From Syntrophomonadaceae bacterium (GTDB lineage: Bacteria > Bacillota > Dethiobacteria > DTU022 > UBA8154): DNA of 41,009 nucleotides. The notes under the pieces are model-generated. The model made no database searches. It was not told the origin of the DNA and saw nothing but the letters and a program-made list of their open reading frames with translations. Below are positions 1-41,009 of the stretch, piece by piece. The first letter of the stretch is position 1, and every line of letters starts with the position of its first letter. Location: contig PWTK01000113.1 in the NCBI GenBank assembly GCA_003563895.1, positions 1-41,009 on the forward strand, in the 5' to 3' direction. The position numbers and the translations under genes were made by a program.

Positions 1-1
1 G

Positions 2-160
2 GAGTGGTTGCGGTGGTGCGACGTATTTGTGTGCCCTAACTGCGCCATGCCGGTGGTTGGCGTATGGGCGACGGCCGTGGCGGAGGGTTGGCCGTTAGGC
101 CGGTTAAATGGATACCCCCTAAGGATGAAAATCGATTGCTGTCTGGCGACGGACCTTTGA
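2..160 (+). other. Open frame running off the left edge, possible 3' end of a gene
   Basis: A frame open from the window edge ends in TGA at 158-160 and would give 52 residues. It contains one CPNC pair near its start, which could be half of a zinc ribbon, and nothing else recognisable. It would be convergent with the M23 peptidase gene. The stretch may instead be non-coding or the decayed end of a mobile element. No function is proposed. Confidence 0.2.
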
Positions 161-214
161 GCGACATGTTCTATTTTCAGAGCAGCCTTGTTGGGCAATC
201 CGATTTTTCGCGCC

Positions 215-1177
215 TCAAGGCAAAAATTTTTCGGGATCCACGGGCGCGCCGTTCTGATGGACCTCGTAGTGCAGGTGCGGCCCCGTGCTGAATCCCGTGC
301 TGCCGATGCAGCCGATCTCCTCCCCCTTTTCCACATGGTCGCCTTCTTCGACGTGAAAGGCGGACAGGTGGGCATACAAGGTGCTGTAACTGTAGCCATG
401 CTCTATGATGATCACATTCCCCAGGCCTCTCCTGTAGGCGGCCTCTGTAACTTCCCCCCGCGCAGCGGCGAAGACCGGATCGCCCATCGGGGCAGCTATG
501 TCCAGGCCATAGTGAAACTCCCTCCTCCCCGTTATGGGGTGGGTTCGCAGCCCGTAAGTGGAAGACACACGCCCCTGTGCCGGCCAAATGGACGGCGTGG
601 CTTCCAACTCACACCGGTATTCCTCCGCCTCCTTAATTAATCGCTGCAGCGCTTCCTTCTGTTCCGGCAGCACTGACTGCAGCAGCACAATGTTTCCCGC
701 CGTCTCTCCTACTTGCTCATTCCCCCCGCGGCTTTCCAGAAGGGTTCGCTTCAGATCCGCCGGTGCGCCCTCTTCTCCACCGGTTGGGGGCGTTTTTTCA
801 CCCAGAAAGGCGCCCAGCGTTTCAATTTCTTCCGGGTCTGTGTCATCAATGATCTCTGTGATTTTGACACCCAGCTTGTGCAGCCCGGAAACGCGCTCTT
901 TTAAGTCTGCGGTTTCCCGGGCCAACAGGTCGACCTCTTCATTCAGTTTCCGGTTTTCCGCCCCGAGCTCCGAGGCCAGCTCTGTGGTTCGCACAGCCTC
1001 CTCGCGCAGCGCTATGTACGATTTTGACCAGCCCGCCAGGGCGATGATCAGCCCCAGCAAAATTATTCCGGAAACCGGCAGCAGCACCGTGGGCAGGCGG
1101 ATGCTGCGCACTTTTTCGCCCCGGTGTGGAATGACCATAACAGTAAACGCCCGCTTCTTCGTCTTTTTGCCTGACAA
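215..1177 (-). CDS. Membrane-anchored M23 family metallopeptidase (LytM-type, coiled-coil)
   Basis: Predicted zinc endopeptidase, or a LytM-type activator, acting on peptidoglycan outside the membrane. The protein (320 aa) has a short basic cytoplasmic tail, one membrane segment at about residues 29-49, a coiled coil at about 52-102, and a C-terminal M23 domain from about residue 198. The full metal and catalytic set is visible: HYGLD (His222, Asp226), YAHL (His270) and HLHYEV (His301, His303), so it should be active rather than a dead LytM. I place the start at a TTG because GGAGGT lies 9 bases before it. An upstream in-frame ATG at 1246 would add 23 poorly conserved-looking residues without such a site. 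It lies downstream of parB on the same strand with parS between them. Its substrate is not known, and a role in division or sporulation cell-wall remodelling is only inference. Confidence 0.85.
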   Translation of the reverse strand: MSGKKTKKRAFTVMVIPHRGEKVRSIRLPTVLLPVSGIILLGLIIALAGWSKSYIALREEAVRTTELASELGAENRKLNEEVDLLARETADLKERVSGLHKLGVKITEIIDDTDPEEIETLGAFLGEKTPPTGGEEGAPADLKRTLLESRGGNEQVGETAGNIVLLQSVLPEQKEALQRLIKEAEEYRCELEATPSIWPAQGRVSSTYGLRTHPITGRREFHYGLDIAAPMGDPVFAAARGEVTEAAYRRGLGNVIIIEHGYSYSTLYAHLSAFHVEEGDHVEKGEEIGCIGSTGFSTGPHLHYEVHQNGAPVDPEKFLP

Positions 1178-1273
1178 GGGCTTTCCACCTCCACTGCTCC
1201 TTTTTTGCCGGCCCAAACCGCCAGGGATCCGGGCGCACGATTCCAAAGTGCCCGCTTCAGCTGTGGAGAAAAA

Positions 1274-1289
1274 TGTTTCACGTGAAACA
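1274..1289. promoter_or_regulatory. parS: parS centromere site (ParB-binding palindrome)
   Basis: TGTTTCACGTGAAACA is a perfect 16-bp palindrome identical to the bacterial parS consensus. It sits directly after the parB stop codon, between parB and the M23 gene, about 10 kb from dnaA. ParB would nucleate here, spread with CTP and hand the origin to ParA and SMC. I noticed no second perfect copy in the window. Confidence 0.95.
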
Positions 1290-2192
1290 TCAAGGCTGTC
1301 CTTCGTTCAGTAGCAGCCTCGCCAGCCTGTCCAGGTCTTCTTCGCCGTAAAAAGACATTTCAATCTTGCTTTCCCGGGAGCCGGAGCGTATCTTGACCTT
1401 TGTCCCGAAATGCCGGCGCAGCTTATCCTCCAATTCATAGAGGGCCAGCGCTCGCTCCTCCCCGCCCTTTTCGCCGGCGGCCGCTTTGCCAGGGGAGCTT
1501 TTCTTTTTTTTCAGCAGGTTCTTTACCATTTTTTCTACAAACCGGGCGCTCAGGTTTTCGCTGACAATCCTACTGGCGGCCTCTCTCTGCAATTCCGCGT
1601 CCTCCAGCGACAAAAGGGGCCTGGCCTGGCCTGCAGATATACTCCCTGCAACCATGTAGCGCTTGACCTCATCGTCCAGGGAAAGTAGCCGCAGCGAGTT
1701 GGCGATGGCCGTTCGGCTGCGGCCCAGGCGCCTGGAGAGCTCTTCCTGCGTCAGGTTAAATTCCTGGATAAGCTTCCGATAGGCCAGCGCTTCGTCCAGC
1801 GGGTTCAAGTCTTCCCGCTGCAAGTTTTCCACCAGGGTAATCTCCATAAACTCCTCCCGGCTGAAGCTTTTTACCAGCGCCGGGATAACCTTGAGTCCGG
1901 CCAACTGCGCGGCGCGGACCCGCCGCTCGCCGGCGACCAAGACATACCCGCTTCCTTCTTCCCTCTGCACGATCACGGGGTTGATGACGCCGTAGGAAGT
2001 GATGGTATCGGCCAGCTCACGCAGGCTTTCCTCCGGAAATTCGGAGCGGGGCTGCATGGGGTTGGGGCGAATTTCCTCCAGGGGAATTTCAACAAAATCC
2101 TTGCTGAGCTCGGAGGGAATCTCCTCCGCGCCTGCATCCGGAACATCGGGGATCAGAGCACTGAGCCCCCGCCCTAACCGCTTTTTGTTCAT
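1290..2192 (-). CDS. parB: Chromosome partitioning protein ParB (Spo0J)
   Basis: CTP-dependent DNA clamp that loads at parS and organises origin segregation with ParA. At 300 aa it has the normal length. The N-terminus (KKRLGRGLSALIP) is the ParA-activating tail. The CTP-binding motifs GERR (residues 88-91) and ENLQREDLNP (122-131) are intact. A helix-turn-helix (about 147-170) reads parS, and a C-terminal dimerisation domain follows a Lys-rich linker near 225-240. The ATG is preceded by AGGAGGTGAT inside the end of parA, and the genes overlap by 4 bases (ATGA), so translation is probably coupled. parS lies immediately behind the stop. It is distinguished from its paralogue noc by the GRGLSALIP N-terminus. 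Confidence 0.97.
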   Translation of the reverse strand: MNKKRLGRGLSALIPDVPDAGAEEIPSELSKDFVEIPLEEIRPNPMQPRSEFPEESLRELADTITSYGVINPVIVQREEGSGYVLVAGERRVRAAQLAGLKVIPALVKSFSREEFMEITLVENLQREDLNPLDEALAYRKLIQEFNLTQEELSRRLGRSRTAIANSLRLLSLDDEVKRYMVAGSISAGQARPLLSLEDAELQREAASRIVSENLSARFVEKMVKNLLKKKKSSPGKAAAGEKGGEERALALYELEDKLRRHFGTKVKIRSGSRESKIEMSFYGEEDLDRLARLLLNEGQP

Positions 2193-2956
2193 TTCGAAAT
2201 CACCTCCTCCGCGAGCTGCTTATACACTTCGGCCCCCTTGCTGCGGGGGTCGTAATTCAAGATGGCCTCCCCGTAACTGGGCGCCTCGCTCAATCGGACA
2301 TTGCGGGGGATCACCGACTTAAAGACGATCTCTCCAAAATAGCCGCGCACCTCGTCGGCCACCTGCGAGGATAAGTTCGTCCGCACGTCGAACATGGTGA
2401 TGAGCACTCCGCCAATCTTGAGCTTGCTGTTCAAGTGTTTTTTGACCAGATTAATGGTATTTACCAGCTGCCCCAGCCCTTCCAGGGCGTAGTATTCCGA
2501 CTGTATGGGCACCAGAACAGAGTCTGCTGCTGTCAGTGCGTTGAGCGTCAGCAGTCCCAGCGACGGCGGGCAGTCGATGATTATGTACTCATACTTCTTC
2601 CGGACGGGCTCGATCACCTTCTGCAGCCTGACTTCCCGGGACAGGGTTGGCACCAGCTCGATCTCCGCCCCGGCCAGTTGAATGGTGGCCGGGATGACAT
2701 CCAGGTTCTCATATTTGCTGCGGCAGATAATTTTCTCCACAGGAACCTCATTGATCAGGGCGTCGTAGACACATCTTCTGACCTGCTGCTTGTCCAACCC
2801 GATGCCGCTGGTGGCGTTCCCCTGCGGATCGACATCCAGCAGCAGGGCCTTTTTCCCCAGGGAGGCCAAAAAAGCGCTTAAGTTTACCGCCGTCGTTGTC
2901 TTGCCGACGCCGCCTTTTTGATTGGCAATCGTTATGACTCCCTTCAACTCATTCAC
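2189..2956 (-). CDS. parA: Chromosome partitioning ATPase ParA (Soj)
   Basis: Deviant-Walker ATPase that binds the nucleoid as an ATP dimer, is driven by ParB-parS, and in Bacillus also acts on DnaA. The 255-aa protein is the typical short chromosomal Soj without an N-terminal DNA-binding extension. Visible motifs are KGGVGKTT (residues 14-21, with the signature lysine), DVDPQGNAT (41-49) and IIIDCPPSLG (125-134). It starts with GTG. The site upstream (GCGAG) is weak, so the exact start is less sure than the identity. It is first of the parA-parB pair and overlaps parB by 4 bases. The 212-bp gap upstream, towards noc, contains a 10-bp-stem inverted repeat. Confidence 0.97.
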   Translation of the reverse strand: MNELKGVITIANQKGGVGKTTTAVNLSAFLASLGKKALLLDVDPQGNATSGIGLDKQQVRRCVYDALINEVPVEKIICRSKYENLDVIPATIQLAGAEIELVPTLSREVRLQKVIEPVRKKYEYIIIDCPPSLGLLTLNALTAADSVLVPIQSEYYALEGLGQLVNTINLVKKHLNSKLKIGGVLITMFDVRTNLSSQVADEVRGYFGEIVFKSVIPRNVRLSEAPSYGEAILNYDPRSKGAEVYKQLAEEVISK

Positions 2957-3055
2957 CTCGCCATGTATCCTCTATGCGCACCGGAGGGGCTGTTTTGCCA
3001 AAATTGAATCTTTTTATCCGGAATCTTAACTTATATTCGTTACGCACAAAATCAT

Positions 3056-3087
3056 ATCCTGCCGCGTACATAAAAAAGCGGCAGGAT
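3056..3087. repeat. Inverted repeat between noc and parA (possible terminator or operator)
   Basis: A perfect 10-bp stem, ATCCTGCCGC / GCGGCAGGAT, encloses a 12-base loop. On the minus strand the loop holds six Ts, but no T-run follows the stem, so it is not a canonical intrinsic terminator for noc. It may be a weak terminator, an RNA stabiliser or a protein site. Confidence 0.5.
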
Positions 3088-3168
3088 CCGAACGCGCCGG
3101 GGCATAATAGCCCGCCGCCGCCGTAATCGAATGATCTCCCCGCCGGAAAATCCCCGATATTTTTCCCC

Positions 3169-4020
3169 TCACCGGCTCTCCCGAGGCAGGCGGATTCGGA
3201 TTTCCACGCAGTCCTCCTGCTCCACCTCATCTACCTCGGGCTTCAAACCCGCCTTTTCTATAATTTGAACGGCCTGCCTGATGGTATTCAGGAAAATGCG
3301 CAGGTCCCTGACAACCACTTTCCGCCTCTTGTCCGATTTGTTCTGCTCCGCCTGCTTTGCGTTTTCTCCCTGGCGCTCCATTTCCAGTACCAGTTCCTCG
3401 GCCTCTTTCACATTCATCTCCATTTCCAGCATGAACTGCACGGCCTCTTTTTGTTTCTCCGGGGCGGTGAGCTTTAAGAGGGTCCTGGCATGGCGTTCAG
3501 TGAGGCTGCCTTCTTTCAACAACTCCACCACCTCATCCGGCAGGCGCAAAAGGCGCAGTTTGTTGGCGATGGTGGACTGGCTTTTCCCCAGGCGCTGGGC
3601 CAGGACTTCCTGCGTAAGCGCAAATTCGTCCATCAGGCGGCGGTAGCCCTGGGCTTCTTCGATAAAATTCAGGTCCTCCCGCTGCAGGTTTTCAATGAGG
3701 GCCACGGCCGCCAAAGAGCTCCCCTCAAAATCCCTGACGATAGCCGGAATTTCAGACCAGCCCAGCAGCTCGCACGCCAGGTAACGCCGCTCCCCGGCGA
3801 CAAGGCGGTAGTAATCCCCTTCCGCGGTCACAATAACCGGCTGGAGCAGCCCGTAAGTTTTGATGGACTGCGCCAGTTCTTTTACCTTTTCCGGTTCTAT
3901 ATTTTTCCTTGGCTGGTAGGGGTTGGTCTTCACCAGCTTCATGTTGATGCTGGTTATCTCGCCCTTGGGAGGGGTTTCACTGCTTTCGAGGCCCAGCAGT
4001 TTCCCCCAACGCTCTTTCAT
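3169..4020 (-). CDS. noc: Nucleoid occlusion protein Noc (ParB-family paralogue)
   Basis: DNA- and membrane-binding CTPase that keeps the division septum off the nucleoid. The 283-aa product matches the usual Noc length. It has a short N-terminus MKERWGKLLGL that could form the amphipathic membrane-targeting helix, the ParB-like CTP motifs GERR (76-79) and ENLQREDLN (110-118), and a helix-turn-helix with LGKSQSTIANKLRLL (144-158). It lacks the GRGLSALIP tail of true ParB. I chose the ATG at 4020 because AGGAGG lies 9 bases upstream and the N-terminus then fits the family; a longer frame would add 22 residues from 4086. Placement between rsmG and parA is the classical Firmicutes order. Confidence 0.93.
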   Translation of the reverse strand: MKERWGKLLGLESSETPPKGEITSINMKLVKTNPYQPRKNIEPEKVKELAQSIKTYGLLQPVIVTAEGDYYRLVAGERRYLACELLGWSEIPAIVRDFEGSSLAAVALIENLQREDLNFIEEAQGYRRLMDEFALTQEVLAQRLGKSQSTIANKLRLLRLPDEVVELLKEGSLTERHARTLLKLTAPEKQKEAVQFMLEMEMNVKEAEELVLEMERQGENAKQAEQNKSDKRRKVVVRDLRIFLNTIRQAVQIIEKAGLKPEVDEVEQEDCVEIRIRLPRESR

Positions 4021-4103
4021 CCGGGAAAACCTCCTGCCAGAAGTTGGTTCGCCACACGTTTCATGCCATCGTTCCATCACGTTCAAAAAGTTTTAAAGAA
4101 ACC

Positions 4104-4110
4104 TTCGACA
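4104..4110 (-). promoter_or_regulatory. Possible Spo0A-type box upstream of noc
   Basis: TGTCGAA on the minus strand, in the 144-bp gap between rsmG and noc, matches the core of the Spo0A box. A 7-base match occurs often by chance, and there is no promoter I can place beside it. Kept as a weak hint only. Confidence 0.15.
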
Positions 4111-4164
4111 GCGAACAAATATTTCCTGCCGCAAACCCTCTCCCGCAGGAGACTTTTTTCGCGC

Positions 4165-4902
4165 TCACCGCACCAGGGGCTTTTTCTGGGGAACCCCCGG
4201 TCGACGGGGGAATGCCGCCTCCGAAGGGGCCGCTTTGCGAAAAATCAGGACGGTCCGTGCGCCGGCCCGGGGAAGCGTATATTCCACCGTGTGCTGCAGC
4301 TCCCCGCCGCAGCGGCGCAAAATCGGGCCGGCTTCTTTCAGTTCCTCCTGGTAATGAGGGCCCTTGTAAGCCCAGAAACAGCCGCCCACCCGCAGCAGCG
4401 GCAGGGACAGCTCCAGCAAAACGGGAAGGGAGGCGACCGCCCGTGCCGCAACCCAGGGGAAAGCTTCGCGGCCTTCCTTCCTGGCGTACTGCTCAGCCCG
4501 GTCCTGCACCACTTCAACCCCTTCCAGCGACAGCTTGCGCAGCACAAGGCGCAGGAACACGGTTTTTTTGCGGGATGATTCCAGAAGGATCAGTTGCAGA
4601 TGGGGATAGTAGATTTTCAAGGGGATGCCGGGAAAGCCTCCGCCCGTTCCCACGTCCAGCAGTTCTTCGGCCGGGATTCCGCCACCCTTCACGGCGCCCC
4701 ACAGCGAATCCAGAAAATGTCCTTCCAGCACCTCCTGTGGGGCGGTGAGGCGGGTGAGATTGTATTTCCGGTTGTGCTCCGCCAGCAAGCGGAAGTAACG
4801 CTGCAGCAGGGAAGCCGTCCCCGGCTCCAGGGGAAGGCCCGCTTCCGAAAAACCTTCCAGGATCTGCTCCAGCCCGAGTTCTTCAGGCTTCACGGGCATC
4901 AT
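4165..4902 (-). CDS. rsmG: 16S rRNA (guanine-N7)-methyltransferase RsmG (GidB)
   Basis: S-adenosylmethionine-dependent enzyme that methylates N7 of G527 (E. coli numbering) in 16S rRNA; loss in other bacteria gives low-level streptomycin resistance. The protein is 245 aa, normal size with a slightly long basic tail. The SAM-binding loop is LLDVGTGGGFPGIPL (residues 81-95), preceded by HFLDSL (62-67) and followed by AARAVASLP (152-160), all family hallmarks. The start ATGATG lies inside the end of mnmG (20-base overlap), so the two are co-transcribed and probably translationally coupled. Confidence 0.96.
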   Translation of the reverse strand: MMPVKPEELGLEQILEGFSEAGLPLEPGTASLLQRYFRLLAEHNRKYNLTRLTAPQEVLEGHFLDSLWGAVKGGGIPAEELLDVGTGGGFPGIPLKIYYPHLQLILLESSRKKTVFLRLVLRKLSLEGVEVVQDRAEQYARKEGREAFPWVAARAVASLPVLLELSLPLLRVGGCFWAYKGPHYQEELKEAGPILRRCGGELQHTVEYTLPRAGARTVLIFRKAAPSEAAFPRRPGVPQKKPLVR

Positions 4903-6808
4903 CCCGTCGTGCAGCGCTTCGCTTCCGGCGCCTCCGCTCTTCCAGGTGAAGCATCAGAATGGAGATGTCCGCGGGTGTCACGCCCGAGATGCGGGCAGCC
5001 TGGCCCAGAGATCGCGGCCTGACCTGCTCCAGCTTGTCCCTCGCTTCGGCGGCGAGCCCCCCTATCGCCCCGTAATCGAAAACTTCGGGGATGCGCTGCT
5101 CTTCCATTTTTCTGTATCGCTCGATCTGCTCTCGCTGCTTGTTGATATAGCCCTCGTACTTGATGCGGTTTTCCACCTCCCGGAGCACGGCGGGGTCCAG
5201 GTCGGCGGTCTCCCGGTCGAGCCCTCCCTCCCTCATCCGTTCCAGGTTCACTTCAGGGCGCTTCAGCAGCTGCGCCAGCGACGCCGGCGACTTCAGCGCC
5301 GGGGTGCCCATCCGCTCCAGGGCCTGCAAAACCTCCGGCGCTGGGGTAACCCGGGTGTTCTGTAGGCGCTCCACCTCCGCCCGGACGGCATCCCACTTTT
5401 TGCAAAAGCGCTCGTAGCGCTCCCGGCCGATCAAACCCAGCCGATACCCCAGTTCCGTCAGGCGCTCGTCGGCGTTTTCCTGCCGGAGCAGCAGGCGGTA
5501 TTCCGCCCGGGAGGTGTGCATGCGGTAGGGCTCATCGGTACCTTTTGTCACCAAATCGTCGACCAGCACCCCGATATAGGCCTGCGAACGGTCCAGCACC
5601 AGCGGATCCTCGCCCCTCTTCTTCAAAGCGGCATTAATGCCCGCCAGCAGGCCCTGGGCTGCAGCCTCCTCGTAACCGGAGGTGCTGTTCACCTGGCCGG
5701 CAAAATAGAGCCCGGCCACGCCTTTGCTCTCCAGGGCAGGAAAGAGCTGCAGCGGGTCAATACAATCGTATTCGATGGCATAACCCGGACGCGTAATCCG
5801 ACATTCTTCCAGGCCTTCCAGGGAGCGCAGCAGCACCTGCTGCACCTCTTCGGGGAGTGCGGTGTAAAGCCCCTGCACATAATATTCCGTGAGCTCTTCC
5901 CCCTCCGGCTCCAAGAACACCTGGTGGGAGAGGCGCTGGGGAAAGCGCACGATTTTATCTTCAATGGAAGGGCAGTAGCGGGGACCGGTGCCCTGCAGTT
6001 TTTCCCGCCAGACCGGCGAACGGCTGATGTGCTGTGCGATTACTTGATGGGCCTTGGGGCCGGTGTGTGTCAGCCAGCAGGGATAGTTTTTTGCTTTTTT
6101 CGCGGAATCCGCAAGGAAGGAGAACTGCTGCTGCGGCCTGTCGTCTCCGGCCTGTCGTTCCATCTTATCAAATTTTATGTTCCTGTTGGCGATGCGGGGC
6201 GGCGTGGTGGTATTGAAACGCCGGCTGCGAAATCCGCACTGCTTAAGCGAGCGGGTGAGTCCCTCAGCAGGTCGGAGTCCCTGGGGGCCTCCCGGGTAGC
6301 TGAATTCACCCAGCAGGATGCGCCCTCCCAAAAAAGTTCCCGTGGTTACAATTACTGCAGGCGCCATGAACAGGAGGTCCGTCTCGGTTTTGACACCGCA
6401 GATGCGGCCGTTCTCGACCAGGAGCTCTTTCACCAGCCCTTCGCGCAGATCCAGGCCGTCCTGCCTCTCCAGCACCAAGCGCATTCGCTCCTGGTAACGC
6501 CTTTTATCCACCTGGGCTCGCAGCGCCTGCACCGCCGGCCCCCTGGCGGTGTTGAGAAGCCTCATCTGCAGCATGGTTTCGTCCGCCGCCAGTCCCATCT
6601 CACCGCCCAGCGCGTCGATTTCTTTTACCAGGTGGCCCTTGGCGGGGCCGCCCAACGAGGGGTTGCAGGCCATTAAAGCAACCGCCTCCAGGTTTACCGT
6701 CAGCGCCAGCGTCCGGCAGCCCATGCGGGCGGCAGCCAGCGCTGCTTCACAGCCGGCATGCCCGGCACCGATGACAATGGTGTCGTACCGGCCTGCTTCA
6801 AAACCCAC
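4883..6808 (-). CDS. mnmG: tRNA uridine-34 5-carboxymethylaminomethyl modification enzyme MnmG (GidA)
   Basis: FAD-dependent partner of MnmE that installs the 5-aminomethyl or carboxymethylaminomethyl group on wobble U34 of tRNAs. Full length (641 aa). The FAD-binding GAGHAG (14-19) and CNPSLGGPAKG (48-58) motifs are intact, and the C-terminal helical domain that binds MnmE and tRNA is present (YGAIGGLAAEARDKL region). The stretch FNTTTPPRI, near residue 200, is usually FKTGTP(A/P)R in the family, a small departure. The start is GTG, with AGGGTGAT 5 bases before it. It lies downstream of mnmE (43-bp gap) and overlaps rsmG, the standard order. Confidence 0.97.
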   Translation of the reverse strand: MGFEAGRYDTIVIGAGHAGCEAALAAARMGCRTLALTVNLEAVALMACNPSLGGPAKGHLVKEIDALGGEMGLAADETMLQMRLLNTARGPAVQALRAQVDKRRYQERMRLVLERQDGLDLREGLVKELLVENGRICGVKTETDLLFMAPAVIVTTGTFLGGRILLGEFSYPGGPQGLRPAEGLTRSLKQCGFRSRRFNTTTPPRIANRNIKFDKMERQAGDDRPQQQFSFLADSAKKAKNYPCWLTHTGPKAHQVIAQHISRSPVWREKLQGTGPRYCPSIEDKIVRFPQRLSHQVFLEPEGEELTEYYVQGLYTALPEEVQQVLLRSLEGLEECRITRPGYAIEYDCIDPLQLFPALESKGVAGLYFAGQVNSTSGYEEAAAQGLLAGINAALKKRGEDPLVLDRSQAYIGVLVDDLVTKGTDEPYRMHTSRAEYRLLLRQENADERLTELGYRLGLIGRERYERFCKKWDAVRAEVERLQNTRVTPAPEVLQALERMGTPALKSPASLAQLLKRPEVNLERMREGGLDRETADLDPAVLREVENRIKYEGYINKQREQIERYRKMEEQRIPEVFDYGAIGGLAAEARDKLEQVRPRSLGQAARISGVTPADISILMLHLEERRRRKRSAARRDDAREA

Positions 6809-6851
6809 CGCTCATCACCCTCTTTCCGTTCCCTGTACCGTACGTGCCTCG

Positions 6852-8264
6852 CTATTTTCCGATGCAGAAGCGGCTGAAAATATGGTCGAGCAGATCGTCC
6901 CCCACCGTCTCGCCGATAAGCTCGCCCAGAAAACCGTACGCCTGATGGAGGTCAATGGAAACCACATCCAGGGGAAATCCGGCTTCCAGGGCGTGCAAAG
7001 CGTCGCGCAGGGATTCGGCCGCGTTCTGCATGAGTTCGCCCTGTCGGGCCTCCAGGATGATGTCGCTTTCCCCCGCGGAAACTTCCCCCAACTGCGCCGA
7101 TTCCAGGATAGCCTCCTCCAGGGCCGGCAACCCTTCACCGCTCAAAATGGAACACTCCAGGACACGTTGCGCGGAAAAGCTGCGCTCCACTTCTTCTGTA
7201 GTCAGCTTGCGGGCCCGGTCGATTTTGTTGATGATGACAAACAGCAGCTGCCCTTCTGCCGTTTCCAGCTGGCGGTAAATCCAGAAATCCTCCTCCGAAA
7301 GCTCCTCCGACCCGTCCAAGAGGAGCAGCATCAGGTCCGCTTCCTGGATGGCTTTCCTGGAAAACTCCATGCCCTTTTTCTCCACCCTGTCCCCCTCCCG
7401 CCGCAGGCCGGCGGTATCCACGATCCGCAGGGGGATTCCCCGGAGGTTGATGTACTCCATCAGCAGGTCGCGGGTAGTGCCCGGAATCTCTGTCACGATG
7501 GCCCGTTCTTCCTGGAGCAGGTAATTGTACAGGGAGGATTTGCCTACGTTCGGCTTGCCCAGGATCACCGTTTTCAAGCCTTCCTGTAAAATTTTTCCCT
7601 GCGCCCGCCTGCCCGCCAGGTATTCGCACTGCTGCAGCAACTCGCCCACCCGGGTGGCCACCCCCTTCCGGGTCCCCTCCTCCTGTCCCGCTTCCTCGTA
7701 AAAAAATTCTGCGCCGGCTTCGGTTTCGCCCAGGAGATGCAAAATGCCTTGCCGCAGCTCTCGAACCCGTACCGAGAGATGGCCCTGCAGTTGGCTCAGC
7801 GCAGCGCGCAAACCCCGATCGGTCTTGGCCCGGACCACCGACAAAACGCTTTCCGCCTGCACCAAATCGATGCGGCCGTTCAAAAATGCCCTCCGCGTGA
7901 ACTCTCCCGGCTCGGCGATCCTCGCCCCCCGCTGCAGCAGCAACCGATAAATCTCCTGCAGGGGAACGGTTCCTCCGTGGGCGTGGATCTCCACCACGTC
8001 CTCCCGTGTATACGTCTGGGGTGCCGGCATGTGTACAAAGAGCACTTCGTCAACCTGCTCCCCCCGGTCGCTCAGGATATACCCGTAATAAAGCCGCCTC
8101 GGCTGGGGGTGGAAGTCTTTCCAAAACACCCCTGCCCTTTTTTCCGCAGGCAGCCGGAAAACCTCCCGCGCGATCCGGTACGCCTCGTCACCGCTCAGCC
8201 GTACAATGCCGATCCCCCCTTCTCCGGGGGGCGTGGAGATGGCACAGATCACATCACGCTCCAT
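6852..8264 (-). CDS. mnmE: tRNA modification GTPase MnmE (TrmE)
   Basis: K+-dependent GTPase that works with MnmG on wobble uridine of tRNA. The 470-aa protein has all three parts: an N-terminal tetrahydrofolate-binding domain (about 1-118), a helical domain, and an inserted G domain with GKPNVGKSSL (236-245), PGTTRD (261-266), DTAG (283-286) and NKID. It ends in the obligatory CIGK motif. The ATG is preceded by GAGGTG at 9 bases. An intrinsic terminator lies just upstream, after jag, so mnmE-mnmG-rsmG is probably expressed partly from its own promoter, although I could not place a convincing one in the short gap. Confidence 0.97.
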   Translation of the reverse strand: MERDVICAISTPPGEGGIGIVRLSGDEAYRIAREVFRLPAEKRAGVFWKDFHPQPRRLYYGYILSDRGEQVDEVLFVHMPAPQTYTREDVVEIHAHGGTVPLQEIYRLLLQRGARIAEPGEFTRRAFLNGRIDLVQAESVLSVVRAKTDRGLRAALSQLQGHLSVRVRELRQGILHLLGETEAGAEFFYEEAGQEEGTRKGVATRVGELLQQCEYLAGRRAQGKILQEGLKTVILGKPNVGKSSLYNYLLQEERAIVTEIPGTTRDLLMEYINLRGIPLRIVDTAGLRREGDRVEKKGMEFSRKAIQEADLMLLLLDGSEELSEEDFWIYRQLETAEGQLLFVIINKIDRARKLTTEEVERSFSAQRVLECSILSGEGLPALEEAILESAQLGEVSAGESDIILEARQGELMQNAAESLRDALHALEAGFPLDVVSIDLHQAYGFLGELIGETVGDDLLDHIFSRFCIGK

Positions 8265-8317
8265 GGGTCAAGACACCTCGCAAAATTGCCGGTTCCATAG
8301 AAATAAATGCCGATACT

Positions 8318-8340
8318 AAAAAACCGCACGGGCCGTGCGG
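8318..8340 (-). terminator. Intrinsic terminator after jag
   Basis: On the minus strand CCGCACG-gcc-CGTGCGG forms a 7-bp GC-rich hairpin followed directly by six Ts. It lies 33 bases past the jag stop and before mnmE, so it would end the rpmH-to-jag transcript. Confidence 0.85.
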
Positions 8341-8372
8341 AAAGGTCCGATGCGGTTTCATCAACGCGTGCT

Positions 8373-9002
8373 TCACCGCTGCCGCGGTGAGATGATGACT
8401 TTGCGGTTTGGCTCTTCTCCCTGGCTGCTGGTGACAACTCCCCCGTGATCCTTCAGGGCAAGGTGGATGATGCGCCGCTCCTGGGGCGTCATCGGCTCCA
8501 GCACAACCTCCTGTCCTGTCCGCTCCGCCTTTTGGGCCAGGTTTTGAGCAAGCTGTTCCAGCGTGGAAGCCCGCTTTTGCCTGTAGTTTTCAACATCCAG
8601 GAGCACCCGCCCCTTTTTCTGGTTAAAATTTCTGAAATAGATGATATTTGCCAGGTACTGCAGAGCGTTCAAGGTACTGCCGCGCTTGCCTATGAGAATC
8701 CCCAGGTCTTTCCCGTTGATCCGCAGAAGCAAGTTGTTTTCCCCGTCCTCCTCTACAGCCACCCTCCCTTCCAGGCCGATGTGTACGAGCATTTGTTCTA
8801 CAAATTCCACCATATATTCTTCGGGCTCTTTATCCACGGTAACTTTAATTTTGGCCGGTTTCGAGCTCAAAAGCTTGAATAACCCCTGGGTCGGCTCATG
8901 CAGCACCTCCACCTGGATATTGTTCTTGCGGACCCCCAACTGCTTGCACGCCTCTTCCATCGCTTCTTCAACCGTCCTTCCGCTGACTTCCAGCGTTCTC
9001 AT
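8373..9002 (-). CDS. jag: RNA-binding protein Jag/KhpB (Jag_N-KH-R3H)
   Basis: RNA-binding protein that in other Firmicutes partners KhpA and affects cell elongation and sporulation. The 209-aa product has an N-terminal Jag domain (MRTLEVSGRTVEEA), a KH domain with IGKRGSTLNALQYL, and an R3H domain with QERRIIHLAL. The ATG at 9002 fits the family N-terminus, with AGGTG 12 bases upstream. A GTG at 9017 would overlap the yidC stop and add five residues. It directly follows yidC, as in most Gram-positives. Transcription should stop at the hairpin at 8318-8340. Confidence 0.95.
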   Translation of the reverse strand: MRTLEVSGRTVEEAMEEACKQLGVRKNNIQVEVLHEPTQGLFKLLSSKPAKIKVTVDKEPEEYMVEFVEQMLVHIGLEGRVAVEEDGENNLLLRINGKDLGILIGKRGSTLNALQYLANIIYFRNFNQKKGRVLLDVENYRQKRASTLEQLAQNLAQKAERTGQEVVLEPMTPQERRIIHLALKDHGGVVTSSQGEEPNRKVIISPRQR

Positions 9003-9006
9003 TATA

Positions 9007-9918
9007 TTATCCAGCACCTTTCTTCTTTTTGCCTTTTTTGCCCTTTTTGCCTTTTTTGCCCTTCTTGCCGGGCTGGCTGCCTCCGGAAGCGGGTTTTGGA
9101 GCGCCCCCCCCGGGGGATGCTTTTTGACCTTTAGCCCCGGATGCGCCTCCGGCCGAGGCTCCGGCTGCAGCCCCGGCGGGTTCCGGTTGAGGCTCCTTTT
9201 CTCCTGCTTTTCCTGTATTATTCAACGCTACCCCGGCCTTTTCCTTCTGCTTTTCTTCCACAACGTCCTCTTTTTTGCCATATTTCTCCACTTTCTTAAT
9301 AAGGAAATGGTTGCCTACGTTGAAAAAGGAGTTTGTCAGCCAGTAGAGCACCAATCCGGCGGGAAAATTCACGCTGATCACCACGATCAAAATCGGGAAC
9401 ACGTACATCATCATCTTCTGCCGGGGATCGGTCAGCACCATGCGCTGGTGCAGATAAGTTCCCAGCGCGGCCAGAATGGGCAGAATGTAGTAAGGGTCGG
9501 GCTGGGTCAGGTCCAGGTTGAAGAAGAGAAAATATGGATCAAAAACTTCAACCGTGGCCTTGATAATGCTCGGATCGCGCAAAAGCTGGAAAATAGAAAT
9601 CAAAATGGGGAACTGCACCAGGAGCGGCAGACAACCGCCGAGGGGGTTTACCTTCCTATCCTTCATGAATTCCATGGTGGCCTTGTTCTGTTTTTCCTTA
9701 TCGTGCTTGTATTTTTCCTGGATCTTTTTCAATTCCGGCTGAATTTCCTGCAGCTTACGGGAAGATTGAATTTGTTTGCGGGTCAACGGAAAGGTCACCA
9801 CGTTGACCAGGGCGGTCAGCATAATGATGGCCAACCCGTAATCGCCGGTTATATTGTAGAAATAACTGAGGATGGAGTTGATAAACTCCACCAAAGGCCG
9901 CAAAAATTCCAATTCCAT
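9007..9918 (-). CDS. yidC: Membrane protein insertase YidC/SpoIIIJ (Oxa1 family) with Lys/Gly-rich tail
   Basis: Insertase for membrane proteins, working alone or with Sec. The 303-aa protein starts directly with a membrane segment (no lipobox) and has the Oxa1 core of about five membrane segments with the hydrophilic hairpin (RKLQEIQPELKKIQEKYK) and NPLGGCLPLLVQFPI. From about residue 225 the tail is unusual: a long low-complexity Ala/Gly/Pro/Lys stretch ending in KKGKKGKKGKKGKKKK. Basic YidC tails bind the ribosome, so this probably docks translating ribosomes. Upstream, instead of abutting yidD, the gene is separated from it by 469 bp of AT-rich DNA. Start ATG with GGGGGG 11 bases before it. 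Confidence 0.95.
   Translation of the reverse strand: MELEFLRPLVEFINSILSYFYNITGDYGLAIIMLTALVNVVTFPLTRKQIQSSRKLQEIQPELKKIQEKYKHDKEKQNKATMEFMKDRKVNPLGGCLPLLVQFPILISIFQLLRDPSIIKATVEVFDPYFLFFNLDLTQPDPYYILPILAALGTYLHQRMVLTDPRQKMMMYVFPILIVVISVNFPAGLVLYWLTNSFFNVGNHFLIKKVEKYGKKEDVVEEKQKEKAGVALNNTGKAGEKEPQPEPAGAAAGASAGGASGAKGQKASPGGGAPKPASGGSQPGKKGKKGKKGKKGKKKKGAG
9024..9068 (-). repeat. Short tandem repeat encoding the KKG tail of YidC
   Basis: About four to five imperfect 9-bp units (aaaaaaggc/aagaagggc type on the minus strand) encode Lys-Lys-Gly repeats. The A-rich tract is prone to slippage, so length differences between strains are expected. Confidence 0.7.
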
Positions 9919-10387
9919 TTAATCATTACCCCCCAACCTGGACGAGCCAGAACCATAAAAGTTGAATTTCAAAAATGTCTCCTTCTAAACGCAGTAAACA
10001 TCGGCATTCACACGATCGCTTGAAAAAGTTTTGCCAAATTTACAAAGAACTTGAGAACTAAGGGCCTAAAGTATACCGCTTTTCCCATCCTGGACATAGA
10101 AAATACCATAAAAATCATGAAAGCTGAATTTCAAATCATGAATATCAACTTAACTCAGGGAATTATTGTTGAGTGGCCCCCCAAATACAGTTTTTTAGCA
10201 GATCAAGACCTTTTTGTAAGTGTTACCTTTTAAAACCTCTTTTTTGCGGGGCTTCTTTCATTGTCATCCCGAGCAAACACGATAGTCTGATTTCAAATTC
10301 ACCCCTCCAGACTCGCAAAGCCGGTGTTCACCCGTTCGCCAGAAAGGCTCTGCCTCGCTTGCAAAGAACTCGAGGGCGGATATAGTC
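9919..10387. other. 469-bp AT-rich gap between yidD and yidC, no gene seen
   Basis: All frames carry frequent stops; the longest (10051-10233, + strand) has no supporting ribosome site or recognisable content. A near-direct repeat, gaatttcaaa(a/t), occurs at about 9963 and 10126. A lone TATACT on the minus strand around 10073 has no matching -35. In most Firmicutes yidD and yidC abut, so this is an insertion or decayed sequence of unknown origin. Confidence 0.5.
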
Positions 10388-10639
10388 CTAAACCTTTCCC
10401 CCGTTACGCATGGTTCCCCCTTCAACGGTACCGGGAACGGGATCAACCCCCCCGGGATGGAAGGGGTGGCAGCGCAACACGCGGGACAGGCTGTAATAAA
10501 GGCCCTTTAGAGTGCCGTGTTGTTCACAGGCCAGATACGCGTATCGGGAACAGGAAGGATAAAAGCGGCAGCGAGGCGGAAAAAGCGGGGAAACATAACG
10601 GATATAAATGTTCAAAAAAAATAAAATTGATCTTTTCAC
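10388..10639 (-). CDS. yidD: Membrane protein insertion efficiency factor YidD
   Basis: Small membrane-associated protein that assists YidC-dependent insertion. The 83-aa product shows the whole family signature: N-terminal amphipathic/hydrophobic helix ([14 protein letters not shown]), [11 protein letters not shown] with the conserved cysteines, and [14 protein letters not shown]. It overlaps the end of rnpA by 4 bases, so it is translated from the rpmH-rnpA transcript. Confidence 0.95.
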
Positions 10640-10998
10640 TTTATCAAATTTCCTCTCGCTAAAAGCTTTCTGATTTCGCGCAGCGCACCGTGATAATCGA
10701 GGCCTGGCGCGGTTCTCCGTGCTATAATGACAAAATCAAATCCCTCTTTGATCTCGTCTTTACATACAAAAAAGGCCTCCCGGTAAAGTCGCTTCAACCG
10801 ATGCCGAACAACGCTCTTGCCCACTTTTTTGCTGACGGAGATCCCCAAACGATTTACTCCGTCTTCGTTTTTCCGATAAAAGAGGACGGTTCTGCCGGTC
10901 GCTGCGGATTTACCTTCCCTGTAAACCTTTTTAAACTGATCATTTTTGCGCAAGCGCTCTAAACGAGGCGCTCTTTCGCAGTGTCCTGGCGTAACCAT
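10636..10998 (-). CDS. rnpA: Ribonuclease P protein component
   Basis: Protein subunit that helps the RNase P RNA bind pre-tRNA 5' leaders. The 120-aa product carries the RNR region as [18 protein letters not shown] (57-74), with His in place of the usual Asn of RNR. The fold order ([24 protein letters not shown]) is normal. An extra dozen residues precede the usual start ([11 protein letters not shown]), so an internal start cannot be excluded, but no better codon is visible. It starts one base after the rpmH stop codon and overlaps yidD. Confidence 0.95.
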
Positions 10999-10999
10999 C

Positions 11000-11134
11000 T
11001 CAAGCGCTTAATCTCTTCCTTTTTTTCTTTCTTCTCCTTTTAATAATATTCCTTCCGGCCAGTGTACTCATTCGCTTTCTGAAGCCGTGCACCTTTTTTT
11101 GTTTTCTTCTCTTCGGCTGGTATGTTCTTTTCAT
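11000..11134 (-). CDS. rpmH: 50S ribosomal protein L34
   Basis: Basic 44-aa ribosomal protein beginning [22 protein letters not shown] and ending in a run of Lys/Arg, as in all L34. The start at 11134 has GAGG 9 bases upstream; a longer frame (to 11191) would only add a non-family extension. It is the first gene of the leftward rpmH-rnpA-yidD unit, driven by the strong promoter at 11197-11226. Confidence 0.97.
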
Positions 11135-11196
11135 GTTCTCAATCCTCGCTTCCCATCTCGTACAAGAAAAACATTCACGTGCACAATTCAAGCTAC

Positions 11197-11226
11197 ATTA
11201 TAACTCATTTTTTTTGTAAAAGTCAA
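11197..11226 (-). promoter_or_regulatory. Sigma-A promoter of rpmH-rnpA
   Basis: On the minus strand TTGACT and TATAAT are separated by 18 bases, which include eight As. The -10 lies about 60 bases before the rpmH ATG. It is divergent from the dnaA promoter, the usual layout at Firmicutes origins. Confidence 0.8.
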
Positions 11227-11375
11227 CACGCCCGGAAACGGGTCAAAACGTTTATATCCTGTAATACAATCATAACATTTGTTAAAAATATTGCTAACGG
11301 ACAATTAACCGAAACCAGAGGAAGAAAATAAAAGCTACCCCCCAAAAATACAACCCATATGCCCTGTATTTTGGA

Positions 11376-11404
11376 TTGCAGTTCCCTATCGATAATGATA
11401 GTAT
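11376..11404 (+). promoter_or_regulatory. Candidate dnaA promoter
   Basis: TTGCAG-17-TAGTAT lies 109 bases before the dnaA ATG. The start of transcription would fall at the first DnaA-box-like sequence (11410), compatible with DnaA autorepression. The match is moderate. Confidence 0.45.
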
Positions 11405-11409
11405 TGCCC

Positions 11410-11489
11410 TGTGGAAAACGGGAAAAAACCGCATTCCCCCTTTAGTTATCCACACTTTCTGTGGATAACTAAGGGTTTTTTGTGGGTAA
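11410..11489. promoter_or_regulatory. DnaA-box cluster upstream of dnaA (origin, upstream part)
   Basis: Four boxes: TGTGGAAAA (11410-11418, one mismatch), TTATCCACA (11446-11454, perfect), TGTGGATAA (11460-11468, perfect, opposite strand) and TGTGGGTAA (11481-11489, one mismatch). The two perfect boxes form an 11-bp inverted repeat with a 5-base spacer (11444-11470). The cluster lies between the promoter and the Shine-Dalgarno site of dnaA, so it probably serves both the origin and dnaA autoregulation. The rest of the 378-bp rpmH-dnaA gap is AT-rich and holds no gene. Confidence 0.85.
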
Positions 11490-11512
11490 TTATTTGGAGG
11501 TGTAACGGCGAA

Positions 11513-12940
11513 ATGGATTACCCGAAAACTGAACATCGCCTAACTGAAATATGGCGTTCGGTGCTTTCGGAGCTGGAAAAGATTTTGAGCAAGCCGAGTT
11601 TTGAAACCTGGCTGAAAGCAACCAAACCGCTGGACCTGCGTGAAAACACGCTGATCGTGGAAGTGCCCAACGAATTCACCAAGGAGTGGCTGGAAAGCCA
11701 TTACCGTAAAAACATTTCTCACACTATTCAAAAGGTTAGCAATTGCAATTATAATTTTCATTTTGTGACCCCTCAAAAAATTGATCCCGCAAGAACCAAA
11801 CCAAATTCATCAGGAAGTGGAAACAGGGGGGAAGAAAAAAACACCTCCCCTGCTTCAGCGGAGGGAAAAGCGCAGGGCGAAAAAAACAGGAAAAGCGACC
11901 TGTCCGGGCTCTGCAACTGGTTGAATCCCAAGTATACCTTCGACAGTTTCGTTATCGGCGGCAGTAACCGCTTGGCCCATGCCGCTTCCCTGGCGGTGGC
12001 AGAGGCTCCTTCAAAGGCCTACAACCCGCTCTTTATTTATGGAGGCGTGGGATTGGGCAAAACACACCTCATGCACGCCATCGGTCATTTCGTGATCTCC
12101 AACAACACCAGCAACAACACCGCTTACCTTTCCACAGAAAAATTCACAAATCAGTTCATCAACGCCATCCGGGACAACAGGACCCTGGAATTCCGGAACA
12201 AATACCGCAACATTGATGTCCTCTTGATCGATGATATTCAATTTCTCGCAGGCAAGGAACAAACCCAGGAGGAATTTTTCCACACATTTAATGCCCTGCA
12301 CGAAAACAACAAACAGATCGTTATTTCCAGCGATCGACCTCCCAAGGAGATACCCACGCTGGAGGATCGGCTGCGCTCCCGTTTCGAATGGGGATTAATT
12401 ACCGACATTCACCCTCCAAACCTGGAAACCCGCATCGCCATCCTGCGCAAAAAGAGCTCCCAGGATGGAACCTATATTCCTGACGATGTCCTGCTCTACA
12501 TCGCACAGAAAGTTGAAAAGAACATTCGAGAACTGGAAGGTGCCCTGATTCGCATTATGGCCTACGCTTCCCTGGAGGACAAGCTTATCACCCTTCAACT
12601 CGCCCAGGAAGCATTAAAAGACTTTTTCTCCGAAAGGCAAAAACCCTCCATCAACCCGGAACAGATCATCTCCGCCACCTCCTCCTATTTCAAAATAACC
12701 CCGGAAGATATCCGATCCAAAAAAAGGGCCTCCAGTATTTCACTCCCCCGCCAGATTGCCATGTACCTGGTCCGGGAAATGACCGCTTACTCTCTTCCGC
12801 GCATCGGCCAGGAATTCGGGGGGAAAGATCACACCACGGTGATTCACGCCCACCGAAAAATATCCGTCCAAAACCAAACCAACGGAGACTTGCAGCAGCA
12901 CATTAAAGGAATTAAAGAGCTGCTCAAGAACCACCTGTGA
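11513..12940 (+). CDS. dnaA: Chromosomal replication initiator DnaA
   Basis: AAA+ initiator that binds DnaA boxes and melts the origin. The 475-aa protein has domain I (1-80, WLKATKPL, helicase-loader contacts), a variable polar linker (about 90-130), an AAA+ domain with [10 protein letters not shown] (177-186) and LLIDDIQF (237-244), and C-terminal domain IV with [14 protein letters not shown] for box recognition. The ATG at 11513 has GGAGGTG 9 bases upstream; an in-frame extension to 11411 crosses the DnaA boxes and is not coding. Flanked on both sides by DnaA boxes. Confidence 0.98.
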
Positions 12941-13357
12941 CCCGTGCTGCCGGCAGCGTTATTTTCTATCAGCCTTATCTCCGCTGTCACGGAATACTCG
13001 AACATTGCTGTAAGCTGTGCATAACCATGTTAGCTAGATGTGGACGAAAAATCTTTTTTTGTGGATAAATCCATTTTTTTATCTTCCGCAAGAACAACTG
13101 TGGAAAGGGTGGATGGGATCCCGTATTTACACACAATTTTATACAGATCTTCTGTGCCCTCCAGAAGCGCCCTTCCATCACTTATCCACCGATTCACATG
13201 GCCTGGTACTGTTGACTTCTGTTTTTTTATATATATATATATATCTAGAAAATCTAATGATATCGTGTGGACTTTTTTATTTTTTATCCTTTAATTATTT
13301 GCAACCGCCGGTATTATCCAAATGATCCAAACCTACCTTAATTCGGGAGTGATGAGC
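12941..13357. other. oriC, dnaA-dnaN intergenic region
   Basis: A 417-bp non-coding region with DnaA boxes TGTGCATAA (13016-13024, one mismatch), TGTGGATAA (13060-13068, perfect), TGTGGAAAG (13099-13107, two mismatches), TTATCCACC (13182-13190, one mismatch) and TTATCCAAA (13314-13322, one mismatch). An AT-only tract (13222-13244, mostly TA steps) and the AT-rich DNA to about 13300 are the likely unwinding element. Gene orientation switches here from leftward to rightward, which supports its being the active origin. Together with the upstream cluster it makes a bipartite origin. Confidence 0.88.
13212..13241 (+). promoter_or_regulatory. Candidate dnaN promoter within oriC
   Basis: TTGACT at 13212-13217 is followed by a run of alternating TA that provides TATATA at 16 or 18 bases. 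It would drive dnaN-recF and read through the unwinding region. The -10 is not unique because of the repeat. Confidence 0.45.
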
Positions 13358-14506
13358 TTGTACGTTCAGGCCAGGCAGGAAAACCTCATGCAGATCTTAA
13401 ATGTGGTGGAAAGGACCATTCCCGTCAGAAGCGCACTTCAAGTTGTCCAGGGCATATTGCTGGAAGCCCGGGAAGATCAGCTGTGCTTTAAATCAACCAA
13501 TCTGGAAATGAGCGTGGAGGCCTTTTGCGATAACGTGCAGGTCCACGAGGGAGGAAAGGTGGTACTGGCGAAAAAGTTCACGGATGTTATCAAACAGCTG
13601 CCCGATTCCAGCGTGGAAATCAAGGTAGATCTGGAAAATCTGCGGACGGATATAACCAGCGGGGAGGCCCATTTCACCCTCTACGGCATGGATTTCGAAG
13701 AATATCCCCGCTTCACCGATGAAGAGACCTGGCGCGATTGGAACCAACTGAACTTTCTGTCCGGCGAGTTTTCGGAAATCATCCGTAAAGTGATCTTTGC
13801 CGTGTCACAGGATGAGGGAAAGCCCCCCTTTCGGGGCGTACTCATGGAATTTGACGGCAGGGAGTTTTTGCAGTGTACCGCTTCCGATACGTACCGGCTG
13901 GCCAGGATCCAAAAAAAGATGCAGTCCCAGCCTGCGGTAGACCTCTTTCGCCTGTTGATTCCCGGCAGAAGCCTGGCTGATGTCATGCGTGTACTGGATG
14001 GAACGGACCAGGGGCAGGTGAGTTGTTATTTTAGCGAAAGCGAAATGGTGATCGCCTATGGGAAATTCCGTTTTTTTAGCCGTCTCCTGGAAGACCGCTA
14101 TCCCAACCTGGACAATGTATTCCCTGCTTCTTTTCAAACCCGCATCAGGGTGCACAATGATCTGCTGGAAAAGACCGTCCAGCGGGCCGCTCTTCTGGCC
14201 CACGGTCACAACCAGATGATCTCGCTGCAAATTGAAAACAGCGTACTGGAAGTTAAGGCGGGTTCGGAAATTGGGCGCATGGATGAGAAACTCCAACTGG
14301 AGCACAAGGAAGGCCGGGACCTGGGGGAAATACTGCTGAATGCTCGCTTTTTACTGGACCCCCTGCGCATCATCGACGGCGAGTTTTTAAACATCGAGTT
14401 CAACGGTCCGCACGGCCCCTGTATCCTGCAGGGGGACAGCGATGGGGAAAGCGGAAATTACCGCTACCTGGTCCTGCCCATCAAGACCGAAAACAAAGAC
14501 GCTTGA
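13358..14506 (+). CDS. dnaN: DNA polymerase III beta subunit (sliding clamp)
   Basis: Ring-shaped processivity clamp for DNA polymerase III. The 382-aa protein opens YVQARQENLMQILNVVERTIPVRSALQVVQGILLEA-like, the first clamp domain, and ends in YRYLVLPIK, matching the usual C-terminal YLVMPI-type motif. I favour the TTG at 13358 because GGGAG lies 8 bases upstream. The ATG at 13352 has that site only 2 bases away, and the ATG at 13322 has none. Followed by recF after 35 bases, probably one transcript. Confidence 0.95.
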   Translation: MYVQARQENLMQILNVVERTIPVRSALQVVQGILLEAREDQLCFKSTNLEMSVEAFCDNVQVHEGGKVVLAKKFTDVIKQLPDSSVEIKVDLENLRTDITSGEAHFTLYGMDFEEYPRFTDEETWRDWNQLNFLSGEFSEIIRKVIFAVSQDEGKPPFRGVLMEFDGREFLQCTASDTYRLARIQKKMQSQPAVDLFRLLIPGRSLADVMRVLDGTDQGQVSCYFSESEMVIAYGKFRFFSRLLEDRYPNLDNVFPASFQTRIRVHNDLLEKTVQRAALLAHGHNQMISLQIENSVLEVKAGSEIGRMDEKLQLEHKEGRDLGEILLNARFLLDPLRIIDGEFLNIEFNGPHGPCILQGDSDGESGNYRYLVLPIKTENKDA

Positions 14507-14541
14507 ACCGGTTTCCTTGTGGCGCGGGATGGTGTATAATA

Positions 14542-15681
14542 ATGTATATAGAAGATTTTTTTTTAGAGAATTTTCGCAATTACAGCAGGGGAAAGCTCTC
14601 GCTGCGAACGGGAATCTATATCGTCCAGGGCGCAAATGGGCAGGGAAAGAGCAATCTTTTGGAGGCGATCCACTATCTCTGCAGCGGCCGCTCCTTCAGA
14701 GCTTCCCAGGAACAGGACATGCTCAAATGGGACGCACCTTATTTCTACCTGAAAGGAACCACCGTTATAAACGATCGGAAATACCTGCTGGAAACGGGGT
14801 TTGAGCTGAAAAGGCGGAGAAAAGTATACAAGGTAAACGGCAGGGTGGAAAAGGACGCGAACCGGTCAATTTCCTGCCCGGTGGTTTTTTTTGTACCGGA
14901 GGATCTGGAATTGATCCGCCGCGGGCCGGAAGAACGCAGGCGTTTTATGGACCGGTTCATCTCCCAGATGAATCCCCTGTATGAGGGGTACCTGCGGCGC
15001 TATTACCGCGCCCTTTTCCAAAAAAACAAGCTCTTGAAGGAAAATATGGCGGTGTCCCGGCAGAAAGAACTTCTGGCCCCCTGGGCCGAGCAGCTTCTGC
15101 ATTTCGGCACCCTGATCATTCGAGAAAGGCAGTTGATGGTGAACCTCTGGGGAGAGTTGGCCGCGGCCAATTACCACCACCTTTTCGAAGGAGCGGGGCA
15201 GCTGCATCTGTTGTATAAAGTCTTTTTAGGAGATTTGCCGCCCCAACACCCTCAACAAACCGTAGAGATTGAGGAGAGATACAGAGAGGAAATGTCAAAA
15301 CTGTTTCCCCGGGAAAGAGAACGGGGTTACGCCCTGGCGGGTCCGCACAGGGACGAACTGGCCCTTTTGATCAACGGACGGGAAGCCCGGCGTTTTGCCT
15401 CCCACGGTCAGCAGAGGAGCATCGCTCTTTCGCTTAAAGCGGCACAAATCCAGCTGCACGAGCGGAAGGGCGAAAAACCGCTTTTCTTGTTGGATGACAT
15501 TTTTTCTGAGCTCGATGAACGCAGGCGGGAACAGTGTTTTGGTCTGCTGGGCAGCGCGGAACAGGTTTTTGTGACCATCACCAGGAAGGAGAAATACCTG
15601 CTGCCCTTCCTGGAGAAATACCCGAATGCGGCGTTCATCACCGTGAAAGCGGGACAGGTGCGGGGGGTGGAAAGCAATTGA
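14542..15681 (+). CDS. recF: DNA replication and repair protein RecF
   Basis: SMC-like ATPase that helps load RecA on gapped DNA with RecO and RecR. The 379-aa protein has Walker A GANGQGKSN (30-38), the signature SHGQQRSIALSLKAAQI and Walker B PLFLLDDIFSELDERRR near the C-terminus, where FSELD is the family motif. The ATG at 14542 gives the canonical beginning MYIEDFFLENFRNY; a weak GGATGG precedes it. Its last codons overlap the start of the next gene by 4 bases. Confidence 0.96.
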   Translation: MYIEDFFLENFRNYSRGKLSLRTGIYIVQGANGQGKSNLLEAIHYLCSGRSFRASQEQDMLKWDAPYFYLKGTTVINDRKYLLETGFELKRRRKVYKVNGRVEKDANRSISCPVVFFVPEDLELIRRGPEERRRFMDRFISQMNPLYEGYLRRYYRALFQKNKLLKENMAVSRQKELLAPWAEQLLHFGTLIIRERQLMVNLWGELAAANYHHLFEGAGQLHLLYKVFLGDLPPQHPQQTVEIEERYREEMSKLFPRERERGYALAGPHRDELALLINGREARRFASHGQQRSIALSLKAAQIQLHERKGEKPLFLLDDIFSELDERRREQCFGLLGSAEQVFVTITRKEKYLLPFLEKYPNAAFITVKAGQVRGVESN

Positions 15682-16607
15682 AGCACATCGGGCAGCCCAT
15701 TGAGCAATACCTGAAGAAGTCCGGGATCCAGAAGCAGTTGGAAACAAAAGACTACCTGGACCGCTGGGCCGGCACGGTAGGTGAGCGCATTGCAAAACAC
15801 GCCAGGCCTGTCGCTTTGAAAGACGGCAGGCTGCACGTGGAAGTGTGCGACAGCACCTGGACCCACCATTTGACCATGCTCAAACAGGAAATTATCGCCG
15901 ATTTTAACCGGGCCTGCGGGGAAGAAGTGATCTCGGAGATCCGTTTTACAAACGCGGATTTTTATTCCCGCCCTCCCGAAACCGGGGGAGGAAAAAACGT
16001 TGCAAAAATCGAAGTTAAGGGGGACGGGGGGCTGAAAAAAACGGCGCTGCAGGAACGGGAAAAAAAAGAGGCCCGCCGCATCGCCGAGGCTTCACCTTCT
16101 TTCTACCGCGAACGGCTAAAAAAGCTGGTGGAAAACTACTACCGCCAACAAAAATGGAAAGAGAGCCGCGGTGCCCTGATCTGCAGGAAATGCGGCGCGT
16201 ACTGCCTACCGAAAGAACGCAGGGACGGGTACTGTCCCTGCTGCGCCCGCTTTATTGAGGAATGGATCGGGCCTTTAAAGCGCCTTCTGCATCACTGCCC
16301 CTGGCTGAAATATGAAGATATTGCCGACAGGCATCCCCTGCTGGATGCGGAAACATACCGGCTGGCCCGGGAGCGCATCCTGCAGGGCTATGCCCACAGA
16401 ATTCATACGCTGTGGCACAGCGGCGAATTGAGCGTCGACCAAAAGAAAAAGATTCTGTGCCGCCTGGCGCTGCGCTACGTGCTTTTGCTGGAAGAGAAGG
16501 GGCCGGGTGAGGTTTTCGAGGGGGACCTCCACCGGGCATTAACCGTTTTTCCCGGTCTCCACCGCTTCCTTTACGGGGAAGAAGGCGCTTTGAAGAAACA
16601 GGGGTAA
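15678..16607 (+). CDS. DciA-like DUF721 protein with zinc ribbon and C-terminal extension
   Basis: The N-terminal 90 residues (IGQPIEQYLKKSGI, WAGTVGERIAKHARP, LHVEVCDSTWTHHLTMLK) are a DUF721/DciA domain. DciA is the ancestral loader of the replicative helicase DnaB, so a role in initiation or replication is suggested by family and place. Unlike short DciA proteins, this one (309 aa) continues with a charged linker, a four-cysteine zinc ribbon (CRKC...CPCC, about residues 170-195) and a helical C-terminal region of about 110 residues that I do not recognise. The start is TTG overlapping the recF stop, which implies coupling. Whether it replaces or coexists with a DnaB/DnaI-type loader cannot be told here. 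Confidence 0.85.
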   Translation: MKHIGQPIEQYLKKSGIQKQLETKDYLDRWAGTVGERIAKHARPVALKDGRLHVEVCDSTWTHHLTMLKQEIIADFNRACGEEVISEIRFTNADFYSRPPETGGGKNVAKIEVKGDGGLKKTALQEREKKEARRIAEASPSFYRERLKKLVENYYRQQKWKESRGALICRKCGAYCLPKERRDGYCPCCARFIEEWIGPLKRLLHHCPWLKYEDIADRHPLLDAETYRLARERILQGYAHRIHTLWHSGELSVDQKKKILCRLALRYVLLLEEKGPGEVFEGDLHRALTVFPGLHRFLYGEEGALKKQG

Positions 16608-16707
16608 GGCTTGCCGACCCACGATTGCCCCTTGAAAGATCTTCTGGGGACGCTTTAGGTGCAGCGGTCAAAATCGTGAACGCGACTTGAAAAAGGAGGA
16701 GAATACA

Positions 16708-16968
16708 TTGTTCCTGCATATTGGAGACTCCCAGGTGGTTCCCGTGAAGAAAATCATCGGTATTTTCCATTATGACCGGAAAAGCACCCAAGCGAACAAA
16801 CGTTTTTTGCAAAGCGATGCGGCGAACGCCCTGACCAGGGAAGAAGAAAAGTATTACAACGCATTTGTCGTCACTACCGATTATGTTTATTATTCCCCCA
16901 TCTCCCCCCTCACCCTGCAGAAGCGAATGGCCAGGAACACCTTTATAGAAAAAGGGCAGGAGGATTAG
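16708..16968 (+). CDS. remB: DUF370 regulator, RemB (extracellular matrix regulator) type
   Basis: Small DNA-binding protein of the RemA/RemB family; in Bacillus RemA activates matrix genes, and remB (yaaB) sits between recF and gyrB, as here. The 86-aa product begins FLHIGDSQVVPVKKIIGIF and has the family's V-x-T-T-D-Y motif (AFVVTTDYVYYSPISPLTL). TTG start chosen because AGGAGG lies 8 bases upstream; this trims seven non-family residues from the longer frame. It ends 3 bases before gyrB. Confidence 0.88.
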   Translation: MFLHIGDSQVVPVKKIIGIFHYDRKSTQANKRFLQSDAANALTREEEKYYNAFVVTTDYVYYSPISPLTLQKRMARNTFIEKGQED

Positions 16969-18885
<1,917 letters not shown>

Positions 18886-19012
18886 CCCTGATGTGCCGGG
18901 AATTGGGAGGCGGAAAGGAAAGAAGGGAAGGAAGCGGCGATATTTGCCCTGACGGCCCCGGAGGAGAGATGCCGCACCCTCCCTTTGCACCGCTCGGGGA
19001 CGAGCTGAACAG

Positions 19013-19063
19013 AACCGCTCCTTACAGTACAGGCCGACGGCCGTTACTGCGGGCGGTTTTTTT
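19013..19063 (+). terminator. Intrinsic terminator after gyrB
   Basis: AACCGC pairs with GCGGTT, inside it CAGTA with TACTG, and at the tip GGCC-gac-GGCC; the outer arm runs into a seven-base T-run. It ends the dnaN-gyrB transcript and may also work for the convergent permease gene. Confidence 0.85.
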
Positions 19064-19081
19064 GAGGGCTGCCCGGGAATC

Positions 19082-19565
19082 TCAACCAAAAATCACGTGC
19101 GCAATGAACCCCGTCAGTGAGGGTATGGCCAGGCAGACGCCCAGCTTCAGAAGGACAAAACGCGGGCCCAGGAAGGCAAATTCGTAGGGGAGATGCCCCA
19201 CGTTGATCATCCCCCAGGTGGCAATCATGGCAATGGATGTGCCCACCCCCATGCTTTCCTGAAAGACGGCGGCAAACAGGGGAAAAAGGTGAAGGCCCCC
19301 CTGGATCAGGGCGCCCACTGCCGGAGCGATGAAGAAGCCCTTCCAGCCGGCTTCTCTCCCCAGCCACCGGTATATGAGTTTTCTGGGAATTAAATCGGCA
19401 ATCAAGCCGGCCACGAAAAAAGCGATGATCAAGATGGGGATCAAGCTGAAAAGCATCTCGCCCCCAGCAATATTCCCTGGAGGAGAAGGCTGAAGCCCCC
19501 CGGTAAAAGGCGGCAGATGCGAGAACCAGGGCGGCAAGCCCCATGCCCAACATCTTTTTCCTCAC
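19082..19565 (-). CDS. Small permease-like membrane protein, reading frame interrupted
   Basis: Two overlapping minus-strand frames look like parts of one protein. The first (from ATG 19565) gives a clean N-terminal membrane segment, MRKKMLGMGLAALVLASAAF. The second, ending at 19082, gives three or four further membrane segments (LFSLIPILIIAFFVAGL, IPRKLIYRWLGREAGWKG, MINVGHLPYEFAFLGPRFVLLKL). This pattern resembles one half of ArsP/DUF318-type permeases. The frames would join into about 160 aa if the C6 run at 19496-19501 (G6 on the coding strand) had five bases. This is therefore a recent one-base insertion, a sequencing error, or two starts; an internal ATG at about 19453 would still give 124 aa. 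It is the only clear right-arm gene facing the origin. Substrate unknown. Confidence 0.6.
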
Positions 19566-19870
19566 CTAAAATTCCCCCCGGACCCCCTCCCCACTGCCGC
19601 TGCTACTTATCCACAACTTCGTTGTTTACTTTTACCATACCAGCATTGTTGATAGCTTTAAATACCCTTTATTGCTTACCTCATTTCGTTTTCCATTTTC
19701 TTGTTCGAGGACACATCACCTAAATTCCAAACAATATCAACACTTAAATTGAAAAGAGCCTAAATTTTCCATATCCCCGGCAGAGCTTCTCTATATTATA
19801 ACTTCCCCTCATATTCGGCTCAACACTCTTTCGCCCTCATCCCGCTTCCCCGCCCTGCCGAGAGTTAAGC
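19566..19870. other. Non-coding AT-rich stretch upstream of gyrA
   Basis: About 300 bases with no supported frame. It holds one perfect DnaA box (19607-19615) and AT-rich DNA downstream of it; otherwise nothing recognisable. Confidence 0.5.
19607..19615 (+). promoter_or_regulatory. Perfect DnaA box upstream of gyrA
   Basis: TTATCCACA, about 6 kb from the main origin. It could titrate DnaA or regulate gyrA. A single 9-mer can be chance. Confidence 0.5.
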
Positions 19871-19899
19871 TTGTTGTTGCCGGCAAAATTGTTTATAAT
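19871..19899 (+). promoter_or_regulatory. gyrA promoter
   Basis: TTGTTG-17-TATAAT, with a perfect -10, lies 98 bases before the gyrA ATG. A second TATAAT occurs at 19905-19910 without a good -35. Confidence 0.7.
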
Positions 19900-19996
19900 G
19901 AGGATATAATGAGCCTGCGCCTGACAATTTATGAGGTGCCATTGAGATTGGCGCAGCGCAAAATGAACGATAAATGGAGGAGGACGGCCTTTCCCC

Positions 19997-22438
19997 ATGT
20001 ATGAAAACGAAAACGTCACCATTTTGCCCCTGCATGAAGAAGTGAAAAATTCCTTTATGGACTACGCCATGAGCGTCATCGTCAGCCGTGCGCTGCCCGA
20101 CGTGCGCGACGGATTGAAGCCCGTGCACCGGCGCATTCTTTACGCCATGCAGGAGCTGGGCACCAGTCCGGACAAACCCCATAAAAAATCGGCCCGCATT
20201 GTGGGGGAAGTGCTGGGGAAGTATCACCCCCACGGTGACCAGGCCGTCTACGAGGCCATGGTTCGGCTGGCGCAGGACTTTACCAGCCGCTATCCGCTGG
20301 TGGACGGCCACGGCAACTTCGGCTCCATGGACGGGGACTCGGCCGCGGCCATGCGCTACACCGAGGCCAGGCTCTCCCCGCTGGCCATGGAGATGCTGCG
20401 GGACCTGGAAAAAGAAACGGTGGACTGGCGCCTCAACTTTGATGAGACGCTGGAGGAACCGGTGGTGCTCCCCTCGCGCCTCCCCAACCTGCTGATCAAC
20501 GGGTCGGCAGGGATCGCCGTGGGGATGGCCACCAACATCCCGCCCCACAATCTCTCCGAAACCATCGATGCCATCTGCGCGCTCATCGACGATCCCGACC
20601 TGACCGATGAGAGACTGCTGGACTACATGAAGGGTCCTGATTTTCCTACCGGCGGGATCATTTTGGGGCAGAAGGGAATCCGGGATGCGTTTTTGACGGG
20701 CCGGGGGACCGTTCAGGTGCGGGGCAAAACCAGTATCGAAAGGGAAGCGGGCAAGGACCGCCTGCTCATCACGGAGATCCCCTACCAGCAGAACAAGGCC
20801 CGCCTGATCGAAAAAATCGCCGAGCTGGTGCGGGAGCGAAAAATCGACGGGATTTCCGATCTGCGGGACGAATCCGACCGCAGCGGGGTGCGCATCGTGA
20901 TTGAAGTCAAAAAAAATGTCAACCCCCATGTGATCCTGAACCAGCTGTATAAATATACCCCGCTCCAGCAGAGCTTCGGCATCATCATGCTTTCCCTGGT
21001 AGACGGATACCCCCGGGTGCTCGGCTTGAAAAACATCCTTTTTGCCTACCTGGACCATCAAAAAGAGGTGGTCACTCGGCGTTCCCAGTTTCTCCTGCGC
21101 CGGGCGCGCGACCGGGCCCATATCGTGGAAGGGCTGCGCATCGCGCTGGACCACCTGGATGAGGTTATCGCGCTCATCCGGGGGTCCCGCGACGCCGATG
21201 AAGCCAGGCGGGGCCTGGTGGAGCAGTTTCATCTCAGCGAGAAGCAGGCCCAGGCCATCCTGGATATGCGTCTGCAGCGCCTGACGGCCCTGGAAAGGGA
21301 AAAACTGGAAGAAGAGTACCGTTCCCTGATGGAAGAGATCGCGTACCTGGAAGCCCTCCTGGCTGACGATAAGCTGATCCTGCGCGAGATAAGACGTGAG
21401 ATGGGGGAGATAAAGGCCAGGTATGGCGATGAACGCCTCACCCAGATCGTCCCCGATGAAGAAGAAATAGAGCTGGAAGATTTGATCCTGGAGGAGCAGG
21501 TGGTGGTGACCATCACCCACCAGGGCTACATCAAGCGGATCCCCCTTTCCACCTACCGCCAGCAGCACCGCGGGGGGAGGGGCGTGATGGCTCATTCCAT
21601 CCGGGAAAAGGACTTTATCAAGCAGCTCTTCGTCTCCTCCACCCGCGAAAAGCTGCTCTGTTTCAGCAACTTAGGCCGGGCTTACCCGCTGAGGGTTTAT
21701 AAAATCCCCGAGGCCGGCCGCCAGGCGCGGGGCACGGCCATTATCAACTTGCTCCCGCTGCAGAGCGGCGAGTATATCACCGCCGTTTTCCCGCTGGGGA
21801 GCTACGAAGCAGACGACCAGCTGGTGCTGGCTACCAAAAGCGGCTTCGTGAAAAAGACCCGGCTCAAGGAATACATGAATGCCCGCCGCTCGGGGGTCAT
21901 CGCCATCGACCTGGTCGAAGGCGATGAACTCATTTCGGTCAAGAGCGTGGGGAGCGAGGAGAACGATCGGACGGAGGAACCCTCGGTCATGCTGGTCACC
22001 CGGCAGGGCTGGATGATTCGCTTTTCCGTCTCGCAGCTGCGCTTTCTGGGACGGACGGCCCGCGGGGTGCGCGGCATTTCCCTCTACCCGGAAGACCGGG
22101 TGGTCGGGATGGTTCTGGCTTCGGGACAGAGAAAGGATCTCCTGCTGGTTTCGGAAAAGGGTTACGGCAAAAGAACCCGGTTGAGAGAATTTCGGGCTCA
22201 AAACAGGGGGGGCAAGGGGCTTATGGCTTACCGCCATAACGAAGATACCGGTGAGTTGGCGGGTTTTTGCCTGGTGGAACAAAGGGACGAGTTCATCATC
22301 ATCACCGCCCAAGGCCTGGTGATCCGGGAAACCGCCGCCCAGGTTCCCGTCCAGGGCCGCTATGCCCGGGGAGTAAAGCTGATCAGGCTGTCTCCGGATG
22401 ACAAGGCGGTCAACATTGCGGCGGTAACGGGGGAGTAA
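19997..22438 (+). CDS. gyrA: DNA gyrase subunit A
   Basis: DNA breakage-reunion subunit of gyrase. The 813-aa protein has the winged-helix/tower core with catalytic Tyr121 ([11 protein letters not shown]) and a C-terminal beta-pinwheel containing QHRGGRG (about 521), the GyrA box, and a second QNRGGKG (about 733). This marks gyrase rather than topoisomerase IV. Odd point: in the quinolone-binding loop the sequence is [12 protein letters not shown], with Gln82 and Glu86 where E. coli has Ser83 and Asp87. The ATG has GGAGGAGG 13 bases upstream, a long spacing. It has its own promoter, being cut off from gyrB by a terminator and the permease gene. Confidence 0.97.
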
Positions 22439-22565
22439 CATAAAAGGGGCGGCCAAAAGGTGAACGAGGGCTCGTGTCAGCCACAGCCCTTCGATGGGGA
22501 AGTCGGCTGTGATCTTCAGGCAAAGCGATGCCTCAACAAAACGCTGATACCGGAGGGCGAGAAGT

Positions 22566-23963
22566 TTGGGTTTTTTTGGCAGAGAGACCGTCCCTTTTTT
22601 TTCTGTTTTGCTGCTGCTGACCATATTCACCGTATTCGTTTTACAGCTTATTTTTCAAGCACCGCCAAAGGATTTTTCCGATGCGCCGCAGAGTGGCGAT
22701 GTGGCCGTTTTGGGGGGAGGGACCACCGCCATTTTAACCGCCCTGGAGGCTTCCGGGCGCGGCGCAGAAGTCTACCTCTTTCCCATGGGCCAGGAGCTCG
22801 GGGGAGATGCCGCGCAGCTGGTGCAGGAAGGCCTGGCTGCGGCCGGAACTTCCCCCCAGGAGGAACGGGGCCTGGAGATGACCCCGCAGATGCTGCGGGC
22901 CCGGATGGAAGCACGAGGTCAGGGCTTGAACGTACCCGCCCTTTTGAATGCCTTCGCCGAGATGGCGCCCAGGATGCCGGACGAAGCCGCCCGGGCGGGT
23001 GGAATCGAGTTCGATCAGATCCCCTTCCCGGAGGAACACCCCTACCTGCACCTCCCGTCCTCTCCCCGCGAAAGCGCCCGCGCTTTCAAGGAATATATGC
23101 TGGAAACGCTGCAGCAGAGCCCGGTCTTTCTGCGGGAAAAAGCGGTGGAAGGAATCCTTCTTTCTCCCCGCGGGGAGGTGGAGGCCCTGTTGTTAAAGGA
23201 CGAGGGCGGTGAGGAAAAAACCCTCTACGTTCGGGCTGTCGTTCTGGCTGCCGGCGGATACAGCGCGGCGCTGGACCACTGGCACGATTTTGCCACTGGC
23301 GAAGAATCCGTCCCTTTGCGGCCGGAGCAGACAGGTCGGGGCCTGCTTCTGGCCGAAGCCCTGGGTGCTGAGGTCATCCAGGAGGGATATTACAGCCGCC
23401 GGCCCATCGTTTGTCCCCTGAACGGGAATGAAGCGGCAGGCCTCCTGGAAAAGTGTGCTGCCTTTTTCCCCGGCTGGCTCCGCCAAACGCAGGCGCACGT
23501 GTTTCATGAAGAAGGTGCTTTTCAGCCGCTCACCGATCTGGCAGACGAGGAAGAACTCCTGCGCTTGTTGGATTCCAGCGGGGGAGAAGCCTTCCTGGTG
23601 GGGGGCGCGTCGATGCAGGCCGCCCAGCCGGGCCCGGAGGGGTTGTGGCGGGAATACCGCAGTCCTGAGCGCCTGCTGGAGGGGTTGGGGGGCCGCGAAG
23701 CAGGCGGGCTGCCCGCCGACCTGGAAGGCCCTTATTTTGCGGCCTCCCTGCGGGTAGGGGTTGATTACACGATGGGGGGGCTGCCCGTGACCCCCCGGGG
23801 AGAGGTACAAGCAGGGGACGACATTCTGGAAGGGCTGTATGCTGCAGGGGAGATCGCAGGCGGCCTCCACGGGGCGGCCAGGCTTCCCGGGACGCCGTTG
23901 AGCGAAGCGCTCTTCTTTGCCCGGGTGGTGGGGGAAGAAGCGTCCGCCTATGCCCACCGCTAA
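22566..23963 (+). CDS. Membrane-anchored FAD-binding protein, divergent fumarate reductase flavoprotein family
   Basis: The 465-aa protein has one N-terminal membrane segment (about 10-31). It continues as a flavoprotein of the FrdA/SdhA/flavocytochrome-c type: a dinucleotide-binding strand VAVLGGGTTAILTAL (46-60), an internal RAVVLAAGGYSAAL, TGRGLLLAEALGAEV, and a C-terminal YTMGGLPVTPRGEVQ ... LYAAGEIAGGLHGAARLPG. Several key positions depart from the family. The GxGxxG turn is GGGTTA, the acidic residue that normally ends the second strand and binds FAD ribose is missing (LFP), and the His of H-x-MGG is Asp. FAD binding or catalysis may be lost or changed. TTG start with GGAGGG 8 bases upstream. 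It follows gyrA after 127 bases; partner and substrate unknown. Confidence 0.75.
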   Translation: MGFFGRETVPFFSVLLLLTIFTVFVLQLIFQAPPKDFSDAPQSGDVAVLGGGTTAILTALEASGRGAEVYLFPMGQELGGDAAQLVQEGLAAAGTSPQEERGLEMTPQMLRARMEARGQGLNVPALLNAFAEMAPRMPDEAARAGGIEFDQIPFPEEHPYLHLPSSPRESARAFKEYMLETLQQSPVFLREKAVEGILLSPRGEVEALLLKDEGGEEKTLYVRAVVLAAGGYSAALDHWHDFATGEESVPLRPEQTGRGLLLAEALGAEVIQEGYYSRRPIVCPLNGNEAAGLLEKCAAFFPGWLRQTQAHVFHEEGAFQPLTDLADEEELLRLLDSSGGEAFLVGGASMQAAQPGPEGLWREYRSPERLLEGLGGREAGGLPADLEGPYFAASLRVGVDYTMGGLPVTPRGEVQAGDDILEGLYAAGEIAGGLHGAARLPGTPLSEALFFARVVGEEASAYAHR

Positions 23964-24256
23964 AGGGTTTGCCTTCCCCGGCCCCGGTTATCGTCGCGCC
24001 GAAAATGCCGCCCAATTTCTCCCGCACCCCCCAAAAAATTGTCGTACGTTTTCTACGGGAGCCGGGCCTCAAGCCGGGCCTCGGTTCACCCTCGCTTCGC
24101 CGGCCGTGCCGGGCAGAGGGCGCTCCCCCGCAACCTGCAGTGGTTCGAGGGGCAAGAACAGTGGTGCAGCAGCACCGGGGAGAGAGCGGCGCATTCTGCC
24201 GGGCATGACGGGAAATTTTTAACCCCTGTGACGGCCTTTTTGCAGCAGGAGCGGCA
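23964..24256. other. GC-rich intergenic stretch, no gene seen
   Basis: About 290 bases containing a direct repeat of gccgggcctc (near 24061 and 24076) and a small hairpin GGTGC-agca-GCACC near 24155. No T-run terminator and no supported frame; I see no known riboswitch. Confidence 0.4.
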
Positions 24257-24285
24257 TTGCCTTGCCGCACCATTTGTTATATAAT
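24257..24285 (+). promoter_or_regulatory. Promoter of the carboxyltransferase gene
   Basis: TTGCCT-17-TATAAT with a perfect -10. The leader to the TTG start at 24448 would be about 155 bases long. That leader contains an apparent open frame (LAKRAAREKLINYL...) without a ribosome site. Confidence 0.65.
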
Positions 24286-24447
24286 TGCTACATAATAATA
24301 AAAGATATCATTTGGCGAAGCGCGCGGCTCGGGAAAAACTCATTAATTACTTGTGCGAACCGGCAGGAATTTCGCTGGCGAATGTCAAATTAATCAAGTC
24401 TATTCTGGAACCCATGCTCCACTTCGAGCGGCAAAGGAGGTTAGAGC

Positions 24448-25944
24448 TTGCCAAAGAGAAAAGTCGGCATAACCGATACCACCCTGCGAGACGCCCACCA
24501 GTCCTTGATGGCAACCCGCATGAAAACGGAGGACATGCTCCCCATTGCAGACACCATCGATCGCATCGGCTACCATTCGGTGGAGATGTGGGGCGGTGCC
24601 ACCTTTGATGCCTGCATGCGCTACCTGGACGAGGACCCGTGGGAGCGCCTGGCAAAGCTGCGGGAAGTGCTCCCCCAATCCAGGCTGCAGATGCTTTTGC
24701 GGGGGCAGAACCTGGTCGGTTACCACCATTACCCGGATGATGTGGTGCAGGCCTTTATCAAGCTGGCGGTGAAAAACGGGATTGATATCATACGCATCTT
24801 CGATGCGTTGAACGATGTGCGCAACATGGAACTGGCCATGCGAACGGCGAATGAGGCCGGAGCCCACGTGCAGGCGGCCATCAGCTATACCCTGAGCCCC
24901 ATGCACAACATCGACCACTTTGTAAAACTCGCCGGAGAGCTGGAAGCCAGGGGGGCGGAGTCTCTCTGCATCAAGGATATGGCGGGGCTGCTGTCCCCCT
25001 ACGACGCGTATGACCTGGTAACAAAATTGAAGGAGAACATCCACATCCCCGTCCAGCTCCATTCTCACTTCACCAGCGGCATGGCGGCCATGTCGTACCT
25101 GAAGGGGATCGAAGCCGGATGCGATGTGGTCGATACGGCCATCTCGGCCCTTTCCCTCGGTTCCTCCCAGCCGGCCACCGACAGCATGGTGGCCGCGCTG
25201 AAAGGCACCCCCTACGATACGGAGCTGGACCTGGAGCTGATCGCCGAGGTGGGCGAATACTTCAAGGGCATTCGCTGCAATTACGACATCCCCGTGGACT
25301 TGGTGCTGGGGGTCGATGCCTCGGTGCTGAGCTACCAGATCCCCGGGGGCATGATCTCCAATTTGGCCTCTCAACTGGCCAGTCAGAACTCCTCCCATCT
25401 GCTGGGGGAGGTTTTGAAAGAGGTGCCCCGCGTGCGGGAAGAGCTCGGCTACCCTCCCCTGGTAACACCTTCCAGCCAGATCGTGGGCACGCAGGCCGTG
25501 GTCAACGTGATCACCGGCGAACGCTACAAGGTGGTGCTCAAAGAGGTCAGGAATTACCTGAAAGGCCTCTACGGACAACCCCCCGGCGAGGTGGACCCCG
25601 ACCTGCTGAAAAAGGTGCTGAAGGACGAGGAGCCTTACCGGGGGCGTCCGGCGGACCTGTTGGAGCCCGAGCTGGAGAGGGCGCGGGATGAGGTGCGCTA
25701 CTACCTGGAAAAAGAAGAGGACCTGCTCTCATACCTCCTCTTCCCCCAGGTGGCGCTGCCCTTTTTTAAGCGGCGCAAGAATGAAATGCCGCCCGTGGAG
25801 GCCGACAATTCCTGCACCCTCTCCGCCGCACCGGAAAAGAATACCTCCAGCGAGGGGCCCAACCTGGAAGGGATTTATACGGTGGACGATAAGCTGCTGC
25901 ACCGTTATGACGGGGAGGCCGGCGCGGTTTACCCCAGCCCTTAA
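24448..25944 (+). CDS. Carboxyltransferase subunit, OadA/PycB/transcarboxylase 5S type, without biotin domain
   Basis: TIM-barrel carboxyltransferase of the pyruvate/oxaloacetate family. The metal site and active residues are visible: GITDTTLRDAHQS (Asp10), the carboxylated lysine Lys176 in CIKDMAG, and LHSHFTSG (His205/His207). The PYC/OAD conserved C-terminal domain (NLASQL ... EVLKEVPRVREELGYPPLVTPSSQIVGTQAV) follows. At 498 aa it stops before the biotinyl domain, and no MKM biotin site is seen. Biotin must then be on another protein, as in PycB partnered with a separate carrier, in 5S transcarboxylase or in split OadA. No biotin carboxylase, BCCP or sodium-pump subunit is adjacent, so the exact reaction is open. 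TTG start with AGGAGG 7 bases before it; own promoter at 24257. Confidence 0.88.
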   Translation: MPKRKVGITDTTLRDAHQSLMATRMKTEDMLPIADTIDRIGYHSVEMWGGATFDACMRYLDEDPWERLAKLREVLPQSRLQMLLRGQNLVGYHHYPDDVVQAFIKLAVKNGIDIIRIFDALNDVRNMELAMRTANEAGAHVQAAISYTLSPMHNIDHFVKLAGELEARGAESLCIKDMAGLLSPYDAYDLVTKLKENIHIPVQLHSHFTSGMAAMSYLKGIEAGCDVVDTAISALSLGSSQPATDSMVAALKGTPYDTELDLELIAEVGEYFKGIRCNYDIPVDLVLGVDASVLSYQIPGGMISNLASQLASQNSSHLLGEVLKEVPRVREELGYPPLVTPSSQIVGTQAVVNVITGERYKVVLKEVRNYLKGLYGQPPGEVDPDLLKKVLKDEEPYRGRPADLLEPELERARDEVRYYLEKEEDLLSYLLFPQVALPFFKRRKNEMPPVEADNSCTLSAAPEKNTSSEGPNLEGIYTVDDKLLHRYDGEAGAVYPSP

Positions 25945-26319
25945 AAACACCGGCGGGCGGCTCGCGGCGCTGAAGCATGAAATAATATAATCTGACCATT
26001 AGTTTGATCAGAAACTCCATTTTACAAGCCTTATGATATGGCCATGAAACAGATCATCAGCACATTGTCTTGTGGAACCTAACTCAAACCTTGTATATAC
26101 AGGGCTCGTTCACTATTGCCCTGAGCTGATTTGACAGCCGTCTACTAAAATAAAAAAAGGGCAGCTAGTTTCCCTGGTTGATGGCGGAAGCGGGGCCAGG
26201 TTCCAGATTTCCTGCATCTTCTGCGATAAAGATTTGTTCCGGTTTCACGAAATAAAGGCGTTAAGGCAAGGCAGCCCTGCCCCCGCTTTCTAAAGCACGC
26301 GGGGCGGTTCAAAACCGTG
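25945..26319. other. Intergenic stretch before the ilvE promoter, no gene seen
   Basis: About 375 bases. A hairpin CCCCGC-12-GCGGGG (about 26281-26304) lies just before the promoter, and a weaker GGGCTC/GAGC pairing occurs near 26101-26136. A minus-strand frame (26145-26357) has no family features and crosses the ilvE promoter, so I do not call it. Confidence 0.45.
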
Positions 26320-26348
26320 TTGACAAAGGCTTTTGCTGCGGATATAAT
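26320..26348 (+). promoter_or_regulatory. Consensus sigma-A promoter of ilvE T-box leader
   Basis: TTGACA-17-TATAAT, identical to consensus in both hexamers and spacing. It starts the T-box leader transcript at about 26355. A consensus promoter fits control exercised by attenuation. Confidence 0.93.
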
Positions 26349-26354
26349 AAAGAG

Positions 26355-26688
26355 CAATTAATTAACCCTTGAGTTTTTCATTGCTGCTGTGCAACCGCAT
26401 ATGTGCGCGATGATGGGGACATGGGAAAACGGTTCCTTTCCCTCCAGAGAGCCGGGGCTGCTGGAAACCGGCGGGAAAGCGGTTCTTCCTGTCACCTCGG
26501 AGCTTCCTTCCTGAACCCTCCCGGGAACGCGGGCCCTTTAGGGCCGGGAATATTAAGGAAGGGCGGTCGGGCCGTTAACCCCAAGTGTGCTGAAACGCTT
26601 GAGATGGCCTGCCGCTGCAGGCAATAAGGGTGGTACCGCGGAGAGAACTCCTTCGTCCCTTGCTGTGTTGAGGGTGGAGGAGTTTTTT
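26355..26688 (+). ncRNA. T-box riboswitch (tRNA-sensing leader) of ilvE
   Basis: The T-box core AAGGGTGGTACCGCGG (26626-26641) is followed by the competing terminator at 26646-26688. Upstream, Stem I is recognisable from AGAGAGCCGGGG...GAAACCGGC (about 26445-26472), enclosed by TTTCCC/GGGAAA pairing. Binding of an uncharged tRNA NCCA end to UGGU in the bulge would favour the antiterminator. UGGU pairs with a tRNA ending in ACCA, as for Leu, Ile and Val. Following the stem outward, the best specifier candidate is CTC (Leu) at 26496-26498; GTC (Val, 26491-26493) seems base-paired. The specifier call is tentative; the T-box call is firm. Confidence 0.93.
26646..26688 (+). terminator. Attenuator of the T-box leader
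   Basis: AACTCC pairs with GGAGTT and CCC with GGG across a loop; the stem ends in a run of six Ts. The 5' arm overlaps the region used by the antiterminator, as in other T-boxes. Confidence 0.9.
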
Positions 26689-26714
26689 GTAATAGACAAT
26701 ATAAAAACACGGGA

Positions 26715-26750
26715 ATGGAGGTGGAGGTCTGGTTGGCCGCCCACCGCTGA
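26715..26750 (+). other. Eleven-codon open frame between T-box and ilvE
   Basis: ATG to TGA encodes MEVEVWLAAHR, ending 11 bases before the ilvE ATG. ilvE itself has no clear Shine-Dalgarno site, so re-initiation after this frame is possible. The start context is weak and it may be chance. Confidence 0.2.
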
Positions 26751-26761
26751 CCAGGCTGGCG

Positions 26762-27688
26762 ATGAGCATCCTTATTTATTTGAACGGCTCTTATGTGAAG
26801 GAGGAGGAGGCGAAGGTATCGGTTTTCGACCACGGTTATCTCTACGGGGACGGAGTTTTCGAAGGCATTCGCGCTTACAACGGGCGGGTTTTCAAACTTA
26901 CGGAGCACCTGGAGAGGCTTTACGAATCGGCCCACCACATCATGCTGCAGATCCCGATCTCCATAGAGGAGATGGAAGAGGCCACCCTGGAGACGATGCG
27001 GCGCAACAACCTGCGCGATGCCTATATCCGCATCGTCGTTTCCCGAGGTGCGGGGGACCTGGGACTGGACCCCCGAAAATGCCCGACCCCCACGGTTCTC
27101 ATCATTGCCGACACCATCACCCTTTTCCCCCGGGAGCTCTACGAGGAAGGGTTGAAGGTGATCACCGTCGCCACGCGCCAGCGCTTGGCGGACACCCTGG
27201 AGCCCCGCATTAAATCGCTGAATTACCTGAACAACATCCTGGTAAAAATCGAGGCAATCCAGTCGGGAGTGATGGAAGCGATCATGCTCAACAACCAGGG
27301 GTACGTGGTGGAAGGTTCCGGCGCCAACATTTTTATCCTCAACAAGAAGGGGCAGCTGCTGACCACGCCCCCCTACCTGGGCATCCTGGAGGGGATTACC
27401 CGCAATGTGGTCATCGAGCTGGCCCGTGAACGCGGGATCGAGGTGCTGGAAAGGCCTTTCACGCGCCACGACCTCTATATTGCCCGGGAATGCTTCCTCA
27501 CCGGCACGGCCGCCGAGTTGATACCCGTTATCTCCGTCGATTCCCGCCTGATCGGCGAAGGGGTTCCGGGGCCCGTGACGCGGCAGTTGATGGAATTGTT
27601 TCACGAATACGCCAGCAACAACGGGACAGAGCTGGATTTGGAGAACACCCGCGGCGCCATCGGAACGGAAGACCGGAAATATGAATAA
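26762..27688 (+). CDS. ilvE: Branched-chain amino acid aminotransferase IlvE (class IV)
   Basis: PLP enzyme that makes Leu, Ile and Val from their 2-oxo acids with glutamate. The 308-aa protein is full length: FDHGYLYGDGVFEGIRAY near the start, RIVVSRG, catalytic Lys151 in RIKSLNYLNNI, EGSGANIF, and the phosphate-binding LEGITRNVVIELA, then FLTGTAAELIPV. D-amino acid aminotransferase and aminodeoxychorismate lyase are relatives, but the T-box and the ilv/leu neighbours support IlvE. The ATG is preceded only by AGGCTGG, a weak ribosome site. Transcription depends on antitermination at the upstream T-box. Confidence 0.95.
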   Translation: MSILIYLNGSYVKEEEAKVSVFDHGYLYGDGVFEGIRAYNGRVFKLTEHLERLYESAHHIMLQIPISIEEMEEATLETMRRNNLRDAYIRIVVSRGAGDLGLDPRKCPTPTVLIIADTITLFPRELYEEGLKVITVATRQRLADTLEPRIKSLNYLNNILVKIEAIQSGVMEAIMLNNQGYVVEGSGANIFILNKKGQLLTTPPYLGILEGITRNVVIELARERGIEVLERPFTRHDLYIARECFLTGTAAELIPVISVDSRLIGEGVPGPVTRQLMELFHEYASNNGTELDLENTRGAIGTEDRKYE

Positions 27689-27805
27689 GGGCGGCCTCGG
27701 CCCGGAGGAGAAAACAAAGCAGGTCTTAGCAACCAGGCAACCAGGCAAAAATATGTTCCGGTGTCCTCTTATAAGCAAATGCCTGGACCGGGGCAGCGCG
27801 TCATG

Positions 27806-27829
27806 AACGGCGGAATCTCCGCTGTTTTC
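27806..27829 (+). terminator. Putative terminator after ilvE
   Basis: AACGGCGGA-atc-TCCGCTGTT forms a nine-pair stem with one G-U, followed by a short TTTTCT. The T-run is short, so termination may be partial. Confidence 0.5.
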
Positions 27830-28129
27830 TGCACTGCTGTTCGGTGCAGTGTTGCCATTTAAATATTGATCTTCGCCAGGGGCCGTGCTGTGCTGTTTGC
27901 TCGCAGGCCGCCGCTTTGCCTCGTTTTGTGGGGGGATCAAGCGCGGATCGGGGCCTGGAAACTGCGCCAACTGCTCCCTCATGAGAGCTCGCACCCGCCT
28001 GACGTGGCGAACTTCAGAGGGCGGCGCTCCTTTTGGTTCATGCGGGGCGCCGTGCTCGCCAACGGCGAGGAAGAAAACGTTCCGGAGCTTTTCCCTTGTT
28101 AGGGGCAGTACGCAGTTTGTATATTTTTG

Positions 28130-28169
28130 GGTTCATTTCCCGGGCAGGGCTTCCGGTTCATTTCCCGGG
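28130..28169 (+). repeat. 15-bp direct repeat upstream of ilvD
   Basis: GGTTCATTTCCCGGG occurs at 28130-28144 and 28155-28169 (25-bp period, under 40 bases before the ilvD Shine-Dalgarno). Spacing of about 2.4 helical turns suits a tandem operator, but no regulator is implied. Confidence 0.6.
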
Positions 28170-28207
28170 GCAAAGCCCGCCCGCCAAAGGAGGTTAACAA
28201 TTAAGAA

Positions 28208-29890
28208 ATGCGCAGCGATACCGTAAAGAAGGGCCTGGAGAGGGCGCCGCACCGTTCGCTTTTTTACGCCATGGGCTACCACCCGGACGAGCTGCAAAAG
28301 CCGCTCATCGGTGTGGTTAACTCGGCCAACGAAATTGTCCCCGGCCACGTGCACCTGGACCGCCTGGCCGATGCCGTCAAGGCCGGGGTTTATTCGGCCG
28401 GCGGGGGGCCGGTGGAGTTTTCCACCATCGGCATCTGTGACGGCATCGCCATGGGCCATGCCGGCATGAAATATTCCCTGGCCAGCCGGGAACTCATCGC
28501 CGACTCCATTGAATCCATGGTTTATGCGCACTGTTTTGACGCCCTCGTGTTTGTCACCAACTGCGACAAGATTGTCCCGGGAATGTTGATGGCCGCCGCA
28601 CGCCTGGATTTGCCCTCTGTTTTTATCAGCGGCGGGCCCATGCTGGCGGGGGAATTCAAGGGCGAGGCGGTTGACTTGAGCAAGGTTTTCGAAGCGGTGG
28701 GCGCCGTCAAGTCCGGTCGCATGTCCGCGGAGGACCTGGGAGACCTCGAGCTGTCGGCCTGCCCCGGCTGCGGTTCGTGTGCCGGGATGTTTACCGCCAA
28801 TTCCATGAACTGCATGACCGAGGCCCTGGGTATGGGACTCCCGGGGAACGGAAGCGTTCCGGCGGTGAGCAGCCTGCGCCTCATCATGGCGCGGGAGGCG
28901 GGGATGAAGGTCCTCTCCCTCCTGGAGCGCGACCTGCGCCCCTCGCAGATCATGACCCGGGAAGCCTTCGAGAACGCCCTGACGGTGGACATGGCCCTCG
29001 GATGCTCCACCAACACGGTGCTCCACCTGCCGGCGGTGGCGCATGAGCTGGGCCTGGGGTGGGAACCTGCCCTCGTCAATGAAATCAGCACCCGCACCCC
29101 CCAGCTCTGTTCCCTCAGCCCCGGCGGCGATTATCACCTGCAGGACCTCAACCGAGCCGGGGGCGTCCAGTCGGTCATGAAAGAACTGGGCGGCGGCGGG
29201 CTGCTGCACAAAACCCTGCCCACCGTTACCGGCGGCAGCGTGGAAGACAACTATGCTTCCGCCTCTGCCCCCGACGGGGTAATCATCAAGACGCTTTCCG
29301 ACCCTTACCGCCCCGAGGGAGGCATGGCCGTTTTGTTCGGCAACCTGGCCCCCGAGGGGGCGGTGGTGAAGCAGGGCGCCGTCGCTGAAGAGATGCAGCA
29401 CCGCACCCTGCGGGCCAGGGTCTTCGAGGGCGAAGAGGAGGCCGTGAGCGCGGTCCTGGAGAACAGGATCGCTCCCGGCGAGGTTATCGTCATCCGCTAC
29501 GAAGGGCCCAAAGGGGGGCCCGGTATGAGGGAGATGCTGGCCCCCACCTCTGCCGTCGCCGGAATGGGGCTTGACAGAGAAGTGGCCCTCATCACCGACG
29601 GGCGCTTTTCGGGGGCCACCCGGGGGGCGGCCGTGGGGCACATTTCGCCCGAAGCCATGGAAAAAGGCCCCCTGGCGCTGGTGCAGGAGGGCGATAACAT
29701 CGAGATCAATATACCCGGCCGCGCCCTGGAACTGCACCTGCCCGAGGAAGAGTGGGACAGGCGCAGGCAGGCCCTGCAGCTGCCGCCCCCGAAGGCGGTG
29801 GGGGGCTACCTGCGGCGCTACGCGGCCCAGGTCTCCTCGGCCAGCAGGGGTGCGGTGTTTGTGAATCCTGATGAAGGGGGTGAAACATAA
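28208..29890 (+). CDS. ilvD: Dihydroxy-acid dehydratase IlvD
   Basis: Iron-sulfur dehydratase turning 2,3-dihydroxy-isovalerate (or -methylvalerate) into the 2-oxo acid, the third step to Val/Ile/Leu. The 560-aa length and motifs fit. The cluster cysteines are in TNCDKIVPG (Cys119) and [13 protein letters not shown] (Cys185, 188, 191), with NANEIVPGH-type beginning ([10 protein letters not shown]) and [19 protein letters not shown] near the end. AGGAGG precedes the ATG by an unusually long 14 bases and no better start exists. ilvB follows after 3 bases, so ilvD-ilvB-ilvN form an operon. Confidence 0.97.
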
Positions 29891-29893
29891 GAG

Positions 29894-31579
29894 ATGAAAA
29901 TGACCGGTGCAGAAATGGTCCTGGCAGCGTTTGAAGAGGAAGGGGTGGAAGTAGTCTTCGGTTTTCCCGGCGGGGCCGTCCTGACCCTGTACGACGAGAT
30001 CTTTAAAAAGGGCCTGCGGCATATCCTGACCCGCCACGAACAGGGCGCAGCCCATGCCGCCGACGGCTATGCCCGGGCTACCGGCAAACCGGGCGTTGTC
30101 ATCGCAACTTCCGGCCCCGGCGCCACCAACCTGGTGACGGGCATCGCCACGGCCTATATGGACTCTGTGCCGTTGGTGGCCATCACCGGACAGGTTGCCC
30201 GCCCCAACATCGGGACCGATGCCTTTCAGGAGGCCGACATCACGGGAATCTCCTTGCCCATCACCAAGCACAATTTCCTGGTGAAAGACATCGGGGAGCT
30301 GCCCCGCATGATGAAGGAGGCCTTCCACATCGCCAACACCGGCCGCAAGGGGCCGGTGCTCATCGACCTTCCGAAAGACCTCCAGGTTGAACAGGGCGAT
30401 TTTGTCTACCCCTCAAAGGTGGAGATCCCCGGCTACAAGCCCACTTATGCGGGGCACCCCGGGCAGATCTCCAAGGCGGCGCAGGCCATACGCAGGGCCT
30501 CCCGCCCCCTGCTTTACACCGGCGGAGGGGTGGTCAGCTCGGGCGCGCAAGCAGAGCTGCTGACTCTGTCCCAGCAGGCCCGCATCCCCATCACCACCAC
30601 CCTCACGGGGCTGGGGAGCGTCCCCCACGACTACGAGCTGTTCCTGGGGATGCCGGGGATGCACGGCACCTATGCGGCCAACCATGCACTGAACGAGTGC
30701 GACCTGCTGGTCGCGGTCGGCACCCGCTTTGATGACCGGGTTACCGGCAAGCTGGACACCTTCGTTCCCCGGGCGAAGATCATCCATATCGATATCGACC
30801 CGGCGGAGATCAGCAAAAACGTCGTTGTCGACATCCCCATCGTGGGCGATGTGAGGCTCACCCTGGAGCAGATCTTAAAGCGGCTTGCGAACGCAGAGAC
30901 AGACGGGACAGAAGAGTGGTGCCAGATGGTGCGGGAATGGAAGGCGGCCCATCCCTTTCGCTACTGCCAGGATTCAGCGGAATGCCTGAAACCGCAGTTT
31001 GTGATCGAGGAGATCTACCGCGTTACCCGGGACAAAGGCCCCATCCTGACCACCGACGTCGGGCAGCACCAGATGTGGGCGGCGCATTATTTCCGTGTCA
31101 ACAGGCCGCGCAAATTCATTTCCTCCGGGGGCCTGGGGACGATGGGCTTTGGTTTTCCCGCCGCGCTGGGGGCCCAGGTGGCCCACCCCGATGAGCTGGT
31201 CGTCTGCATCGCGGGGGACGGCAGCTTCCAGATGAACTCCCAGGAACTGGCGACCGCGGTGCATTACCGCCTGCCGGTGAAAATAGCCGTGATCAACAAT
31301 GCCTACCTGGGAATGGTCAGGCAGTGGCAAAAATACTTTTACGAGGGGCGCTATGCTCATTCGTCCATGGCCGGAAGCCCCGACTTTGTACGGCTGGCCG
31401 AGGCTTACGGCGCTGCCGGCCTGCGGGTTGCCTCGGCCGACGCGGTGACACCGACCATTGAAAGAGCGCTGGAAATGGACGGGCCTGTGCTGATCGATTT
31501 CCAGGTGGATCCCGAGGAAAACGTTCTGCCCATGGTGGCGCCAAACACTTCTATTGTAGAAATGATCGGGGGTGAATGA
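29894..31579 (+). CDS. ilvB: Acetolactate synthase large subunit IlvB
   Basis: ThDP- and FAD-dependent acetohydroxyacid synthase: condenses two pyruvates, or pyruvate with 2-oxobutyrate. The 561-aa protein has the N-terminal Pyr domain with the cofactor-activating Glu49 in RHEQGAAHAADGYAR, a central FAD domain (LVAVGTRFDDRVTGKL), and the C-terminal PP domain with GDGSFQMNSQELATA...NN (about 440-468) binding ThDP-Mg. It lies between ilvD and the regulatory subunit ilvN, with which it overlaps or abuts. The catabolic enzyme AlsS is unlikely because a small subunit follows. Confidence 0.97.
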   Translation: MKMTGAEMVLAAFEEEGVEVVFGFPGGAVLTLYDEIFKKGLRHILTRHEQGAAHAADGYARATGKPGVVIATSGPGATNLVTGIATAYMDSVPLVAITGQVARPNIGTDAFQEADITGISLPITKHNFLVKDIGELPRMMKEAFHIANTGRKGPVLIDLPKDLQVEQGDFVYPSKVEIPGYKPTYAGHPGQISKAAQAIRRASRPLLYTGGGVVSSGAQAELLTLSQQARIPITTTLTGLGSVPHDYELFLGMPGMHGTYAANHALNECDLLVAVGTRFDDRVTGKLDTFVPRAKIIHIDIDPAEISKNVVVDIPIVGDVRLTLEQILKRLANAETDGTEEWCQMVREWKAAHPFRYCQDSAECLKPQFVIEEIYRVTRDKGPILTTDVGQHQMWAAHYFRVNRPRKFISSGGLGTMGFGFPAALGAQVAHPDELVVCIAGDGSFQMNSQELATAVHYRLPVKIAVINNAYLGMVRQWQKYFYEGRYAHSSMAGSPDFVRLAEAYGAAGLRVASADAVTPTIERALEMDGPVLIDFQVDPEENVLPMVAPNTSIVEMIGGE

Positions 31580-31580
31580 G

Positions 31581-32081
31581 GTGAGGCGGATCCTGACCAT
31601 ACTGGTGGAAGACCGGCCCGGGGTTTTGACCCGCGTCTCCGGCCTTTTCAGCCGCCGGGGCTACAACATCCAGAATATCGCCGTCGGCCGCACGATCGAA
31701 CCGGGGATTTCCCGCATGACGGTCAGCGTAGAGGCGGATCCCCTGACCGTGGAACAGGTTGTGAAACAGCTCAACAAGCTGGTAAACGTCCTTAAGGTGA
31801 GCGATCTTACCGAGGAAGCCTCGATTGGGAGGGAGCTCATGCTGGTCAAGATCAAAGCCGATCCCGTCAAGCGCAGCGACATCCAGCAGATGGTTTCCAC
31901 GTTCCGCGGCAAGATCATCGATGTTTCCCCGGATTCCATGATCGTGGAAGTCACCGGTGATGATGAGAAACTGCAGGCCTTTACCCTCATGATGCAGGAG
32001 TTCGGCATCAAGGAGATCGTTAGCACAGGGCAGATCTCCCTCCTGCGGGGGAGCAAAACCATGCGGGATGTCAAAGCCTGA
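31581..32081 (+). CDS. ilvN: Acetolactate synthase small (regulatory) subunit IlvN
   Basis: Regulatory partner of IlvB that confers feedback inhibition, usually by valine. The 166-aa protein begins RRILTILVEDRPGVLTRVSGLFSRRGYNI, an ACT domain, and has the second AHAS_S C-terminal domain (ELMLVKIKADPVKRSDIQQMV...). The GTG at 31581 has GGGGGTGA 5 bases upstream; a GTG at 31572 is also in frame and would overlap the ilvB stop. A terminator follows within 30 bases, where ilvC is found in many relatives. Confidence 0.95.
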   Translation: MRRILTILVEDRPGVLTRVSGLFSRRGYNIQNIAVGRTIEPGISRMTVSVEADPLTVEQVVKQLNKLVNVLKVSDLTEEASIGRELMLVKIKADPVKRSDIQQMVSTFRGKIIDVSPDSMIVEVTGDDEKLQAFTLMMQEFGIKEIVSTGQISLLRGSKTMRDVKA

Positions 32082-32107
32082 CCCCGGCCCCGGTCCGGCT
32101 TTCCGGC

Positions 32108-32133
32108 AAGCGGCGGCCGCCCGGCCGCTTTTT
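32108..32133 (+). terminator. Intrinsic terminator after ilvN
   Basis: AAGCGGC-9-GCCGCTT stem of seven pairs followed by five Ts. It ends the ilvDBN transcript and separates it from leuCDB. Confidence 0.85.
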
Positions 32134-32213
32134 GGTGGAGGCCCGGCAGAACCGGGGGAACGTCCCTTTCAAGCTTGCTCCATGACGGCCGGCACTGCCG
32201 AGGCCGTATTTTC

Positions 32214-32242
32214 TTGCCGTCCACTCCTGCATACAATATATA
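32214..32242 (+). promoter_or_regulatory. Candidate leuC promoter
   Basis: TTGCCG-17-TATATA in an otherwise AT-rich stretch between the ilvN terminator and leuC. Other AT hexamers nearby (TATAGT at 32257) could serve. No T-box motif is present here. Confidence 0.5.
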
Positions 32243-32309
32243 CAAGGGGATGTATTTATAGTAGAATTGAATCTGTAAACCGCACATGACACAAAAGGAG
32301 GCGCTTTCT

Positions 32310-33581
32310 ATGGGGCAAACGATGGCGGAAAAAATCCTGGCCAGGGCGGCCGGCAAGGGAGAAACTTTTGCGGGCGAACTCATTAACGCCAGGATAGATA
32401 TGGCGCTGGGAAACGACATCACCGCACCCGTGGCCATTGAAGAATTTGCCAGGATCGGCGTGGATGAAGTCTATGACAGGGAGCGCATCGCCCTCATCCC
32501 GGATCATTTCACCCCCAACAAGGACATCCAGGCGGCCGAGCAGGTGCGGCGGATGAAAGAATTCGCCCGCCGCTGCGGGATTAAGCACTACTACGAGGTC
32601 GGCCGCATGGGCATCGAGCACGCCCTCCTGCCCGAACTGGGGCTGGTCCTCCCGGGCGAGGTGGTAATCGGAGCCGATTCGCACACCTGCACCTACGGGG
32701 CCCTGGGCGCATTCGCCACGGGGGTTGGCAGCACCGACCTGGCCGCGGTGATGGCGACCGGCGAGCTCTGGTTCAAGGTTCCTTCCACCATCAGGGTTCG
32801 CTTCGAGGGCCGCCCCGGTCCCTGGACAGGGGGGAAAGATCTCATCCTCTACACCATCGGAAAACTGGGTGTCGACGGGGCCCTCTACTGCGCGTTGGAG
32901 TTTTCGGGGCCGGTCATCGGGAATCTCCCCATGGACGGGCGCTTTACCATCGCCAATATGGCCATCGAGGCGGGCGCCAAGGCCGGCCTCATCCCTCCCG
33001 ACAGGGTTACGCTGGAGTACCTGGAGGGCCGGGCCGCCCGCCCCTTTGACGTGATCGTCGGCGATGAAGACGCCTCTTTTTTCCAGGAATATGCCTGGGA
33101 CGTGACCGCCATGGAACCGCAGGTAGCCGCCCCCTACAGCCCGGCCAACGTATATCCCGTCTCCCGGCTGGCGGGCACCGAACTGGACCAGGTGGTGATC
33201 GGTTCCTGCACCAACGGACGCATGGATGACCTGCGCCAGGCGGCGCAGGTACTGAAAGGCCGGAAGGTGCATCCCAACATCCGGCTGATCATTATCCCCG
33301 CAACGCAGAAAATTTACCTGCAGGCCCTGCGGGAAGGGCTGCTGGAGATTTTTACCGAAGCGGAAGCGGCGGTCAGCACGCCCACCTGCGGCCCATGCTT
33401 GGGCGGGCATATGGGCATTCTGGCCGCCGGCGAGACGGCCCTGGCCACCACCAACCGCAATTTCGTGGGCCGCATGGGCCACCCCAAAAGCCGCGTTTTT
33501 CTCTCCAGCCCGGCGGTGGCGGCGGCTTCTGCGGTGGCCGGGCAGATCCTTCACCCCAACGAGCTGGGGGAGGTGAGATGA
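32310..33581 (+). CDS. leuC: 3-isopropylmalate dehydratase large subunit LeuC (short, two-subunit type)
   Basis: 4Fe-4S aconitase-family enzyme isomerising 2- to 3-isopropylmalate with LeuD. The 423-aa length places it in the shorter LeuC/homoaconitase class of archaea and Clostridia rather than the 460-aa enteric class. Cluster ligands are in GSCTNGR and TCGPCLGGHMG; DSHTCTYGALGAFATGVGSTD is the substrate region. I use the ATG at 32310 because AGGAGG lies 8 bases upstream; an ATG at 32286 would add eight residues. It overlaps or touches leuD. A homoaconitase or methylmalate (citramalate pathway) role is possible for this class, but leuB follows. Confidence 0.95.
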   Translation: MGQTMAEKILARAAGKGETFAGELINARIDMALGNDITAPVAIEEFARIGVDEVYDRERIALIPDHFTPNKDIQAAEQVRRMKEFARRCGIKHYYEVGRMGIEHALLPELGLVLPGEVVIGADSHTCTYGALGAFATGVGSTDLAAVMATGELWFKVPSTIRVRFEGRPGPWTGGKDLILYTIGKLGVDGALYCALEFSGPVIGNLPMDGRFTIANMAIEAGAKAGLIPPDRVTLEYLEGRAARPFDVIVGDEDASFFQEYAWDVTAMEPQVAAPYSPANVYPVSRLAGTELDQVVIGSCTNGRMDDLRQAAQVLKGRKVHPNIRLIIIPATQKIYLQALREGLLEIFTEAEAAVSTPTCGPCLGGHMGILAAGETALATTNRNFVGRMGHPKSRVFLSSPAVAAASAVAGQILHPNELGEVR

Positions 33582-34084
33582 TGCAGACCATAAAAGGCAA
33601 AGCATGGAAGTTCGGTCACGATATCGATACCGATGCCATCATCCCGGCCCGCTACCTGAGCACCACCGACCCCGCGGAACTGGCCAGGCACTGCATGGAG
33701 GACGCCGACCCCTCTTTCCCCGGCAAAGTCTCCCCCGGCGACATCGTGGTGGCGGGGAAAAATTTCGGCTGCGGCAGTTCGCGGGAGCACGCCCCCCTGG
33801 CGTTGAAGGGCGCCGGCGTTGCCTGTGTGATCGCGGAGAGCTTCGCCCGTATCTTTTACCGCAATGCCATCAACATCGGCCTTCCCATCCTGGAGTCCCG
33901 GGAAGCCGCATCGGCGCTGCAGGAAGGCGATGAGGTGGAGGTGAACCTGGAAGACGGCGTCATTCGGGAAACCGGCGGCGGGCGTATCTTCAGGGCGGTT
34001 CCCTTTCCACCGTTCATGCAGGAAATAATCAAAAGGGGCGGACTGATTAACTATGTCCAAGAGAGGGTGAAAAAAGGTGAGTGA
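33581..34084 (+). CDS. leuD: 3-isopropylmalate dehydratase small subunit LeuD
   Basis: Swivel-domain subunit of the LeuCD enzyme. The 167-aa protein has GHDIDTDAIIPARYL near the start, the substrate-binding loop FGCGSSREHAPLALK, and ARIFYRNAINIGLPI. Two adjacent ATGs (33578, 33581) follow GGAGGTGA; the second has the better spacing, and the choice changes one residue. It starts on the last base of the leuC stop and overlaps leuB by 8 bases, indicating tight coupling. Confidence 0.96.
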   Translation: MQTIKGKAWKFGHDIDTDAIIPARYLSTTDPAELARHCMEDADPSFPGKVSPGDIVVAGKNFGCGSSREHAPLALKGAGVACVIAESFARIFYRNAINIGLPILESREAASALQEGDEVEVNLEDGVIRETGGGRIFRAVPFPPFMQEIIKRGGLINYVQERVKKGE

Positions 34085-35183
34085 TAAAAAAGTCATCGTT
34101 TTGCCCGGTGACGGGATCGGACCGGAAGTGTTGAGGGAAGCCAGAAAAGTGTTGGAGGAAGCCAATCGCCATTTTGAGCTGGGCCTGGTTTTGGAAGAAC
34201 GGGTAGCCGGCGGGGCGGCCCTGGACAAATACGGGGAACCGCTTCCTTCCGAGACCCTGCAGGCCTGCCGCCATGCCCGGGGCGTTTTGCACGGGACCTT
34301 CGGGGGGCCGGAGTGGGACGAGAACCCCAGCCACAAAAGGCCCCTGACGGCGCTGTTAAACCTGCGCAAAGAGCTGGACGTGTATGCCAATATCCGTTAC
34401 GCCCGGCCCTTTCCCGCCCTGTTGAGCAAGGCTCCCCTGAAAGATGAACTCCTGGAAGGCGTGGATATCGTTATCGTCAGAGAGGTGACCAGCGGAATAT
34501 ACTACGGTCCCAAGGAGAGGCGCTCTTCCGGCCGCAGTTTCCGGGCCTCCGATACCATGATGTATGCCGATTTTGAGATCGAGCGGGTAGCCCGCCGTGC
34601 GTTTGAAATCAGTCAAACCCGGAACAAAAAGCTCACCTGTGTGGATAAGGCCAACGTGCTGGAATGTTCCCGCCTGTGGCGCAAGGTGGTGCGGGATCTC
34701 CACCGCGAGTACCCGGACGTGGAGCTGGAATTCATGTATGTCGACATCTGCGCCATGCAGCTCGTGCTGAACCCCAAAAATTTCGACGTGGTGCTCACTT
34801 CCAACATTTTCGGAGATATTTTAAGCGACGAAGCCTCAGCCGTCCTGGTGGGCTCGGTGGGAGTCCTCCCCTCGGCCACCCTGGGCGAGGAAGGGCAAAC
34901 CTCTTTGTTCGGCCCCATCCACGGTCCGGTAAACGAGATCGCCGGGAAAGATATCGCCAACCCGCTGGGAACCATTCTCTCGGGCGCCCTGATGCTGCGC
35001 TTCGTTTTCAAAGAGGAAAAAGCCGCTGCGGCCATCGAAAGGGCCGTGGAAAAGGTACTGGACGAGGGGTATCGCAGCGCTGAGCTCATGACACCCGGCA
35101 TGATCAAGGTCGGGTGCATGGAGATGGGCAACCTGATCGCCGAACGCTTAAAAAGCATTGCCGGGCAGCTGAAGCAAACATAG
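34077..35183 (+). CDS. leuB: 3-isopropylmalate dehydrogenase LeuB
   Basis: NAD-dependent oxidative decarboxylase giving 2-oxoisocaproate, the leucine precursor. The 368-aa protein carries VLPGDGIGPEV at the N-terminus, LRKELDVYANIRYAR (substrate arginines), REVTSGIYYGPKE, VDKANVLE and LSDEASAVLVGSVGVLPSATLG, and the NAD-binding GPIHGPVNEIAGKDIANPLGT-type loop. The Glu/Leu pattern in the first motif (LLNLRKEL) is that of LeuB rather than isocitrate dehydrogenase. GTG start, overlapping leuD. Confidence 0.96.
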   Translation: MSDKKVIVLPGDGIGPEVLREARKVLEEANRHFELGLVLEERVAGGAALDKYGEPLPSETLQACRHARGVLHGTFGGPEWDENPSHKRPLTALLNLRKELDVYANIRYARPFPALLSKAPLKDELLEGVDIVIVREVTSGIYYGPKERRSSGRSFRASDTMMYADFEIERVARRAFEISQTRNKKLTCVDKANVLECSRLWRKVVRDLHREYPDVELEFMYVDICAMQLVLNPKNFDVVLTSNIFGDILSDEASAVLVGSVGVLPSATLGEEGQTSLFGPIHGPVNEIAGKDIANPLGTILSGALMLRFVFKEEKAAAAIERAVEKVLDEGYRSAELMTPGMIKVGCMEMGNLIAERLKSIAGQLKQT

Positions 35184-35222
35184 ACAAGGATAAGGAAGGA
35201 ATAGGAAGGAGGTGTGAAGCCT

Positions 35223-35257
35223 GGTTCCTGCAGTACATTTCAAAGGAGCCAGGAACT
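35223..35257 (+). promoter_or_regulatory. Hairpin around the ribosome site of the EF-G-like gene
   Basis: GTTCCTG (35224-35230) pairs with CAGGAAC (35250-35256), leaving the GGAG Shine-Dalgarno (35245-35248) in the loop and ending 2 bases before the ATG. It could modulate translation; a chance 7-bp match is possible. Confidence 0.35.
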
Positions 35258-35258
35258 T

Positions 35259-37349
35259 ATGAAAGGGTATACCACCAAACAGATACGCAATGTTGCCCTG
35301 ATTTCGCACGGAGGTGCAGGCAAAACCTCCCTGGCAGAAGCCCTGCTTTACACGTCGGGGGTCACCAACCGCCTGGGTCGCGTGGAGGCGGGGAACACCA
35401 TCACCGACTTTGATCCCGATGAGGTGAAGCGGCAGGTGACCATCTCCACGGCCCTGGCGCCCGTGGAATGGAAGGGCGTCAAGCTCAACCTGCTGGACAC
35501 CCCGGGGTTTTTCGATTTTATCGGCGAAGTGCACGGTGCCCTGCGTGTGGCGGACAGCGCCCTGGTAACCGTTTGCGGCGTTTCCGGGGTGGAAGTCGGC
35601 ACGGAAATGGTTTGGAAGTTTGCCGACCAGTATGAGCTGCCCCGGGTGGTCTTCATCAACAAGCTGAACCGGGAAAACGCCGACTTTGACGGGACCCTGG
35701 AACAGCTGCGCAGCCAGTTCGGGCTGCAGGTGTTCCCCCTGCAGTTCCCCATCGGCCTGCAGGAGGATTTCCGGGGCGTGGTGGACCTGGTCCGCATGAA
35801 GGCGCTGGTCTTCGAAGAAGACGGGCTTTCCATGAGCGAAGAGGACATCCCGGACGACCTCCTGGAAAAAGCGGAAGAAATGCGCGAAAAAATCATCGAA
35901 GCGGCCGCCGAAGCCGACGATGACCTGATGGAAAAATACCTGGAAGACGAGGAAGAACTGAGCGAAGAAGAGATCAACAGCGCCCTGCGCCGGGGCACCC
36001 TGGAAGGAACCATTGTCCCCGTGCTCTGCGGCGCCGCCACCAAAAACTACGGCATCCAGCCGCTGCTGGACCTCTGTGCCAGCGCCCTCCCCTCTCCGGC
36101 CGACCGTCCCCCCGTCCGGGGCACGCGTCCCGGCAGCGACGAAGAGGTGGTCCGCAACCCGGATCCTGCCGAGCCCTTCTCCGCCCTGGTCTTTAAAACC
36201 CTGACCGACCCCTATGTGGGGCGGGTGAATTTCATCCGTGTCTTTTCGGGCACGCTGAAAAGCGATGCGGGCCTGTACAACGTTACCAAGGACAAGATGG
36301 AGCGCATCGGCGGCCTTTTCTTCATGCGCGGCAAAAACCAGGAAGCGGCCGGTGAGGTGGCGGCGGGCGATCTCGCGGCGCTTTCCAAGCTGTCGGTTAC
36401 CGCCACCGGCGACACCCTCTGCGACAAAAGCGATCCCGTGGTCTTCCTGCCCGTGGAATTTCCCAGGCCGGTCATCTCCTTCGCCGTGGAACCCAAATCC
36501 AAGGGTGACGAAGAGAAGGTCAGCGCGGGCCTTTCCCGTTTCCTGGATGAAGATCCCACCTTCCGCGTGGAGAAAAACACCGAAACCCGGGAGCTCATCA
36601 TTTCCGGCATGGGCGACATGCACCTGGACGTGATGGTGGAGCGTCTCTCGCAGAAGTTCGGCGTCGACGTGAACCTGAAAACCCCCAAGGTTCCTTACCG
36701 GGAGACCATCAGCAAAAGCGCCCGCAGGGAGAACAAGTACAAAAAGCAGAGCGGCGGGCGCGGCCAGTACGGCCACGTCTTCCTGGAGCTCAGCCCCCTC
36801 GAGAAGGGCGAAGGATTTGTTTTCGAGGATAAGATCGTGGGCGGGGTCGTCCCCAAGCAGTATATCCCGGCCGTGGAAAAAGGGGTAATCGAGGCCATGC
36901 AGGAAGGCATCCTGGCCGGTTACCCGGTGGTGGACGTCAAAGTGACCCTTTACGACGGCTCTTACCACACGGTGGACTCTTCGGAGATGGCCTTCAAAAT
37001 CGCCGGTTCTGTGGCCTTCCGGGGCGCCCTGGAGCAGGCCGTTCCTGTTCTTTTGGAGCCCATCATGGACGTGGAGGTTACGGTGCCCGAGCAGTTCATG
37101 GGCGATATCATGGGCGACCTCAACAGCCGCCGCGGCCGCATCCAGGGAATGACGCCCGGGGAAGGCCTCCAGGTGATAAAGGCCCAGGTGCCGCTGGCGG
37201 AAATGTTCACGTACGCCATCGACCTGCGCTCCATGACGCAGGGCAGGGGCTACTTCACCATGCAGTTTTCCCATTACGAGGAAGTCCCGCACCATGAAAG
37301 CGAAAAGATCATAGCCGCCGTCAGGGAGCGAAAGGAAAAAGACGAGTGA
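35259..37349 (+). CDS. Elongation factor G-like GTPase (EF-G2 / FusA2 family) with altered G motifs
   Basis: Five-domain translational GTPase of EF-G length (696 aa). P-loop SHGGAGKTS (16-24) is complete. Two catalytic or specificity motifs differ from canonical EF-G: G3 is DTPGF (80-84) instead of DTPGH, so the GTPase His is Phe, and G4 is NKLN (134-137) instead of NKxD. Switch I reads RQVTIST rather than RGITI. Domain II (VFKTLTDPYVGRVNFIRVFSG), domain III (GMGDMHLDVMVERL), domain IV (SGGRGQYGHVFLELSP, PVVDVKVTLYDGSYHTVDSSEMAF) and domain V are present. This fits the EF-G-like paralogues whose role in elongation or stress is unsettled; it is not near rpsL/rpsG as true fusA is. ATG chosen for GGAG at 10 bases; a GTG at 35214 is possible. 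Probably read through from leuB. Confidence 0.9.
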   Translation: MKGYTTKQIRNVALISHGGAGKTSLAEALLYTSGVTNRLGRVEAGNTITDFDPDEVKRQVTISTALAPVEWKGVKLNLLDTPGFFDFIGEVHGALRVADSALVTVCGVSGVEVGTEMVWKFADQYELPRVVFINKLNRENADFDGTLEQLRSQFGLQVFPLQFPIGLQEDFRGVVDLVRMKALVFEEDGLSMSEEDIPDDLLEKAEEMREKIIEAAAEADDDLMEKYLEDEEELSEEEINSALRRGTLEGTIVPVLCGAATKNYGIQPLLDLCASALPSPADRPPVRGTRPGSDEEVVRNPDPAEPFSALVFKTLTDPYVGRVNFIRVFSGTLKSDAGLYNVTKDKMERIGGLFFMRGKNQEAAGEVAAGDLAALSKLSVTATGDTLCDKSDPVVFLPVEFPRPVISFAVEPKSKGDEEKVSAGLSRFLDEDPTFRVEKNTETRELIISGMGDMHLDVMVERLSQKFGVDVNLKTPKVPYRETISKSARRENKYKKQSGGRGQYGHVFLELSPLEKGEGFVFEDKIVGGVVPKQYIPAVEKGVIEAMQEGILAGYPVVDVKVTLYDGSYHTVDSSEMAFKIAGSVAFRGALEQAVPVLLEPIMDVEVTVPEQFMGDIMGDLNSRRGRIQGMTPGEGLQVIKAQVPLAEMFTYAIDLRSMTQGRGYFTMQFSHYEEVPHHESEKIIAAVRERKEKDE

Positions 37350-37496
37350 CAGGCAAGAGGTGACGGTTCGTGCCTTGCCCCCCCGGGGGTGGCGGGTAAA
37401 AAGCGGGGGAGAAGAGGCGGTTTTTTGCCCTGTTCCCGAAGCGGCGAGGGGCCACGGATGGCGCCAGCCTGCCCCTGTGGACCAAATAACAACAGG

Positions 37497-37519
37497 CGGG
37501 GCGAAAGCCGTCCCCGTTT
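37497..37519 (+). terminator. Possible weak terminator before ddl
   Basis: CGGGG-cgaaagccgt-CCCCG (with an inner GGC-GAAA-GCC option) followed by TTT only. It lies in the 242-bp gap between the EF-G-like gene and ddl; low confidence because of the short T-run. Confidence 0.3.
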
Positions 37520-37591
37520 GCCCCCTTTGCCGGTGCAGCGGGCAGGTGGGGGAATCGCATTTTCCCGATCCCGGGTAAAGGAGATGATATC

Positions 37592-38704
37592 TTGAGCGAA
37601 AAATTGAAGGTGGGTGTCTTGTTCGGCGGGCGCTCAGGAGAGCACGAGGTATCCTTGCGATCGGCCGCCTCCGTCATGGAGGCTATGGACAAAGCGAAAT
37701 ACCAGGTGATCCCGGTGGGCATTACGCTGGAAGGACGCTGGCTGGCCGGTGGGGACCCCCTGCGGGCCCTGCGGGACAAATGGATTCCGGGAGATTCTTC
37801 TTTTGCCACGCTGGTCACCGACCCCCTTTCTCCCGGCCTGATGCTTCTGCCCGAGCGCCCCGGCACCGGCGGCGCAGATTTTCTGCCCCTGGATGTTGTT
37901 TTCCCGGTCCTCCACGGCCCTTACGGCGAAGACGGCACGGTCCAGGGCCTGCTGGAGCTGGCCGGCCTGCCGTATGTCGGGGCCGGGGTGCTTGCTTCAG
38001 CCGCAGGGATGGACAAGGTGCTGATGAAGCTCCTCTTTAAGCACCGGGGGCTGCCGGTGGGCGATTTTCTCTATTTTTACGCCACCCGGTGGGAGGAAGA
38101 GAAGCAGGCGCTGCTCACGGGGATCGAGGAAAAACTGGGGTTTCCCTGTTTTGTGAAACCGTCCAACCTGGGGTCCAGCGTGGGCGTGAACAAGGCCCGC
38201 TGCCCCCGCACCCTGGAAGAGGCCGTGGAAGAGGCCCTGCTCTACGATGAAAAGGTGGTCGTGGAGCGCTTCCTGCCGGGCCGCGAGATCGAGTGCAGCG
38301 TTTTGGGCGACCAGAAGCCCGTTTCCTCCGTTCCGGGCGAGGTGGTTCCCTGCAACGAATTTTACGATTACCGTGCCAAATACATCGACGACCGCTCAGA
38401 GCTGATCATCCCGGCCGAGCTGGAGCCGGAGGTGGAAGAGCAGTTCAAGGATTACGCGGTACGCGCTTTTCTGGCGGTGGAGTGCAGCGGATTGGGCCGG
38501 GTGGACTTTTTCTACAGCGAAGCGGAAAGGCAGATTTACGTCAACGAAATCAATACCATCCCCGGCTTTACAAGCATCAGCATGTACCCCAAACTTTTTG
38601 AGGCCAGCGGCATTCCCTATCCCGAGCTGATCGACCGGCTTGTCCAGATCGCCCTGGAGAGGCGCCGGCGGCGGCAGCAGCTGCGCATTGCCTACCAGCC
38701 CTGA
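37592..38704 (+). CDS. ddl: D-alanine--D-alanine ligase
   Basis: ATP-grasp enzyme making D-Ala-D-Ala for peptidoglycan. The 370-aa protein shows VGVLFGGRSGEHEVSLRSA at the N-terminus, VFPVLHGPYGEDGTVQGLLEL, the ATP-grasp core CFVKPSNLGSSVGVNK, VVERFLPGREIECSVLG, and metal and substrate residues in RVDFFYSE...YVNEINTIPGFTSISMYPKL. The omega-loop reads EFYDYRAKYID; the Tyr there supports D-Ala-D-Ala rather than D-Ala-D-Lac ligase. TTG start with AAGGAGAT 5-6 bases upstream. No cell-wall cluster is adjacent. Confidence 0.96.
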   Translation: MSEKLKVGVLFGGRSGEHEVSLRSAASVMEAMDKAKYQVIPVGITLEGRWLAGGDPLRALRDKWIPGDSSFATLVTDPLSPGLMLLPERPGTGGADFLPLDVVFPVLHGPYGEDGTVQGLLELAGLPYVGAGVLASAAGMDKVLMKLLFKHRGLPVGDFLYFYATRWEEEKQALLTGIEEKLGFPCFVKPSNLGSSVGVNKARCPRTLEEAVEEALLYDEKVVVERFLPGREIECSVLGDQKPVSSVPGEVVPCNEFYDYRAKYIDDRSELIIPAELEPEVEEQFKDYAVRAFLAVECSGLGRVDFFYSEAERQIYVNEINTIPGFTSISMYPKLFEASGIPYPELIDRLVQIALERRRRRQQLRIAYQP

Positions 38705-38769
38705 TCCCGGCGCGGCGCTTTCTCCAATGATTGGCTGCGATGAAGGGACGCTTCCGGTTTTGCTGCAGC

Positions 38770-38798
38770 TTGTTTCTCGCCATTCGATGTAGTAAAAT
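38770..38798 (+). promoter_or_regulatory. Candidate pdxST promoter
   Basis: TTGTTT-17-TAAAAT in the 158-bp gap before pdxS. A separate TTGACA at 38813-38818 has no good -10 at the right distance. Confidence 0.45.
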
Positions 38799-38862
38799 AA
38801 TGAAAACAGATCTTGACACCCTCGTATTGTGAAGGCGTGGAAAATACAGGAGGTTGGTTGTA

Positions 38863-39747
38863 ATGGCAGAAAAGGGCACCTCTCGGGTGAAAAAAGGCAT
38901 GGCCCAGATGCAAAAGGGCGGGGTCATCATGGATGTGACCGATCCGGAACAGGCCAAAATCGCCGAAGCCGCCGGAGCGGTAGCGGTGATGGCCCTGGAA
39001 ATGGTCCCGGCGGATATCAGGGTCGCAGGCGGTGTGGCCCGCATGGCAGACCCGCAGTCTATCCGTCACATTATGGAAGCCGTCACCGTCCCCGTCATGG
39101 CCAAATGCCGCATCGGGCACTTCGTGGAGGCCGAAATTCTGGAGGCGCTGGGGGTCGACTATATAGACGAGAGCGAAGTGTTGACCCCTGCCGACGAAGA
39201 GTATCATATCGACAAACAAAAGTTCACTGTTCCCTTTGTCTGCGGGGCCAGGGACCTGGGGGAAGCGCTGCGGCGCATCGGGGAGGGAGCGGCCATGATC
39301 CGCACCAAGGGAGAGCCCGGTACGGGCAACGTTGTGGAAGCGGTACGGCACATGCGCCGCATCAATTCCCAGCTCAGGCAGGCCGTCTCCGCCCCCGCCG
39401 AGGAGCTGATGGCCATCGCCAAAAACCTGGGGGCGCCTTTTGAGCTCCTGCAGGAGGTCAAAAGGTTGGGCAGGCTGCCCGTGGTGAATTTCGCCGCAGG
39501 CGGCATCGCCACCCCTGCCGACGCGGCGCTCATGATGAAACTGGGTGCTGACGGGGTGTTTGTGGGCTCGGGCATCTTCAAGTCCAGGGACCCGCAGAAG
39601 CGCGCCCGGGCCATTGTGGAAGCCACCATGCATTTCGACGACCCCGAGCTTTTGGCCAGGGTTTCCAGCAACCTGGGTGAGGCCATGCCGGGGATCGATG
39701 TCTCCCTGCTGGGCCGGGAAGAAAGAATGCAAACCCGCGGCGTGTAA
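38863..39747 (+). CDS. pdxS: Pyridoxal 5'-phosphate synthase lyase subunit PdxS
   Basis: Builds PLP from ribose 5-phosphate, glyceraldehyde 3-phosphate and ammonia delivered by PdxT (DXP-independent route). At 294 aa it is full length. The two active lysines are in place: Lys81 in [12 protein letters not shown] and Lys149 in [13 protein letters not shown]; the phosphate-binding [16 protein letters not shown] and [11 protein letters not shown] follow. ATG with AGGAGG 9 bases upstream. pdxT follows after 114 bases. PLP made here serves IlvE among others. Confidence 0.98.
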
Positions 39748-39861
39748 CGGCAAGCAGGGCCGCTTTTCCCTGTTCCAGCAGGGCGCGTGCCGTCCAGGTT
39801 TTGTTTCCGCTTTTGACCGAACCCGCCGATCCTCTCGGGCCCGGCAGAAAGGACCGCCCTT

Positions 39862-40596
39862 ATGACACATCCACCCTCCTGGGAAAGCTCACCGAGCCCT
39901 GGAGCGTCTGCCGGCAGCCCGCGCCGCGCCGCTGCGCCTCAGCCGGCCGTAGGCGTGCTGGGCATCCAGGGAGCGGTTTCGGAACACATCCAACTGCTGC
40001 GGAAAAGCGGGTCCGAGGCCTTTGCCATCCGCCGGGCCGAACAGCTGCACGCCTTGGGCGGGCTGGTGCTTCCCGGCGGGGAGAGCACCGCCATTGGTCT
40101 GCTGGGCAGCCGGCACGGCTTTTTTGAAATAATCAGCCGACGCGCTAAAGAGGGGATGCCTGTTTGGGGGACCTGTGCCGGGATGGTACTGCTGGCCCGG
40201 GAACTGGAAGGACAGCAGCCCCTTTTGCCGCTCCTTTCCATCCGGGTGCGCCGCAACGCCTACGGGCGCCAGCGGGACAGCTTCGAGGCAGGCTTGGAAA
40301 TCCCCGTCCTGGGCGAGGCGCTCTATCCCGGGGTCTTTATCCGGGCTCCCGTAGTGACCTCCTGCGGCCAGGAAGTGCAGGTGCTGGCCCGCTGGGCAGG
40401 GCGCGCTGTCGCCGTGCAGGAAGGACGGCTTCTGGCGACTTCTTTCCATCCCGAGCTGACAGAAGACCTGCGTCTGCACCGCTACTTCCTTCAGCTGGTG
40501 TCGGACGCCGCCTCTGGAAAAGCGCTGCCGTCCCAACCTGGACAAACCGGGAAAGGAAGTGTCCCCCGACCCGCCGGAAGATTTCCTGCTTTTTGA
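39862..40596 (+). CDS. pdxT: Pyridoxal 5'-phosphate synthase glutaminase subunit PdxT, extended at both ends
   Basis: Class I glutamine amidotransferase that feeds ammonia to PdxS. The triad is visible: Cys105 in GTCAGMVLLA, His196 and Glu198 in SFHPELTED; GVLGIQGAVSEH and PGGESTAIG are family motifs. The protein is 244 aa against roughly 190-200 in the family. About 28 Pro/Ser/Ala-rich residues precede the usual start and about 25 follow the usual end. The ATG has AAAGGA 8 bases upstream, so the N-terminal extension seems genuinely translated; no later start codon with a ribosome site is obvious. Confidence 0.93.
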   Translation: MTHPPSWESSPSPGASAGSPRRAAAPQPAVGVLGIQGAVSEHIQLLRKSGSEAFAIRRAEQLHALGGLVLPGGESTAIGLLGSRHGFFEIISRRAKEGMPVWGTCAGMVLLARELEGQQPLLPLLSIRVRRNAYGRQRDSFEAGLEIPVLGEALYPGVFIRAPVVTSCGQEVQVLARWAGRAVAVQEGRLLATSFHPELTEDLRLHRYFLQLVSDAASGKALPSQPGQTGKGSVPRPAGRFPAF

Positions 40597-40721
40597 GATT
40601 TCAATTGCGCTGAAGAATGAAGAGCGAAAGGTCGGCGCTCCACCCCACAAGGTAAAGGCATGTTTTAAAACCCGCTTTTCAGGGATGAAAAAGGGCGTGC
40701 AGGGCAAAAACAACTATTTTT

Positions 40722-40936
40722 TCAACGTATAGGAACATTTTCGTCCTTCTGATGGTGAAGCGAAGCTTCAAGGCGGTCTTTATTTTCTAGTTTTTTCATT
40801 TCTTTCTCCATTTTCTCCATTCGGAGGATAAAAACTGTTTTAGCTGAACATCAACACTTGAGTCAAAATCAGCCTCATCAAAAGCAAGTCCTGCAAGGGC
40901 CCTTTCCCCCCGGCCCGTTGGCTGAAAAAGGGGCTT
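40722..40936 (-). pseudogene. Possible frame-broken small gene remnant, minus strand
   Basis: In the 391-bp gap after pdxT, two minus-strand frames look protein-like and join at the A5 run 40830-40834. Upstream: ERALAGLAFDEADFDSSVDV; downstream: MEKMEKEMKKLENKDRLEAS, a charged, coiled-coil-like stretch ending at 40722. One added base would fuse them into roughly 65-70 residues. No family is recognised, no ribosome site is clear, and the start is unknown. The rest of the gap has only a CCCAGGGCCCTGGG palindrome (40948-40961). Confidence 0.25.
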
Positions 40937-40987
40937 TCACCGCGGCCCCCAGGGCCCTGGGCTCCAGCACGCCCGGAGGTGTTAACC

Positions 40988-41009
40988 TTGGACGAGCAGG
41001 TAGACCTGA
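40988..41009 (+). CDS. 5' end of an unidentified gene, cut by the window edge
   Basis: GGAGGTG followed after six bases by TTG opens a frame MDEQVDL that runs off the end. The ribosome site is strong and the TTG start is common in this genome. Seven codons do not identify a family. Confidence 0.5.

Follow-up and report, generated by a model that had tools for sequence, protein, structure and literature searches.

A gyrA-linked, membrane-tethered candidate pseudo-flavoenzyme recurring across the class Dethiobacteria

Introduction

Contig PWTK01000113.1 of a Syntrophomonadaceae bacterium (assembly GCA_003563895.1; 41,009 nucleotides, hereafter the window) carries, directly behind gyrA, a gene for a protein with the fold of a flavoenzyme and several substitutions where such enzymes bind their cofactor and substrate. 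An initial annotation of this gene, here called gene X, described a membrane-anchored relative of fumarate reductase and flavocytochrome c that had lost the standard FAD and catalytic motifs, and proposed that it was either a new flavoenzyme subgroup or a non-enzymatic descendant. Is gene X a gene decaying in one strain, a divergent enzyme, or a protein that kept a flavin fold for a purpose other than redox chemistry?

Results and Discussion

Gene X and its surroundings

The features of the locus are listed in Table 1. The Pfam family FAD_binding_2 (PF00890) covers residues 45-445 of the gene X protein (99.4 bits against a cut-off of 20.4), and 25 of 25 members of our alignment A3 match it at E 0.01. 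The best PDB sequence match of the window protein is Shewanella flavocytochrome c3 (1ksu, E 7e-25). The family signatures listed in the initial annotation (LAAGGYSA, YTMGG and YAAGEIAGGLHG) were all found in the translation, as were the altered glycine turn, the missing ribose-binding acid and the replaced active-site histidine. We also agree with its remark that no haem or iron-sulfur partner lies nearby: using Pfam, no haem, Fe-S or FMN_bind domain was detected in the gene X protein or in the products of the neighbouring gyrA and PYC_OADA-type genes. No RNA families were found within the window.

Table 1. Coordinates of gene X, its motifs and other features in the window.
Feature	Position	Strand	Remarks
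Gene X, membrane-tethered FAD_binding_2-fold protein	22566..23963	+	465 aa, TTG start
Probable ribosome binding site GGAGGG	22552..22557	+	About 8 bases upstream of gene X start
gyrA	19997..22438	+	Directly upstream of gene X in 53/53 genomes carrying gene X
PYC_OADA/HMGL-type carboxylase subunit gene (oadA/pycB-like)	24448..25944	+	
N-terminal transmembrane helix, residues 9-30	22590..22655	+	Hydrophobic, without lipobox
GGGTTA, residues 50-55	22713..22730	+	GxGxxA instead of GxGxxG
Pro73, beta2 end	22782..22784	+	Replaces the ribose-binding Glu; Glu in 26/26 controls
LAAGG, residues 227-231	23244..23258	+	LADGG in most relatives, ATGG-like in controls
Asp400	23763..23765	+	At the position of His504 (Shewanella flavocytochrome c3 numbering)
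GLYAAGEI loop, residues 423-430	23832..23855	+	Flavin-head side, within the family's most conserved region
Arg439	23880..23882	+	Arg544 column; only the window has Arg there among 52 family members
Replication-origin-like region	11410..13322		
dnaA open reading frame	11411..12940		DnaA-box-like sites on both sides
Elongation-factor-G-type gene	35214..37349		711 aa

The gene order in this part of the window is dnaA-dnaN-recF-dciA-gyrB-gyrA. DnaA-box-like sites with at most one mismatch number 18 in the window compared with 4.05 expected, and none of 100 shuffles reached 18. Since DnaA boxes fall within the first 80 bases of the dnaA open reading frame, its start may be annotated too early.

Distribution in Dethiobacteria

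Among the 97 Dethiobacteria genomes examined, 53 harbored an intact gene X orthologue directly downstream of gyrA and on the same strand, of which 49 were found with matches past E 1e-45 and four more divergent ones were met at the gyrA locus. These are metagenome-assembled genomes, some of them incomplete, and the start codons of gene X and its orthologues were picked by script. In the family of the window (f1), the orthologue was present in 20 of 23 genomes, a match far beyond chance, and in all 11 genomes with a completeness of 90% or more and a contamination of 5% or less. At the order level, 34 of 71 genomes scored 281 bits or more, and the next three matches (genomes G052, G060 and G048) scored 154 bits or less; the two of these three that were checked (L051 and L052) both lie away from gyrA. 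The matches to gene X also include Dethiobacter records, D. alkaliphilus among them.

The gap between gyrA and gene X is at most 66 bp in 52 of the 53 genomes and 127 bp in the window, and an oadA-like gene lies downstream of gene X in all 37 genomes where this side was readable. When the gyrA locus was read in 24 further genomes without a gene X match, gyrA and the oadA-like gene were adjacent in 20, and the other four had gene X; absence was counted only for those 20 genomes, in which gyrA and its downstream flank were both read. A homologue of the elongation-factor-G-type gene immediately follows the oadA-like one at several order-level loci (for example L041, L047, L054 and L199), and in L161 and L163 one lies close to gene X.

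No same-locus relative from outside the class was seen among 80 loci, with L115 left out of class assignment. In 20 of these loci gyrA or oadA was nearby, namely 16 at 35-43% identity plus L076, L079, L093 (which correspond to class genomes G079, G083 and G078) and L115. None of the five phylum-level matches inspected (L170-L174) was near gyrA, and plasmids yielded only distant flavocytochrome-c-type matches, none covering 80% of the query.

Losses at the active site, the clamp and the ADP end

The 53 gene X proteins fell on one side of a branch with an SH-aLRT of 100 in quick IQ-TREE runs without bootstrap, separated from 26 ordinary flavocytochrome-c/urocanate-reductase-type controls that were hand-picked from normal-looking matches and are not a random sample. 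As L201 is cut by a contig end, C-terminal counts are given out of 52. In the numbering of Shewanella flavocytochrome c3, His504 was kept in none of 52 family members (25/26 controls), Asn163 in none of 53 (25/26 controls) and Arg544 only in the window (1/52, against 25/26 controls), while the Arg402 column held arginine in three scattered members (3/53, against 23/26 controls). The window has D, D and R at the Arg402, His504 and Arg544 columns and does not carry the fumarate/urocanate reductase set. In the available text of PMC7921117, the equivalent UrdA residues Arg411, His520 and Arg560 are described as binding the substrate carboxylate, and the variants R411A and R560A (Arg402 and Arg544 equivalents) as inactive. 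The His504 column is aspartate in most of the window's family, A, E, C, S, V or K in the rest of the order, and A, L or S in the rest of the class. In the lipoprotein-type branch at the order level (e.g., L041-L047), a cysteine follows the next, invariant tyrosine (YCLGG), and the window's family mostly has YTLGG.

The clamp is also reduced. Counted from the ATGG-like strand up to the His504 column, this segment has 125-169 residues in the family (52 members) and 184-202 in the 26 controls, with no overlap. About 30-45 residues are gone, and a full-length clamp domain was not observed in the gene X family. We used segment length instead of the clamp motif TxxxYN..D.F because the latter, found in 15 of 26 controls and in none of the 53 family members, was a poor marker and was dropped. 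The ATGG-like letters themselves are replaced by a new LADGG in 45 of 53 members.

Losses at the ADP end of the FAD site were patchier. The beta2-end acid that binds the FAD ribose was located by counting a set number of residues from the turn's first glycine; in the MAFFT alignment, the Glu156 column is out of register for the window's family. This acid was present in 26 of 26 controls and gone in 46 of 53 family members; the seven that kept it are all from other families of the class (0/20 in the window's family, 0/14 in the rest of the order, 7/19 in the rest of the class). GxGxxG was intact in 19 of 53 members, none of them from the window's family, and either GxGxxG or GxGxxA in 25. The second glycine was kept in 1/20, 7/14 and 17/19 members of the same three groups; on the tree, parsimony requires at least seven changes at this position. 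The GxGxxA turn occurs in FAD proteins and by itself is a mild change; within its family the window alone has it, most of its relatives being further gone (GxTxxA). The claim that standard FAD motifs were lost was thus correct as to the loss, and too broad in that the turn of the window reaches only GxGxxA and some class relatives retain GxGxxG. With GxGxxA and Pro73, the window still departs from the FAD/NAD Rossmann fingerprint xhxhGxGxxG...hxhE(D), as written in the accessible part of PMC4427408.

At the far end of this series, the class-level member L180 has lost the AGE motif of the flavin-head loop as well as the turn's first glycine, and its gene is intact. L180 and L182, another class-level member, are about 25 residues shorter than their near relatives and have a disrupted ATGG-like strand; both reading frames are open. 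The catalytic and clamp losses are family-wide whereas those at the ADP end are patchy, so the catalytic set and the clamp were lost before the family split, and the ADP site eroded later and repeatedly.

The flavin-head loop, the fold and the anchor

The best-conserved part of the protein lies on the flavin-head side. The AGE glutamate was kept in 50 of 52 members. Variability within the window's family is lowest in the GLYAAGE loop (421-450), at a mean of 0.52 bits; LADGG (0.58) and YTxGG (0.72) come next, and region 101-222 and the clamp reach 1.8-1.9 bits. Tyr401 is invariant in all 20 sequences. As the flavin-head loop is the most conserved part, the reading of a lost FAD site may rather mean that the ADP end was lost. 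The AlphaFold models of the window protein and of L180, the most eroded member, had mean pLDDT values of 82.9 and 82.0, respectively, and Foldseek matched both to flavocytochrome c3 and UrdA.

An N-terminal anchor was predicted in all 53 proteins. In 39, from the window's family and other families of the class, it is a membrane helix lacking a lipobox, and in 14 (all 14 other order-level members) it is a lipoprotein signal. Net positive residues precede the anchor nearly always, which would place the fold on the extracytoplasmic side, a topology read from the protein sequences. The type of anchor varies across the family and the location does not. The hydrophobic helix proposed for the window protein is there, although it is no peculiarity of the group: lipoprotein-like signals or membrane helices occur in several ordinary relatives outside the clade (e.g., L170, L171, L172, L077, L078 and L101), so the anchor itself is not new.

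For 16 close pairs, the dN/dS of gene X ranged from 0.14 to 0.34, above that of gyrA (0.04 to 0.19) in every pair and far below 1, indicating that gene X is maintained by purifying selection.

Comparison with known systems

The closest structural relatives are two reductases. The window protein shares with Shewanella flavocytochrome c3 (1qjd, 1d4c) the fold over residues 37-463 (VIA Z of about 33, 24% identity), the GLYxAGE..GG.HG loop and YTMGG. It differs in having no haem domain, in the replacement of His504, Arg402 and the residues at the ADP end of FAD, in its shorter clamp and in its membrane tether. UrdA (6t85, 6t86), also extracytoplasmic, has the same two-domain fold and is the top PDB match of the most eroded member. 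Unlike UrdA, gene X has no FMN_bind domain, and the equivalents of Arg411, His520 and Arg560, as these are given in the available text of PMC7921117, are lost as a set, with the window retaining the third. TIGR01813 (flavocytochrome c subfamily) was the best-scoring NCBIfam model for the window protein, which stayed below its cut-off (99.9 vs 285.45 bits). L155, L043, L036 and L182 were also far below this cut-off, and controls L048 and L171 were above it (426 and 516). The exported fumarate-reductase-like PF00890 proteins covered in the accessible portion of PMC8238504 are likewise secreted or lipidated, though they go with FMN-binding domains or cytochromes, none of which occurs in or beside gene X. 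Our literature searches found no paper on the gene X group and no flavoenzyme-derived pseudoenzyme in this superfamily. Gene X is best read as a new, tethered pseudoenzyme branch of the flavocytochrome-c/UrdA group within the PF00890 fold family.

A probable binding protein and its alternatives

Taken together, the shortened clamp, the missing substrate residues, the damaged ADP end and the conserved flavin-head loop are best read as those of a binding protein. We consider it probable, from sequence and predicted structure, that gene X encodes an ancient pseudo-flavoenzyme located outside the cytoplasm, whose function is binding and not redox catalysis. A flavin domain of the urocanate-reductase/flavocytochrome-c type, tethered to the outer side of the cytoplasmic membrane, would have been placed behind gyrA and then inherited in the class. 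The residues for holding and protonating a carboxylate substrate disappeared together with part of the clamp, followed, repeatedly according to parsimony, by portions of the FAD site's ADP-binding half. The fold and the flavin-head/ribityl loop GLYAAGEIxGGLHG would persist as a pocket for a small ligand, possibly a flavin without ADP, in a putative adaptor or sensor with a surface for contacting a partner. That gene X sits so close behind gyrA suggests that the protein is made together with gyrase in growing cells, presumably by co-transcription.

Many members keep the turn and nearly all retain the AGE glutamate, which makes a divergent flavoenzyme subgroup, still active outside the cytoplasm, the strongest alternative. 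It would act on a new substrate by means of new catalytic residues, such as Asp400-Tyr401 in the window's family, and we regard it as possible and clearly less likely. Such an enzyme might hold FAD, with the same limited probability, by backbone contacts and the conserved AGE loop even though the ADP end is altered, and the counts for GxGxxG and the AGE glutamate indicate that FAD may still bind in many members. Other PF00890 enzymes, e.g., 3-ketosteroid dehydrogenases, function without the fumarate-reductase residues, so the loss of these residues alone is no proof of a dead enzyme. The invariant Tyr401 and the Foldseek matches, the best of which are FAD enzymes, also fit activity, and exported fumarate-reductase-like enzymes are common according to the accessible portion of PMC8238504. 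However, no polar candidate in the His504 column is common to the subgroups, L180 remains intact and folds in silico without the first glycine and the AGE motif, and the gene X protein has no haem, FMN_bind or other electron-donor domain. A possible link with ApbE (flavin transfer) was uninformative, as ApbE was found in 87 of 97 class genomes.

A role as a sporulation-linked envelope protein seems improbable. In the 73 genomes with a readable gyrA locus, some of them incomplete, Spo0A or SpoIVA was found in 48 of the 53 that carry gene X and in 5 of the 20 that lack it (Fisher p 1e-7 before any correction for kinship). This strong raw co-occurrence does not survive correction for kinship: of six independent contrasts on the gyrA tree, two agree and four show no difference (p 0.5), and the flagellar/motility control FliG behaves alike (raw p 4e-4; about 2/6 contrasts). 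Moreover, gene X occurs without either marker in the window's genome and four others, and the markers without gene X in five. The window's genome (G000, 79.6% complete), unlike most of the family, has no Spo0A or SpoIVA match and may be asporogenous.

A gyrA-linked enzyme whose activity is confined to early-branching members is very unlikely. The window would be one of these: it alone has arginine in the Arg544 column (Arg439), it alone in its family has GxGxxA, and on the tree it sits beside the other 19 members of that family. However, it too lacks His504, Arg402, Asn163 and the ribose acid, and its clamp is as short as the others'. Ordinary pseudogene decay in the window's strain, which the missing motifs could suggest and which the initial annotation named among its refuting cases, is the least credible explanation and was rejected, as intact orthologues with like losses were found in 52 other genomes and dN/dS is well under 1.

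Implications

The two options of the initial annotation, a distinct subgroup or a non-enzymatic descendant beside gyrA, are supported by our homologue search, in which the same losses and the same gyrA-linked neighbourhood recurred across Dethiobacteria. More speculatively, gene X could be a class-wide pseudoenzyme, co-expressed with gyrase, whose cleft turned into a receptor for another ligand, so that replicating cells would read a signal from outside. It is conceivable, at a similarly low level of confidence, that this ligand is a flavin without ADP or an envelope metabolite. To our knowledge, flavoenzyme-derived pseudoenzymes have been little described in bacteria. For this group, the annotation "FAD-dependent oxidoreductase" may be wrong. 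One clade preserves many stages in the loss of a cofactor site, from GxGxxG with the acid to neither glycine turn nor AGE motif, and its 53 open, selected genes at one locus form a natural series on the role of a flavin fold after redox chemistry.
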